From Chitinivibrionales bacterium (GTDB taxonomy: Bacteria; Fibrobacterota; Chitinivibrionia; Chitinivibrionales; WJKA01), in the NCBI GenBank assembly GCA_014728295.1, contig WJLW01000015.1, positions 1 through 64,000 on the forward strand: 64,000 nt of DNA. The letters are read 5' to 3'. The position numbers and the translations under genes were made by a program. Of this stretch, positions 1 to 64,000 are shown piece by piece (position 1 is the first letter of the stretch; each line of letters opens with the position of its first letter). Under the pieces are notes generated by a model. It saw only the letters and a program-made list of their open reading frames with translations, was not told the DNA's origin and did not search any database.

Positions 1-279
1 CGTGCTGGATGCTGATGGTACGGGACTGGACGTGCTCAATGTTTTAAGCGCCTCATCCCGCATAATCTGGCCGGGCTTTGATACAGAAAACCGCTTCCCG
101 TGCCCGCCTGCGAGAATCCCCTGATCTACCAGAATATGAGCGGCTTTGAGCATGGTAAGGTATGCTACGTTAACCTCCCGGGCGCAGGAAGCAATACCCG
201 GCAAATGTGCACCCTGTTTGAGACGCCCGCCCGCTTCTAACAGGTAAGTCAGCGATTTTTCAAGAGATTTTGAGATCAC
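1..279 (-). CDS. GntR-family transcriptional regulator, N-terminal HTH part (runs off the left edge)
   Basis: Reverse-strand reading from a GTG at 279: VISKSLEKSLTYLLEAGGRLKQGAHLPGIASCAREVNVAYLTMLKAAHILVDQGILAGGHGKRFSV..., GntR-type winged-HTH pattern; no stop before the window edge; not in the supplied ORF track. Confidence 0.7.
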   Translation of the reverse strand, partial: MISKSLEKSLTYLLEAGGRLKQGAHLPGIASCAREVNVAYLTMLKAAHILVDQGILAGGHGKRFSVSKPGQIMRDEALKTLSTSSPVPSASST

Positions 280-570
280 AGTGCTTTGCTTCCGCCGTTT
301 GGGTATGCATGATTATGCGAAACCGACTCTATTGACCGGCCTAACGGTTCACTTATTTACACTTAATTGCACAAACCAGACATGCAAAATGGTACATTGT
401 GCGTTATGCTATCAATAGTTTAAAACAGGATAGCATGTTTTCAGCAATAAGGAACCGGCAAAACAAATCACTGCCTTATACGTTCAACCTAATCAATATC
501 ATTCGTGGTTTAGCAGAAAGGGTGTTTCTATGCAACGCAGTATGTCATCCAGTGTTGCAGTCGCAATGCT

Positions 571-1989
571 TTGCTTTTCGAAGGGGGTATGTTTATGCGC
601 CGTCTGACTTACTGTATGGGATTCGTGGCCGTATTGGCTTCACTGAGTTTCGGGCAGAGCTGGGTCAAGAAATTCTCGGGTGCGAAAGCAAACGATCTTG
701 GGGACCGAACTGATGCCATTATCGAGCAGGAGTTTTTATCGATCAGGTCTTCTCCCCTCAATTTCGGATATTGTCACCCAGCAATGATCGATGAGACCAG
801 GGATGGAACACTCATAATCATGTTCAACGCTGGTAGAAGTGAAGGCAGCGGAGACGTTTATGTTACCCGCAAACCCAAGGGGGGGCAATGGAGTGACCCG
901 GTCATGGTTTCTGGCGGTGAAAGCATTGATATCGGCATCGTCTATCAGCCGCGCTATCAGAATCAGTCAACTATCATCGTTGGCTACTATACGGCCGGCT
1001 GTTGCACGCAGGGAGGATTCGTTACCTCAACTGATGATGGAGTAACGTGGTCTGATGCCTATACCCGATCGCCCAACTGGGATCATGATGGTTTGTATGG
1101 TCAGCGCATGACGTTCGGGATGAACCCGCCAATCGAGCTGCCCAATGGCGATGTCTGGTTTGCCAGCTCAGATATCAATGATCCCGAAAAGCTGGGCGAT
1201 GCGTGCATTACCAAGCTTCCTGCGGGAAAGTATACAACTACCAGTGAATGGTCGTCACAGAGAATCGAAACTCTCAGCACGCAACATTACATGGGAACCT
1301 GGCTGGTACTGTCACCCGATTACCAGAAACTCATGTACATTGCCAGAACAAATTTTTGTGGCGGCGCATATTTTTCGACAACAAATGATGGTGGTCAAAC
1401 CTGGGACGCTAACTGGACGCAAATTGAAAACGAGGATGTCGAGCCGCAGATCGAATTTAAATGCGGTATAAGCTTTGTCAGCCTCGACCCCACCAATACC
1501 AGCAGCCCGCTCAATGGCTATCACATCGCCACGGGCTCGCGGCATGGGCAGATTCGCCAGGGAATTAATGTCGCGGTTTCTACTGAACCGCTCGACCCGA
1601 ATAAGTGGCATACCGGTATTACACTGAACTTCAGTGATATATGGAATCAAGAGATAAAGATCGAAAATGCCGACCCGTCGATAATTCAGTCACGGGATGG
1701 AAAACGTCTGCATGTTCTCTGGACTGGCCGGCAGCAGGATTCGCTGCGCCATGCGATACTCGATCCCTACAAACTGTGCGGCGTCGATCCGACTGAAATC
1801 AAGGAACCTGCAGGTATTGCTCAAAAGCAAACATTTTCAATGCAAGCACTTGAATCTTCCGATATGTATTCGATTGTCGGTCGCCGTCTTGATATCAACA
1901 GCAGTCCGCTTTCCAGCAAAATAGGCGGCGTAATGATTGCGCGGCATCGTAATGATAAAGGAACGGTTTATCGTAGAATTGTCCGGTAA
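571..1989 (+). CDS. Secreted sialidase/BNR-repeat-like protein with C-terminal sorting-like tail
   Basis: Signal peptide (MRRLTYCMGFVAVLASLSFGQ, start probably 589 or 595), Asp-box-like motifs STDDGVTWSD and TTNDGGQTWDA, C-term ...YSIVGRRLD...VMIARHRNDKGTVYRRIVR. Confidence 0.75.
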   Translation: MLFEGGMFMRRLTYCMGFVAVLASLSFGQSWVKKFSGAKANDLGDRTDAIIEQEFLSIRSSPLNFGYCHPAMIDETRDGTLIIMFNAGRSEGSGDVYVTRKPKGGQWSDPVMVSGGESIDIGIVYQPRYQNQSTIIVGYYTAGCCTQGGFVTSTDDGVTWSDAYTRSPNWDHDGLYGQRMTFGMNPPIELPNGDVWFASSDINDPEKLGDACITKLPAGKYTTTSEWSSQRIETLSTQHYMGTWLVLSPDYQKLMYIARTNFCGGAYFSTTNDGGQTWDANWTQIENEDVEPQIEFKCGISFVSLDPTNTSSPLNGYHIATGSRHGQIRQGINVAVSTEPLDPNKWHTGITLNFSDIWNQEIKIENADPSIIQSRDGKRLHVLWTGRQQDSLRHAILDPYKLCGVDPTEIKEPAGIAQKQTFSMQALESSDMYSIVGRRLDINSSPLSSKIGGVMIARHRNDKGTVYRRIVR

Positions 1990-2348
1990 TGTTAACCGGC
2001 TGCCAGGTTGAGATTCTCACACTGCTAAAATTTGCAGTAAAGATACGGACGCCATTAGCTATATGCCTGGCGCCCGATTTTTTTTCGAGCTGAATTTGAA
2101 AAACCGCTGGCCGGAATCGCCGTCTTGTTTGCCTGCAGTTTGGGGTAAGTGTAATGGGCGAGATCGCATGTTGTCTATGAAATTGCACTCTAATTATTTT
2201 CAACACATATCATACATGCGCGACGGCAAAGCTCTTCATATATGTAAGGGATAAAGCAAGCAGGGGAATTGCCTCTGTTCAATCAAGTTTTCGGATATTT
2301 TTTCTGATTATGCTTTTCTGGTTTTAGTTTTGAGCTTTTCGGTAATAA

Positions 2349-2377
2349 TTTTGTGCGCTTTCTACGCGTGCACAAAA
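2349..2377. terminator. Hairpin TTTTGTGC-N13-GCACAAAA just downstream of the SUMF1-like fragment
   Basis: 8-bp inverted repeat with flanking A/T runs immediately after the minus-strand ORF ending at 2384. Confidence 0.4.
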
Positions 2378-2383
2378 ATCCTA

Positions 2384-3765
2384 TCATTCCTTCACCAGCC
2401 GCACAACTCTGAATCCTACATACGATCTTTTCTTTCTCATTTCTGAATCAGAAATACCAAACGACACGTATGCTGATCTAAGCTCATTTACGTCGCTATT
2501 ATATGCCCCCCCTCGCCGAATAGGGCGATCAGAGGAGAGGCTGGATGACGGAACTTTACCGCTCATCATCGGATCTGTTTTGGTACTGCTTGAGTAATTG
2601 TAATCACCTAAAATGTTTGAACACATTTCTTCGACATTCCCTGCCATATCGTAGAGACCGAAATTATTTGGCAATTTAGTTTTGATAAACATGTATTGAC
2701 TGCTGTTTGCAGAATACCAGGCATAGTCCCCGGCCGAACCGGATTGCCAGTAGTAATCGAATGTGTGCGGTACGCCGGCTTTGCAGGCATACTCCCATTC
2801 TGTTTCGAGGGGCATTCGATATCCATTAGCGGCTTGGACTAATTGGACATTTTCCAGCGCGTCAAAATATAAGCGGGTCTCACCTATGTCGTAAAGTATC
2901 ATGCTGTACGTATAGGCAGTATCAAGACCTTCTTTTTTGCTTCGGGCGTTACTGTAGAGCACTGCTTCATACCAATTAATATCAGCGTCAGGATCAGGCT
3001 TTCCGTCTCGCCGCTCAACGTCGTGAGCGCCGTCGACGACTGGCCGTATTTTACCCGGTAGAACACATCATCGTCGTCGCTGGACGCAGTCCAGCTGAAC
3101 GTGGGCAGCACCGCAACATCGTTTGCATTGTCGGCGGGAGCACTCAGCTCAAAAGAGCCTGGTTTGGTGTTATAATCGAGCGTAAAGACCAGCGAGTCGC
3201 GGTTCTGGCTGGTTGCGTTGTCGATGGCATGGATGACAACCTTGTGCGTGCCGGCAGTTTGCACATCCACGGTCAGCGAATAGTCATCGCCTGTCTTTGC
3301 CACATCATTCACTTCGGTGCCATCGAGCGTGTAGTACACCCGCTTGATACCGCTGCGCGCATCGGCGATTGCGTATACGATTGTGGCGGTGGAGGTGGTC
3401 AAACGCGTTGTCTGCGCACCGGCCACCGGCCCGCTTTTCCAGGTGAAGCCTGGCGGGACATCATCGGTAAGGGTCGAGTCGTAGGTGATGGTAAAAGTAA
3501 TTGTCGAGTCATTCTGGTAATACGAGCTGTCGACCGCAGTAACCGAGAGCTCGGTGTGTACGTTATGCTCAAGGCCGGTGAATGCGACAGTCCAGACCGA
3601 GTCGCTCGTTTTGGTCGGCGAGAACGTCTCGTTTCCGATGGCACCACTGAGCGAGCGTATGCTGCTTGCATCCCCGGCAACGACCGGCACATTGATACTG
3701 CTCTGACTGATTAATGATGAATGCAGAAGCCAGAGTTTTCTGCCTGCTTCTTCTCCAAAAATCAT
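2384..3765 (-). pseudogene. Decayed/rearranged FN3/Ig-like + formylglycine-generating-enzyme (SUMF1)-like gene split by a frame change near 2.96-3.0 kb
   Basis: ORF 2899..3765 encodes Ig/FN3-like repeats; ORF 2384..2962 encodes ETEWEYACKAG...FGLYDMAGNVEEMCSN...RPIRRGGAYN...YVGFRVVR (SUMF1 C-terminal half). The SUMF1 frame is open upstream (DGKPDPDADINWYEAVLYSNARSKKEG), overlapping the FN3 frame; the N-terminal SUMF1 half is missing. Confidence 0.7.
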
Positions 3766-3918
3766 TCAACGCGCAGCACCAAGTTTCGCCCGATACACTG
3801 CGCCATCATCAGTAGAAAATAGTCCCCACGTCCCTTGGAGAAACGTCATGTATATTTAATAAGCAGGCGTCTCCTGTACGTGTGGAATAACGACAACCTT
3901 CATCTTCGCATATTTTCG

Positions 3919-4821
3919 ATGCTGAACAGACTGCTTACAGCCTGCTTTTGCCTGGTGATGTGCTCGAGCGCTTCCGATCAATTCCTGTATGCTTCCGATA
4001 AGATGGATGACGTCACGTCCGACAAATTCGATCTGTTTGCAATAAAAGACAGATTGACAAAAAAGGCTTACCCGCTCGCTTTTGCGGATTCGTTGAAAAA
4101 GGCCTTCGAAGTCGACAATCAGCATCCGCTACGCGAATTTCCGCAAAGTCAATTTGCCGGCGTGACCGAGGATCTGGTGTATGAGGTAACCTGGGGCTTT
4201 ATCAGGGGCGGGTATGGAATCCTGTCGCTCAAGCCCGGACGCCGTGCGAACACACTGGAGCTATCCACCTATGCCATTACCCATCATATGGTCGGGGCAT
4301 TGTATAAAGTGCGCGACTTTGTCAACAGCACCGTCGACGAACGGGGATGGTATCCGAATTTTTTCGAGGAGCATTTACGCGAAGGACGCAAGTATCGCGC
4401 AAATCGCTGGTATGTCTATGATCATGCGCAGGGCAGAGTACATGCGTCCAAAAGCAAACACCGTTCCGATTCGGTACCGGAATTTGTGCACTCGTATGTG
4501 TCGGGATTTTACTACTTTCGAACGCAGCCCTGGGATGTCGGCGATACGGTATATGTCAACGTTTTCGTCGAGGGTAAAACCTATCGCATGTATTATGTCT
4601 GCCACAAACGCGAAACCATCGAACTTGACGGCAAACCCATCCGCTGCCTGCGCGTGCAGCCGTACCTGAAAACCAAAACCATGGTCTTTGCCAAAGGCGA
4701 CAAAGTAACGATCTGGTTCACCGACGACGAGTACCGCATTCCGGTGTCTGTCAGGGCGAAAATCATCTTCGGTTCGATACGGGCGCGCTTGATTTTTGGT
4801 AAACGTGCCGGAATCGAATAG
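3919..4821 (+). CDS. DUF3108 domain-containing exported protein
   Basis: Signal-like start MLNRLLTACFCLVMCSSA inside ORF 3835..4821; EDLVYEVTWGFIRGGYGILSL..., DUF3108 pattern. Confidence 0.7.
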   Translation: MLNRLLTACFCLVMCSSASDQFLYASDKMDDVTSDKFDLFAIKDRLTKKAYPLAFADSLKKAFEVDNQHPLREFPQSQFAGVTEDLVYEVTWGFIRGGYGILSLKPGRRANTLELSTYAITHHMVGALYKVRDFVNSTVDERGWYPNFFEEHLREGRKYRANRWYVYDHAQGRVHASKSKHRSDSVPEFVHSYVSGFYYFRTQPWDVGDTVYVNVFVEGKTYRMYYVCHKRETIELDGKPIRCLRVQPYLKTKTMVFAKGDKVTIWFTDDEYRIPVSVRAKIIFGSIRARLIFGKRAGIE

Positions 4822-4945
4822 CCGGCCCATTTCTCGTGCGGCATTTGCGGCAGGCGTCGACACGACAGAATTGGCACGCTACTTTTCGACCTGCGCAGCG
4901 AATTTGACAATTTACTATTTTGACTGCCGGAAAGTGTTTGCATGC

Positions 4946-5398
4946 ATGCACAGATTCTCGCCGATATATCTTGTGGTGCTGTGTCTGCCGGCGCTCATTT
5001 GGGCTCAGTCGGCCCGCGACAGTATTCACCTGCGCGGAAACTGGTTTGGCGGGATGCAGTACAGCCTGGACGGTGAAAATTACTTCCGCGTGACCCAATT
5101 TTCAGGCAAATCACAAGCCGTATATGATCTGCTCACCAAAAATCGTCACAGCATGACCTTTGCGAGAGAGTCACAAAGCCAGAGTCGCATTTCCGGTATT
5201 CTAACCGCTGTCGGCGCCGTGTCGGGCCTCGCGGCGGCGATTGCCCGGCATGAAAATCCCAAGGCGCCGGCAGTCCTGTTCAGCATACCGGCAATCTCGC
5301 TCCCGCTTGCATTGTTTTTTGATGTGAAAAGCATGCAGAACCTGCGCGCGGCGGCAGGCATTTACAATGCCAATCTCCGCCCCACTCCCCTGCCGTGA
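4946..5398 (+). CDS. Hypothetical exported protein
   Basis: Internal start MHRFSPIYLVVLCLPALIWAQ (signal peptide) in ORF 4796..5398, plus a second hydrophobic stretch. Confidence 0.5.
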   Translation: MHRFSPIYLVVLCLPALIWAQSARDSIHLRGNWFGGMQYSLDGENYFRVTQFSGKSQAVYDLLTKNRHSMTFARESQSQSRISGILTAVGAVSGLAAAIARHENPKAPAVLFSIPAISLPLALFFDVKSMQNLRAAAGIYNANLRPTPLP

Positions 5399-5482
5399 AC
5401 TGCTCTCCAGCATCTCTCGAATACATGCCGCCTTCCAAACACTGCCGATTTCGGACTCTTTTGACAATCCTGCGGCATACCT

Positions 5483-8107
5483 TCAAAACAAGTGCACAAT
5501 TTGACGCACATGGCCGAATTCAGTCCTCATCATGACGACACATGCCCCGTCTCCCCGCAGACAGTGCGTGGGCGTATCAAGCAGCACAACTCTGCCGTTC
5601 CGAACGGCATCAGGCAGCGGCGTTATCGTGCGCAGCAGGCGTCCGTTGAGAGTGTACAGGTCGATACGCTCCGGGATGTAACCCGGTAAGCGCACCTCAA
5701 GCAGCAGCGTGCCTGAGCTTCGAAAAACTCTTGCAGCCGGACCGGCATGCATGCGGTGCGGGATGAGCCGGGTGTGGCTGCTGCCGAAAGTTACGTCGAT
5801 GGAAGCAGGCTCCTGCAAGTCGAGTTCGATCGTCACCATACCGTCATTGTCCGCACGTGCCGAAGACACCGGCCCGCCGTTCACGGCAACAGAATAGGCA
5901 GCGCCCGGTTGAAGCGAACCTGCTTTGAAGCTGGTGAGCGTCCCGGTCTCGTTATGCGACGGTTTGGCATCGATCCTGACGCCGTGCGCAGTGCTGCGCC
6001 AGACGAAATCAACCGGCGTGTTTGAGGTAATTATTTGCGTAGTGTCAAGCGCAAGCGACGTCCCGCGTACAAGCAGCGCCATATCCGCCGTGTTTGACGT
6101 AGTCCGCACCAGTGCTGCGGATCCTTGTGCCGCGACCGTGCCGAAATGCATGTCACTGGTGTCAACCGCAATGCACAGGAGATCTTCGACATCGCCATGT
6201 GTTGCCTTGACGGCGATATTGGCGGAGGTAGTCATTGCCTCCGAGACAATCGACGGACTCTGATTTTTCTGCGGTACGAGCACCGAGGAAAAGCGCGTCT
6301 TTGCCGCCGTGGTTTGTATCGAGAGGCACGGTTTTGCCGTCAATTCGGCAGGCAGAAACACGTCGGTTACCTGCTGGGGGGCCGGTTCCAAAAAGGTAAT
6401 ATCAAGACGCGCGTCGCCGTCTGCTACAAAAAACTGCCCGGCCTGACCTTTACTCCAGACGCCGTCTTTGTGCAGGCGCCAGTCGAATTCATGGTCGGTA
6501 CTATCGGCGCCAACTAGATCATCGATGCAAATGACGTACTCTCCCTCGACAAATGCGATATGGCGCACAAACCGTTCGGCGCCTTCGTACAACCTGCTTG
6601 CATTGCCGGCTGCATAGGCGGTTGCCCGCGACATGACGACATCTTCCATGTAGCCGGTTTCAGCATACGCAAACGGCTGGTACCAGGCCGATCCTTCCCG
6701 GCCCTGGCCCTTGCCGTCGATCTCGAGCGTGTTATGACTGCGAGCCAGCTTTTTTTGTTTGGGATACCCGTCATCTTCGGCCAGCATCGTTCCGTGCGCA
6801 TAGAGCATGAAGTGATTCTGATCGGGATGATCGTGAGCGACATTGACCCAGTCGCCGCCGCGCATCTGCTGCATCTTGTGTCCGCCGGGTGGTCCGCACT
6901 TGAAGACAAAGGCCGTCGCCGAGGAGTCCCACGAGCTGCGAATTGAAAGCATATCCAGATCCGGCCAGTACTTTGACAGCGGCAATGCGGAATAATCCTG
7001 CGCCGGTAAATCGCTATCGTACCAGAGCAGTCCCCAGGCGACATGTTGATAGAACCCCCCGGGGACTTTATCCATCAGCTCCTGCACAACGGCCTGCCCG
7101 ATTCCGTCCTGCATTCTGGTTATCGGATGCAGCCAGGAGGTGATATTGCCCGGCGCCCCACCCCCGCCGTCGCCGATATTAAAAGTATTCTGTCGGCCGG
7201 GCGCCGTCAGATACAGGCGAAAGTAATAGTCGTTTTTAAAGTGATCACTTTGTGCAAAGTAATCCGTTCCCGTTACGTGCCCGATGAGATGTTCGGTGCG
7301 AACGACCCAGTGATTGCCGTAATCCCAGTACCCCGGCCCTTCGTGATTGCTGCCGTCCTCCGGCAACCACGCAACAACCTTTTCGAATACACCCACGGCA
7401 AGATCGGCTTCTTTCTGTACGTCAATCGACGCATCGTCACCATAAATTGCAAAGCAGGCATGCGCAAAGCCATGCATTCTATTGTGTAAATGATTGTTCT
7501 GAAAATCATTCGTCCAGTATTCGCCGGTAAAAAATTCGGGATACATGAAATCAATGATCTGCTTGAGTGCCGATCGCAACGTGCGGCGCTGATCGCCGGT
7601 TAACAAATCGTAAAGGATATCATAAGTCAACGCCATCCCGGAAGCTATGTCCATCGGAACCAAGTCGTCCTTGAGCCAGCTCAAGTTCCCGGCATAATGC
7701 ATCGCCCAGTCAATTGCCGTATGAGCGGCCGCGCTGTCCTGCTCTACCAGGTAAAACATGTTCATCGCAAACTGACCCCAAAGGCCGTAAAGGTAATTCT
7801 TCCAATCGCTTGAGTTCGGTACAGTCACCGAGCCGTTTTTGTAGTGTCCGTAAGCCTGTTTCGCTTTGTCAAGAAACCACGAACGCCCGTTGAGTCCGTT
7901 TTGGCGGATGCCGGGGATGTCGCGTGCGGTAAAGTGCAAACGCGGATGTGCGCCCGTCAATTCGGGGCGAAGTGCAAAGGTTCCTGCAGAAGGCTGCTTG
8001 ACAATTGAGGAATCGGCGAAGCAGATTGCAGCCGCGCAAAGCAGGAAAAGTGATGATGTTCGGTGCATGCTTCCTCCCCCGCTGAGTAAGAATTGAACGG
8101 AATTCAA
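5483..8107 (-). CDS. Heparinase II/III-like polysaccharide lyase with C-terminal sorting-like domain
   Basis: ORF 874 aa with signal peptide near MHRTSSLFLLCAAAICFA; HPRLHFTARDIPGIR..., NNHLHNRMHGFAHACFAIYGDD, GDWVNVAHDHPDQNHFMLYAHGTMLAEDDGYPKQKKLARSHNTLEIDGKGQGREG typical of heparinase II/III proteins. Confidence 0.8.
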   Translation of the reverse strand: MNSVQFLLSGGGSMHRTSSLFLLCAAAICFADSSIVKQPSAGTFALRPELTGAHPRLHFTARDIPGIRQNGLNGRSWFLDKAKQAYGHYKNGSVTVPNSSDWKNYLYGLWGQFAMNMFYLVEQDSAAAHTAIDWAMHYAGNLSWLKDDLVPMDIASGMALTYDILYDLLTGDQRRTLRSALKQIIDFMYPEFFTGEYWTNDFQNNHLHNRMHGFAHACFAIYGDDASIDVQKEADLAVGVFEKVVAWLPEDGSNHEGPGYWDYGNHWVVRTEHLIGHVTGTDYFAQSDHFKNDYYFRLYLTAPGRQNTFNIGDGGGGAPGNITSWLHPITRMQDGIGQAVVQELMDKVPGGFYQHVAWGLLWYDSDLPAQDYSALPLSKYWPDLDMLSIRSSWDSSATAFVFKCGPPGGHKMQQMRGGDWVNVAHDHPDQNHFMLYAHGTMLAEDDGYPKQKKLARSHNTLEIDGKGQGREGSAWYQPFAYAETGYMEDVVMSRATAYAAGNASRLYEGAERFVRHIAFVEGEYVICIDDLVGADSTDHEFDWRLHKDGVWSKGQAGQFFVADGDARLDITFLEPAPQQVTDVFLPAELTAKPCLSIQTTAAKTRFSSVLVPQKNQSPSIVSEAMTTSANIAVKATHGDVEDLLCIAVDTSDMHFGTVAAQGSAALVRTTSNTADMALLVRGTSLALDTTQIITSNTPVDFVWRSTAHGVRIDAKPSHNETGTLTSFKAGSLQPGAAYSVAVNGGPVSSARADNDGMVTIELDLQEPASIDVTFGSSHTRLIPHRMHAGPAARVFRSSGTLLLEVRLPGYIPERIDLYTLNGRLLRTITPLPDAVRNGRVVLLDTPTHCLRGDGACVVMMRTEFGHVRQIVHLF

Positions 8108-8180
8108 TCAGGCGACTTTTTCAGAGAATCGATTATTTGCCTAAGCTTTGTGTAAAACGCTCGACATCAAGGCCTGAAAG

Positions 8181-8205
8181 GGGATCCGCCATAAGCACGG
8201 ATCCC
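8181..8205. terminator. Perfect 8-bp hairpin GGGATCCG-N9-CGGATCCC downstream of rubrerythrin
   Basis: Inverted repeat directly readable; no clear T-run, so a terminator role is tentative. Confidence 0.35.
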
Positions 8206-8222
8206 GCAATCGTCGAAATTTA

Positions 8223-8723
8223 CTACGCAACCGGCGCAAACTTATCACCAGCAACATTACATATCGGGCATTTATCGGGAGCGCTTCCCTCGACGGTATT
8301 GCCGCAGACCGGGCATACGTAAAGTGACGTTTCGGGCAGGTCGTTGCCGGCCTTCACGGCTTCAAGCGCTTTGCTGTACATACCGTGATGAATTTCTTCG
8401 ACCGCCAGGGCATTCTTGAACGAAATTTCGGCCGGCTTCACGCCCTCTTCCTGTGCCTGGGTGAGCATTTTCGGATACATATCTTTGAATTCAAATCCTT
8501 CGCCTTCGATTGCGGCTTCGAGATTTTCAGCAGTGGATTTGATGCCGCCCATGGCACGCAGATGTGCATGCGCATGAATTGTCTCCGCTTCGGCCGCGGC
8601 ACGAAACAGTTTGGCAACCTGCGCCATGCCGTCCTGCTCGGCTATTTTGGCAAACGCAAGATATTTACGGTTGGCCTGGCTTTCACCGGCAAATGCATCC
8701 TGCAGATTCTCCATACTGGACAT
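8223..8723 (-). CDS. rbr: Rubrerythrin
   Basis: Ferritin-like Glu/His motifs and C-terminal rubredoxin knuckles CPVCGNT...CPICNV. Confidence 0.92.
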   Translation of the reverse strand: MSSMENLQDAFAGESQANRKYLAFAKIAEQDGMAQVAKLFRAAAEAETIHAHAHLRAMGGIKSTAENLEAAIEGEGFEFKDMYPKMLTQAQEEGVKPAEISFKNALAVEEIHHGMYSKALEAVKAGNDLPETSLYVCPVCGNTVEGSAPDKCPICNVAGDKFAPVA

Positions 8724-8759
8724 AGTGTCCTCCTCGGGGTTTGTAGGTAAAAATGCAAC

Positions 8760-9173
8760 TTAGAAATTTTTGCGTGATTGTTTGGCGCCGGCCTGATTTC
8801 GACACCGTTCACACAGCCCGTAAAATTCGATACGATGACTGCGTATGCAGAATGTGCTGAATTTTTCAGCCTTCTTGTTGAGCGCGGCATACTGCGGCAT
8901 CATGAAATCCTGCACCACCCCGCACTGTTCACAGACGAGATGATAATGCGGATCGATTTTCGCCTCGTAGCGATCGTAGGTATTGCCCAGCGGCAGCTTC
9001 TTGACAGAGCCCAGCTCCACCAGCACGCGCAAATTCCGATAAACCGTGCCCAGACTCAGGCTCGGCATCTCTTTTTTGAGCTTTTTATATATCCAGTCTG
9101 CCGTTGGGTGTGCATCGGTACTTTTCAGAAGCTGCAGTATCCGCTCGCGCTGCCTGCTTTTTCGATATTGCAT
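8760..9173 (-). CDS. Fur-family regulator, PerR-like
   Basis: RQRERILQLLKSTDAHPTADWIYKKLKKEMPSLSLGTVYRNLRVL...HYHLVCEQCGVVQDF...LCERCRNQ; adjacent to rubrerythrin. Confidence 0.88.
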   Translation of the reverse strand: MQYRKSRQRERILQLLKSTDAHPTADWIYKKLKKEMPSLSLGTVYRNLRVLVELGSVKKLPLGNTYDRYEAKIDPHYHLVCEQCGVVQDFMMPQYAALNKKAEKFSTFCIRSHRIEFYGLCERCRNQAGAKQSRKNF

Positions 9174-9215
9174 AATTATCAGTAATCGTTATTGTTATTG
9201 CTAATAATATGATAC
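9173..9215. promoter_or_regulatory. AT-rich candidate Fur/PerR operator between perR-like and the metal ABC operon
   Basis: ataattatcagtaatcgttattgttattgctaataatatgat; imperfect dyad cagtaatcgttattg. Confidence 0.35.
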
Positions 9216-9382
9216 CTGCCCAGGCGTCAAGTCAAGAAGAGAGTTAGAGCATTGAAGACTGACTTTGCCTGTTTTTAAATGTATATTATCCCGATTGTAC
9301 TCATATCAAATTTCTCATTGCAGAGCAGTTCAGCGGTGGGGGGCCTTCTTTAAAATCGCAACTACGTAGCAGAGGTTGACAT

Positions 9383-10357
9383 ATGCTAAATCCACACTAT
9401 CACAAACTGATAATTCCGGCCATATTCATCACCATGCTTGCCGGATGCGGCGGCGGGAGCGCCACCAGCAACGAACTCAAAGCCGTTGCCACCGTCGGTA
9501 TGATAGCCGACATCGTCCGTAATGTCGCGGGCGAAAATGCTTCGGTAACCGGACTTATAGGCGAAGGCGTCGATCCCCACCTCTACAAGCCCGCTCGACA
9601 GGATGTGGTGACCCTGAGCAATGCCGACATTGTCTTCTATAACGGCCTGATGCTCGAAGGCAAGATGGGCGACGTACTTGTCAAGGTAGCGGCCCAGGGC
9701 AAGCCGGTCCATGCGGTTACCGAGAAACTCCTTGAAAAGGGAGATTACGTACTGACCGACGAAACCGAGCACTACGACCCGCACGTCTGGATGGATGTCG
9801 GCGGCTGGATCAAAGCTGTTGAGGTTGTCAAGGACGCCCTCATTGCCTTCGACGCGAAACACGCCGATTCCTACCGCAGCAATGCAGAAACCTATCGCAA
9901 AAAGCTTGAAGAGCTGGATGCCTATGCCGCCAAAGTCATCGGTTCGATACCGCAAGGTCAACAGGTACTGGTGACCGCGCATGACGCCTTCAATTACATG
10001 GGCAGGGCCTACAGTCTGGAAGTACGCGGCATTCAGGGCCTCAGCACCGAATCCGAAGCCGGTGTACAGGATATCGAAAAGCTCGTCGGCTTTCTGGTCG
10101 AGCGCGCTATTCCGGCGGTATTCGTGGAAACATCGGTATCCGATAAAAATGTGCGCGCGCTGGTCGAGGGGACGCGCTCCAAAGGACATGAAGTAACGAT
10201 CGGCGGCGAGCTATTCTCCGATGCCATGGGTGCAGCGGGGACCTACGAAGGTACCTATGTTGGAATGATCGATCACAACGTCACGACCATTGCACGCGCC
10301 CTGGGCGGCACTGCACCGCGCGATGGCATGCAGGGAAAATTGAGCCATGAAGATTGA
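9383..10357 (+). CDS. Metal (Mn/Zn/Fe) ABC transporter substrate-binding lipoprotein, TroA/MntC-like
   Basis: Lipobox MLAGC; AVATVGMIADIVRNVAGENASVTGLIGEGVDPHLYKP; DPHVWMD; VTAHDAFNYMGRAY. Confidence 0.9.
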   Translation: MLNPHYHKLIIPAIFITMLAGCGGGSATSNELKAVATVGMIADIVRNVAGENASVTGLIGEGVDPHLYKPARQDVVTLSNADIVFYNGLMLEGKMGDVLVKVAAQGKPVHAVTEKLLEKGDYVLTDETEHYDPHVWMDVGGWIKAVEVVKDALIAFDAKHADSYRSNAETYRKKLEELDAYAAKVIGSIPQGQQVLVTAHDAFNYMGRAYSLEVRGIQGLSTESEAGVQDIEKLVGFLVERAIPAVFVETSVSDKNVRALVEGTRSKGHEVTIGGELFSDAMGAAGTYEGTYVGMIDHNVTTIARALGGTAPRDGMQGKLSHED

Positions 10358-11168
10358 CCAAAAGAAAACCGACCAACCGCCACAACCTGCCGGCGCTGCT
10401 CACCATCCACCGACTGCTCCGCTTGCTATTGACGACTTGACCGTCGCCTATCACCGCAAGCCGGTGCTCTGGGATATCGAGATCGACATTCCCGAAGGTA
10501 AACTGGTCGGCATCATCGGCCCCAACGGCGCAGGCAAAAGCACGCTCATCAAAGCATGCCTGGATCTTGTTCCGCTTGCATCCGGACGCGTGTTGATATA
10601 CGGCAAACCCTACCAAACCCAGCGCCACCTGGTGGGCTATGTACCGCAACGTGAAAGCGTCGACTGGGACTTTCCGGTGAGTGCGCTGGATGTGGTAACC
10701 ATGGGAACCTATGGCCGCATCGGCTGGTTTAAACCGGTACGCAAGGAGCATCGTGACGTGGGCCATGATGCGCTGGAGCGCGTGGGCATCGGTCATCTGG
10801 CCGACCGGCAGATCGGGCAACTCTCGGGCGGCCAGCAGCAGCGAGTCTTTCTGGCGCGCGCTCTGGTGCAGCAGGCACAGATTTACTTTATGGATGAACC
10901 GTTTGCCGCGGTGGATGCAGCTACCGAAAAAGCCATAATTGTGCTGCTCCAGGAGTTGAAATTGCAGGGTAAAACCACTCTGGTCGTTCATCACGATCTG
11001 GCCACGGTCAGCCAGTATTTTGACTGGGTAATTCTGCTCAATATGCGCGTTGTCAAGGCGGGGCCGACCGATGAAGTCTTTACGCACGAAAACCTGCGCG
11101 ATACGTATGGCGGTCGCCTGAGTCTCATGGTCGAAGCGGGGAAAGCATTGAGCCGGGAGGGCAGATGA
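10347..11168 (+). CDS. Metal ABC transporter ATP-binding protein
   Basis: Walker A GPNGAGKSTL, signature LSGGQQQRVFLARALVQ, Walker B IYFMDEPFAAVD; overlaps upstream ORF. Confidence 0.93.
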   Translation: MKIDQKKTDQPPQPAGAAHHPPTAPLAIDDLTVAYHRKPVLWDIEIDIPEGKLVGIIGPNGAGKSTLIKACLDLVPLASGRVLIYGKPYQTQRHLVGYVPQRESVDWDFPVSALDVVTMGTYGRIGWFKPVRKEHRDVGHDALERVGIGHLADRQIGQLSGGQQQRVFLARALVQQAQIYFMDEPFAAVDAATEKAIIVLLQELKLQGKTTLVVHHDLATVSQYFDWVILLNMRVVKAGPTDEVFTHENLRDTYGGRLSLMVEAGKALSREGR

Positions 11169-12676
11169 TCCGGCGCATGTCTCTTGCGTTTTTTGCATGT
11201 GGCATACTCTTGACTGCAGCGAGCTTTCTGCGGGCCGCACCCGCTCACGATAACGCAGTCGTGTCCGAAAAAAAACTCGAATCGCTCTCACGCACCGTCC
11301 TGGAATTGCCCTCTTTTGCGCAGATTGTCGAAGTTGCGCTGCTCCGCAATTACAATACCCGCCTGGTGGTGCTCAGTACGATGATCCTGGGAATCGCCGC
11401 AGGCCTGGTGGGGGCCTTTTTGCTTTTGCGAAAACGCTCGTTGATGGGCGACGCACTCTCACATGCCTGCCTGCCCGGTATCGGCATTGCTTTTATGATT
11501 ATGGCGGCAGCAGGCGGCAATGCCAAGAACCTGGCGGGATTGTTGACGGGTGCAATAATCACCGGTGTTGCCGGCGTCGTTATCGTGCTGCTCATCCGCA
11601 ATACAACCCGTATCAAGGACGACGCCGCGATGGGCATTGTCTTGTCGGTGTTTTTTGGGATCGGTGTGGCAATCCTGGGGATGGTGCAGTCGATGCCCAA
11701 TGCCAGTGCGGCGGGACTGGAGCAGTTTATCTACGGCAAAGCGGCGTCAATGGTGCTTCAGGATTTCATTTTGATCACCATCGTCGCGGTGACAATTTCG
11801 TTTATCTCAATATTTTTGCTGAAGGAATTCACGCTGTTGTGCTTCGACGACGGATATGCGCATTCGCTGGGATGGCCGGTAGCGCTGCTGGATATCATCA
11901 TGCTGGCTCTGGTCGCCTCGATTACCGTTGCCGGATTGCAGGCGGTCGGCCTCATATTAATTATTGCTTTTCTGATAACCCCGGCTGCGGCCGCGCGATT
12001 CTGGACGGCGCACCTCAAAAAAATGCTGTTGCTCTCGGCATTCATCGGCGGCTTGAGCGGCTGGCTGGGTTCGTCGATGAGCGCGCTGCTCCCCCGTTTG
12101 CCGGCAGGCGCAGTGATTGTGCTGGTTGCTGCGCTGATTTTTCTGGTCAGCATGATTCTGGGCGCCGAGCGCGGCATATTGCTGCGCTATCTCCAGCATC
12201 GTCAGTTTCAGCACAAGATCGGTCACCAGAATTTTCTGCGCTCCCTCTATGAAATTCTTGAGGCCCAAAGCGAGCAACGTAATCGGCAATTTGTTTCAAA
12301 CATTGCGGTAAAACTCGATACCCTCATAGAAAAGCGCACCTGGAGCGAACGTGACATCCGCGTGCTGATTCGCCAGGCTCAAAGAGAAGATGATATCGAA
12401 AGCTCAAGCGACCGCCGGTTATTACTTTCCGAATCGGGCTTTGGTGAGGCGGCCCGCCTCACGCGTAATCACCGCCTCTGGGAGATGTATCTGCTTCATC
12501 ACGCAGAGGTCGCTCCCCAGCATGTACACCGCGACGCCGATGCGGTAGAACACGTACTGGGGCCATCGATGGTGCGTGAGCTGGAGCAGGAGATGGCGCG
12601 TCGCGGATTGCGCCATTTGGTTCCGGACAGCCCGCATACCATTGCCACCTCGGAACCTGCAGGACGATACACATGA
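11165..12676 (+). CDS. Metal ABC transporter permease fused to a C-terminal DtxR/MntR-like region
   Basis: ABC-3 permease region (LLRKRSLMGDALSHACLPGIGIAF...) followed by LLLSESGFGEAARLTRNHRLWEMYLLHHAEVAPQHVHRDADAVEHVLGPSMVRELEQEM resembling DtxR wHTH end and dimerisation helix. Confidence 0.85.
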   Translation: MIRRMSLAFFACGILLTAASFLRAAPAHDNAVVSEKKLESLSRTVLELPSFAQIVEVALLRNYNTRLVVLSTMILGIAAGLVGAFLLLRKRSLMGDALSHACLPGIGIAFMIMAAAGGNAKNLAGLLTGAIITGVAGVVIVLLIRNTTRIKDDAAMGIVLSVFFGIGVAILGMVQSMPNASAAGLEQFIYGKAASMVLQDFILITIVAVTISFISIFLLKEFTLLCFDDGYAHSLGWPVALLDIIMLALVASITVAGLQAVGLILIIAFLITPAAAARFWTAHLKKMLLLSAFIGGLSGWLGSSMSALLPRLPAGAVIVLVAALIFLVSMILGAERGILLRYLQHRQFQHKIGHQNFLRSLYEILEAQSEQRNRQFVSNIAVKLDTLIEKRTWSERDIRVLIRQAQREDDIESSSDRRLLLSESGFGEAARLTRNHRLWEMYLLHHAEVAPQHVHRDADAVEHVLGPSMVRELEQEMARRGLRHLVPDSPHTIATSEPAGRYT

Positions 12677-13608
12677 GCTGGTTTGCCCTCGATACCTGGA
12701 TTGTAATAGTCGGCATACTCTGTGCCGCAGCCTGCGCCCTCCCCGGATGCTTTCTGGTGCTGCGCAAAATGAGCATGATGGGTGATGCCATAAGCCACGC
12801 CGTATTGCCGGGGCTGGCACTGGGATTTCTGCTTACCGGCAGCCGGGCCAGCTTTGCCATGTTTATCGGCGCCGCGGTTGTCGGCGTGCTGACGGCCGTA
12901 TTTACACAATGGGTCAGCAGTTTTGGCAAAGTCGACCGGGGCGCTTCGATGGGTATCGTGTTCACCACACTCTTTGCCGTCGGCCTCCTGTTGATCGTAC
13001 GCGCCGCCGATCATGTCGACCTCGATCCGGGATGCGTACTCTACGGCGCAATCGAACTGACGCCGCTCGATACGTTATTTACTATTACGATATCCGGTCT
13101 GTCAATTGCAGTCCCGCGCGCCGCCGTCGTGCTGTCCGCTGTCTTTGTTTTCAATGCACTTATTGTGATCGTGCTGTTCAAAGAATTGCGCATCAGCTCC
13201 TTTGATCCGGACCTGGCGACAACTCTGGGCATGAAGTCGTCCATAATGCACTACGTGCTCATGGCCATGGTTGCCGTCACTACCGTAGCATCGTTTGAAG
13301 CAGTCGGCAGCATCATCGTCATCGCCATGCTCATCGTTCCGCCCGTATCCGCCTATATGCTGACCGACAGGCTTTCCGTCATGCTGCCCCTGAGCATCGT
13401 GTTTGGCGGACTGGCCGCCTTTCTGGGACACCTTGGCGCAATTACCATCCCCAAGCTGTTTGGCTTCGACAATACCAATACCTCGGGCATGATTGCTTTT
13501 GCAACGGGAGTGTTGTTTATACTCGCCTGGCTCTTCGGGCCGAGATATGGCTTGATGGCACGGGTGGGGACAAAGCGATCATTACACGAGCCGCAGGTGG
13601 AAGGGTGA
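12673..13608 (+). CDS. Metal ABC transporter permease (TroD-like)
   Basis: ABC-3 permease: FLVLRKMSMMGDAISHAVLPGLALGFL...; 4-bp ATGA overlap with upstream gene. Confidence 0.9.
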   Translation: MSWFALDTWIVIVGILCAAACALPGCFLVLRKMSMMGDAISHAVLPGLALGFLLTGSRASFAMFIGAAVVGVLTAVFTQWVSSFGKVDRGASMGIVFTTLFAVGLLLIVRAADHVDLDPGCVLYGAIELTPLDTLFTITISGLSIAVPRAAVVLSAVFVFNALIVIVLFKELRISSFDPDLATTLGMKSSIMHYVLMAMVAVTTVASFEAVGSIIVIAMLIVPPVSAYMLTDRLSVMLPLSIVFGGLAAFLGHLGAITIPKLFGFDNTNTSGMIAFATGVLFILAWLFGPRYGLMARVGTKRSLHEPQVEG

Positions 13609-13871
13609 TGATTGGATGAGTGGGCGCTTGGCCGAAAATCCTGCCCCGACCTCGGGCACGACGATTCAATTATATTGAGTCTGCTTGGTACGTGGACAGC
13701 CATTGCCGGCACAACGCCGGTCATATAGAAAGATGGCTTACAAACGAGAATAGCCGGGTGTCATTTAACCCGCCGGCATCATTGCGGTGGCAATACACCG
13801 TTACGCATACCGGAAATTAAAGGTTCGTACACCACTTCATGCATCCGCCTCAGAAGGGATAAACGTAAAGA

Positions 13872-15278
13872 ATGCTCCTCTACCTGATAAATCCGTACAA
13901 CCCGATGGTAAGTGTGGTCAAAAGCAAACAGAATCGATGGAATCGCTATACGGTCTGGAAACCTCTGGGCCTTCTGGTTGTTGCCGCGCTGACTCCCACT
14001 GATTGGGAGACCGAGATTTTTGATGAAAATGTAGAACGCAAGGACTACTCGGGCTTGCCTGTTCCCGACCTGATCGGCATTACCGCGTTTACCTCGCAGG
14101 CGGACCGGGCGTATGCGCTGGCAAAAGAATTTAAAAGTCGCGGCGTTACCGTCGTGATGGGCGGGATCCACGCTACCATGTGCCCCGAAGAAGCATCCCG
14201 GTACGTTGACTCAATTGTCACCGGAGAAGCCGAAAAGGTCTGGGCGGATGTTTTAGCGGATACTGCGACAGGCCGCCTTAAGCCGCTTTACAGCGGGACG
14301 CACGGCAGTCTTTCGAAATCTCCGATTCCGCGCCATGACTTGTTGGCGCATGGGTATCGGTTCGGCTCGCTACAGACCACGCGCGGCTGTCCGCTCTCCT
14401 GCAATTTCTGCAGTGTTACCGCGTTTAACGGAAGGCACTACCGGCATCGCCCGATTCCCGACCTGATTAAAGAATACGCACTGATTCGCGAAAAGCTGGT
14501 ACTTGTCGTGGACGACAACTTCATCGGCACCAGAAAAGAGCACATAGAACGCACCAAAAACCTGCTTCGTGCAATAATTGTGTCGGGAATCAAGAAAAAG
14601 TGGATAGCGCAGGTTACCTTGAACTTCGGCGATGATGAAGAACTCCTTTCGCTGGCGGCAAAAGCCGGGTGTATCGGAGTCTTTGTCGGCTTCGAATCCG
14701 TATCGTCTGCAGGTCTTAAAGAAATTCATAAACAATTCAACATCCGCAAACTCGCCGGCATCAAGCCCGCGGTTAAGCGCATTCATCGCCATGGCATTTC
14801 GGTAGTTGGTTCGTTCATTATCGGGCTGGATATCGACAAGAAGCATGTCGGCAAAGACATTGCTTTTGCGGCTCAGCTTTATGGAATCGATGCGCTCAAT
14901 GTCATGTTCCTGACGCCTCTTCCCGGTACTGTTCTCTGGGAAGAGATGAGGTCCTCACATCGCATAATTCTAAACAAGTATCCCGGCGACTGGATGTACT
15001 ACACCTTAACTTTCCCGGTTGCCCGCTATAACCATCTTTCGTGGAGCGAAATGATAGCGGAGAAAGATGATTGCTATCGATCTTTTTATAGCTATGGCGG
15101 CATTCTACGAAGAATATGGGCGAATATCCTGCAATTGCGCAATCCCCTTGTAACGTTTGTAAGCAATCTGTGGTACCGGCGCAACACGCTCCGCCTGGAC
15201 CGCGAGGCATACGAAATGTTCGATACAAAACCCGGCCTGGTTCCGCAGAGTCAATCCGATTCGCACCGGCGTACGTAA
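13872..15278 (+). CDS. B12-binding-domain radical SAM protein
   Basis: N-terminal B12-binding-like region (GITAFTSQADRAYALAKEFKSRGVTVVMGGIHATMCPEEA) and radical SAM motif TTRGCPLSCNFCSVT. Confidence 0.85.
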   Translation: MLLYLINPYNPMVSVVKSKQNRWNRYTVWKPLGLLVVAALTPTDWETEIFDENVERKDYSGLPVPDLIGITAFTSQADRAYALAKEFKSRGVTVVMGGIHATMCPEEASRYVDSIVTGEAEKVWADVLADTATGRLKPLYSGTHGSLSKSPIPRHDLLAHGYRFGSLQTTRGCPLSCNFCSVTAFNGRHYRHRPIPDLIKEYALIREKLVLVVDDNFIGTRKEHIERTKNLLRAIIVSGIKKKWIAQVTLNFGDDEELLSLAAKAGCIGVFVGFESVSSAGLKEIHKQFNIRKLAGIKPAVKRIHRHGISVVGSFIIGLDIDKKHVGKDIAFAAQLYGIDALNVMFLTPLPGTVLWEEMRSSHRIILNKYPGDWMYYTLTFPVARYNHLSWSEMIAEKDDCYRSFYSYGGILRRIWANILQLRNPLVTFVSNLWYRRNTLRLDREAYEMFDTKPGLVPQSQSDSHRRT

Positions 15279-15493
15279 TCCGATTGCTGCGAGTCAACTT
15301 GTTTCAAATGCAATTTTGGACGGACTGAATTTTGAAATTTCGACACAAAATAATGAATTGGCACTGCAGCCGGCCATAGTCAGCGTCCAGGGCGAGACAA
15401 TGCAAAAGGTGCGTGAAAAAATCGCCAAACAGAATCAGAAAGCGAGTATTGTTGCAGAGACTGTTGGCCGTTTTCGCCGACCGGCCGGGTCGC

Positions 15494-18025
15494 TCACCTG
15501 ACCCCAGGCAATTTTCGGACAATCCTCCTCTCGCCAAGCTCGATACTCAGCAGATACAATTTTTGCGCATTTAAACTTTGCTGCGGCAGCGTAATCCGGG
15601 CCGGCGCCGTTCCGCTGCACCGGTAAACTACTTTGCCGGAAGGCGTGCTGAGCGCCACCTTGTATGGCGATGATGCGGTCAGGTTGATGCTCGGCGCCCG
15701 TCGGTGAGGTACACTGCCGATACGAACAGGGGCAGACGGTATCGTCTGTTGACGTTGGGCTGTTGAATAATCCGGCATTACATAGAAAAGCTCATTGGCA
15801 ACCGTAGTATTGACAACATCGTAATCGGAGATCATGAGCACGCAGGATTTTCCCTTGAGCGTGTCCTCTTCTATAACGGGCGGCACTTCCCACATGAACT
15901 GTTCCCACGATGCATCCAGCCGTGAGAGCAGCCCCGGAGAAATTTCGTGCCAACTCAGGCCTGCATCTGCGGATATCCACAGCCGCGCTCCGTTGACCAG
16001 GCCGTTATTGGTTTCCCAGGTGATTTCCAGTGTATCGTATACGTCTATCGTATCGGGAACCGGAGAGGTAATGCGATAGGGCGCCGCCTGCTGCACAATG
16101 ATTCCGGAGCAAATCGGCGAATACGATGAAGCTTGCGTCCGCTCGAATACAATGTCAATCTTCGTAACGCTGACTTCGACCTCCCCGCTCAATGTATAGG
16201 CGGCATCTGCGCCAACGTTATCGTAAATATCAACAGGCTGATCGGTTAGGAGGCTGCTGTTGACCTTGACATTGAACAGCCGGGCGCCCACGCTTTTGCC
16301 GGCGTAGCTTTCGGCCATCAGCAAGGTAATAGTGTACGTGCCGCTGGGTACGTTAATACGATAATCGAAATCTCCGTAGCGGATGGTCCGGTAGATCGCA
16401 TCATCGTCGGTACCCGCAATGGCATTATTGGTGGAAGTAACCTGCCCCTGCGTAACAAAGCCGTAGGCAACATCGCTGCTGTATGCCTGGTCAGGTACGT
16501 ATTCGTTATAGGCTGTCCCGCCCAGGTTGATTTTCAGCGGGAAATTACCAACAAGCGTATTTGGTGTGGTAATTGTCAAAGTATCACCCGGTAGCGAAAC
16601 GTTGCCAACGGAATCGACGGCTCGGATGAAAAAGTCAACTGATGTCGCCGGGCTGAGCCCCGCTATGCGAACTGTCGTATCGGCTACACTGGTATCGAGC
16701 GAGCCGTCGGTATAAACACGATAGGTGATGCCGGCGCCGTCATCGGAGGTATTCCACACCAGCGTTACCGCGCGGGCCGTCGTATCGGTGGCCTGCAGAC
16801 CGGAAGGAACCGATGGCGGGACCGTATCGGAGCTGCAGAAAGATTTGTAACCCAGCGCGTTGCTGGCGTCCGAAACATTACCCGCAAAATCGTATGCCCT
16901 GATCGCAAAGGTATAGGTACGGCACTGGCCGGCATTTTCGGCAAGGTAGGCTGTCTGCCCGGTAGTTGCCACAGAATCACCATCGATAATAATTGCGTAC
17001 TTCTCCACAGCGTCGTTGTCATTCGATGCATTCCACGTTATCCGAACGCTGTTTGCATCGACATTGGTTGCGCTGAGCCCGGTGGGGGGCGATGGCGGCT
17101 GGTTATCGACAACCGCAGCCGGGCCCAAATCGTTCTCGGTGATGATCGTAACCAGCTCCTGTGCCCATCTGACATATCCTTTCAGATTGTAGTGATGGTC
17201 GTCATGCATGTACTGCTGTTGATTCGACCAGGATTTGGTTGGGATTAGATAGCAATGGTCAACCTCTCCGGGCAATTGCTGATTAACCTGAATGGCTTTC
17301 TGAGCGCCTGCAGTACCGGGATCGCGTTGGCCGGTAGAACCATATTCGTAATCGGAGATAAAAACCGGCAGGTTCGGCATATTCAGATCGGATCGAAACA
17401 TGGCAATCAGCTCTTTGACATTCTGCTTATAAGTATCGGGATGACGTAATCCATCCGCCAGGCAGAGCATCATAACTACACCACCGATGGTTGCATCCGG
17501 TTGAATCGCTGTTGCGGCCGCGATAATCTGGGAATACAACGGCGGACCGTTATTGCGATTGGTATCGTTTCTATACTTCCATGTCGACGCGGCGGATTCC
17601 GCATTCTGCGTAACACCAAAGTATGCGTCGGGAAACCCGGTTGCCATTTCCTTGAGAAATGCCATCGCCGGCCCGCACTGCGTCTGGCTTGACGAGCTGT
17701 TCATATCACGATGAATCTGCGCTTTGGCCGGAATCCACTGGTGATGATAGCTGCTGACTGCAGGATCGGTAAAATCATCTACAATATTAAAATTCCAGCA
17801 ACGCGGGTGTGTCTGGTGAAATGTTGGACGAAATGATTGCGGATCATTGGTGCGACCGGCCATGTTTGAGTGTCCGATGAAAATGTAGGTTACTATTTTT
17901 TCTTTGGGAACAGATACGCCGCCAAGCGAAAGCTGGGCCATCACTACGCCGTGACCGACAAGACAGCCGAGCAGGCAAATCCGGGCTGAGAGAGACGACA
18001 GGTGCAACATCACATCATTCCGCAT
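15494..18025 (-). CDS. Secreted SGNH/sialate O-acetylesterase-like protein with two FN3 domains, malectin-like domain and C-terminal sorting-like tail
   Basis: IFIGHSNMAGR (GxSNMxG), FN3 repeats (PPSPPTGLSATNVDANSVRITWN...; PPSVPSGLQATDTTARAVTLVWN...), malectin-like LKINLGGTAYNEYVPDQAYSSDVAYGF. Confidence 0.78.
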   Translation of the reverse strand: MRNDVMLHLSSLSARICLLGCLVGHGVVMAQLSLGGVSVPKEKIVTYIFIGHSNMAGRTNDPQSFRPTFHQTHPRCWNFNIVDDFTDPAVSSYHHQWIPAKAQIHRDMNSSSSQTQCGPAMAFLKEMATGFPDAYFGVTQNAESAASTWKYRNDTNRNNGPPLYSQIIAAATAIQPDATIGGVVMMLCLADGLRHPDTYKQNVKELIAMFRSDLNMPNLPVFISDYEYGSTGQRDPGTAGAQKAIQVNQQLPGEVDHCYLIPTKSWSNQQQYMHDDHHYNLKGYVRWAQELVTIITENDLGPAAVVDNQPPSPPTGLSATNVDANSVRITWNASNDNDAVEKYAIIIDGDSVATTGQTAYLAENAGQCRTYTFAIRAYDFAGNVSDASNALGYKSFCSSDTVPPSVPSGLQATDTTARAVTLVWNTSDDGAGITYRVYTDGSLDTSVADTTVRIAGLSPATSVDFFIRAVDSVGNVSLPGDTLTITTPNTLVGNFPLKINLGGTAYNEYVPDQAYSSDVAYGFVTQGQVTSTNNAIAGTDDDAIYRTIRYGDFDYRINVPSGTYTITLLMAESYAGKSVGARLFNVKVNSSLLTDQPVDIYDNVGADAAYTLSGEVEVSVTKIDIVFERTQASSYSPICSGIIVQQAAPYRITSPVPDTIDVYDTLEITWETNNGLVNGARLWISADAGLSWHEISPGLLSRLDASWEQFMWEVPPVIEEDTLKGKSCVLMISDYDVVNTTVANELFYVMPDYSTAQRQQTIPSAPVRIGSVPHRRAPSINLTASSPYKVALSTPSGKVVYRCSGTAPARITLPQQSLNAQKLYLLSIELGERRIVRKLPGVR

Positions 18026-18484
18026 GATTCAATGATAAAATAGCCAGAAATTAATTGAGGGCTTAAATTACAGGGTAATGTCATTTATTGCTGGAATATA
18101 GTCAAATAAATGCTATGATGCTTATTAATATAATTGCTTTCGTAACCGCTATTCCGGGTCGTAACCGTCACAAGGTAAGCATTATCAGCACCTTTCGAGC
18201 ATTATTGGCTGATTTCTCAACGTAAAATCAATCACTTACTAGATTTTCGGCGCATTTCCATTTTTCTCTATGGTTTCCTCACCCAATTCCAATTTGCTGA
18301 ATTTGGCTGGAATGTGCGATGAGGGCATCAGGCACGTGCGCAAAGTGTGCTCAAGCAAGCTGTGCTAAAATGTAGTTTTTAACCCCGTCCCCTATTCAAC
18401 CTGCTCACATTTTATATTTTTTCCGCCACGACTTAATTTTAAGATACGTGAGTAACGTAACGTATTTTTTTGCCAAGGATGACC

Positions 18485-19294
18485 ATGTCCGATTCTCCAG
18501 ATTATATCGACGGCATTTCCAACTATTGCGATCGGTGGTGCGAGCGATGCCCGTTTACCAGGCGCTGCCGCAGTTTTTCCTTCGAAGTGAAGATTAAAGC
18601 CAAACTCGAAAAAGGCGACGATTTCAACCAGGCATTCTGGGAGGCTTTCGAAGAGACGACCGACAATTTCGAAAATCCGACTGGCGGACTTACCGGAGAT
18701 TTCGAACTGGAAGAAGCCGAGGATGATGAGCTTGCAGCAATTCTGGGCGAATATTCGTCTGAGATTGACGAATTCGGGGAAGGAGTCGACCAGGAGCTGA
18801 AACGCAAGTCCCTGAAGAACCATCCAATATCCATACGATCACGGGCGTATGCATTTGACATTGACAAATTCCAGAAAAAGTGCGAATTCATCAGCTTCAA
18901 TGAAGACGGCAGTGTGACCATAGCCGCGTCTCAGGAAGGCGTGGAAATTGATTCACACGAACGCAAAGTCAGCCTGGAAGATGCATTCGAAGCCATCTGG
19001 TTTTATCACCTCTTCATCCATGTCAAATTGACGCGTGCTTTCCAGGGCAGGGTGCTGTATGATTACGAAGAAGATGATGGTTTTCCCAAAGACAGTGACG
19101 GCTCCGCCAAGGTCGCCCTGATTGCCATCGATCGGTCCATTGCCGCCTGGAAGAGTATGCATTCGTGCCTGCACCACAAACGCAACGACATTGCGCAATA
19201 CATTCTCACGCTCACCATAATCCGCAAGCAGGTCGAGGAATTTTTTCCCGATGCGCGTGCATTTGTGCGTCCGGGATTCGATACGGAAAAGTGA
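18485..19294 (+). CDS. Conserved hypothetical protein with N-terminal Cys cluster
   Basis: ORF with YCDRWCERCPFTRRCRSFSFEVK near the N-terminus, acidic middle, helical C-terminal part; ATG at 18485 in ORF 18470..19294. Confidence 0.55.
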   Translation: MSDSPDYIDGISNYCDRWCERCPFTRRCRSFSFEVKIKAKLEKGDDFNQAFWEAFEETTDNFENPTGGLTGDFELEEAEDDELAAILGEYSSEIDEFGEGVDQELKRKSLKNHPISIRSRAYAFDIDKFQKKCEFISFNEDGSVTIAASQEGVEIDSHERKVSLEDAFEAIWFYHLFIHVKLTRAFQGRVLYDYEEDDGFPKDSDGSAKVALIAIDRSIAAWKSMHSCLHHKRNDIAQYILTLTIIRKQVEEFFPDARAFVRPGFDTEK

Positions 19295-19653
19295 GATGCA
19301 CCGTGCGCGACCTTTTTTCCTTCATATTCTCAATCCTCAATTCGAACTATTCCCATAATCACGGTCATTGCTCCGTTCTCATTTTCAAGCGAAAATTGCT
19401 CGAAAATCGCCATTATTGTCATAACAGAGTTTTTATAGGCTTTCTTCAAATCTTCGCTATCGTAACCAAAATCAGGTTCCCGTTCTGTTTTTTTCCAATC
19501 CCATTGTATCAAAAGACCACACGGTTAATTGTATGAGCAGCACAGATTGCGTGCCAATTTCCTGTTAAACCGCTGGCAGTTCGAACGGGCAACAAACCTT
19601 GATATTTAGAACTTTCTATGCCATTGCTTATACAAAATGTTGTATGACGTACT

Positions 19654-20649
19654 TTATTTTTCCATATTTAAAATAGTTCTTCCTTTTAATTTTCCATCAA
19701 GCATTAAATCAATTTTTTCAGTTAATTCATTTATAGTTATTTCTGTACAGTTCTCTGCCAATTTGTCTGGTTTCCAATCGTTAGATAATTTATTCCATAC
19801 ACCCAATCTAGATGCCATAGGATAATTTTGAGAGTCTATGCCAATTAATGCAATACCTCTTAGAATGAAAGGAAATACTGTTAAATCAAGTTTTGGTGAG
19901 GCTACATTACCACAACATGTAACAATCCCCATCGGCTTTATTGATTTTATCATATTCACAAGAATAGCCCCGCCTACAGTGTCTATGCCACCTGCAAAAA
20001 CTGGTTTTAAAAGTGGTTTATTAACAATTGATTCAAAATCTTTTCGCACGATTATATTATCCGCTCCAAGTTCTAATAAATAATCACGCTCTATTTCTTT
20101 TCCTGTAATTGCAGAAATTCTATATCCTAACTTGCTTAGAATGGAAATGCTTAATGCACCTACACCACCAGTAGCACCAGAAACAATTATTTCACCATCC
20201 TCTGGCTGTATTAATTCAGTAAGTCTTAGAACAGACATTCCTGCTGTTAATCCTGCTGTTCCAATTGTCATTGCTTCTTTCATACTAAGATTTTCGGGAA
20301 GCTCTACAGCCCAATCTTTAGGCACGCTTATATATTGCCCAAATCCACCATCTGTATTCATTCCCAAATCATAGCTGGTAACAATAACCTTGTCCTGAGC
20401 TTTGAAATTATTTGTATTTGAAGATACAACTGTACCAACGGCATCGATTCCTGGCGTATGCGGATATTTTCGGGTAACACCTTTATTTCCACTTGCAGAA
20501 AGTGCATCTTTATAATTTAATGACGAGTAAGTAACTTTAATCAATAAGTCTCCTTCCGGTAAATCGCTTATTAATTTTGATTTTACCCCTCTAATAAACG
20601 TTCCATCTTTTTCTTCAACTACAAATGCTCTAAATTCTATCTGTTCCAT
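19654..20649 (-). CDS. YhdH/YhfP (AcuI)-family quinone oxidoreductase / acrylyl-CoA reductase-like
   Basis: MEQIEFRAFVVEEKDG... SSLNYKDALSASGNKGVTRKYPHTPGIDAVGTV; VSGATGGVGALSISILSKLGY; internal ATG at 20649 fits the family start. Confidence 0.85.
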   Translation of the reverse strand: MEQIEFRAFVVEEKDGTFIRGVKSKLISDLPEGDLLIKVTYSSLNYKDALSASGNKGVTRKYPHTPGIDAVGTVVSSNTNNFKAQDKVIVTSYDLGMNTDGGFGQYISVPKDWAVELPENLSMKEAMTIGTAGLTAGMSVLRLTELIQPEDGEIIVSGATGGVGALSISILSKLGYRISAITGKEIERDYLLELGADNIIVRKDFESIVNKPLLKPVFAGGIDTVGGAILVNMIKSIKPMGIVTCCGNVASPKLDLTVFPFILRGIALIGIDSQNYPMASRLGVWNKLSNDWKPDKLAENCTEITINELTEKIDLMLDGKLKGRTILNMEK

Positions 20650-20861
20650 AATTTCTTTTGTCTTTGAATTTCTTTGGCTATCAAGCTTATTGCACAATTC
20701 ATAAGAAACATAATACACAACTCGGTTTGCTTGCAAACTACCGGTTTTTTGCCCAATCTACATCGGCATCCACTTCATCTTGAAACATACTCCAATGGAA
20801 ATCGCCCTTGACATGCCCCAGGCTGCTGGGTGCGATATGGGTGCTGGTCACGGTGACAAGG

Positions 20862-21161
20862 TCACGCCAGAAAAGATTCCCACATTTTCAAATCTTTGCA
20901 AGTCTCTGTGTTGAGCGTAAGGGCGGGAAATTTCCGGTACGAGAACCAGTTGAGGTCAAACTTAATGGCACGAAAGGGGAATCGAGGATTGACGATTCCC
21001 AGCCTCGACGTCGCGGCAAGTGATCCTTTCATATGTATTCTCTCAGCCAGATCCATGACGCCATACATGGCGCCGGCATTATCTATAGCAAAGATGGCCA
21101 AAGCTGGAATGCCTGGAACGTTGACGCTTTTGATCTGAAACCCGCCTTGCTTTGCAAACAT
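20862..21161 (-). pseudogene. Truncated glycoside-hydrolase-like fragment (GH20/GH67 N-terminal-type fold)
   Basis: AIFAIDNAGAMYGVMDLAERI...NPRFPFRAIKFDLNWFSYRKFPAL...TCKDLKMWESFLA, then in-frame TGA; no catalytic domain follows. Confidence 0.5.
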
Positions 21162-23383
21162 TATTCAAAGGCCACATCATCTGCCCCATTGTCCTGAAAC
21201 GTATTCTGAGCGGCGACCTGTGCGGGCCCATCGGTAACCGAATGGTCCAGGCCGTTTATCTGCGCTCCTTCATTGATGGTAATACCGAACTTACCGCTGT
21301 GTGATATGGTCGAATTGGTCAGTGATAATTGAGCTGATTCATCTAAACCGATATTTGTCTGCCCATCCTGATTATACGCACCATACAACCAGAAAGGCGA
21401 ATCGCCATCACCACCATAGCTGACCCGAACAAATTCCATGCTGTTTGCAGCATCGTTGGAAGCAATGCGGATACCGGCCCACCGTGTGCCGCCGGCTTCG
21501 TTCGCACTCGTAAACACAATAGAATCCATTGCCGTGCCCACTGCGTTTATGGAACCGGTAAGAGAAACATCGAGTTGAATATCATCCCGAAAATGCAACT
21601 GCGCGCCGGCAGCTATTGTCAACGGAGCACTTGCGGTCACTTTGCCGGAAAACAACCAGGGCACATCGTTATAAAGCGAAACCCATCGTACAGCACTACT
21701 CTGACTGACCGATGACCGGTATATCCGCACAGCATCGGTACCATTATTCTCAAAGTGAGTCATACTGTCAATTGCAGCCATAGTACCGGCGTTAATCACA
21801 AGCGGTTCCGTGCCATTACTTTCAAAAACATTATACGCAAAAGACGTAAGCGATGCCTGGTCATCGGCAACCAATCCTATCGCATCGCTCATTCCGACGT
21901 AACTGTTTGTCACAGCCAGACGGGCATCGTCTTCCAAAGAGATATTCGCCGCCACATTTGTGTTATACCCATTGTATAGCCAGAATGCATTGTCACCACC
22001 GCCATATTCGACACGGGTGTATTCAAGCAGGTTCCGGCTGTCACTTGATGCAAAATATAATCCGCCCCACGTAATATCTCCCTCCCTGCCGGCACTGGTA
22101 AAAGTTATCGGCTGGTTCGGCCCGCCATCGGCGATGAACACTCCGTTTATACCAACCGAAATGAATTTGTCTTCGGCAGTTTCAAACACCGCATCGCCGG
22201 ATACCGTTACCATTCCGTTAATCGTGACATTGCCGGAGAAATAATACGTCCCATTCGAACCCAATCGTGACCACACATGGGTTTCACCCGCCGGCACGGA
22301 GGAATTGTACACCCGTACCACCTTGCGAATATGGTCCGAGAGATCTATTGAACTGTCGATATATCCAGTATCATTTTCAATATCTTCACCAAAGAACATT
22401 GGTGGTTCCGTTGAATCATCATACACGGTATTGGTACTGATTTTGGTCAGTTCTTTTGCCGGTATAAATATATCAGCATACGTGTTCCCATACAATCTAT
22501 TTACCTGAAATGAGTCGAGTGATGCAGTTTCGTTGAGCAGGATACCAAACGCCGCACCGTGAGAAATACGTGAATGCCACACACTGAGACGAGCATCATC
22601 GTCAAGTGCAACATTCGCAGCGACATTGCTATTATACCCCTCATACAGCCAAAACATGTCGGCCCCACCGGCATGAGTCACTTTCGTGTAGGAAAGTACA
22701 TTGCGCGTGTCACTCGATGAATACAGCAACCCTCCCCAGACTTCGCCGCCTGCTATATCGCGCGATGTAAATATGACTGAATCACCGGCGGTACCCTGCG
22801 AAATAAGTACACCGTTCCGGTCAATATGAATTGTTCGGTTTTTACTTATCTCTATACGTACTCCAGCCTCAACGGTCAACATAGCACTGATTGAAATATC
22901 TGATGTAACATAATAATCAGCCTGAGCAGTATCCTCAAACAAATCCACCAAAGTCCTGTCCGCAGTAATAGAGCCCAGGATTTCAACCCCCACAGAAATT
23001 GTTACCATCGCAGTATCCTGCAACATGCCATCGCTGACAATCAGCCGCACCCGGTACATTCCCAGCGAGTCAAAAGACAGCAGAAAGAGGCTGTCGGCAC
23101 TGTCGCTTATTGCCGGTGCCGATGGAGAAGCGGGTCGCTCAACGACTGACCACTGATAGCGCAACGAATCATCATTGTTATCCGAAGAATAAGCGCCATC
23201 AAGCTGCACCGTGTCGCCGATACTTGCCGTTGTATCACCCACGATAATAGCAGAAGGAGCATCATTTGCCTGGCTATTGTTCGGTGCATTTACCGGATTA
23301 GTGTCGGTCCCCAGATCACACCCCCACAAAACAAAGAAAGCACTAAAGCTGAAAGGTTTTATCAATTGCGTCATTAACTTCAT
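21161..23383 (-). CDS. Lipoprotein with PKD/Ig-like domain and three right-handed beta-helix-like repeats
   Basis: Lipobox-like FVLWGC; PKD-like DAPSAIIVGDTTASIGDTVQLDGAYSSDNNDDSLRYQWSVVERP; three WGGLxxSSxDxRNxLxYTxVxxGGxxxFWLYxGYNxxVAANxxLxDDARL repeats. Confidence 0.78.
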   Translation of the reverse strand: MKLMTQLIKPFSFSAFFVLWGCDLGTDTNPVNAPNNSQANDAPSAIIVGDTTASIGDTVQLDGAYSSDNNDDSLRYQWSVVERPASPSAPAISDSADSLFLLSFDSLGMYRVRLIVSDGMLQDTAMVTISVGVEILGSITADRTLVDLFEDTAQADYYVTSDISISAMLTVEAGVRIEISKNRTIHIDRNGVLISQGTAGDSVIFTSRDIAGGEVWGGLLYSSSDTRNVLSYTKVTHAGGADMFWLYEGYNSNVAANVALDDDARLSVWHSRISHGAAFGILLNETASLDSFQVNRLYGNTYADIFIPAKELTKISTNTVYDDSTEPPMFFGEDIENDTGYIDSSIDLSDHIRKVVRVYNSSVPAGETHVWSRLGSNGTYYFSGNVTINGMVTVSGDAVFETAEDKFISVGINGVFIADGGPNQPITFTSAGREGDITWGGLYFASSDSRNLLEYTRVEYGGGDNAFWLYNGYNTNVAANISLEDDARLAVTNSYVGMSDAIGLVADDQASLTSFAYNVFESNGTEPLVINAGTMAAIDSMTHFENNGTDAVRIYRSSVSQSSAVRWVSLYNDVPWLFSGKVTASAPLTIAAGAQLHFRDDIQLDVSLTGSINAVGTAMDSIVFTSANEAGGTRWAGIRIASNDAANSMEFVRVSYGGDGDSPFWLYGAYNQDGQTNIGLDESAQLSLTNSTISHSGKFGITINEGAQINGLDHSVTDGPAQVAAQNTFQDNGADDVAFE

Positions 23384-23767
23384 GGTCCCTCCATGTCGTT
23401 TAGATTAAACGGCTTCAGGTTCACCTGTTGAAAAGACGCAAATTTCATTCCGAACATGTTTTTGATGAGGACCAAGTGATAGGCAATGCATTATACGCCT
23501 ACAGGCATCTACGTGCGATCGCCTGGTATACTTGGACAATTCTGTCATGTTTTGGAGTGTGTGGGCTCGCGAAATGTTATGTTGGCCGTCCAGAGACTTT
23601 TTTCCCAACAAATCTCATGTTGCCCATGCTTTCTGTTTCGACTTTTTCAATCTTTGTGCCTGATCAGGTCAATTTGACCAGCGCATCCTGTTTTATTTGA
23701 CCGATTTTATTTAACACCTCTCTGCTCGGAACCCATAAAATAGTATTCGTAACTATCCGGTCACTTT

Positions 23768-24193
23768 TTACCGGATTTCATAGCTTTTTTGCACATCGAT
23801 TCGTCTCCTTTGCAAGTTAAAGATTCTGCGGGTGTGTGCCAGGCTGTCGCAGATCAGTTGCACTACGGACTGGAGGACGTGGTCCTCAAGCATCGCTCGA
23901 CCGTCCAGCAGCGAGCCGGCCCATATCAAATGGAGACGGCGCAATTTTTCCAGAAAAAACCGGATATGGGGGATAACATCCGGGCACCCCTGGATTTCAT
24001 CGAGAAACAGCAATGTGTCATCCGCATGCAGACTGGCTCCGGAATCGCGCTCGATTGCTTTTACCGTGTCGGCGAACGACTGAGAAATCAGCTTTTTCGT
24101 ATCGAAATCTTCAAGATTCAATGATATATAACGGGTATACTTCTTGCCGAATTCATCGATAAGAGTAGTTTTCCCAACCTGTCGCGCTCCTCA
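23768..24193 (-). pseudogene. Truncated AAA ATPase (AAA_14/DUF4143-type) fragment
   Basis: Reverse strand reads GARQVGKTTLIDEFGKKYTRYISLNLEDFDTKKLISQSFADTVKAIERDSG...TLLFLDEIQGCPDVIPHIRFFLEK; in-frame TGA directly before the Walker A; C-terminal part lost. Confidence 0.75.
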
Positions 24194-24596
24194 TTGAGAA
24201 AATCCTTCGGCATTGCAATCTCAGCAAGGATGCACCGCCTCGACCACCGCCGCTCGAAAGGCTCGGGACCCCGGTATTGGTTACCGAATCCCAACTCGAT
24301 TAGGATTTTTTGTCACTCCGTTCTGCTACGTAAGGAGTACGAACCTTTCAGGTTCAAACTATTGTAGATTTTGCGCGGTCTGACGGAACTGCATCTGATA
24401 ATCTCCTCGCAGTGAAGCCCCGGATACCGGCAATTGCCTTTTCGCGCAAAACGAGTGCTTCCGGGCTCCGAAACAACCGCAGAAAGATTAGACTTGAATC
24501 CCAAATCGCTGAAATCACCGGAAAGCCGAAAAATTTTTGCTCCAGCATAGTCAAGCAGTGTATCTTAATTGTTGTAAGTCAAAAAATCTAATTCTA

Positions 24597-26375
24597 TCAG
24601 TTAGACTGCTGTGAAAGCTGTTGTCTGAGCATAAATAATTTGGGCAATTCTCCAAATGTGGCAGGGTTCTTTCTGCATTGCGCTAAAAATTTTCCGATAT
24701 TACTTTCGGGAGAATCAGAATACAAATTTCTCACCGTTTGTGAAAATGTGGCCGGCTCTTCCCAGTATGGTACCAGTAATTGAATACGATCGCATAATAT
24801 CTGAACCGTTGCATGGTCTCCAATATCCGCAAATAACCGGGCCAGCCGAAAAAGAGTCAAGGTGTCTTCAGGATAAAATGTGAGTACTGAGGTAAGTGTT
24901 GTTACAGCGCTTTGTAAATCTTTGGCCTCGTTGAAAATATCAGCCATCAGAATAAGTGCATCACGGTAAGAGGGCACTTTTTTTGAGGCTTCATAGGCCA
25001 ATCTCAGCGCGCGGGATTTGTTTCCTCTGTTATAAAATGCTCGAGCAGTCCCCATTTGACGAAATGGTTGCAGATGATCTGTCGATGAAACCGGCTCAGA
25101 CAGAGGCATCATTGGAAGAACCTGCACTGGACATATTCTTAGACATCCCAAAATACGCGCACCATCTCTGAATTGCATTACCGCATCCCTGATCCTTTCG
25201 CGATATGAAACATCGTTCTGACGCTGTCCGGGATGGGTTCGGAATGAAGACATTGTTTCTGCGAGGTAACACAAATCTCCCTGTGACAGCAGGGTAATCC
25301 ACAGTGCCATATCACAATTTCTAATTGGATCGCGGCCGGCAAACCCAACCAAAAGCGGGTTAAATTTCAGGACATCCCGACGCCTGAAAAGAGTCGATGT
25401 TGGCTCTCCCACAAAATTAAATAATCCCGGTGCGATTTTTGTGATAACCGACCCCCCATCAATAATGACGTCGCCTGCAGAAGGTGGCAGGGTTGCTGGA
25501 ATATCAGGAAGCACATCTCCTTTTTCATCAATTCGGGAACGCCGGGAAGTAACCAGCGTACATTCTGGATATCGTTCTAACACAGTGACCATTTTCTCTA
25601 CACACTCAGGACCAATCAGATCATCATCGTTGACAAATTTGCAATACTCTCCTTGCGATAATTCAATACACTGCGCATAATTTCTTTTTCCCCAAATTCG
25701 TTCTCTATTCTTATAATAAGAAATCGAAATTGGAGAATTTGAATACTCATCAACAATGTTACGAATTGAATCATCGGGACTGTCATCACAAATTATGCAC
25801 TCGCAATTTTTATATGATTGCGAACATACACTTTCCAGTGCCTCACGAAAAAAATCAGCCTTGTAAGCAGGAATCAAGATACTAACTAATGGATGTGACT
25901 CGGGAATGGGTTCCGAATAGTTCGTATCCTGATTGGAAGAAAATGCGTTCCTGTACCCGGATTCCGAACATTTTCGCCGATCTGTTCTTATTGCCTGTAA
26001 TTGCTCGCCTGCTGGTTGCGATGGAACTTCAAATCCTACCGCGCGAAGCATTGTATGCAGAGAATCAATTCCCCAGACACCTGTTTGCGGCGGATCTGTC
26101 CAGGCGACGGGATCTCCTCCGGAAAAATCACTTTTCAATTCAATTTTATTAAGGGTTAGAGTTTTTCCAGGACAAAGAATACGGCGGCATTCCCGCAATA
26201 GTGCGGAAAAATTTTGGCTATTAAAACTGTCTGTATTAAATGCTACCTGAATTGAACTGAGACTTGTATTTTTAATTGGTAAAAAAAGCAAAATGTCAGC
26301 TAAAATGAATCGATTCGGTTTATATTCAATGAGTACCGAGTGGGGTGAATGCCAGTGAAGTTTGCCGTGATACAT
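24597..26375 (-). CDS. Multidomain glycosyltransferase: methyltransferase-like N-terminal remnant + GT2 + TPR-like tail
   Basis: HPLVSILIPAYKADFFREALESVCSQSYKNCECIICDDSPDD...KFVNDDDLIGPECVEKM (GT2 GT-A); N-terminal ALLRECRRILCPGKTL methyltransferase-like; C-terminal TPR-like helices. Confidence 0.8.
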   Translation of the reverse strand: MYHGKLHWHSPHSVLIEYKPNRFILADILLFLPIKNTSLSSIQVAFNTDSFNSQNFSALLRECRRILCPGKTLTLNKIELKSDFSGGDPVAWTDPPQTGVWGIDSLHTMLRAVGFEVPSQPAGEQLQAIRTDRRKCSESGYRNAFSSNQDTNYSEPIPESHPLVSILIPAYKADFFREALESVCSQSYKNCECIICDDSPDDSIRNIVDEYSNSPISISYYKNRERIWGKRNYAQCIELSQGEYCKFVNDDDLIGPECVEKMVTVLERYPECTLVTSRRSRIDEKGDVLPDIPATLPPSAGDVIIDGGSVITKIAPGLFNFVGEPTSTLFRRRDVLKFNPLLVGFAGRDPIRNCDMALWITLLSQGDLCYLAETMSSFRTHPGQRQNDVSYRERIRDAVMQFRDGARILGCLRICPVQVLPMMPLSEPVSSTDHLQPFRQMGTARAFYNRGNKSRALRLAYEASKKVPSYRDALILMADIFNEAKDLQSAVTTLTSVLTFYPEDTLTLFRLARLFADIGDHATVQILCDRIQLLVPYWEEPATFSQTVRNLYSDSPESNIGKFLAQCRKNPATFGELPKLFMLRQQLSQQSN

Positions 26376-27609
26376 TGTTCTCCTCAGTCATATCATCAGA
26401 AATTGATTGTGGTTCGTTTTTAAGTAATTGGCTTTTCAACGATTCAGATTGAATATATGCTGTCTCAACCAGCTCTCCAATTTTCTGAATGATTCCCTGA
26501 TCAATTGCAGTTCCGGTTGGGAAAGTTAAAACTTCATCAAGTGCATTTTCAGTAATTGGAAGCGAACCGGGAGAAACCCGATAGAGTGATCGATAGGGTT
26601 CCATTTTATGACAACCAGGATAAAAGTAACGTCGGACGCGAATGTTTTCTGCCTGCAACAGCCGCATTAATTGGTTCCGGCTAAGACCAAATTCACTCTC
26701 TTTTACACGTACCGTAATATACTGGTAATTTGTTTTTTTATCCACTGAATGTTCAATAAGTGAAATTCCCGGAATTCTGGAAAACTCGAGTTGGTACGAA
26801 TGATAATTTCTTCTGTTACACGCCTCAAAGGTATCGATTGATTCCAGCGATGTCAGTCCCATCGATGCACAAACTTCATTCATTTTTCCGTTGACTCCAA
26901 TGTATATAACCGAATCCTCACCGGCAAATCCGAAGTTTTGCATCAGTCGAATTTTTCGTGCAAGTACATCATTGTTAGTAGCAACAGCCCCGCCTTCGAA
27001 TGTATTAAAAAATTTTGTTGCATGAAAACTAAAAACTTCGGCATCACCAAACGAACCTATCATTTTTCCACCGGTACCCTCTACATCAAATGCATGTGCA
27101 GCATCGAATAATAATTTTAACCTGTGGCGGGCTGCGATAGATTCAAGAGCATCGGTATCACATGAACGACCCCACAAATGAACGCCGATTATGCCTGTTG
27201 TACGTGGAGTAATGAGTTTTTCTACAGAGAGAGGATTAATCGTTAGCGTGCCTGGATTTACATCGGCAAAAACAGGTTTAATCTGCTGCCACTGGAGCGC
27301 GTGAGCAGTCGCAATGAATGTCATGGAGGGGACAATTACTTCTCCGGTTAACCCAGTTGAACGAATAGCAATTTCAAGTGCAGTTGTTCCATTCGACATT
27401 AAAATAACGTGACGGACTCCAAGTCGGTCCCGCAGCTTTTCCTCGAGTTCCTGGACTCGCGGTCCTTTGTTTGTTAATCGGCGCTCGCGAAGTGACAAAC
27501 GAATTCGTTCGATGAGCTTTTCCTCATCTCCAATATTTGGACTCCCAACATGTAACATTTCGTTGAATGCCGGTTTCCCACCAAGAAGTGCCCAGGTTAG
27601 ATTTTTCAT
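26326..27609 (-). CDS. DegT/DnrJ/EryC1/StrS-family PLP aminotransferase
   Basis: VILMSNGTTALEIAIRSTGLTGEVIVPSMTFIATAHAL...LLFDAAHAFDVE...VFSFHATKFFNTFEGGAVATN. Confidence 0.92.
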   Translation of the reverse strand: MKNLTWALLGGKPAFNEMLHVGSPNIGDEEKLIERIRLSLRERRLTNKGPRVQELEEKLRDRLGVRHVILMSNGTTALEIAIRSTGLTGEVIVPSMTFIATAHALQWQQIKPVFADVNPGTLTINPLSVEKLITPRTTGIIGVHLWGRSCDTDALESIAARHRLKLLFDAAHAFDVEGTGGKMIGSFGDAEVFSFHATKFFNTFEGGAVATNNDVLARKIRLMQNFGFAGEDSVIYIGVNGKMNEVCASMGLTSLESIDTFEACNRRNYHSYQLEFSRIPGISLIEHSVDKKTNYQYITVRVKESEFGLSRNQLMRLLQAENIRVRRYFYPGCHKMEPYRSLYRVSPGSLPITENALDEVLTFPTGTAIDQGIIQKIGELVETAYIQSESLKSQLLKNEPQSISDDMTEENNVSRQTSLAFTPLGTH

Positions 27610-28619
27610 AGGTCCAGATCCTCTCCTCCAAACTCTTTCCAGGCTGATCGAATTGCCTCAACATCTGAATCAGTAAGCCTCACTACATTCCCGGAAGTTA
27701 GCCGCTCAGGGCCGGTATAATCTATTGGTAATTCAACTCCAAATGAAGAATAAGCTACTTGAATTTGCTTGTAAACAAGGGAAGGGTTTTCGCAAAAATC
27801 TTCATACGCAATTGTAAGAGAATGCGTATCGGGAATTGAGTTAAGTCCACTTTCAACTTCTTTGTTTTTGAAATAGACCTGGCCAACAACTTGTGCAATT
27901 GGATCAAGTTTAGAGAGCTCTTCGTACTGAGGTGTTTTTATTGAATACCATTTTTTTCGATCGCCAAAAAATTTTTCCCGACATTCCAGCAAAGACTGAA
28001 TGTTATAAAAAGGCTTTCGATGCATATTTAAAAAGAGAGCTCCCGAAGAGAATATTGAATCAACAAAAGGGATGTTTTGCTCAAGCAACATTCCCTTTGT
28101 AGCAACAGGCTTATTAAAAACAGATTCGATTGCCGCAAATCCCGCGGCAAACCCGAATGTATTAACTTTCGGTTCTTGTTCGGGGGTCATTTTTGATGGT
28201 TCAACAATTGGAATGAACCGGCGCCAGTAATACCAGAATTCATTTGGCGCTAATACACCTTTGCTTTTACCAAGGTCAGAATCGAAAGGGATGGTGTGCT
28301 GGAACGCCTGAAATTCACCCTTAAAATCATAGGCCGGGTCAGTAAGCATTTGCTGAATGCGAGCACCAACATACGGAGCCCGGTAAAATCGGGAAAGCAG
28401 GTTTGATGGATACGCAAATGCGCCACTGGCGGCCAAAAACTGCATTGTAACTGTTGATCCAGACCTGGGGCCTCCAACGACGAATAATATCGGATACCGG
28501 GGAACGTTGAATCGGGATTCGACAAAATCCTCTACCGGACCCAACAGCTCGGACAACTCCTTGAGTAAATTCTCAAGGTTTTCGTTCCTCGCATAGTTTT
28601 GAGAACGATTTTCTCTCAT
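27606..28619 (-). CDS. Sulfotransferase-family protein
   Basis: PILFVVGGPRSGSTVTMQFLAASGAFAYPSNL (PAPS 5'-phosphosulfate loop-like) and C-terminal SLTIAYEDFCENPSLVYKQI. Confidence 0.82.
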   Translation of the reverse strand: MRENRSQNYARNENLENLLKELSELLGPVEDFVESRFNVPRYPILFVVGGPRSGSTVTMQFLAASGAFAYPSNLLSRFYRAPYVGARIQQMLTDPAYDFKGEFQAFQHTIPFDSDLGKSKGVLAPNEFWYYWRRFIPIVEPSKMTPEQEPKVNTFGFAAGFAAIESVFNKPVATKGMLLEQNIPFVDSIFSSGALFLNMHRKPFYNIQSLLECREKFFGDRKKWYSIKTPQYEELSKLDPIAQVVGQVYFKNKEVESGLNSIPDTHSLTIAYEDFCENPSLVYKQIQVAYSSFGVELPIDYTGPERLTSGNVVRLTDSDVEAIRSAWKEFGGEDLDL

Positions 28620-29638
28620 TGTCTGGCATCCCTGTACGCAGGAAAAAAGTCCGTTTTTAAGCCGTGACTTAACCGATTGTATTCTTCAGGATTATTGATA
28701 TGCTTGCAAAGGTATGCTTGTGCGGTATTGGTGGACCAGCCTTTCTTGAATCGGCTCAGGCCATCGTTTTCCGAGGCAAAAGTTCCCGCGCCTGCGCCGA
28801 AATCTATTACCGAGAAACGCTCCTTAGTGTAGTGATCAATTACCTCGGCAAACAGTGCATAACTCGCACGATTCTGATAGCCTGAATCTGAATAGGCCGC
28901 CAGGTGATAGTAGACCCGGTTGCCGTTTTCGACCCACAAAGAAATACCGACAACTTTCTCATCGATATAGGCGCAAAAAACACTTACACCGGGCATTTCG
29001 AGTTGTTTTCTGAGAGAATACTCACTGAAAGCAGCAATTCCTGAAATTGAGTGCCGGGCAACAAGATTTTGGTACAGCCCCACCCAGGCATCATTCAGAT
29101 AATCCGTGCGGGTTATCTTTTTAATGTTTACGGATTTTTGTGATTTTTTAACATACCTCAGGTGGGATGATGGTAAAAGGCGGAGTGGATTTACAGTTAG
29201 ATCTGCGATAAAATGAACTTTATACGGCATAACACCGGCGTTCCATATGGCACTTAATTCCCTTGATGAAAGCCCTGCAAGAGGATCCGTGACAGCGACC
29301 ACTGAAACGAGGTCCTTTTCGAGCTCTCGAAAATCAGCTCGTAAAAGTGACCAATCCTGACAGCACATGAGAGGGTAACCACCTCTGGCATCCATAAATG
29401 AGCTTTGTGGAATGGACTTTTCAATCAAAAAAGAGCCACTGAGCGGGAGACTTCTGATTTGTCCGGCAAACTTAAGTGCGCTACGATATTCCTCTGACAA
29501 ATATGGGTGCACTGAGTACCCCAGGACAATTTGAGGTGTGCTAACAGCGTTCTTGGACAAATTGCTCATAATGTATTCATCGACAAGATCCAAAAATAGC
29601 TTTAGTGATATCATACCATAGTGGGGATTATTCAGCAA
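28616..29638 (-). CDS. GNAT/FemAB-like acyltransferase
   Basis: C-terminal GNAT-like VFCAYIDEKVVGISLWVENGNRVYYHLAAYSDSGYQNRASYALFAEVIDHYTKERFSVIDFGAGAG; ATGA overlap with next gene. Confidence 0.65.
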   Translation of the reverse strand: MLNNPHYGMISLKLFLDLVDEYIMSNLSKNAVSTPQIVLGYSVHPYLSEEYRSALKFAGQIRSLPLSGSFLIEKSIPQSSFMDARGGYPLMCCQDWSLLRADFRELEKDLVSVVAVTDPLAGLSSRELSAIWNAGVMPYKVHFIADLTVNPLRLLPSSHLRYVKKSQKSVNIKKITRTDYLNDAWVGLYQNLVARHSISGIAAFSEYSLRKQLEMPGVSVFCAYIDEKVVGISLWVENGNRVYYHLAAYSDSGYQNRASYALFAEVIDHYTKERFSVIDFGAGAGTFASENDGLSRFKKGWSTNTAQAYLCKHINNPEEYNRLSHGLKTDFFPAYRDARQ

Positions 29639-29994
29639 AGTTTGACGGCATTGCTACCTCCACGTAAAACTTTGAAAATGCGGCAATTAGCTAAAGCGGA
29701 ATAGAAATTTTTGATTGTTATTGATGTGGCCATGATGCACGCTCTGATACAATAGCCGATTTCTTATCGCTACTGGATAAAAGAAGAAAAAAAATTAGTT
29801 TGGCCAAATGATGTCGCTGTATCACATTGGAAACAGGCAGCTTAGGATATGATGCGAATTTTTTTTTGCACGAATGAACATTTAGACTCTCAGTTGGTAT
29901 CTTCTACGATTTTTGCGTATGTTTTTCGCAATATATCAAGATCGATTCCGGCTGACGTCTGACTTCTCCGGCGAAGCCGGTTCAGTATGTTGAA

Positions 29995-30690
29995 TTGAGC
30001 TATTCTGTGCAAAATTCGGGTCATACATTCCGCAAAACCTGCATGAATACACCTTTTTTGACGGCACGGGCACGAGATGCGACTTGGTCACACAATCGCC
30101 TCAGAGGTATTCAAAACATATTTGCCCGCGATCCTGCCCGTAGCGTTTGCATTTCTTCCAACAATAAACCGGCGATGATTTACCAACAGTATCAGGCAAA
30201 GTCAAACAAAGAGTGTGGCTTTGGCGCACCTAAGCGGATGTTCATTCGCTGGAGCAGCAGACAGCTTGACGAATTTGTTCGAGAGATTCGCCCGGTATTT
30301 GACTTCTCTCTGCCGATTCGCATATTGCCCAGGGCTGCATTCCGGCGCATTGTTGAAGATCTGTGCGCAGTTGCGCTTGGGTAAGCGATATCACGGCATG
30401 GGTATTGGCCAATGATGAGGTGGGCTGCATGCCCATGGATTATCTGTCTCGCCGTCGCATCGCAGTGCCAAAACACATTTCGATCATGGCATTCGACAAT
30501 GGCCTCGAATCCCTGCGACGCGGCATGAGTACCTACAGCTTCAATAATCACGCGCTTGCCAGGTCGCGGTTGTTGCGTTTCTTACCAATCGGAATACTTT
30601 CGAGCACTGTATGGCAAAAACACTCTTAAAATCAACGGCATGGTCTTAGACCGGTTGACAGTCAGGCATTGCATGCAGCAATCCAAAACC
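29995..30690 (+). pseudogene. Frameshifted remnant of a GntR/LacI-type transcriptional regulator (periplasmic-binding-like domain)
   Basis: AWVLANDEVGCMPMDYLSRRRIAVPKHISIMAFDNGLESLRRGMSTYSFNNHAL in frame 3, then KINGMVLDRLTVRH in another frame; no single ORF covers the region. Confidence 0.6.
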
Positions 30691-30790
30691 GCAATGCGCT
30701 CAGGATTATTTCAACAAGGCAGCGTACGCAACAAGTATATTGTTCCCGAAATCATAACTTTGCTCTTTTTCAAACAGAAAGGAATCCCCC

Positions 30791-31501
30791 GTGAGATACA
30801 TAACATTCGGTGCGGTCGCACTCATGCTTGCATCGGCGTTTATCGCCTGCGAATCACAACAGCAGGCATCAGCAGACACAACGATGGAATCCAGAATCGA
30901 CTCCGTCAGCTACTGCCTGGGTCAGGATATTGGCAATTCACTCAAGCAGTTCGGTTCCCATATTGACTTGCACATTTTCCTGCAAGGTGTGAAGGATAAT
31001 CTTGAGGAACAAGATCCCCGCATAGCAAGAGATGATCAAGCTGCACTCATGCAGGCCTTCCTTGCTCAGCAGCGCCAGGAACAGCAGGCGCAGTCCAAAA
31101 TTGAGGGAGCGAAGGCAGAAAAGGAAGGCGCATCATTTCTGGAGGAAAACAAGGCAAAAGAAGATATTATGACAACCGAGAGCGGTTTGCAGTACAAAGT
31201 TATAAAAAAGGGAGAGGGTCCCAAGCCGGCCCTTGAGGATAAAGTGACCGTGCATTACAAGGGCGCCTTGCTCAGCGGCAAAGAGTTCGACAGCTCCTAC
31301 AAACGCAACGAGCCCGCACAGCTCAGTGTGGGCAGAGTTATCCCCGGCTGGCAGGAAGGGCTGCAACTCATGAGCCCCGGCGCCAAATACCAATTCTTTA
31401 TCCCACCCGAACTTGCCTACGGCGAACGCGGCGCCGGTCAGCAGATTCCACCCAATTCTACGCTTATTTTCGAAGTTGAATTGATTTCGATCGACTCGTG
31501 A
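30791..31501 (+). CDS. FKBP-type peptidyl-prolyl cis-trans isomerase lipoprotein
   Basis: GTG start with upstream GAAAGGA; lipobox-like AFIAC; KVTVHYKGALLSGKEFDSSYKRNEPAQLSVGRVIPGWQEGLQLMSPGAKYQFFIPPELAYGERGAGQQIPPNSTLIFEVEL. Confidence 0.92.
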   Translation: MRYITFGAVALMLASAFIACESQQQASADTTMESRIDSVSYCLGQDIGNSLKQFGSHIDLHIFLQGVKDNLEEQDPRIARDDQAALMQAFLAQQRQEQQAQSKIEGAKAEKEGASFLEENKAKEDIMTTESGLQYKVIKKGEGPKPALEDKVTVHYKGALLSGKEFDSSYKRNEPAQLSVGRVIPGWQEGLQLMSPGAKYQFFIPPELAYGERGAGQQIPPNSTLIFEVELISIDS

Positions 31502-31535
31502 TGCGGTTGAGCCGCACTTGTGCCGGCAAACAGCC

Positions 31536-32999
31536 TCACTGATGCAAAGGGATTGTCGTTTCACGGGATATTGTTGAATCTGAGGCGTTTTCGAGAACGG
31601 CTTCCTGCTCGATTTTGTGCAAAAAAGCAAGGTACCCTTCGAAGGCTTGCGCATAGCGGCCGATGAGAAAACGTGCGCCGGCCTTGAGGAACATGGTGTC
31701 GAGGCTGTAATTGAACGCGCGGCTGAAATTCCAGGTCAGAGCATCAACGGTAATGTTAATGATAAATCGCAGCACGTCAACCGACAGTCTACGCAACGAA
31801 TAGAAGCGCGTGTATGCCTTGATAGTCTCCTCCTGCAGACGCGACGGTGACATCTGAGCGGGTCTGAAGACTGCGTACATGGCGTTAAAGTAATCCCAGC
31901 GTTGGTGAATCAGTCTCTTTTGCCTGGCTATATCCGCATAGTAGCGCGTACCGGGAAAGGGAGTCAAAATCATAAATTGTACGGTATCAATATGATGCTG
32001 AATTGCAAAATCAACGGTTGCCTGAATAGACTCGGGGGTATCATTATCATCGCCGAAAATAAACATGCCGTGAATACTGATGCCCTGGGCGCGTATCACT
32101 CCGACAGCTTTTTCGATGTCGGTACGCGTCTGCGATTTATGCATGGCTTTTAGGGTTGCATCACTGATCGATTCGAATCCGATGAAAAAAAACCTGCATC
32201 CGGCCTTGGCCATTGACGAAAGCAACTCCGGATGACGCGCTATATCGGAGCGCACCTGGGTCACCCATTCAATGTCGATATCGGCCTCCTCGATATCCCG
32301 GCACAATTCGGCAACACGCTTGCGATTTGCGGTAAAATTATCATCATAAAAGAAAAACACATTCGTGCTGAAATACGAAAGCGCATTTTGTATCTCGCGC
32401 AGTATGCGCTGCGGCGATTGCATGCGAAACTTTTTGCCGAATACTTTGGTAACCGTGCAGAAATTGCAGTCAAACGGGCAACCGCGTGAGGTCATCAACG
32501 GAATGACGTCGATTGAAGCACTGTTTTCGAGCAGGGAATAATTGACCAACGGGAGTTCGTCAAGATCCTGCACCGGCTTTCCGTGCACGTGTTTGTCGGC
32601 AATCCGTCCCTGCACCAGATCGACGATTAACCCCTCGGCTTCGCCGTAAACAATATGATCGGCAACATCCTCGAATGTTTCCGGACTTAGCGATGCGTGA
32701 ATACCACCGATAATAACGCGAGCATGCGGATATATTCTTCTGATTTCATGCGCCAGGATACGGGCACGATTGGCACTGACGGTCAGCGCACTAATGCAGA
32801 ATACATCAGCTTTGATATCGAAAGGATCGATCGGACGCGGTAGAATGTTTTCGTTGTAGATATGCACTTCATGCCCGCAATTATGCAGAATCGTCCCCAG
32901 ATACAGCGTTCCCATAAGCGGCAGTCGCATATAATTCTCAAATACATTGGAAGCGCTGCCAACCGGTTCGATAAAGGCAATCGACTGTTTGTGCATCAC
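31536..32999 (-). CDS. B12-binding-domain radical SAM protein
   Basis: MTSRGCPFDCNFCTVTKVFGKKFR and B12-binding-like FCISALTVSANRARILAHEIRRIYPHARVIIGGIHASLSPETF. Confidence 0.88.
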   Translation of the reverse strand: MMHKQSIAFIEPVGSASNVFENYMRLPLMGTLYLGTILHNCGHEVHIYNENILPRPIDPFDIKADVFCISALTVSANRARILAHEIRRIYPHARVIIGGIHASLSPETFEDVADHIVYGEAEGLIVDLVQGRIADKHVHGKPVQDLDELPLVNYSLLENSASIDVIPLMTSRGCPFDCNFCTVTKVFGKKFRMQSPQRILREIQNALSYFSTNVFFFYDDNFTANRKRVAELCRDIEEADIDIEWVTQVRSDIARHPELLSSMAKAGCRFFFIGFESISDATLKAMHKSQTRTDIEKAVGVIRAQGISIHGMFIFGDDNDTPESIQATVDFAIQHHIDTVQFMILTPFPGTRYYADIARQKRLIHQRWDYFNAMYAVFRPAQMSPSRLQEETIKAYTRFYSLRRLSVDVLRFIINITVDALTWNFSRAFNYSLDTMFLKAGARFLIGRYAQAFEGYLAFLHKIEQEAVLENASDSTISRETTIPLHQ

Positions 33000-33493
33000 G
33001 ATTGCCTGACTTTGTCAAAGATAAAAAAGCTCACACCGGCCAATATGAATACCGTCCACCACAGATGCGTCCTGGTTCCGAATACGAAAAGAAAGAGAAT
33101 CGACAGCGACATGAAAAGCAAACCGGTGAGCAACACTACAGGCTCACGATTGCCGTACAGATAGCCGGACAGCGTTGCCACGCCCAGCATGGTAATAAAC
33201 AATGGCCACAGATCCGCCAGTGCAGTCCAGGACGTCAAACTGCAATAGAGCGCCAGCCCGCTGAAGCTTATCAGATATGTTCCAATGCCGATATACACGG
33301 CTTCTTTGCGGGATCGGCGTACGTATATGCCAATGAAGCCAATCCCCAGTATCGTTACCAGCAGGGGCCAGAAACGATAGAGGTAGGAGAGATCAGTCAG
33401 CGTATCAAATGCGAGAATGACGCCGATTACCGTCAGCAGGATACCCAATCGGGCATAACTGCCGAATGCTAATGAGTGAGAATGGTCCGACAT
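32996..33493 (-). CDS. Small multi-TM membrane protein (LiaI/LiaF-like TM region)
   Basis: Repeated hydrophobic helices YRFWPLLVTILGIGFIGIYV, LADLWPLFITMLGVATLSGYLYG; ATGA overlap with radical SAM gene. Confidence 0.6.
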   Translation of the reverse strand: MSDHSHSLAFGSYARLGILLTVIGVILAFDTLTDLSYLYRFWPLLVTILGIGFIGIYVRRSRKEAVYIGIGTYLISFSGLALYCSLTSWTALADLWPLFITMLGVATLSGYLYGNREPVVLLTGLLFMSLSILFLFVFGTRTHLWWTVFILAGVSFFIFDKVRQS

Positions 33494-33783
33494 GGAAGAG
33501 GCGCTTTCAGAAATAAATAAGCATCGAGCATCTAAAGAGAAAATAAATCAGATATAGGCCGTGTGGCACGAAGCGATCTCTTTGGAATCGCAGGTAGCGC
33601 AGCCTCACGACTACTGTTGAACCACCAGCCCCATGAAAATGATCGAATTTAGCTCGTTGTTTCGAATGCAGTAGAAAAAGGACTGTTTACGATAAAAGCA
33701 ACACTCGGCGTCGGTCACGATTAGCGCAGTGGCTGCAGAAGCTTTCTGTTATGCGGCGACCATGCGCAAACGCCTGAACGGCT

Positions 33784-34950
33784 TCAGAATTGCATCATCA
33801 CTTTTGAGAGGAACAGGGAAAGCGGCGAGACCATCAATTCAACGGCATAGGAGGCGGTATATAATTGCGGCACCGCCAGATTAATTACAACAATCCATCC
33901 CAGTTTCCCTCTCATGCCGCAGCAGTTTTCCTTGAAGCAATATTCAAGCGCCGGCAGCATGGCGGGAAATGCCAATGTCAACATGCGCGAGGTATCGTAG
34001 GCGATCAGCAACTGTGCTCCGGCGCTCGATACTATAAGCGCAATTGCCGGCACTACCCGCCGCTCCCCCGCTTTGCGGGCCATAAGAGCTGCGCAGAATA
34101 CAACCGCCCAGTTCAATTTAAATACCGTGAAAAATCCCAGCCACCAGTTGAGAAACGCCTGGCGTATCCACAGGACGGGATTGTCAAGCAGCGGCTGCAT
34201 ATAGTACCCGACCGTAAAGACAGCCGGCATCATTCTGCCCAGCCACAACCGATACGCGACAAAGCCGGTAATAACAGCCACAATACCACCAATGAGCAGC
34301 ATTTTTTGCTTCGGTGCGCGCTGCTCCAGCCAGGACATTGCCACCAGCCAGGGAATTGCAAACAATGTCGATTCGTGATTGAGAAGTCCCAAAGCCAGGC
34401 AAAGTGACGCACGCACCGGATTTGCCCGCCATCGCCACATTCCCAGAACCATAATGTAAGTCAACGCATCACAATATCCGCCGTAATAGAGGGTAGTTAG
34501 AACCACCAGCGAAGAGCCGATTACCGCAGTACCCAGAAATGCATCGACCGGCTGAGGAAAAACCGCGCGGAAATACAGGTACATCAAACTCAGGAGCAGC
34601 CAGGCAAAGAGCACATTGGTAACGATGATTCCTCTGCCGCGCAATCCAAGTACATAGCTGATGGTTGGAGTAAGACGCCGGTATCCGACCGGGTTTGGCG
34701 ATGTACTATCGAACGGATCCTCGGCCAGTTTTGCGTATGCTGCGCCTTGTCCGTGACAATGCAATGCCGGACGCACATACACGCCTGCCGCCACTAGCAA
34801 AACCAGAGAGATACTTGCCGCCGTGCCAATGCGGGTCAATTTCGACTCAACTTGTATAATGCAGCGATTGGACGTGTCGACATTCAACCGTGACAGCAGC
34901 TTGCCAAATGCGATTCGCAGCAGGGCCAGAATACTAAAAAGAGCAACCAT
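33784..34950 (-). CDS. Polytopic membrane protein
   Basis: Many hydrophobic segments, 388 aa; no family confidently assigned. Confidence 0.6.
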   Translation of the reverse strand: MVALFSILALLRIAFGKLLSRLNVDTSNRCIIQVESKLTRIGTAASISLVLLVAAGVYVRPALHCHGQGAAYAKLAEDPFDSTSPNPVGYRRLTPTISYVLGLRGRGIIVTNVLFAWLLLSLMYLYFRAVFPQPVDAFLGTAVIGSSLVVLTTLYYGGYCDALTYIMVLGMWRWRANPVRASLCLALGLLNHESTLFAIPWLVAMSWLEQRAPKQKMLLIGGIVAVITGFVAYRLWLGRMMPAVFTVGYYMQPLLDNPVLWIRQAFLNWWLGFFTVFKLNWAVVFCAALMARKAGERRVVPAIALIVSSAGAQLLIAYDTSRMLTLAFPAMLPALEYCFKENCCGMRGKLGWIVVINLAVPQLYTASYAVELMVSPLSLFLSKVMMQF

Positions 34951-35012
34951 GCCCTAATCTTAACATGATGCGAAATAATTGTATAATGCCGCTTCCTCTG
35001 AATGGCAACTAC

Positions 35013-36032
35013 TTAATCACGCACAATCTCAGTCCCGTCCGCAAATCCGGCAAAGCGACCTTTGCCGCGAGCATGGACCGGATCTCTTCTCTCCCACGGC
35101 CAGCCGCCGAACTGTGTCTTTTGATAATCGGCAAATGCCTGCCGGATTTCATCCTGGGAATTCATGACAAAAGGGCCGTACTGAACTACGGGTTCATCGA
35201 TCGGCTTTGCCTGAAGCATCAGCAATTGAGCTTCTCCATCAGCATTGACTAGCGGCATCGCTTCTGCGGCATCAAGCATCATGCCGTTGTTTACCGCAAC
35301 CTCAACAGTGCCGATCCGCATGGATGTCCCCTTGAAAAAGTAAAGACTTCGGTTGACATTCGCATCAGCGGCCGGAAGCGTCCAGCTTGCCCCCGATTGC
35401 ATGCTTATGCGCCAGATTGCCACACCATTGGCTGGATCGGCAGCCCACGAATCGGGAGCGGGACGCGGGGCCTCGACCGAATCAAGCGTTCCGGCGATAA
35501 CACTGACGACCGTTTCTTTGCCGCAATCATCTTTGTGTCCGGCAACGGGAATATCTTCGGCCCACAGCATGGTATAATTCGGTTCCACGAATTTGGATAC
35601 TTGCGGCAAATTGAGCCAGATCTGAAACAGCTTGAGCGGATTCTCCGATTCGCGGCTCAGCAGCGGGAACATTTCGGCGTGCTGTATTCCTTTGCCGGCC
35701 GTCATCCACTGCACGTCACCATTGCCGTACCGTCCGGCCGCGCCCAATGAGTCGGCGTGATCGACAAGCCCCTTTTCGACAAGCGTCACGGTCTCGAAGC
35801 CGCGATGCGGATGCTCGGGAAAACCGGGAACTTTGTCGCCATGATACATTCGCCAGCCGTCCCTGATGACAAAATCGTTACCAATGTCTCTGCCCTCAAC
35901 AGAGGCCGCCGGTCCCATCTCTTCATTGCCGGCCGGGAAGTAATCTTCGTGATTAATGCAGAAAATGAATGGATTCTGCGTTTGCCATTGGAAACTGAGC
36001 GGAAAGGGACTGCACAGTGGCGTGGTTGTCAT
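35013..36032 (-). CDS. Pirin-family protein
   Basis: DKVPGFPEHPHRGFETVTLVEKGLVDHADSLGAAGRYGNGDVQWMTAGKGIQHAEMFPLL. Confidence 0.9.
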   Translation of the reverse strand: MTTTPLCSPFPLSFQWQTQNPFIFCINHEDYFPAGNEEMGPAASVEGRDIGNDFVIRDGWRMYHGDKVPGFPEHPHRGFETVTLVEKGLVDHADSLGAAGRYGNGDVQWMTAGKGIQHAEMFPLLSRESENPLKLFQIWLNLPQVSKFVEPNYTMLWAEDIPVAGHKDDCGKETVVSVIAGTLDSVEAPRPAPDSWAADPANGVAIWRISMQSGASWTLPAADANVNRSLYFFKGTSMRIGTVEVAVNNGMMLDAAEAMPLVNADGEAQLLMLQAKPIDEPVVQYGPFVMNSQDEIRQAFADYQKTQFGGWPWERRDPVHARGKGRFAGFADGTEIVRD

Positions 36033-36219
36033 AATGGTCGTCCTGTTTTGCAGTGTCTACCTGATTATTATCCGAATAGAGCCTGTTTTGAATGCTTACG
36101 AAAATACTGTTCGCCGACAGGTACCTGCATCAAGCAACCTGCCGCACCCGGTTATAGTGACATGCGCCGGCAGTCCTCGATGATTGAATAGTTGGCGATG
36201 TTTCTGAAAACAAGTACGT

Positions 36220-37569
36220 TCAATTCACCAGATTACCTTCAATAGAAAACGCTCTGCTGGACGTAATCTCCAAATCAACAAATGTCCCGACGACATCATC
36301 CCTTTCGCTCACAAATCTGGCCGGAATCCTGCCCTCCGTATATCCGGTGTAATATTCGTTCTTTCGATCTCTGCCCGTCACCAGCACGCGCATCGTTTTG
36401 CCGACAAGCGAGGCATTCTTTTGATACGCAATTTTTTCCAGATCTTTTGTCAATGTTTCGAAACGCCGCTTCTTCTCCCCTGCAGGAATATCATCCTTCC
36501 ATCGGGAACTGGCCGCACCGGGACGCGGGGAATATTGCGCAATGTAGGCCATGTTGAAATCGAATTCGCGCACAGCCCTGCGCGTATTTTCGAACTGCCC
36601 CTCAGTCTCACCCGTAAACCCGACGATGAGGTCGGTGAAAATAGCTGCACCAGGCAACGTCGTACGGATTTTATCAATTATATGCCTATAGCGCGCGACC
36701 GAGTGTTTGCGGTTCATTTTGATAAGCAGCTTGTCGTCTCCGGATTGCAACGGGAGGTGGAGCTGCTTTGCCAGGCATGCATATCCGGCAATGGCATCAA
36801 TCACATCATCAGTCATATCGCGCGGATGGGGCGACGTGAAATACACTTTGAATTCCTTTCCGGCCACATCACCCAAACTACCGATGTGGTCAAGCAATTG
36901 CGCAAATGAGATTTCACTGCCGTTTTTGTCACGGCCATACGAATTGACATTTTGCCCCAGCAGCGTAATCGATTTGTAATCATTCTCGATGAGCTTTTCC
37001 ACTTCGTCAATAATTTCCTGCGAGGGTCGGGACACCTCCCGGCCACGTGTGTAAGGAACAGCGCAGAAGGTACAGAATTTGTCACATCCATTTTGAATAG
37101 GCACAAATGCTTCGAACGAATTGGCGTAAGACGGTTGCACATTCCAGAATTTGCTGAGTGCATCCGTGCTGCCCTTGGCATTGACGAAAGGCCGGGCGCT
37201 TACCGGTGAGACAATGCCGTAGCTGGTGAGCAATTCCGGCAATTGATCGACATCTTTTGTCGGGAAGACCAGATCGAAGAGCTTGAGAAATTTCTCCTTG
37301 TCATCGGGAAGAATGCATCCGGATACAAAGGTGATGAGATTACGTTTGTTTTTCCAGGTATTCCACTTGTGAATGCGGGAGTAAACTTTATCGATTGCCT
37401 TCTGACGAACCGAACAGGCAAGGATTCCGAGCAACTGCGCTTTATGCTCATCCAATGTCTTGACATACCCGACATCATGCAGCACCGTCTCAAAGCGCTC
37501 GCTGTCGGCTTTATTCATCTGGCAACCGAGCGTGACCAGGTGGTAGTTGAGATGCGATTCGTTTGGCAT
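36220..37569 (-). CDS. miaB: MiaB/methylthiotransferase-family radical SAM protein
   Basis: UPF0004 cysteines (TLGCQMNKADSE, LACSVRQKAIDKV, VSGCILP), radical SAM GCDKFCTFCAVPYTRGREVSRP, C-terminal TRAM-like region. Confidence 0.82.
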   Translation of the reverse strand: MPNESHLNYHLVTLGCQMNKADSERFETVLHDVGYVKTLDEHKAQLLGILACSVRQKAIDKVYSRIHKWNTWKNKRNLITFVSGCILPDDKEKFLKLFDLVFPTKDVDQLPELLTSYGIVSPVSARPFVNAKGSTDALSKFWNVQPSYANSFEAFVPIQNGCDKFCTFCAVPYTRGREVSRPSQEIIDEVEKLIENDYKSITLLGQNVNSYGRDKNGSEISFAQLLDHIGSLGDVAGKEFKVYFTSPHPRDMTDDVIDAIAGYACLAKQLHLPLQSGDDKLLIKMNRKHSVARYRHIIDKIRTTLPGAAIFTDLIVGFTGETEGQFENTRRAVREFDFNMAYIAQYSPRPGAASSRWKDDIPAGEKKRRFETLTKDLEKIAYQKNASLVGKTMRVLVTGRDRKNEYYTGYTEGRIPARFVSERDDVVGTFVDLEITSSRAFSIEGNLVN

Positions 37570-37665
37570 AGTTAGTGCAGAACGCGCAGGCGCGCAGGAC
37601 CCGCAGAGATCTCAGATGATTTCGGATAGTCGCGCCGTGCGCTCTGTGTGCTCTGCGTTTCCATC

Positions 37666-38310
37666 TTAAAAATAAACTTCGGTGTGGATATTTTCTTCGT
37701 GCACATCGCCGGCCCGCAGCAGTTCGTAAATGTCGTAGATCATCTGGTGATTTCCGCAGAGGTAGCAATGCGTCTCGGGTGCAACGACACGCCCGGCCAG
37801 GCAATCGGTCACTCGCCCCACAAACCGGCCGGATGAGTCACGGGACGTGCAGAGAATATGGCGATCGGGATCATAATCATCTTTCTCATACGCCTCCTGC
37901 GCATATCTGACCCCGTGCAGAACGATATAATCCAGAGCCGGGTAAGATGCTACGAAAGAGTGAACCGGCGCCAGTCCGGTACCCGAAGCGACAAAGAGAA
38001 ATGATTTATCGTAATCTTTTTCGTCAATGGTGAAAAAGCCGAATGGCCCTTCGACGCGCAGTTGATCGCCGGGCTGGTGCATTTTGAGCCTTTTTGAAAT
38101 GTAGCCGTCGTCAACTTCTTTGACCAATATCTCCAGAAAATCGTCATGTTCCGCGCTGTAAAGAGAATACGACCGTTGTGCTTCATCATTGACCGGCGCC
38201 AAATTCACGTATTGCCCGGCGCAAAATGCCAGATCACCGCGCTCGAAACGGATTACAAAAGTTGATTCCGTCAAATTGCGCATTGCAAGTATTCGGGAAG
38301 TAAATTGCAC
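37666..38310 (-). CDS. FNR-like FAD/NAD(P)H oxidoreductase (paralogue 1)
   Basis: FVIRFERGDLAFCAGQYVNL...RSYSLYS; GDQLRVEGPFGFF; FVASGTGLAPVHSF; CYLCGNHQMIYD. Confidence 0.85.
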   Translation of the reverse strand: MQFTSRILAMRNLTESTFVIRFERGDLAFCAGQYVNLAPVNDEAQRSYSLYSAEHDDFLEILVKEVDDGYISKRLKMHQPGDQLRVEGPFGFFTIDEKDYDKSFLFVASGTGLAPVHSFVASYPALDYIVLHGVRYAQEAYEKDDYDPDRHILCTSRDSSGRFVGRVTDCLAGRVVAPETHCYLCGNHQMIYDIYELLRAGDVHEENIHTEVYF

Positions 38311-38319
38311 GACGCAACC

Positions 38320-38600
38320 TTACCTTTTAAGCACTTCTACGTGATCTTTGATGCGATATGCACAAAGAGCAGTATCTGCATTGAGAATTTCGAATCCTGC
38401 GTCTTTGATCATTTGAATGTCACAAACTGCGTCCCGGCCTTTGGTGGTCAGATAATAACCGATGAAAATGGAATTGACAACATGCAACACAAGTGACTGC
38501 AGGCCGCGCAAATGCAGCTCCCTGCCCCCCGCGCATCGACGCGACCAGGCACAGGCGTTGGGCATTATTCTCGACCGTGCGTTGGGCCGCCTGCACGGGG
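38320..38600 (-). pseudogene. bioB: C-terminal remnant of biotin synthase (bioB)
   Basis: [51 protein letters not shown] matches the BioB C-terminus (AGGRExNLRxLQ...NSIFxGxYLTTxG); radical SAM core absent and frame broken upstream. Confidence 0.75.
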
Positions 38601-38826
38601 ATGACACCACTGGGAGCCATATTCTAAAAACAACCGAACTAGAAACCAATTGGAGCAAAAACTATACCCTGGCAAAAAAAATGCACACGCATCTATTCAG
38701 CCCGTAATACTGCGCAAAAGCCACACTCATTCTTCATAAATGCCCCCCGGCAGCCGGAATTCAAGTTCGATAAGTTATTTTCTAAGTGCAGACTGATCAT
38801 AAACGATGCCGGTAAAGGATACATAC

Positions 38827-39882
38827 ATGACTGACAAAACACATGGTGTGGCGACTTTGTACGAACAAATGAAGGCAAAGCTGTCGAAGGTGGTCCCGGA
38901 CGTTGAATTAAAAATAAAAGCTGAAATAGCCTATGAAATCAACCTCTTGAAAAAGAAGCGCAATGCCGTTATCCTGGGACATAACTACATGGAGCCGGCC
39001 CTGTTTCACTCGGTGCCCGATTTCACCGGAGATTCGCTCGATCTCAGCCGTAAAGCGGCCACCACCGATAAGGACGTCATTGTATTCTGCGGCGTGCGCT
39101 TCATGGCCGAAACGGCAAAAATCCTCAGTCCCCACAAGACGGTTCTGATTCCCTCCGCCAAGGCAGGTTGTTCCCTGGCGGAAAGCATCACAGCAGAAGA
39201 TGTGCACAACCTCAGGAAACAATTTCCCGGCGTACCCGTGGTCACCTACATCAACACGTATGCAGAGGTCAAAGCAGAGTGCGATATTTGCTGTACCTCA
39301 AGCAACGCACAAAAAGTAGTTGAATCTCTGAATGCCGATACGGTCATATTTTTGCCGGATGAATTCTTGGCTGCCAACGTGGCAAAGCAAACCAACAAGC
39401 ACATAATCTACCCAGCCAAGACCCCCAAAGCCCTCCAGAGCCAAAAGCCGGGCATCGATTATCACATGATCGGCTGGAGCGGACGCTGCGAAGTGCATGA
39501 GTTGTTTACTCCAAAAGACATCGAGATGGTCCGCAGGCAGTTTCCCGACGTACTGGTGCTTGCGCATCCCGAATGCAGTCCCGAAGTCGTGGCCGCCTCT
39601 GATTTCGCCGGTTCGACCAACGCCATGATCAACTATGTCAAGCAGTCCGGCGCCGATAGATTTCTGCTGTTGACCGAATGCAGCATGGGAGACAATATCA
39701 TTGCCGAATCACCCGGCAAAGAGCTTGTACGCCTCTGCAGCCACCGCTGTCCGCATATGCAGGAGATAACGCTGGAGGATACCCGTGCGGCATTGCATGA
39801 AATGAAATATCAGGTTGAGGTTCCCGATGATATTCGTGTGCGCGCCAAAAAAGCGGTAGATCGCATGCTTGAAATCGGATAG
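38827..39882 (+). CDS. nadA: Quinolinate synthase
   Basis: KRNAVILGHNYMEPALFHSVPDFTGDSLDLSRKA...VFCGVRFMAETAKILSPHKTVLIP...AHPECSPEV; AAAGGA RBS before ATG 38827. Confidence 0.93.
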   Translation: MTDKTHGVATLYEQMKAKLSKVVPDVELKIKAEIAYEINLLKKKRNAVILGHNYMEPALFHSVPDFTGDSLDLSRKAATTDKDVIVFCGVRFMAETAKILSPHKTVLIPSAKAGCSLAESITAEDVHNLRKQFPGVPVVTYINTYAEVKAECDICCTSSNAQKVVESLNADTVIFLPDEFLAANVAKQTNKHIIYPAKTPKALQSQKPGIDYHMIGWSGRCEVHELFTPKDIEMVRRQFPDVLVLAHPECSPEVVAASDFAGSTNAMINYVKQSGADRFLLLTECSMGDNIIAESPGKELVRLCSHRCPHMQEITLEDTRAALHEMKYQVEVPDDIRVRAKKAVDRMLEIG

Positions 39883-39889
39883 AAAATTC

Positions 39890-40528
39890 TCAAAAGTAAA
39901 TTTCTGCAAAGCAATTTTCTTTGGCAATTCCGCATTCTTTCAAAATCGCCAGAGCATCGTAAATCATATTGCTGTTACCGCACAAGTAGCATTTGCTTTG
40001 CGGATCGGGCGGATTCTGCCTGAGATAGTCGGTGACTCTTCCGTGAAAATCTCCTTTCGGTTCCCTGCTGAGACATGCGACATACCGTTCCCGGTCATAA
40101 TCTTTACGCTGATAGCATTCGGTGAGCCGGGCGACGCCATGCAGCAGGCGATAATCAAGATCGTCATAGCTTGCGGTAATTGAGTGGAATGGCGCGATTC
40201 CGGTTCCCGACGAAATAAACAGCAGGCTGGAATTCATCGCCTCATCCCTGATGCCAAAATCGCCATACGGTCCTTGGATATGGAGCTGATCCCCGGGTTG
40301 CGCGTGGTGCAGCAGTTCCGAAACCCGCCCCCGGGGAATATACTTGACGAGGATTTCCAGATAGTCGGCCGTGCACGGTGAATACACGGAATACTCCCGC
40401 AATTGCACCGTCCCGGCAACGCCCGCTTCGAGATACTGGCCGGGCACAAAGTCAAAATTTCTTCTCTCAAAGCGAAGTACAAATGCACTGGGCGATAACT
40501 GTGTATTCGAGATAATAGCGGTATTCAT
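39890..40528 (-). CDS. FNR-like FAD/NAD(P)H oxidoreductase (paralogue 2)
   Basis: FVLRFERRNFDFVPGQYLEAG...REYSVYS; FISSGTGIAPFHSI; CYLCGNSNMIYD; ends IYF as paralogue 1 ends VYF. Confidence 0.85.
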   Translation of the reverse strand: MNTAIISNTQLSPSAFVLRFERRNFDFVPGQYLEAGVAGTVQLREYSVYSPCTADYLEILVKYIPRGRVSELLHHAQPGDQLHIQGPYGDFGIRDEAMNSSLLFISSGTGIAPFHSITASYDDLDYRLLHGVARLTECYQRKDYDRERYVACLSREPKGDFHGRVTDYLRQNPPDPQSKCYLCGNSNMIYDALAILKECGIAKENCFAEIYF

Positions 40529-40619
40529 CGTGTAGCCGGTGACTACCTTACGCTGAAAGAGAGTGCAAGCGCCTGTTTCACACGCAGATCCATGCTGTCT
40601 CGATCGGCATAAGGCGAAT

Positions 40620-41525
40620 TCACGGCCGTCTTTCCAGTTGCACAGAAGAACTCATCGAGCCGACCTGTTCTGCAGCATGATAAGAAGAACGTACGAACGG
40701 ACCGGATTCGCAATGCTTGAATCCCTTTGCACAGGCAATCTCTTTGAGCTCGTCGAATTCCGCAGGTGTCCAGTAGCGCTGAACGTCGATATTGGTGCGC
40801 GTCGGCTGCAGATACTGACCGAGGTTGATCATGTCGACATCATGCTCACGCAAGTCGTCCATCGCCTCGACGACCTCCTTTTTCGTCTCACCCAAACCCA
40901 GCATGATGCTTGACTTTGTCGTCATGCCCGGATCGAGTTTCTTGACATAGTGCGAAAACATCAACGACCGGTCGTAATCGGACCGGGAGCGAATGCGCGG
41001 AGTCAGCCGCCTGACGGTCTCGAGATTGTGGCTGAGGATCTGCGGGTTGCTTTCAGCCATGACGGCAATATTTTCTCTTTTGCCCATCATATCCGACGCG
41101 AGTACTTCCACGCTGCAGCCGGGATTCAATTCGTGAATTTTGCGCACGGTTTCGGCCATGATGTCTGCACCGCCGTTGTCAAGGTCGTCACGATTGACCA
41201 TGGTAATCACTGCGTGCCGAAGCTGCATCGACTGCACCGCTTCGGCCACCCGGACCGGTTCATCGCGATCAAGGTCAGTGGGCAAGCCGGTCTTCACCGA
41301 ACAGAATCGACAGCGACGCGTACAAACCTCGCCGAGAATCATAAAGGTTGCGGTTTTATGCTTGCCCCAGCACTCATGCACATTGGGGCAACGGGCCTCT
41401 TCACATACCGTATGCAGGCCCTTGCGGTTCCGCAGCCCCTTGATAAAGGCATAATTTTCATTCGCTTCGGGCTTTATTCGTATCCATGAAGGCTTGCGCA
41501 ACGTTTTTTCCGCGTCGTGTGTCAT
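40620..41525 (-). CDS. lipA: Lipoyl synthase
   Basis: [78 protein letters not shown]. Confidence 0.95.
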
Positions 41526-41540
41526 GTAAACCCGTACCGG

Positions 41541-42521
41541 TTAGTGATCAATAATTGCGGCGACACCATCACTGCATTCGCACACGAACAGCGACGAAAG
41601 CGTGATATCTCTGCGCGTTGATATAAAATGTTTCACGGTATCGAAAATTTCCATACCGCTCCGAACGTCCTTGACGAAAAACACAAATGCGCCCCCGCCC
41701 CCTGCACCACTGAGTTTTCCGCCAAGTGCGCCCGCTTCCCGTCCCGCATTCAGCAGAGCATTCATTTCCGGTGTCGAGACGCCAATGCGCTCCAGAAGGT
41801 CCTGCGCCTGGTTTGCAAATGTACCCAGACGGGTTGAGGCGCAACTGGATCGCTGCTCCAATGCCCGGGTAGCGGCGATTGACAATTGCCCCAACTGTTC
41901 CAAAGCCTTTCGTGTCGAATCCGGATTCTGATCCAGATGTAAGCGCACCATTCCAATCAAATCCCGTGTCGAACTTGTGCGCGGGATCGAACCGCCTAGG
42001 ATGTAGAAAGATTCGGGAACAATTTTTTTGTATGAGGGAAGATCTTCCCTGCTGCCGCTAAACTGGTACACTCCTTTGCCCAGAGCAAGTCCGGTATCGA
42101 TGCCTGAGGGCTTGCCATGGTAGACGTGCTCGGCGTGATGGGCCGTTTTCCACGTATCGAGATTCGACGCAAGATCCTCGCCCTTCCTGCCGCCAAAGCA
42201 CTCTGCCAGAGCGACACAATAGGCCGCAGACGATCCAAATCCCCGGCTTAACGGCATGGCGGCGCTGATGTTGACATGCCAGTTGCGGCTTCGCCACAAG
42301 TCACCTGCTTTTTGTCCGGTTTTTTCCGCCGCCAGTGCAATTGCCTCCAGATCGTTGCGCGTAAGCAGATTGTCGAGCGGTTCGATATTCTGCTCGTCTT
42401 TGTCAAATATGCGCACGTCAATGGTATGCGGCAAGGTCAGTCCAAGCGAGGGATAACCATACACCGCAGCATGTTCACCAAAGAGCAGCAGCTTGGCATT
42501 GCCCGATCCGCTCAATACCAT
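41541..42521 (-). CDS. mvk: Mevalonate kinase
   Basis: GHMP kinase: MVLSGSGNAKLLLFGEHAAVYGYPSLGLTLP; PLSRGFGSSAAYCVAL; HGKPSGIDTGLAL; KLSGAGGGGAFVFF. Confidence 0.87.
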   Translation of the reverse strand: MVLSGSGNAKLLLFGEHAAVYGYPSLGLTLPHTIDVRIFDKDEQNIEPLDNLLTRNDLEAIALAAEKTGQKAGDLWRSRNWHVNISAAMPLSRGFGSSAAYCVALAECFGGRKGEDLASNLDTWKTAHHAEHVYHGKPSGIDTGLALGKGVYQFSGSREDLPSYKKIVPESFYILGGSIPRTSSTRDLIGMVRLHLDQNPDSTRKALEQLGQLSIAATRALEQRSSCASTRLGTFANQAQDLLERIGVSTPEMNALLNAGREAGALGGKLSGAGGGGAFVFFVKDVRSGMEIFDTVKHFISTRRDITLSSLFVCECSDGVAAIIDH

Positions 42522-43444
42522 ATCAATCCTTCGTGAGTAGCAATTATGCGATCGGGATCGTGAGCATCGCACCCCACTGCATACAACTCATTTCCTGCGC
42601 CAAGCGCTTTGAAAAAAGGGTAGCGCGACATGTCGACGTCGTTTGACGGATTCCACACCCCGATTTCCCGTTGAAATACTTCGCTGCGCCGCGCGGCTTT
42701 TCGCAAAAGCTCGATACAGGACTCCTCATCCCCTGTTTGTGCCAAGTGCATAACCAACCCATTTGACCGTGCCGCATACGTGCGCCAGTCTTCCCGGTGG
42801 ACATTGCGCCAGTCTTCCAGCAGTTTGATTGCAGAAACCGTCTTTATCGGATCGGGCGCACAGACCAGTTTGAACGGAGGCAGATGCGCGTGCGGCAGTT
42901 GTTGTACTTGCGGCTCAAGGCCGCCACAGAAAATTGCAACACCGCCATAGATCGAACAGGCAACGTCATACCCGCTGCCTTTACCAAATTGCGCCGTGCG
43001 ATGAGCTTTGACGGCATGCAACAACAATTCGTCGGCATCCGGCTCGTGCCCCCCGGCCAGGCGATACAGCAATGCGGTCAATCCGACGGTTACCGCCGCA
43101 CTCGAACCGTAGCCGATTTTTTTGCCGCTCGCACTGCTAAATTCATCCCCGGCAATACCGATCGCAAAAGGAAGCTTGTCAATCGAAACCGAGCAGGTAT
43201 CGTGCAGCTCCCGGATTACCGCTTCGATGAACGAGTTGGCAGTCTCATTCCCGTGCGTCCAGACATAGGACGCGCCCGCAATTTCGCCACAGATTGAAAA
43301 GCGGTGATCACGCTTTGCCGAGAGTCTCATACGTTTGTCAATTGCGCAGAAAAGCCCCAATCCCCCTTCTTCAAGAATCACATATTCCCCTGCAAGCAGC
43401 AGGCTGCCCGGCACCGAAAGCGAAAGTACCGGCGCTTCTACCAT
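42512..43444 (-). CDS. Phosphomevalonate kinase-like GHMP kinase
   Basis: SVPGSLLLAGEYVILEEGGLGLFCAIDKRM; SASGKKIGYGSSAAVTVGLTALL; GSGYDVACSIYGGVAIF; position in mevalonate operon. Confidence 0.82.
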   Translation of the reverse strand: MVEAPVLSLSVPGSLLLAGEYVILEEGGLGLFCAIDKRMRLSAKRDHRFSICGEIAGASYVWTHGNETANSFIEAVIRELHDTCSVSIDKLPFAIGIAGDEFSSASGKKIGYGSSAAVTVGLTALLYRLAGGHEPDADELLLHAVKAHRTAQFGKGSGYDVACSIYGGVAIFCGGLEPQVQQLPHAHLPPFKLVCAPDPIKTVSAIKLLEDWRNVHREDWRTYAARSNGLVMHLAQTGDEESCIELLRKAARRSEVFQREIGVWNPSNDVDMSRYPFFKALGAGNELYAVGCDAHDPDRIIATHEGLIWY

Positions 43445-44412
43445 GAGACCGAAGCGCCCTCCCCCGGTTGGCAAGCGAGTGCTTGAATGTCCGGGAAGTG
43501 CTCTTCAAGCGCCGTTTCGATACGGTGTACATCATCCTTGAGGCAAATCAGCTTCACCTGCGGACCGGCGTCCATTGTCTCCCAGGCGCCGATGCCGTTG
43601 ATGCGCAGCCGTTCGATAAACTTCAGCAAGCCGATCGTCTGCGGTTCCCAGTAGACGAGCGGCGGTGCGGATGATATCATCGTTCCAAACATACGATAGG
43701 CACTGATCCGAGCAAGATCGCCCAGCTTTTCGATGTCTTTGTTTTCAAGCGCACTGCAGGCCTCTTTGAAGGTCTTTTCTGCATCCAGGACCCAGGATTT
43801 GAAGTAAGGTGAAGTTTTTTTGCTCAGACTCATGCCGAGGCGCGAGGAATACTCTTTTTTTGCATCCTTGACAATACAGACAATTATCCTGAACTCGGGC
43901 CAGAACGACGCGTCGTGAAGCATTTCCGCTGCGTGGCTCCCGGCCCGCAGCAGGGTAAAGCCCCCGAATACCGAGCGCGCGGCAGATCCGGAGCCGATCC
44001 GGGCCAGCGCAGAAATTTCACCGAGCGGATAGTCCGGGTCGGCAAGCTTTGCAATACCACAGGCAAGTGCGGCAAACCCCGACGAGGAACTGGCAATTCC
44101 CGCTCCGGTGGGAAAATCATTTTCGCTCTCGACTTTAAAGGCCAGATTTTCGTCGCAAAGGGCGCCCGCATGCTGAAAAAATTGACTGTAGCGTTCCGGG
44201 GGCTGAAGCTCTCCGTTGACAATGACGACGCTGTTTTTTTTCACCGTCGATATACGTGTCGTAGAAGTCAACCCCGAGAGGGTTATCGCCAGGCTGGAGG
44301 TAGCGGGAATATTATTCTTCGATGATGCCTTTCCCCAATATTTGGTAAGGGCCAGGCTGGGATGCGCACAGGCGATCACCGTTTTGTGCAGCAGCGATTT
44401 CTTCGTACTCAT
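43438..44412 (-). CDS. mvaD: Diphosphomevalonate decarboxylase
   Basis: AHPSLALTKYWGKASSKNNIPATSSLAITLSGLTSTTRI; NDFPTGAGIASSSSGFAALACGIAKL; GSGSAARSVFGGF. Confidence 0.92.
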   Translation of the reverse strand: MSTKKSLLHKTVIACAHPSLALTKYWGKASSKNNIPATSSLAITLSGLTSTTRISTVKKNSVVIVNGELQPPERYSQFFQHAGALCDENLAFKVESENDFPTGAGIASSSSGFAALACGIAKLADPDYPLGEISALARIGSGSAARSVFGGFTLLRAGSHAAEMLHDASFWPEFRIIVCIVKDAKKEYSSRLGMSLSKKTSPYFKSWVLDAEKTFKEACSALENKDIEKLGDLARISAYRMFGTMISSAPPLVYWEPQTIGLLKFIERLRINGIGAWETMDAGPQVKLICLKDDVHRIETALEEHFPDIQALACQPGEGASVSW

Positions 44413-44413
44413 G

Positions 44414-45574
44414 TCACTCCTTTGCCGTGCGATTCTTCTTGTGGTGAAGCGGCATATGTCCCTTTTGAATCCCGGTGCTGATCAGCGCCGCCACTGCGGC
44501 AATATTCTGGGCCAGGCCGACGGATGCGGCAATTCTCGCAAGATGCGGCGATGACGGATTATGCAGCAAGTCGAGGCAGAACTGCGCGGTAGGATGCGTC
44601 CCGGTCGAACCGCCAATAGTCGCAAATGGTAAGGGCATATCCAGGGAGCAGACGAGCGCATCGCCATCGGGTGCAAATACGGACAAGCCGCGGTAGGCCC
44701 CGTCGCGTTGCGCCCAGGCATGTGCCGCGGCCTCCACTGCGCGCGTGTCGTTCAGCGTAGCCAGCGCAAGCGCCGAAATACCGTTCATGATTCCTTTGTT
44801 GTGAGTAACCGCCCGGTCTTTATCGTGGTGCGCAATCATTGATGCAAGCTCAAAGCGGCGCATGCATTCCCCGCCGCTAAACATACCCCGGCACAGCATT
44901 GCCGCCCGGCTTGCGCTCAACCGGCATTCGGCACGCGCACGGCGCTGTCCGGCATTATTTGTCAGTATGCCCATGACCGGATTGATACCGAGAGTATTGC
45001 TGAGTTTGCCGGCAATGCTTTCGGCGCAGGTATTGAGCAGATTGGCGCCCATCGCATCCCGCACGTCAATTGCACAGACAATTTTGAGCATCGGTATTGA
45101 GCTCATCTCCAGGATGTCAAGTGATCTGAATCCGCCGCCGCGCCGGGACATCGAATGCAGCAGCTTGACGAGCCCAAATTCGAGCTCATCCCGCATCGAC
45201 TCGATGTGTTGCCGCATCTGCGCATCGGCATTTTCGACATAGACCGTGCATTCCATTATCGGATCTGTTGCCGATGTTACAAAACCGCCGCCGTGCGCAA
45301 TGATGGTTGCAGCAAACGAAGCAGCGGCGATCACAGAGGGCTCCTCGGTCGCCAGGGGAATGGCATACTCCTTTCCGTCAATCATAAATCCGCAAGCGAC
45401 GCCAAGCGGTATGCCCACAATGCCGACACTGTTTTCAACGAGCGTATCGGCCATATTCAGATAATGCGCACTTGCCGTCGGTGCGTCCAGCAAATCCGGC
45501 TGTCCGACTGAATCCGCAAGCCATTGCCGGCGATCTGAAGGTGTCATCTTTCGAAAATTGCGGGGAAAATTCAT
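44414..45574 (-). CDS. mvaA: Hydroxymethylglutaryl-CoA reductase, class II type
   Basis: MNFPRNFRKMTPSDRRQWL; ENSVGIVGIPLGVACGFMIDGKEYAIPLATEEPSVIAAAS; DVRDAMGANLLNTCAE. Confidence 0.93.
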   Translation of the reverse strand: MNFPRNFRKMTPSDRRQWLADSVGQPDLLDAPTASAHYLNMADTLVENSVGIVGIPLGVACGFMIDGKEYAIPLATEEPSVIAAASFAATIIAHGGGFVTSATDPIMECTVYVENADAQMRQHIESMRDELEFGLVKLLHSMSRRGGGFRSLDILEMSSIPMLKIVCAIDVRDAMGANLLNTCAESIAGKLSNTLGINPVMGILTNNAGQRRARAECRLSASRAAMLCRGMFSGGECMRRFELASMIAHHDKDRAVTHNKGIMNGISALALATLNDTRAVEAAAHAWAQRDGAYRGLSVFAPDGDALVCSLDMPLPFATIGGSTGTHPTAQFCLDLLHNPSSPHLARIAASVGLAQNIAAVAALISTGIQKGHMPLHHKKNRTAKE

Positions 45575-46659
45575 AGAAGCGATCGCCACTCACCATGCGC
45601 AGCATGTTGACGTACAAGAGACAAAAACGAATCCGATAAAATAAGCTTTGCCGCCTGTAACTGCTCGATCGTTTGGCAACCGCAAAGCAGCATTGCAGAC
45701 TTAAAAGAGTGAATAAGCGATTCGGTGAATATGGCTAATCCGTCCATTCCACGCTCGTGCTGCGCCCTGAGAAATGGTAGCGCCATGCCGGCCAGCTCGG
45801 CTCCTAAAGCGAGCGATTTGGCAATATCAACTCCCGTGCGAACCCCGCCCGAGGCCAGTACCGGTAAATGGTCCCGGGGCAAGGCCGCCAGTATCGCCGG
45901 CGTCGGATTGCCCCACAAATCGAAATCCCGGCCGCGCAGCGCAATCCTGTGTTCGTGACACTGTGCTTCGACCTGTATCCAGTTGGTCCCGCCCGACCCG
46001 GCAATATCAACTGCAGCGGCGCCGCATTGGCGCAACCTGGTGACATCCGCCACCCGCATTCCAAAGCCGGTCTCCTTGACAATTACGGGTATGGGCGAAG
46101 ATTCGCACAGCCGCCCGATTGCATCGTAGAGACCGACAAAATTGAGATCGCCGCCCGGCTGAAACATCTCCTGCCCCGCGTTGCAATGAATCACCATCGC
46201 CTGCACTTCAAGACGCTTTACCATTTCGTTGATTACATTATGATCAAGCTCGCGCAATTGCACCGCACCGAGATTGGCCCACACCGGCACGTCAGGCGCA
46301 AGCGGCTTGACATAAAACTGATCGAATACTTCCTCATGGCGGAAGAGCACTCGAATTGAACCAAGTCCGACCGGAATGCCGTATTGCTGCGCGTGCCGGG
46401 CCAGATCACGGTTGATCCGGAAGCCGTTATCGGAGCCACCGGTCATGCAAGAGATGAAAATCGGCAGTGCAATCTTTGCACCCAGAAAGGTCGTCGTTGT
46501 ATCCAGCTTGTCCCAGTCAACTTCGGGCAGTGGATGGTGCAGCAACGAGATATCATTGAACCGGTTCTTTGCCGTCTCGATCGGCTCGGGAGGCTCGAGG
46601 CAGATATCTTTCTGGCGGGATTTGCGCTTGCTGATGGTGCTTGATTCAGGCGCAGTCAT
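45571..46659 (-). CDS. fni: Type 2 isopentenyl-diphosphate delta-isomerase
   Basis: SRQKDICLEPPEPIETAKNRFNDISLLHHPLPEVDWDKLDTTTTFLGAKIALPIFISCMTGGS; VKETGFGM; DIAGSGGTNW. Confidence 0.93.
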   Translation of the reverse strand: MTAPESSTISKRKSRQKDICLEPPEPIETAKNRFNDISLLHHPLPEVDWDKLDTTTTFLGAKIALPIFISCMTGGSDNGFRINRDLARHAQQYGIPVGLGSIRVLFRHEEVFDQFYVKPLAPDVPVWANLGAVQLRELDHNVINEMVKRLEVQAMVIHCNAGQEMFQPGGDLNFVGLYDAIGRLCESSPIPVIVKETGFGMRVADVTRLRQCGAAAVDIAGSGGTNWIQVEAQCHEHRIALRGRDFDLWGNPTPAILAALPRDHLPVLASGGVRTGVDIAKSLALGAELAGMALPFLRAQHERGMDGLAIFTESLIHSFKSAMLLCGCQTIEQLQAAKLILSDSFLSLVRQHAAHGEWRSLL

Positions 46660-47908
46660 ATATGCGGTATCCGTCCTTTCGAACCGATTTCAGGAAGAAC
46701 AGCCTGGAATCCACATCGGGCGCTGCGTGGTGACTGTCGCGGTATACTCCCTTTTTGCTTATCCAATCCTGATATTCATCAAAAGATTGCATCGAATAGC
46801 TTCCGGCGTCAAGCATGTGCCAGTTTTTGATAACGGCGGGTGCTGCAGCAGAGATCCTGGCGCCAAGTACCAGCATGGTTGCCCCCGATCCATAGGCTCC
46901 CAGCACAAGCTTCTTACCAACGATAGCTTCACCGCATTTTGCATAGGCTGCTTTGAGCATGTGGGCCAGGACAAAAAAGAGCGATGCATTGTACAGATTG
47001 CCCACCTTGGCAACCGCGTCTATTCCGTCAAAGAAAAACCGTTCGTCAAGATGGGAATGACATTTTGATTTTTCGATGCCCCCCAGCTTTGAAAGGAGAT
47101 CTTCCATCGCCAGCAACGGCATGCTTCTAAATGGCGTGTGTAAAGCAAAGAAATCGGTACCGGCAATTATTTCCTGTGGATCTTTATCGAGGCGTTGACA
47201 GTAATCTTTGAATGCCTTGATGAATGCCGTGCGATAGCATTGTACCGAATAGGCGCCACGGACTTGTGCAACATCCTGACCCAGTGGGCGAAAGAAGTCA
47301 TCTACGTCATGTGAAAACTGGCCGATATTGGCAATGTCAAGCTCGAGCAGCTTTGGCGAGTGTTCGACCAGCAGTGCTGCAGCACCGGCGCCCTGGGTTA
47401 TTTCGGCCGACGTTTCCTGGGCATACCGCGCAATATCCGAACAGATTACAATGCCCCGGTCGGAAGGATTGTCGGCAGCCATCAGCAAACTGGATACCTG
47501 CAGCAGGCTCAGCATGCCGCCCGCGCAGGCATGTTGAATTTGTGAAGTCGATATCGAGGTTCCGGTATCGAGTCCTACGCCTTTGAGCATGCCCTGCACA
47601 TAAGCGGACAACGGCTTGGAATGATCCACCGTAGTTTCGGTACCAACGGTCAGGTATCTGAATCCATTAGTCTCAATAGCATTCTGCCGGCCGAGAACAC
47701 GCAGCGATGCCTGTGCCGCCATGGTTGCGCTGTCCTCCCAGGGTTGCGGAAAGCGGATGACCTGCTGGCCGGTAAATTTTGCAGCCTTGCGCAACCTTTC
47801 CTCAAGTTGCGGGTCCCGGGCAATACGCTTTTCGATGATCTCAGAAACTTCGATTGCGGAAGCAGGGAGATAGACGGCAATATCACTGATTCCTAAGCTC
47901 ATACTCAT
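46646..47908 (-). CDS. mvaS: Hydroxymethylglutaryl-CoA synthase
   Basis: GISDIAVYLP; TVGTETTVDHSKPLSAYVQGML; SQIQHACAGGMLSLL (catalytic Cys); FALHTPF; thiolase-fold, first gene of mevalonate operon. Confidence 0.9.
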   Translation of the reverse strand: MSMSLGISDIAVYLPASAIEVSEIIEKRIARDPQLEERLRKAAKFTGQQVIRFPQPWEDSATMAAQASLRVLGRQNAIETNGFRYLTVGTETTVDHSKPLSAYVQGMLKGVGLDTGTSISTSQIQHACAGGMLSLLQVSSLLMAADNPSDRGIVICSDIARYAQETSAEITQGAGAAALLVEHSPKLLELDIANIGQFSHDVDDFFRPLGQDVAQVRGAYSVQCYRTAFIKAFKDYCQRLDKDPQEIIAGTDFFALHTPFRSMPLLAMEDLLSKLGGIEKSKCHSHLDERFFFDGIDAVAKVGNLYNASLFFVLAHMLKAAYAKCGEAIVGKKLVLGAYGSGATMLVLGARISAAAPAVIKNWHMLDAGSYSMQSFDEYQDWISKKGVYRDSHHAAPDVDSRLFFLKSVRKDGYRIYDCA

Positions 47909-48471
47909 CCAAGGTTAAATTATGCACACAACTGAACTCAAAATATACCGGAAATTAATTAAATCAATATAGTTCAAATTAGCAATTGACGGGCCATGAT
48001 CGCATGCGACTGTTTTGCGGCATTACGCCAAATGAAAATGGCCTGCAAACTGCACCTTGCCATTTTGACACATAGCCGGTACTTTTTTGGGCATTTGCAA
48101 ATAGCTGCATAGGTTAAAATAACTATTTCCTGAACAGCATTGTCTTTTCGAAGCGAACGAGGGCAACTATATATTGTATCGATGGGTGCCATATATACAA
48201 ATTGTGCTCCTTTATCTCGAGGACTTCGGGAAGCCATCGACCTGCACGCACGTGGCAACCGACACTGCCTTTTTTACTTTGTAAGCCGGAAGCAATCATG
48301 CGATTCATGAGCATTGTTAACATAAGTGGTTCTTTTATAAGTAGTTATTCACGCCTATCGACCGGCTCTTTTTTTACAATTATTTATGGTAAAACAGCCC
48401 AAAATGTGCTATTATAATGTATATTGCAGGGAGAAATCGACGACTGCGAACCTACATTGACCGTGATTATG

Positions 48472-49317
48472 ACATCTTCAATCAGAGAATATCTCGACTA
48501 TCGGGCATTTTTGCGGGAAGCCTATAGAAAGCGCCACACAGCACGTCGTTCGTTCAATTATAATTATATCATCGAAAAACTGGGACTTAAATCCCCCGGC
48601 CATATCACCTCGATATTCAATGGTGATCGCAACCTGCCCGAACGGCTTATCGAGCCGGTAGCTAAGCTATTCAAACTGAATCGCCGGGACACCGAATATT
48701 TTAAAAGTCTCGTTAAATACAATCAATCCGCAAAGCACAAAGACAAAGACACCTACTTCAGCAAACTTGTCGCCTTTCATCGCAAAGAAAAAAAGCTCAT
48801 CGACCCGCGCATCTACCGCTACTTTTCGCACTGGTATACCCCGGTGATACGCGAACTGACGGCATTGATACCGGTTACCGATGCAAACGCCAAAGAATGC
48901 GCCAGACACATCAGGCCGAAAATCTCACCAACGGAATTCCGGCAGACTCTGGAGCTGCTGGTAGACCTCAAGCTGATCAGAAAAAATGAAGATTCATCAT
49001 ACGAACGAATAGATTCCGTTATTTCGACGGGCGATAGCTGGCGATCGCTTACCATTCATAAGTACCAGCGCGCGGCTATGGACCTGGCAAAGGATGCACT
49101 GGATACCATTTCAAAGCAAGAGCGTGACATTTCCACGTTGACAATCAGCATATCTGGACATCAGTTTCCGATCATCAGCGAAAAGCTTAAAAAGGTGCGC
49201 AAGGAAATCCTGGAAATGGCGTCGGCTGATGATACTGCAGACAAAATTTTTCAGTGCAACATCCAGCTTTTTCCGGTATCGTATACTCTTGGGGAAGAGA
49301 AAAATGATACGAAGTAA
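48472..49317 (+). CDS. TIGR02147-family protein (putative regulator)
   Basis: SIREYLDYRAFLREAYRKRHTARRSFNYNYIIEKLGLKSPGHITSIFNGDRNLPERLIEPVAKLFKLNRRDTEYFKSLVKYNQ... matches the family N-terminus. Confidence 0.85.
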   Translation, partial: TSSIREYLDYRAFLREAYRKRHTARRSFNYNYIIEKLGLKSPGHITSIFNGDRNLPERLIEPVAKLFKLNRRDTEYFKSLVKYNQSAKHKDKDTYFSKLVAFHRKEKKLIDPRIYRYFSHWYTPVIRELTALIPVTDANAKECARHIRPKISPTEFRQTLELLVDLKLIRKNEDSSYERIDSVISTGDSWRSLTIHKYQRAAMDLAKDALDTISKQERDISTLTISISGHQFPIISEKLKKVRKEILEMASADDTADKIFQCNIQLFPVSYTLGEEKNDTK

Positions 49318-50572
49318 TCAAACGTGCTCTTTGCTTTTGCTTGTTGCCGCGCTGCTGGTTGGCTGCTCGTCAAACAACAGTGTTTCATCATCCGGAGGCG
49401 GCACCGAAACCACCAATGGTATTATTGTCTCTGCATTCGTGGAAGATGCTGACGGCGAAGCGGCGGCAGGCGCCGATGTTCGCGCGCGCCGGGTATATTT
49501 TCTGGCGGACACCGGTGCAACAGTATGCAACGATTCGACCTGCATCGACGCCGTCACCAACAGTCAGGGCGGCTTTTCAATCACTATCCCCGAATCAACA
49601 TCGTATCGCGTCACGGTAACCAGCGGCGATTCGGCACTCTTTACTGATACGATACCGGCGTCGCTCAATACGTCGGTCTATGCACTGGATACACTGGCAC
49701 TCGAACCGGCCGTCACCTTGTCAGGCCTCATCTCTGCGCAAAGCTCCTGGCAGGATTTCGATGCGTATGTGCGCGTGTTCGGGTTCGAGGGCGTGGCCAA
49801 GGCAGCACCCGACAACACCTATCTTCTCGGCCCGCTGCCCGATGCAATTGTCAACCTGCATCTTCTGGGAGTTACCTCGTCAAATCATTTTGCGGTTCGC
49901 TACACTCGCAGTTTAACCGGTCCGGGAGTGATACAGCTCGATACGTTGCGGCTTACCGATATCACTTCCGGCCTGGATGCCTACTGGAATTTTGATGACG
50001 CCGGCGGCTCAACCGCCAATGACGTTACCGGCAACGGCTTTGATGGTGAAATCTTCGGCGCATCCTTTGCCGGCGCGATGCATGGGACGGGAATGCGTTT
50101 TGCGAATAGATCCGACCAGGTAGCTATTGTCAAGAAGCTTACCCCCTCTCGCCGGGGCACCCTTGCTTTGTGGATGCGACCCGGCGATCTCGATTCGTCG
50201 AAAATCTATCGGATCATATCATCCGACACCAGTTCATTTGAAATATCGCTTCGCGAAGGCAACATCACCAGCGAATTATTTGCCGTCGAGCAGGATTTTC
50301 TCAAAGACACCACGATCACGCTCACGCCGTCCACCTGGTATCACGTTGCCTGCACCTGGGATCATTTCACCAGGCAATCACGCATTTACCTTGACGGCAA
50401 TCCAGTGGCGCAGGACACCGTAGCAGACGATAACCCGGGCGCCATAGCGTTGACTTTCGGCCGCAGTGAGCTGCACGGAACCGCCTTCAAAGGCATGCTT
50501 GACGATGTGCGTATTTACCGAAGGGTACTAACCGAAGAGCAGGTGGCGACACTGGCGCATGGGGGATATTGA
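49304..50572 (+). CDS. LamG/concanavalin-like-domain lipoprotein
   Basis: ATG 49304 overlaps upstream stop; lipobox LLVGC; LDAYWNFDDAGGSTANDVTGNGFDGEIFGA...WYHVACTWDHFTRQSRIYLDGNPV...MLDDVRIYRRVLTEEQV (LamG). Confidence 0.85.
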   Translation: MIRSNQTCSLLLLVAALLVGCSSNNSVSSSGGGTETTNGIIVSAFVEDADGEAAAGADVRARRVYFLADTGATVCNDSTCIDAVTNSQGGFSITIPESTSYRVTVTSGDSALFTDTIPASLNTSVYALDTLALEPAVTLSGLISAQSSWQDFDAYVRVFGFEGVAKAAPDNTYLLGPLPDAIVNLHLLGVTSSNHFAVRYTRSLTGPGVIQLDTLRLTDITSGLDAYWNFDDAGGSTANDVTGNGFDGEIFGASFAGAMHGTGMRFANRSDQVAIVKKLTPSRRGTLALWMRPGDLDSSKIYRIISSDTSSFEISLREGNITSELFAVEQDFLKDTTITLTPSTWYHVACTWDHFTRQSRIYLDGNPVAQDTVADDNPGAIALTFGRSELHGTAFKGMLDDVRIYRRVLTEEQVATLAHGGY

Positions 50573-50814
50573 TTCGGGGCGACCCCACTTAAGGCCCAAT
50601 TTTTTTCCCCGCAGTCAAATCATTCCAAATTAGTACCTGCCGGGCGCGGATACCACTGCTGATCATCACGAGTCGATGCGAATAGCGATTCAACATCTGG
50701 CGAATAATATTTTACTTTAAGCTAAGTAATCCTGTGCCATGCCATTCCGGCTGTTTTTCGTACGTTAAACGCTCTCATGCTCAATCCGAACCAGTCACTT
50801 CAAAGGGGACGCAC

Positions 50815-53196
50815 ATGAAGCTTCGGAACACCCTGCCTTGCCTTATTCTCGGTATACTGCTCGGCTGCGCACCATACAAACAAATCAAGCCTAAACCGGA
50901 GATTACTCCCGAAGAGAAGGGGTACCTGCAAATCGCAAAGGGTGATAAAAATTTCAAACTGAAAAAAGGCAAACAATACTACATCGCCTTTCCCGGCCCG
51001 AAGGCAGACAACTTCTACCTCGTTCTCAGCCTGCTCGACAAAAAAAGCTACAACAGCTTTCTGCTTGACAGTTACGAAAAGAAAAAGATGGGCGCCAAAA
51101 TTGAGGATGAAAGCCCGCATCCCGACACGGTCAGTGCGTATCCGCTCGAAAAAAGCAATCCGATGTATTACTGGATGATCGACGATGTCATGCAGGACAT
51201 CGAGCTTCGGATGAGATATCGCTACGTTCCCAAATGGCGTTACAAATTTGAAACTCACCATGCTTCCTACAAAGAGACATTCGAAAAAAACAAAACCGAT
51301 CGAACTATTTACAACTCTATCGGCGTCAATTTCACCTTTCAGGGATTCAACTTTGCGAAAAACATGCAGGAGGTATCGCAGCGAACCAATGTGCTCGAAG
51401 GGGTGCTGCAAGAGCTGCTTGACATCGAGAGCATCTTCCCCGATCACATCAAAAACTCTTCAGACAAGGCCTATCTCGATTTCAAAAATCTCAAATCCGG
51501 CCTGGAAGAAGAAATTGCGTTTCAGAAACTCTACTCCCAGGTGCTTGACTTCTTTAACAACGACCTGAAAACACGCGACAATACCGGCGTTTTTCTAAAT
51601 GTCACGAAAGGCTTTATCGCCTATTTCGGCAACAAGGATGATCTTGCCCAAAACGTACTCAAAGAAAGCAAGGAACGTCTTGAGGTGCGCCTGCGTGAAA
51701 TCGGACCGTATTATGACAAAAAAATGGGCGACAAACCCGACGGCAAGCCGCTCGATCCCCAGGAGTTTCACCTTGACGGGCTCAAAAATGCCGATGTGCT
51801 CTATAACATAGCGGGAATTGCAAAACCCGACATCTTTAAAAAAGCCTCAACATTTGTCTTTGCCTATCAGGAAAAAAGCACCGGCGGCAAAGCGGTATTT
51901 GAAGAGCTTCAGAGCATACAAAAGTCAATTACCGGCATGAAGGGATTTCCGGATGACGATTTCTTCAAAAAAATTCACCAGAAAGCATCCGCCCTCAGAA
52001 AAAAGATGCCGACACCACTCAGTAAGACACACGGCAAGTACTTGAATTATCCATGTTCGCAGGTGCTCAACAAAAACATTATCCGTCTCAACGAAGAGCT
52101 TACCAAACTGGTTGCCGAATTTGACAAAGCCGCCGCCCTGGTTCCCGGCCTGAATAGCCTGAAGGCCCGCAAGGACTATCGCGAGATGCTGAAGCTCATT
52201 AAGCAGAACTCGGAAATGGAATTTTTGCTTGACGTATACAGTGACCTCGATTCCCTGTCGGTAGCGGAACAGGAACGCCGGATCAAAGCCGCGCTGGAGG
52301 AATACCGCTGGCGGGAAGCAGAGGCCGGCCTGAGGACATTGCACAATGACATACAATTCATCAATCCGGAATCAGTCAGACTCATAAAGCACAAAGCGGT
52401 GCACGAGCTCGAAGACACCTTATACATCACCGTCGACCGAGTTACCCGCTATCGCGTCGACAAATTTCTGGAAGAAAATGTTGACACTCTTGAAAACATC
52501 GACTCACTCTACACCGACTCCGTGTTTTTGCCCTGCTATGATATCTCGTTTTCAACCGGCACCAAAAACCAGCTTTACCGGCGCAAAGAGGAACTGGTTG
52601 CGCATCTGGCAAAAATGAAAGAGAATGAGTTTCCCCGCAAGGCAATCAAGCTGCTGTGGGACGGGTTCCTCAAGCGTCCAAGCGACAACGGCGTTCTCAA
52701 GGCACGCGCCATTGTCGCACATGGCAAGCATTACGAGGGCGAGGACCAGAAAACTCAGCGCATCATCCGCGAGGTCGACCCGTGGACGTCAAAGTGGATC
52801 GTCAAACCCAAGGAATATCGCCGGCTGTTTGCCCTGCCGATTACCGACAATCGCCGCGGCGCCAATACCTACGTATTCCGTATTAATATACGCGTCAAAA
52901 CCGAAGCAAAATTTCCAGTGTACGATGTCAATATCAAATTACCCGAAGATATTGCCCGCAATGCCGGATCGACGCAGTGGTATGAAAAGATGACGCTGAA
53001 CAAGAAACTGCTGAAAAACGAAGGTCGCTTCAGCATCACCGCGCCAACAGCAGCAAATAATTACGAATGCCAGATCAGCCCGATGCGTGTTGAAAAGGAC
53101 AAAAACAACTATCTCGAAGTCCGTTTCAAACACAATTCGTTCAGAGTTCACAATATCAGCGTCATGGTGCAAAAACCGATTATCAAGAAGAACTGA
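50815..53196 (+). CDS. Large lipoprotein of unknown function (first gene of divergent ABC operon)
   Basis: ATG 50815 with MKLRNTLPCLILGILLGCAPYK lipobox; ~790 aa, charged/helical; no domain recognised. Confidence 0.7.
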   Translation: MKLRNTLPCLILGILLGCAPYKQIKPKPEITPEEKGYLQIAKGDKNFKLKKGKQYYIAFPGPKADNFYLVLSLLDKKSYNSFLLDSYEKKKMGAKIEDESPHPDTVSAYPLEKSNPMYYWMIDDVMQDIELRMRYRYVPKWRYKFETHHASYKETFEKNKTDRTIYNSIGVNFTFQGFNFAKNMQEVSQRTNVLEGVLQELLDIESIFPDHIKNSSDKAYLDFKNLKSGLEEEIAFQKLYSQVLDFFNNDLKTRDNTGVFLNVTKGFIAYFGNKDDLAQNVLKESKERLEVRLREIGPYYDKKMGDKPDGKPLDPQEFHLDGLKNADVLYNIAGIAKPDIFKKASTFVFAYQEKSTGGKAVFEELQSIQKSITGMKGFPDDDFFKKIHQKASALRKKMPTPLSKTHGKYLNYPCSQVLNKNIIRLNEELTKLVAEFDKAAALVPGLNSLKARKDYREMLKLIKQNSEMEFLLDVYSDLDSLSVAEQERRIKAALEEYRWREAEAGLRTLHNDIQFINPESVRLIKHKAVHELEDTLYITVDRVTRYRVDKFLEENVDTLENIDSLYTDSVFLPCYDISFSTGTKNQLYRRKEELVAHLAKMKENEFPRKAIKLLWDGFLKRPSDNGVLKARAIVAHGKHYEGEDQKTQRIIREVDPWTSKWIVKPKEYRRLFALPITDNRRGANTYVFRINIRVKTEAKFPVYDVNIKLPEDIARNAGSTQWYEKMTLNKKLLKNEGRFSITAPTAANNYECQISPMRVEKDKNNYLEVRFKHNSFRVHNISVMVQKPIIKKN

Positions 53197-53293
53197 ACCC
53201 ATCCCGCCCAGCGGAAGCACAGCGTTCGCCGGGAATACAACGGAAATGAAAGCTGAGCGGAATGCGTTCATTTAAACGACTGGAGGATTATTT

Positions 53294-55033
53294 ATGAAGA
53301 AAGCCCTGATCATAATTCTGAGTGCGGTACTACTCGGCGGCATCGGTGGTGGATTGTACTATTTCTTTTTCTGGAAAAATCTCTCCGGTCAAATTGTCGT
53401 CCCCTATATCGCCCACCAGAAACCCCGTATCGATCCCCATATCCCCGCATCCGTTCCGCTGGCAGACAAAATGGATGAAGTCGTGTTCGACGGCTTGTTC
53501 AATGTCTCTGCGAATCCCAGCGGCATAACCTATGAAGATGGTCTGGGTGAGCTGATGGGCTTGACGGAAGACAACGTTGTATCCATCAGGCTCAAGCCGG
53601 CCAGAAAATGGCACTCGAGCTACGGCATTACCATGGAGAAAGACAAGATCACCCGGATTGCCGAGAACCAGGCTGTTGGGTTTACCGCCAAAGATCTCAA
53701 CTTTACCCTGCGCCGCATCCAGCAACTCGGCAGCCGCTCGCCGGATTATATCCTCGTTAACCAGGCTGTCGAAGGATTTACTTTCAGCGGCCCTGATGAA
53801 AATGACGAAATCCAGTTCAAGTTCCGCCAGGACCGCATCTGGACCGAAAGCGATATCAAGGAAGTCCTTTCATTCAAGATTCTGCCGGCAACATCCGATC
53901 TCAATGCGCCGATCTACAACGAAGGCACCGGTCCGTATATGCGGGCGGGGGAGTATGAGGATGTGATCTACTATTACAAGAATCTCGACGGCACGGCCAA
54001 CATTGCCAGTCTGGTGCTCAAGCCGTATATCGACAACAGCACCTTTACCACAGAAATCAAGAATAAAAATATCAATTCTCTCCTGAGCACGCCGTTCGGC
54101 GCCGTCTCCCCTATTCTTGCAGACTCAACCAAATTCTTTCACAAGTCAAATGTCAGCACGACCTTTTTTGCCGTGCTTTACAATTTCCAACGACTGAATC
54201 TACAGCAGCGGATTGAACTGCGCAAGCTGCTCAATCATGAGCGCATCATGGAACGCTTTTTCAAAATAGGCACCGAACAGCAACGGCACATTTCCGATTA
54301 CCGGGGTAATCGTGACAATTATGAAGACTACCTCAACTACAGCATGTTTCCGACATCTTCCTACTACGTTGATGAAGAGATTGTCATACCGAATCGAGGT
54401 TACGATTATCCCGACCTGACCGTACTGCCGGATACCGTTCGCATCCAGACCTGCGTCAATTACGGCTTTCGGGAAGAGCTGCAGGAGCTGGTCACCATCA
54501 TGAACGATCCGGGATTGTTCAAAGGCAAAGTCAAAGTCGAAGCCGTACAGAATGAGGTGATTCGTCAGGGAAATTACGACGCCGTCCTGATAGCCGTCAG
54601 CGGTTATCGCAGCAATTTTCTATTTGACTTGTACGACCTCTTTCTGCGAGAACCGGATTTTGCCGTCAAAAAAATCAATCTGGTTACAGGCACGAACCGG
54701 GATGGCCAGCGCGTCGTCATGGATGAAAGCTTTACCGCCGCAAAAAACTTCCTGCGCATCGACCTCGCCGAATCTGATGAAAGATACGAAAACAAAAAGA
54801 AACTGCTCGACTATATCTACGGATTCATGTCAACACACGAAGTAGGTGACAAGCAGGCTTACGCGCAATTCATCGACGAACTCGACCAGGAAATAGCTCT
54901 GGGAAGCTGGCTGTTTTCCCTTCCGTCACTTGCCTATTTCAGAACACAATTTGAGGAACACTCGATCAGTCTCTATGGGGTAGCATCGCAATTGTCTACT
55001 GTTGAGCAATGGAAAGAAAAGCCGAGTCTGTAA
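53294..55033 (+). CDS. Membrane-anchored SBP_bac_5-like (peptide-type) substrate-binding protein
   Basis: N-terminal TM ALIIILSAVLLGGIGGGLYYFFF; DGLFNVSANPSGITYEDGLGELMG...VVSIRLKPARKWHSSYG...FTAKDLNFTLRRI...YNEGTGPYMRAGEY pattern of family-5 SBPs; GGAGG RBS upstream. Confidence 0.72.
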   Translation: MKKALIIILSAVLLGGIGGGLYYFFFWKNLSGQIVVPYIAHQKPRIDPHIPASVPLADKMDEVVFDGLFNVSANPSGITYEDGLGELMGLTEDNVVSIRLKPARKWHSSYGITMEKDKITRIAENQAVGFTAKDLNFTLRRIQQLGSRSPDYILVNQAVEGFTFSGPDENDEIQFKFRQDRIWTESDIKEVLSFKILPATSDLNAPIYNEGTGPYMRAGEYEDVIYYYKNLDGTANIASLVLKPYIDNSTFTTEIKNKNINSLLSTPFGAVSPILADSTKFFHKSNVSTTFFAVLYNFQRLNLQQRIELRKLLNHERIMERFFKIGTEQQRHISDYRGNRDNYEDYLNYSMFPTSSYYVDEEIVIPNRGYDYPDLTVLPDTVRIQTCVNYGFREELQELVTIMNDPGLFKGKVKVEAVQNEVIRQGNYDAVLIAVSGYRSNFLFDLYDLFLREPDFAVKKINLVTGTNRDGQRVVMDESFTAAKNFLRIDLAESDERYENKKKLLDYIYGFMSTHEVGDKQAYAQFIDELDQEIALGSWLFSLPSLAYFRTQFEEHSISLYGVASQLSTVEQWKEKPSL

Positions 55034-55175
55034 GCCGGAAACCTCGTTGCCCGCCCGAAATCAGCACCACTGTCCCACTTGCCGCCCCGAGCGCCGACAT
55101 TCGGTTCGGGCAGGACAACAAAGACAAACAAAATCGAAGCCCCGGGAAATATTTATCGATACGACATTACAGCAT

Positions 55176-56042
55176 ATGCCGAAACTCTTTATTGCCTTCA
55201 CGATTATTGTCAGCGCCTTTACAGCCCGGAGCGCCGACTATATCATTTTCGAAGACTACACCGAATTGCGCATACGTGACAGATACCAGCAGGAGCTATC
55301 CAACGCCCGGTACCGGGCAATCAGGGCATACGCTCCAGTTGAAATCATCGAGCAAACTGCGCTCCTGGGTGACCAGCTCACATACGCGCTCAAAGGCCGC
55401 ATCGATGGACAGACCGCGTATATCATAACTGGTAAGAATGGCACATTTACCGGCTATCCGGATGACAAATATGTGAGGACATTCAACAATTGCCGCGAAG
55501 TACACGACACCTTCGAAATAAGCTCTTCCCGCAGTTTCGTGCTGTACCCCGAATATCCGCAACAGGGCGGCGCAATCCCGGTCGATGCCGGAGCGCAGGT
55601 GCAGAGAATCTTCAAATTTGGGAATCGCTATTTCGGCAAGCTGCTTACCGGTGATAAGCAGTACGGCTGGATCACCATTCGCAACGCTTCCGGTTGGCAC
55701 AAAAAAAAAGGCAACGATTCAGGTCCGTCAGTCGAATTCACGGATGACATAGTTCAAACTATCCGCCATCGGTTGACCGAGATCAATGCAACATACGTCG
55801 ACTATTTCAGCTTTTTTAACGACCTGACCGGCAAGCACAAATCGTCACCACAGTGGCAACTGGCACAGCGGGAAAACCGCCTAACCTGTTCCCTGCACGC
55901 GCCGCAGAGCATATTGCGCCAACTGAAAGAAAGCTCCACGTATGTCGCGCAGGAAATCGAAAACCTCTTTATCGGCAAGCCGTTTACCGTTACCAGAGAC
56001 GGCCAAACGATCACAATCAGCGCCGTGCACCAAAACCAATGA
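55176..56042 (+). CDS. Exported protein of unknown function
   Basis: Internal ATG 55176 MPKLFIAFTIIVSAFTARS signal peptide; ends overlapping next ATG (ATGA). Confidence 0.65.
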   Translation: MPKLFIAFTIIVSAFTARSADYIIFEDYTELRIRDRYQQELSNARYRAIRAYAPVEIIEQTALLGDQLTYALKGRIDGQTAYIITGKNGTFTGYPDDKYVRTFNNCREVHDTFEISSSRSFVLYPEYPQQGGAIPVDAGAQVQRIFKFGNRYFGKLLTGDKQYGWITIRNASGWHKKKGNDSGPSVEFTDDIVQTIRHRLTEINATYVDYFSFFNDLTGKHKSSPQWQLAQRENRLTCSLHAPQSILRQLKESSTYVAQEIENLFIGKPFTVTRDGQTITISAVHQNQ

Positions 56043-57094
56043 AATCCAGACTCCTCGAACACGTCCTCAGCACCGTTATCGTAACCGTATTGCTCATTGG
56101 CGTGCTGGTTATATCCGGCAACCGGCGCGAGCAGCAAAAGGCGGAAGCACTGGCGTCAATAAAGCCGTATATCAATTCCCCCGAAATCGATCTGAATTCT
56201 CCATTTGGCAAGGCGCTGTTCAAAGAAACGCTTAACATTTACTTTGCGGGGCAGGCCGACTCGGCCCAGGCCGTGTACAATGCCGTCATGGCGTACAAAG
56301 ATCGTCAGTTCGGTGCCATGATCCAAAGTGCGCACGTTCAGGACGAACTCGATTCGGCCAAACTCAAAGAGCTTGCCGGCATGTATGTGAAATTCGTTCT
56401 GGTTTACCTGCTTGTCATGGCGCTAGCCTATTACGGCGTGCAAACACTTGGGACCTGGCAATTCGTGCGCCGCAAGACACGTGCAGAAAAGAAAGGGCAA
56501 AGCAGTCCTTTCACAACCATTGCCGGGCGATTATCGAGTGTTGCCGCGTCGTTTATTCTCTTCTCCCCCGCCTATGTTATCGCCTACTCGATCAGAACCG
56601 AGTTCCGCACCGACACGACGATCTTCCTCGTTCTCCTGGCACTGATCTCCAACGGACTGCTCATCACCTACGCTCACAAATTTTACAGCTTTCTGAAATC
56701 CGAAAGTCGCAAGGGGTATGTGTATACCGCACTGGTCAAAAATCTCGCCGGTACGTATAATCCGACTTCCAAAGACGGCATCAGACTTTCAGCAATTCTC
56801 AGGCCCGCTAAAAAATTCGATGGTCACGTACTCGGGCACATTTATGAAAATGCGCGCCACCAGTATTTAAGCACGATAAAAGAACAAGCATCGTTTCTCA
56901 TTACCGGCCTGATCATCATCGAAATGGCATTGAATATCCATGGTCACCTGAGCTACGAAATGCTCCGGCAGATTTTGTATAAAAATTACGACATCGTCAT
57001 CGCCATCATCCTCGGCATTTTCTATACTGTCAAGGCAACGGAAATCTTTGCGGATGCGATGATACACCGTGAGCTACGAAAATATGCCAATTGA
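56039..57094 (+). CDS. Divergent DppB-like ABC permease
   Basis: N-terminal TM, large extracytoplasmic loop, then SPAYVIAYSIRTEFR...SRKGYVYTALVKNL...NARHQYLSTIKEQASFLITGLIIIEMALNIHGHLSYEMLRQILYKNYDIVIAIILGIFYTVKATEIFADAM resembling DppB C-terminal region. Confidence 0.62.
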   Translation: MKSRLLEHVLSTVIVTVLLIGVLVISGNRREQQKAEALASIKPYINSPEIDLNSPFGKALFKETLNIYFAGQADSAQAVYNAVMAYKDRQFGAMIQSAHVQDELDSAKLKELAGMYVKFVLVYLLVMALAYYGVQTLGTWQFVRRKTRAEKKGQSSPFTTIAGRLSSVAASFILFSPAYVIAYSIRTEFRTDTTIFLVLLALISNGLLITYAHKFYSFLKSESRKGYVYTALVKNLAGTYNPTSKDGIRLSAILRPAKKFDGHVLGHIYENARHQYLSTIKEQASFLITGLIIIEMALNIHGHLSYEMLRQILYKNYDIVIAIILGIFYTVKATEIFADAMIHRELRKYAN

Positions 57095-57117
57095 AAAGAT
57101 GGAACGCGGAAATTCGA

Positions 57118-57954
57118 ATGAGTAAAGACATTAGATGGACCGTTATCTGGCTTGCAGGCATTCTGGTTGCCGGCGTGTGGAATATCGCCTTTCTGAACAA
57201 ACCGGCCCTGAAGCTTGTTGTGTCGGGATTTTTCAATACCATTATTATCGCGTTGCTTGTTTCGCTCTTCTCGCTGTCGCTTGCCTGGCTGGTTACCAAT
57301 CTCAGCAACGTTTTCGAAATGAAAGGCTTTCATCCGGGCAACCTCGCACTCTCATTCATGCTCAACCTGATCAAATCCATCCCCCAGATCGTTGGTGTGC
57401 TCGTCGGGTATATCCTCGTAGCATTTGCCGTCGGTGAAGGTCACTTCGGCTCCACATTTACGGTTTTCATCATCCTGGCGCTTATCATGAGCCTGTTCAT
57501 TTTCATCGAACTTGTCGAATTGATGAAGGACCGCATCGCGCACTTCAAGCGCCTCGACTTCTACAATGCTATGAAGGTATGCGGCATTGCCGAGAATCGT
57601 ATTATCAATTTCGACATTCTGCTGAAAAACAGCCGCTTGCATATCTTCAATAAACTGATCTCAATTTTCGGTATGGCTGTCTTTCTGCAGTGCAGCGTCG
57701 ACTTCATCATCTCGGTTGGACTCTCATCCGGCGTCAGCTCGGTAAACCTGCCCAATACGCTGGGAAGTCTGCTGGCAAAGATCGACAGCAAACAGGATAT
57801 TCTCGCAATCGGCCATACGCTGACCAATCCCGGCTATATCGGCAACCTCTTCTTCGGCCACCTGCAGGGAATTACCGTCGCGTTCCTGATTGTATTTACG
57901 CTCATGTCAATTTATCATATTTCCGACGGATATGCGGAGCGGCACCGGTTATGA
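57118..57954 (+). CDS. Divergent DppC-like ABC permease
   Basis: MSKDIRWTVIWLAGILVAGVW...FFNTIIIALLVSLFSLSLAWLVTNL...RLDFYNAMKVCGIAENRIINFDILLKNSRLHIFNKLISIFG (EAA-like loop); ATGA overlap with ATPase. Confidence 0.7.
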   Translation: MSKDIRWTVIWLAGILVAGVWNIAFLNKPALKLVVSGFFNTIIIALLVSLFSLSLAWLVTNLSNVFEMKGFHPGNLALSFMLNLIKSIPQIVGVLVGYILVAFAVGEGHFGSTFTVFIILALIMSLFIFIELVELMKDRIAHFKRLDFYNAMKVCGIAENRIINFDILLKNSRLHIFNKLISIFGMAVFLQCSVDFIISVGLSSGVSSVNLPNTLGSLLAKIDSKQDILAIGHTLTNPGYIGNLFFGHLQGITVAFLIVFTLMSIYHISDGYAERHRL

Positions 57955-59459
57955 ATGATAAGGTATTTGCGCTGTCCATACAATCCGGCAAACGCGTTAT
58001 TGTTGCGACCGATCAATATCGCGTTGTGCCCAATGCCGTCACCTTCCTGTTTGGCGAATCCGGGATCGGCAAATCGCTGCTGACCCGCACGGTTTACGGT
58101 CTGACCGATACCGACGAGCTTGACACAACGGTCAATAATGCCGCGTATCGAAGCCACCTGAGCTCACCCTGGACCAGACAGGTGATGCACAACAGCTTTT
58201 TTGTCTTCCAGGAACCGTCCTCGCACCTCAATCCCCTCATCAAACTCAACGATCAATTGCACGAAGGCAGCCTGGCGCAGGATACAAATGAAAAGCATAT
58301 TCTCGACACGCTCTGGGAACATGCATCCGACAAGACCATCAGCGCCATCCTCGAACTGTATCCCAAACCATATCGACCCAGCGGCGGGGAAAAACAGCGC
58401 ATTCTGCTTGCGATGGCCTTTAAAAAGATCAATGTATTCCAGCAGTCGACCAATCCGGAGGTTCCATCTTTTTTTGTCTTTGACGAGCCTACCGGCAGCC
58501 TCGACAACAACTATCGCAACGTATTTCTCAAACTTCTGTTTGACAAGTTTCGTCAACGTCCATTCACCGTCATGCTTATAACGCACGATTACTCGATTAT
58601 CAGCGAAATTGAGCAGCATCATGCCGACCTCACCAGTGCAATTCACTACAAAGAATTGTATCGTCGCGCCGGGAGCAACGTTGCGGTGCGTTCGTTCAAA
58701 GCAAAAGAATATACGACCTGGTTGCAGCAGTCAAGCGGCATGAGCGCCGGCTTTTCTTCGCAGAACATCGTTCTCAACATGCAGCAAAGCTTTCGCGTAT
58801 TTGAGCGGTCGCTGCATCTTTTTGCCGATCCCGCGCATCGCCGGCCGGCCGATCTTTGCATCCGTAAAGGTGAAATGGTCTACCTCAAAGCGCCCAGCGG
58901 CGTCGGGAAAACTACACTGGCAAAAATTGTCATGGGCCTGCTCAAAGCACAACACAGCTCACTTTCCCTGTCCGGTTTGTCTCTTAATCAGGATACGCCG
59001 GTTGCATTCTGGCACAAACACATCTGGGGCAAAAAGGCGGGAATGATTTTCCAGCATGCCGACGAGGCGCTTAATCTGCAGGCAACGGTCAAGGAGACTT
59101 TCAAGGGCCTTCCCACACGTTTCAAAATGAGCGACAAGGCAATCGCCGCGCACCTGAAGCAACTCTTTGACATAAGCATTACCCCGGAGTTTCTCAACAA
59201 AAAAGTCGCCTGGCTCAGTGGCGGCCAGAAACAACGCCTCAACATCCTGCGCACACTGGCACTGGATACCGACCTCATCATCCTCGACGAACCGCTCAAC
59301 GGGCTCGATTTCGCAAGCATCCGGAAAGTCCTCTCCCTGCTCGAGCAGAAACGCAGATCAGGCAAAGCTCTCCTCATGATCTCGCATAACGAAGAAATCT
59401 TCGACACAATTGTCGGGCCGGAGCATGTTGTCTATCTAAGAGAAGGCGCAGACGCGTAG
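57951..59459 (+). CDS. Tandem-domain ABC ATPase (Opp/Dpp DF-like fused)
   Basis: Walker A FGESGIGKSL and APSGVGKTTL; signatures PSGGEKQRILLAMAF and LSGGQKQRLNILRTLAL; Walker B FFVFDEPTGSLD and LIILDEPLNGLD. Confidence 0.9.
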   Translation: MNDKVFALSIQSGKRVIVATDQYRVVPNAVTFLFGESGIGKSLLTRTVYGLTDTDELDTTVNNAAYRSHLSSPWTRQVMHNSFFVFQEPSSHLNPLIKLNDQLHEGSLAQDTNEKHILDTLWEHASDKTISAILELYPKPYRPSGGEKQRILLAMAFKKINVFQQSTNPEVPSFFVFDEPTGSLDNNYRNVFLKLLFDKFRQRPFTVMLITHDYSIISEIEQHHADLTSAIHYKELYRRAGSNVAVRSFKAKEYTTWLQQSSGMSAGFSSQNIVLNMQQSFRVFERSLHLFADPAHRRPADLCIRKGEMVYLKAPSGVGKTTLAKIVMGLLKAQHSSLSLSGLSLNQDTPVAFWHKHIWGKKAGMIFQHADEALNLQATVKETFKGLPTRFKMSDKAIAAHLKQLFDISITPEFLNKKVAWLSGGQKQRLNILRTLALDTDLIILDEPLNGLDFASIRKVLSLLEQKRRSGKALLMISHNEEIFDTIVGPEHVVYLREGADA

Positions 59460-59569
59460 CCCGGACAATACACGATTTACCAATCTCAAATCAAGTATCC
59501 TCCCCCTGTTTTCTTTGCACAAACGTCACCAATACGATATAATGTGAGCAAACCCTTCCGGAACTTGCC

Positions 59570-60409
59570 ATGGCCGATCACGGTGCGTTGTCTGATTCTA
59601 TTATCGGTATTATCGACCGACTCCCGCCCATGCCGGAGACAATTCGGCATTTGCGCCGGATGGCGGCTAATCCGAATATTACCTTCAAAGCCTTGCTGCC
59701 GGTGCTGAAAAAAGATCCCGCAATCTGCGCCGATCTCCTGCACATGGCCAACTCCGCCTATTACGGCATCAATCATCCTGTCGAAACGCTCGACGAAGCC
59801 GTGCGCTACTTCGGCGTACAACAGCTCATCAACTACATCTCGATCTCTTTTTCCGATAAAGCAATCAGAGAATTCTTCACAAATATCAGCAACCTCTCCG
59901 ATTACTTCACGCATTCACGCCGGATATCCGTCGCGTCAACCGAGCTAGCCAAAGCGGCAAACCTCGGCAAACACGAGCAGGATGTCGTCGCTATCGCCGG
60001 GTTACTGCATGATCTCGGACGCCTTATCATCATCATGGCCTCCAACAAGCGCATCTTCAAAACAACTAATGCACAATCACAACAGGAAATTGAAGCAATT
60101 GTCAACGATGAAAAGGAGGTGCTCGGCATCGACCATTGCATCATCGGCAAAAAGATTTGTGCAAAGTGGAAATTCACCGAACTGCTGCAAACTGCGGTTG
60201 AAAAGCACCACACGCCGCTCAATGGTGGCGTTTGCAAACAGGCCGCATTTATTTTGCTGGGACATTTCATCTCAATGAAAACGCTCTCGGATGAATTGCT
60301 GCTGTCGGTATTCGATGAAAGCATTCTGGATCAGCTCGGATTGAATGGGGATATGCTCATTGCCGCGCATCGGTCGTTTGATGAAGTTTGGGCTGAAGTG
60401 AGCGGGTAA
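59570..60409 (+). CDS. HDOD-domain protein
   Basis: LPPMPETIRHLRRMAANPNITFKALLPVLKKDPAICADLLHMANSAYYGINHPVETLDEAVRYFGVQQL...AGLLHDLGRLIIIM. Confidence 0.9.
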   Translation: MADHGALSDSIIGIIDRLPPMPETIRHLRRMAANPNITFKALLPVLKKDPAICADLLHMANSAYYGINHPVETLDEAVRYFGVQQLINYISISFSDKAIREFFTNISNLSDYFTHSRRISVASTELAKAANLGKHEQDVVAIAGLLHDLGRLIIIMASNKRIFKTTNAQSQQEIEAIVNDEKEVLGIDHCIIGKKICAKWKFTELLQTAVEKHHTPLNGGVCKQAAFILLGHFISMKTLSDELLLSVFDESILDQLGLNGDMLIAAHRSFDEVWAEVSG

Positions 60410-60428
60410 GCGGCAACCGATTACATCA

Positions 60429-60605
60429 ATGAGATGCACGCTGAATCACATCCGGGGAGGCCTGGATGATTTCAATATCCCGGCTGTGGTGCAGGCGATG
60501 CTGGACCATATACCTGGCAGTCGATTGCGCGCGGTGCAGGGAAAAGGGCCAACAGTGGAAATTCAGGGAACGATTATAGAAAGGACGTCAACGGTGCGTA
60601 TATGA
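60429..60605 (+). pseudogene. Short C-terminal remnant resembling a GntR/LacI-type regulator
   Basis: Frame reads MRCTLNHIRGGLDDFNIPAVVQAMLDHIPGSRLRAVQGKGPTVEIQGTIIERTSTVRI-stop, resembling the C-terminal 'VEIxGxIIERxST' end of LacI-type binding domains; below ORF-track length cutoff. Confidence 0.4.
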
Positions 60606-60867
60606 GTCAAGGGCTCCATTGCCCGTAAACGGGTGTCGAAGGAGCACCCGATTTCTGCGGGTGGAGCGGACTGGTTACCGTGGCGATGGAGCGAGAGTTC
60701 TTGAGTTTGCAGGAGGAGAATCTCCGCCACAGGGATAAGGTAACAAGCTAAAAAACAACCGGCCCAAATTACAATTCACGCAAAATCGTAGCTGCAATTG
60801 TTTCCAAATCCCAAATGAAATATTAAATTAATGGGTGTATGTATAACACATCGAAAGGCGCACAGAT

Positions 60868-62895
60868 ATGAGACATACCTTTTGTATGGCAAGTATAGTA
60901 CTGTTAATGTACGCATCAGCCCACGCTGAACTCGTCGCTGATTTCTCCGACCAGGGAATCGAATCGCTCAAATATGCAGGCGTTGAGCTCATCTCGCCCC
61001 TCACCAATCCCGGCAATTTTGCCATCCCTCATGCAGCGGTCACCCTGGAGAAGATGGATCTGAGCGGAACGTATCGATCATATGATTTTACGTCGACAAG
61101 CGCTGAGGCGCCTTCCATCTCGAGTTATAAGGCAGCATCGAAAACCTGCATTCGCGCGTATTCCTGGGGAACTGCCAGAGTCGCCTATGATGTGAAAAGT
61201 GATCGCCTTGACATTACCGCCGTGCTGAAAAACTCCACGCAACAGACTGTCGCAAATTTCAATATTATCCTGCTTCACTTTGTACACCGTGACGGCTGGA
61301 AGGATGTCGGCGTTGCATCAACGCTGGACCGGTTCGGGTACAATGGGTTTACTGATGCTACGCTCAAAGCGCTCGTCGCCTCACCTTCGTTCGATACGCC
61401 GTTGAAACTGCAGCTCAAACCATGCGGCGGCAGTTGCGGACGTCCGCTCATTGTTACCGGCGGGATCACGGCTCCGGATACCAGCCAACGCACGATCCAT
61501 CCGCACGGGATGCCGCGCATCGCTGCGGGTGACAGTCTCACACTGAAAATCAGCATTCGCTTCGATAATCCGGCAACATCCGAGCTCGACATGCTCGATG
61601 ACTTGATTGATCCGTATCGGCAATCCCTGTCGCCACTGCATGTCTGGCCCGATCGTCGACCTATCGGGATGATCTTCCATTCGAGCGGCTATTCCGGCCA
61701 CGTTTCCGCAACCAATCCGCGCGGCTATTTCAATGATCCCAAAACAGATATAATTTCCGATTCGGGCAAGCAGGCATTTTACAAGCGCATGCTCGAAGCG
61801 GCGGACAGGGAAATTGCCAACTTGCAGAAAATGGGCAGCCAGGGCATGATTCTGTGGGACATCGAAGGATCTGAACACGCAGCCATCACGTATGTCGGCG
61901 ATCCGCGCATGACCGTGCATCTGGCGCCGGAAATGGATGAGATTGCAGATCAGTACTTCAAAAAATATACCGATGCCGGTTTACGTGCAGGAGTCTGCCT
62001 GCGCCCGACGCGGGTTTACTGGCATTCCGGCAAGGACAAGTGGCAGCATAATACCGGCAGCGATGGCGGTCACGAGGACGGCATCACCCAACATGCGGTC
62101 TACCAGCACCTCAAAGCCGGCGATCTGCCGTGGTGGGACTTCTTCCCTACTGTTGAACGGATGACCGACAAGATCCAGTACTGCATCGACCGCTGGGGAT
62201 GCTCGCTTTTTTACATCGATACGCCGGGCGAATGGCGCCGGGTCGGTGTGAATCAGGAGTTTACTTATGTGCAGCTCCAAACCTACCTCTATCGCGAACT
62301 GGCACACCGATTTCCCGATGTCTTTATCATTCCCGAGTTTACCCATGAATCGGATATGGCCTATGTCGGCGACTACATGGAACTGGACCTGGGCGGCAAG
62401 GGAACCGGTGCTACACGCCGCCGCCTCTTTCCTGATGCGATAAGCGTGATCAACGTATCGAACGGTAATTTCAGCGCACACCGCGACCGGCTGTACCGGG
62501 CGATCGAAGAAGGAGACATTATCATGCATCACGGCTGGTGGTGGTCGGCACGCAATCAGGAAGTGCTGGAGCTTTATCAGCAAGCAATAGGCAACGGGGT
62601 GGAGCTGATACGCGGCAGTCTGCCGTCCTTTAAGAAAAACTGGCCGGATTCACCCGCACAAAAAGATTTCCCTGCGCACTTCTCATTTGTCCCGGGAACA
62701 TTGGTCAACAGCACCGGCATGCCCGGACAGTTCAGCATTTTCGACCTGACGGGGCGATGCGTGTATGCCCGGTATGTCAAGCCAGGTGTCATACGCGTGC
62801 CCGTGCCCTCTTCTCTGCACGATGCGATGTACCTTGTCCGCTTCACCGGTTCGGAACGTACATGTGCCGGACGCATGATGCTGGTTGACAAATAA
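60868..62895 (+). CDS. Secreted putative glycoside hydrolase (TIM-barrel-like, family unassigned) with C-terminal sorting-like tail
   Basis: Signal peptide MRHTFCMASIVLLMYASAHA; MILWDIEGSEHA, GLRAGVCLRPTRVYW, CSLFYIDTPGEW, FPDVFIIPEFTHESDMAYVGDYMELDLGG, IIMHHGWWW; C-term FSIFDLTGRCVYARYVKPG...YLVRFTGSERTCAGRMMLVDK. Confidence 0.65.
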   Translation: MRHTFCMASIVLLMYASAHAELVADFSDQGIESLKYAGVELISPLTNPGNFAIPHAAVTLEKMDLSGTYRSYDFTSTSAEAPSISSYKAASKTCIRAYSWGTARVAYDVKSDRLDITAVLKNSTQQTVANFNIILLHFVHRDGWKDVGVASTLDRFGYNGFTDATLKALVASPSFDTPLKLQLKPCGGSCGRPLIVTGGITAPDTSQRTIHPHGMPRIAAGDSLTLKISIRFDNPATSELDMLDDLIDPYRQSLSPLHVWPDRRPIGMIFHSSGYSGHVSATNPRGYFNDPKTDIISDSGKQAFYKRMLEAADREIANLQKMGSQGMILWDIEGSEHAAITYVGDPRMTVHLAPEMDEIADQYFKKYTDAGLRAGVCLRPTRVYWHSGKDKWQHNTGSDGGHEDGITQHAVYQHLKAGDLPWWDFFPTVERMTDKIQYCIDRWGCSLFYIDTPGEWRRVGVNQEFTYVQLQTYLYRELAHRFPDVFIIPEFTHESDMAYVGDYMELDLGGKGTGATRRRLFPDAISVINVSNGNFSAHRDRLYRAIEEGDIIMHHGWWWSARNQEVLELYQQAIGNGVELIRGSLPSFKKNWPDSPAQKDFPAHFSFVPGTLVNSTGMPGQFSIFDLTGRCVYARYVKPGVIRVPVPSSLHDAMYLVRFTGSERTCAGRMMLVDK

Positions 62896-62952
62896 ATCGG
62901 GCTAACAGCTACGACATCGATAAGGACCTGAGCGTCGGCAGGCAGAGCAGCA

Positions 62953-63252
62953 TCACGTCTCCGGCTCCTCAACCAGAACCTTATCGAGATTCATCAGCCT
63001 GATCTGAGCCCGGCAGGCGTCTTCCACATCACTCAAATAAAATTTGCGCTGCTCGTCTTTGAGAAATTGACGAAGTCCAATTAAAATTTTGAAGGTAGAA
63101 CTGTTGAGGGTCTGAAAGTAGCGGAGGCTGACGATAACCGTATCGCACTCTTCGGGTATCATTTCCAGCAGATGCTCTTTTATGGAATAAATATTTTCAT
63201 GAGAAACCTTGCTGGGCAAGCTTATGCGAAATATTGTGCCGCTCATGAACAT
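62953..63252 (-). CDS. STAS-domain protein (anti-sigma-factor antagonist-like)
   Basis: ISLPSKVSHENIYSIKEHLLEMIPEECDTVIVSLRYFQTLNSSTFKILIGLRQFLKDEQRKFYLSDVEDACRAQIRLMNLDKV. Confidence 0.72.
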   Translation of the reverse strand: MFMSGTIFRISLPSKVSHENIYSIKEHLLEMIPEECDTVIVSLRYFQTLNSSTFKILIGLRQFLKDEQRKFYLSDVEDACRAQIRLMNLDKVLVEEPET

Positions 63253-63577
63253 CCTCAGTCTTTAATTGCGCCGGATATATAAAATATATGAAGTCCCGCT
63301 GCACACATAGCCGGTCACCTGTCTGAGCTTATAGTCGGTGAATAGGCGATTTTCAAATTCGTTTGATAACCCAGATTGTGCCGTGCAGAGCCGTGAGCCG
63401 TTCTATCACAATCCAGACCAAGATTATCACCGCCACTTGAGATGGATTTTGTATCGTTGCATAATTCCTCCTGCTCGTATTTGACCAACGACACCTGTGC
63501 CTTTTCAGGTTAAATAAATATACGTCCAAAGTGCAAAGAGCGGATTGCCGCAAATCCCATCCTCGATACGTTACACG

Positions 63578-64000
63578 TTATCGCCCCGTGCTGCGTTGCA
63601 ATTCGTTTGATTTGTTGTCGATAAAAAAGCGCGAATAGCCATACTCCTGCAGGCAATGAAAGGTTTTCTGCCCGACAGTCAACTTTACATCCGGATACAC
63701 CTTCCTGGCAACCAGTATTTCGGAATTCGCCGAACGTGTAGCAAGCATGCGGATGTGCTTGATTTTTGCTTCCATAATCTCCCGGTGCTTTTTCAGCTCA
63801 TTTTGCTTTTGTACGATGGTTGCGATGCGCATTTTCTGGCCGGCATCCAGCTTGGATCCCTTTTTGAGTAGAGCATAAAACGGTTTGAGGAAATCTGCCA
63901 GCTTTTTTATATTCCGTTCACAAAAATCAAAGGCAGTCTTGAATTCACGTTCCGCTTTTTTTATCAGGAAGTCATGCCCGGCGGTTAATTCCGTTTTGGT
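63578..64000 (-). CDS. DUF342/FapA-family protein, C-terminal part (runs off the right edge)
   Basis: Frame is open beyond the listed ORF start to the edge: TKTELTAGHDFLIKKAEREFKTAFDFCERNIKKLADFLKPFYALLKKGSKLDAGQKMRIATIVQKQNELKKHREIMEAKI...ILVARKVYPDVKLTVGQKTFHCLQEYGYSRFFID. Confidence 0.6.
   Translation of the reverse strand, partial: TKTELTAGHDFLIKKAEREFKTAFDFCERNIKKLADFLKPFYALLKKGSKLDAGQKMRIATIVQKQNELKKHREIMEAKIKHIRMLATRSANSEILVARKVYPDVKLTVGQKTFHCLQEYGYSRFFIDNKSNELQRSTGR

Follow-up and report, generated by a model that had tools for sequence, protein, structure and literature searches.

A conserved six-gene unit of Fibrobacterota and other FCB bacteria that combines predicted Opp/Dpp-related transport genes with two extracytoplasmic proteins outside known families

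Gene content and organization of the locus

The window analyzed here is a stretch of 64,000 nucleotides at the beginning of a 189-kb contig, which belongs to the 5.3-Mb genome bin of a Chitinivibrionales bacterium. The relatives of this organism are named Fibrobacterota (Chitinivibrionales/Chitinispirillaceae and kin). Six genes, referred to here as A–F, span positions 50815–59459 of the window, all on the + strand (Table 1). A preliminary description made from the sequence alone had claimed six consecutive same-strand genes, and every one of these reading frames was found in its place. The same description mentioned several ATGA overlaps; overlaps of this type do exist, but there are only two, at C/D and E/F. 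For gene E, a TTG at 57091, overlapping the stop codon of D, is a possible alternative start. Gaps of ~100 bases and ~140 bases separate A from B and B from C, respectively. Promoter and terminator scans, whose results lie near the shuffled background, detected nothing resembling a terminator within A–F on the + strand.

Table 1. Predicted products of genes A–F and their positions in the window.
Gene	Product	Position	Strand	Basis and remarks
A	793-aa lipoprotein	50815..53196	+	Lipobox LLGC, Cys18; matches no known family
B	579-aa family-5 solute-binding protein with N-terminal TM anchor	53294..55033	+	Without lipobox
C	288-aa exported protein	55176..56042	+	AlphaFold2 model; evolves fastest among the subunits
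D	351-aa DppB-type permease	56039..57094	+	hhalign; PF00528 in homologues
E	BPD_transp_1-type permease, 278 aa from ATG	57118..57954	+	Occupies the DppC position
F	502-aa fused double ABC ATPase	57951..59459	+	PF00005; YejF model

Conservation of the unit and its genomic context

The order A-B-C-D-E-F is kept in Fibrobacterota bins with a sufficiently long contig. In the related bins L026 and L032, additional DNA separates B from C and D from E. In bin G030, A-B and D-E-F are split over separate contigs. A wider scan with one genome per species identified 74 B loci, which come from Calditrichota, Ignavibacteria/Melioribacter, other Bacteroidota, Latescibacterota, Zixibacteria and a small number of bins with odd names. 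Gene A is located directly upstream of B in 71 of these loci, and in the remaining three the contig ends near B. Genes C–F follow B in order in most loci and are found elsewhere in some (L060, L062, L071, L076, L080 and L107), and gene E is encoded in 9/9 tested genomes with B loci. The constant position of A upstream of B, in contrast to C–F, which may be found elsewhere, suggests that the closest partnership within the set is that between A and B.

The distribution of the genes has also been probed at the level of whole genomes. Across 61 genomes of Fibrobacterota, the carriers of A and those of B are the same 19. E is found in 18 of these and additionally in G035; the two mismatched genomes are G014 (79% complete) and G035 (82% complete), each in >600 contigs. 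The preliminary description had named co-occurrence of the two unknown proteins with the ABC genes in relatives as the check on its proposal of one dedicated unit. Presence of the genes followed in these 61 genomes is correlated almost perfectly, and the A–F order, with C included, recurs in Fibrobacterota and other FCB phyla. The proposal stands, and A–F is a genuine conserved unit, beyond what chance would produce. Strong matches to E occur in ~27 of 40 Calditrichota genomes and in 11 of 396 genomes of Bacteroidota, the phylum of the Melioribacteraceae bin G061. Presence of the system is patchy (19–20 of the 61 Fibrobacterota), which argues against an indispensable envelope role. The tree of B is largely in line with the phyla: it shows 9 label changes for 8 phyla, compared with a shuffled mean of 32.5, and places the Fibrobacterota, including Raymondbacteria, in one set with full support. 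Within what MAG naming allows, this pattern fits a descent that was mostly vertical and accompanied by losses.

No gene family is linked to A–F in the flanking proteins scanned, as the best neighbor family occurs in 4 of 107 with mixed orientation. The flanks likewise contain no consistent peptidase, metabolic/catabolic or outer-membrane channel gene. Genome content was also used to examine several candidate associations, all of which were rejected. A flagellar function does not fit the distribution of FliG, which is found in 38/61 genomes, many of them without the system, and is absent from one 96%-complete genome that carries it. Markers of type IX secretion (SprA_N, 59/61 genomes) and of the archaeal-type lipid pathway (GGGP synthase, PF01884, 56/61 genomes) do not discriminate. 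A Yej ortholog as a substitute for the system occurs in two families without A–F, yet it is also found in two genomes with A–F, giving no clean exclusion.

The transport parts and the extracytoplasmic subunits

Pfam and NCBIfam scans of the single sequences from this genome recognize F alone among the six products, with two stretches matching ABC_tran (PF00005) at 2.9e-35 and the YejF model covering residues 8–499. Family alignments were compared by hhalign with small collections of reference Opp-type proteins from E. coli and from this genome, for which unrelated decoys mostly gave <1% and at most 2.4%. B matches the SBP5 set at 97.5% (E 5e-12), with its decoys and controls at ≤0.7% and no likeness to MetQ. 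D matches the DppB set at 95%, versus 0.95% for the DppC set and 0.07% for MetI. E matches the DppC set at 90% in a full-length alignment, versus 13% for the DppB set; when single sequences are used, E matches MetI at 74% and the best DppC-type sequence at 20%, and the assignment of its branch among importer permeases to DppC is not exclusive. Scans of homologues matched PF00496 in 25/39 B homologues (best 8.2e-10) and PF00528 in 13/46 D and 11/45 E homologues (best 9.3e-8), whereas PDB sequence searches with the A, B, D and E profiles returned nothing meaningful. The profile comparisons and the homologue matches agree with the earlier reading of these genes as divergent Opp/Dpp-type transport parts. 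In profile comparisons, B, D, E and F come out as Opp/Dpp-related, and their relatives by sequence are importers.

The permease and ATPase subunits have features of their own. In D, the EAA coupling loop of 46/46 family members contains an insertion of 19–26 residues that DppB does not have, and a periplasmic loop follows TM1 at the position of the DppB scoop motif. F is fused in every member seen. The two intact ATPase motif sets ascribed to F are present, and both are intact in 38/43 family members; the second Walker A motif is APSGVGKT, i.e. [AG]x4GK[ST]. The C-terminal four-Cys (Fe-S) motif of DppD/F and OppD/F is absent from F, which has 0–3 Cys in 41/43 members; in Fibrobacterota, none of its Cys columns is conserved. 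The motif is also missing from E. coli YejF, GsiA and NikD. In the NBD tree, the second half of F groups with OppF-type sequences at a moderate support of 93/81, with both halves of F on very long branches.

The binding protein had been described as membrane-anchored and not lipidated, and its family bears this out. A single N-terminal hydrophobic segment is found in 65/66 B homologues, and a lipobox-like motif occurs in one, leaving 65/66 members without a lipobox; B would be a receptor tethered at the inner membrane. Subunit conservation was measured as the median pairwise identity over the 31 loci that carry all six genes. B is the highest at 55%, followed by E (49%), F (46%), D (40%), A (37%) and C (22%). 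In a YejA-YejB-YejE control, in which the permeases come from two genomes, the ranking is the opposite, with the permeases at 68% and 63% and the receptor at 58%. That B is the best conserved subunit, unlike the Yej receptor, points to a fixed ligand or a fixed protein partner. In DppA, R383 and D436 hold both ends of the dipeptide (PMC12136057). The profile alignment of B with DppA places a gap at R383 and Tyr438/Arg439 at D436, in a region where local alignment confidence is low; Tyr438 is invariant in the B family and Arg439 is present in most members. Members of family 5 that bind ligands other than peptides may likewise be without residues of the R383/D436 type.

The claim that the locus encodes two extracytoplasmic proteins of unknown type also holds, as A and C match no family even when treated as families. 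For A, Pfam and NCBIfam scans that included homologues found no family with any consistency. A strict pattern detects a clear lipobox in 47/64 homologues of A, and a Cys occupies this position in the remaining 17 as well. In the 47 scored, the residue following the lipobox Cys is Ala, Ser, Gly or Thr, and never Asp. A residue other than Asp after the lipoprotein Cys leads to the outer membrane according to the E. coli rule, which may not be the rule of these phyla. The AlphaFold2 model of A (pLDDT 91, pTM 0.57) consists of a β-sandwich (residues 22–139), a body of long helices of up to 39 residues (140–655) and a second β-sandwich (660–793), and the protein ends in a near-invariant QKPIIKKN tail. 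Conservation in A is highest in the C-terminal sandwich and the tail, where the mean majority fraction is 0.68 and 0.79, respectively, versus 0.41–0.43 in the central helices. The best PDB fold match of A is chain K of 9hmf, which is not significant (784 alignment columns, E 2.3e-3, TM 0.12). Neither a flagellar-scaffold nor a vesicle-tether (CATCHR-like) identity was retained for A, since the fold matches have TM ≤0.2.

The AlphaFold2 model of C (pLDDT 91, pTM 0.67) contains an all-β N-terminal half and an α-β-β-α-β-β C-terminal domain. The top fold matches are SH3-type cell-wall proteins (YrvJ) and the extracellular domain of TagH; these matches are weak (E 3.5e-3 to 1.8e-2) and have low TM scores. 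Pfam and NCBIfam scans of C and its homologues found no family with any consistency, and SH3_3 was matched in 1/47 homologues, at 0.01. Judging from the model, the N-terminal half is probably made up of two tandem SH3-like domains. Matches of the C profile to influenza HA2 (E 0.011 and worse) were judged to be chance alignments.

Proposed function and comparison with known systems

The reading that we favor, with slightly less than even confidence, is that A–F forms one envelope complex with an Opp/Dpp-type import engine that takes up or senses one invariant ligand. B would serve as the receptor, tethered at the inner membrane next to the D/E channel, and F would drive this channel. A would be a long lipoprotein, probably anchored in the outer membrane, whose conserved far end may dock on the inner-membrane parts, most likely on B. 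C would be periplasmic and may connect the complex with A or with peptidoglycan. As for the ligand, a molecule that derives from the envelope or resembles a signal appears more likely than a varied nutrient pool. For the suggestion in the preliminary description of a possible export, envelope or signaling role in place of nutrient uptake, the arguments are indirect ones, namely the unusually high conservation of B, its tether and the missing peptide-end residues, and the relatives by sequence are importers. Inward transport or ligand-gated sensing is favored by the importer engine and its binding protein. The tether, the conservation of B, the adjacency of A and B and the large lipoprotein speak for a fixed assembly for one ligand, which would probably bridge the membranes. 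The bridge, the direction of import and the nature of the ligand are steps that we infer from homology.

A more specific form of this model is possible but rather doubtful, namely a trans-envelope ABC machine in which a rod-like outer-membrane lipoprotein, A, is physically joined to the tethered B, and the whole moves or senses one conserved envelope or signal ligand. If true, this would be, to our knowledge, the first Opp-type system spanning from the outer to the inner membrane. An importer fold would then have become a trans-envelope device of fixed makeup, whose ligand could be sought directly through the conserved receptor B. Apart from any such model, the six genes, five of which Pfam and NCBIfam do not recognize in this genome, are kept together across several FCB phyla, and no domain is assigned to two of the families (~790 and ~290 aa).

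The main rival explanation, which we consider unlikely, is that FCB bacteria use A–F as an ordinary though divergent importer of oligopeptides or related nutrients, in which A and C would serve as accessory stabilizers. Such an importer is consistent with the grouping of B, D, E and F with peptide/nickel-type importers, with a locus that is tied to no other function and with patchy presence in larger genomes, which is typical for nutrient transporters. However, the receptor is tethered and, far from being variable, is better conserved than any other subunit; B has no match to R383 and D436 of DppA (a weak local alignment), and there is no consistent peptidase or catabolic neighbor.

A non-transporting ABC machine, in which ATP would drive movements of A and C in the periplasm that regulate cell-wall enzymes or the building of the envelope, as a functional analogue of FtsEX or LolCDE, seems distinctly improbable. 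The large elongated lipoprotein, its probable SH3-like partner and the fixed gene set are in keeping with such a machine, as is the resemblance of C to the SH3-type cell-wall domains of YrvJ and TagH in the fold search; D and E, however, have no likeness to LolC, FtsX or MlaE in hhalign (≤0.4%) and look like importer permeases that work with a binding protein. An exporter, with the importer fold run outward and substrate delivered via A to the outer membrane or surface, is very unlikely: A would extend to the outer membrane and the family relative SapBCDF is annotated as a putrescine exporter in its E. coli record, but the system keeps a strongly conserved family-5 binding protein that export does not need and has no linked outer-membrane channel gene.

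No described system matching A–F was found in family databases or the open-access literature, and the closest comparisons are to parts of the set. The best fold match of A is the periplasmic scaffold of the Campylobacter flagellar motor (9hmf chain K), with no shared fold shown, and A–F is absent from many flagellated relatives. Similarity to MetNIQ is seen in E, which resembles MetI in the single-sequence comparison described above, and in the receptor, as MetQ is called membrane-anchored in its E. coli record; in contrast to MetNIQ, B is not MetQ-like and two different permeases take the place of the MetI pair. YejABEF, an importer related to microcin C and antimicrobial peptides, is likewise a compact operon with one fused double ATPase, but it has no counterparts of A or C and its receptor is free in the periplasm; the genome of the window encodes a separate Yej-type operon besides A–F. 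With the Dpp and Opp systems of E. coli (DppABCDF, OppABCDF), A–F shares a family-5 solute-binding protein, a B-type and a putative C-type permease with EAA loops and two ATPase sites. Unlike these systems, A–F has a TM-anchored and most conserved receptor in which the residues for the peptide termini are not aligned, fused ATPases without the four-Cys motif, an insertion in the coupling loop of D and two additional extracytoplasmic subunits. The A–F set is apparently undescribed, and would be built on a known ABC import engine.

Flanks of the six-gene ABC set

The genes bordering the envelope ABC set (A-F) are collected in the table below. The TIGR02147 family protein and the laminin-G-like secreted protein lie outside the conserved A-F unit. 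Relatives of the HDOD neighbour are found near A-F in four Calditrichota loci (L068, L071, L076 and L080). The 675-aa secreted protein has no Pfam family match, and a T9SS sorting tail in this protein is only weakly hinted at (E 0.13). A near-complete set of mevalonate pathway genes is also clustered in the window.

Features neighbouring A-F in the window
Feature	Position	Strand	Placement
Two GHMP kinases	within 41541-47908	-	mevalonate cluster
Diphosphomevalonate decarboxylase	within 41541-47908	-	mevalonate cluster
HMG-CoA reductase	within 41541-47908	-	mevalonate cluster
FMN-dependent enzyme resembling type 2 IPP isomerase	within 41541-47908	-	mevalonate cluster
HMG-CoA synthase	within 41541-47908	-	mevalonate cluster
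TIGR02147 family protein and secreted protein with laminin-G-like domain	48424-50572		5' of A
HDOD-domain protein	59570-60409		directly 3' of F
Secreted protein, 675 aa	60868-62895

A Yej-type operon

Another ABC locus in the genome of the window, G000, is a Yej-type operon (L132, G000:C31:6000-20000). Close orthologues (57-70%) of its receptor subunit, YejA, occur in families f8 and f11, both of which are without A-F; outside these families, they are present only in G000 and G009.

Permease fusion, type IX secretion and lipid families

In a Zixibacteria bin (L101:9306-11111), the reading frame of the permease E continues without a stop into a second protein with a signal peptide; judged by eye, this second protein resembles PorQ/PorV-type outer-membrane barrels. 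Among the 61 Fibrobacterota genomes, SprA_N (type IX secretion) is present in 59 and PF01884, the GGGP-synthase family, in 56, a count that can be compared with the archaeal-type lipid genes described for FCB bacteria (PMC7852524).
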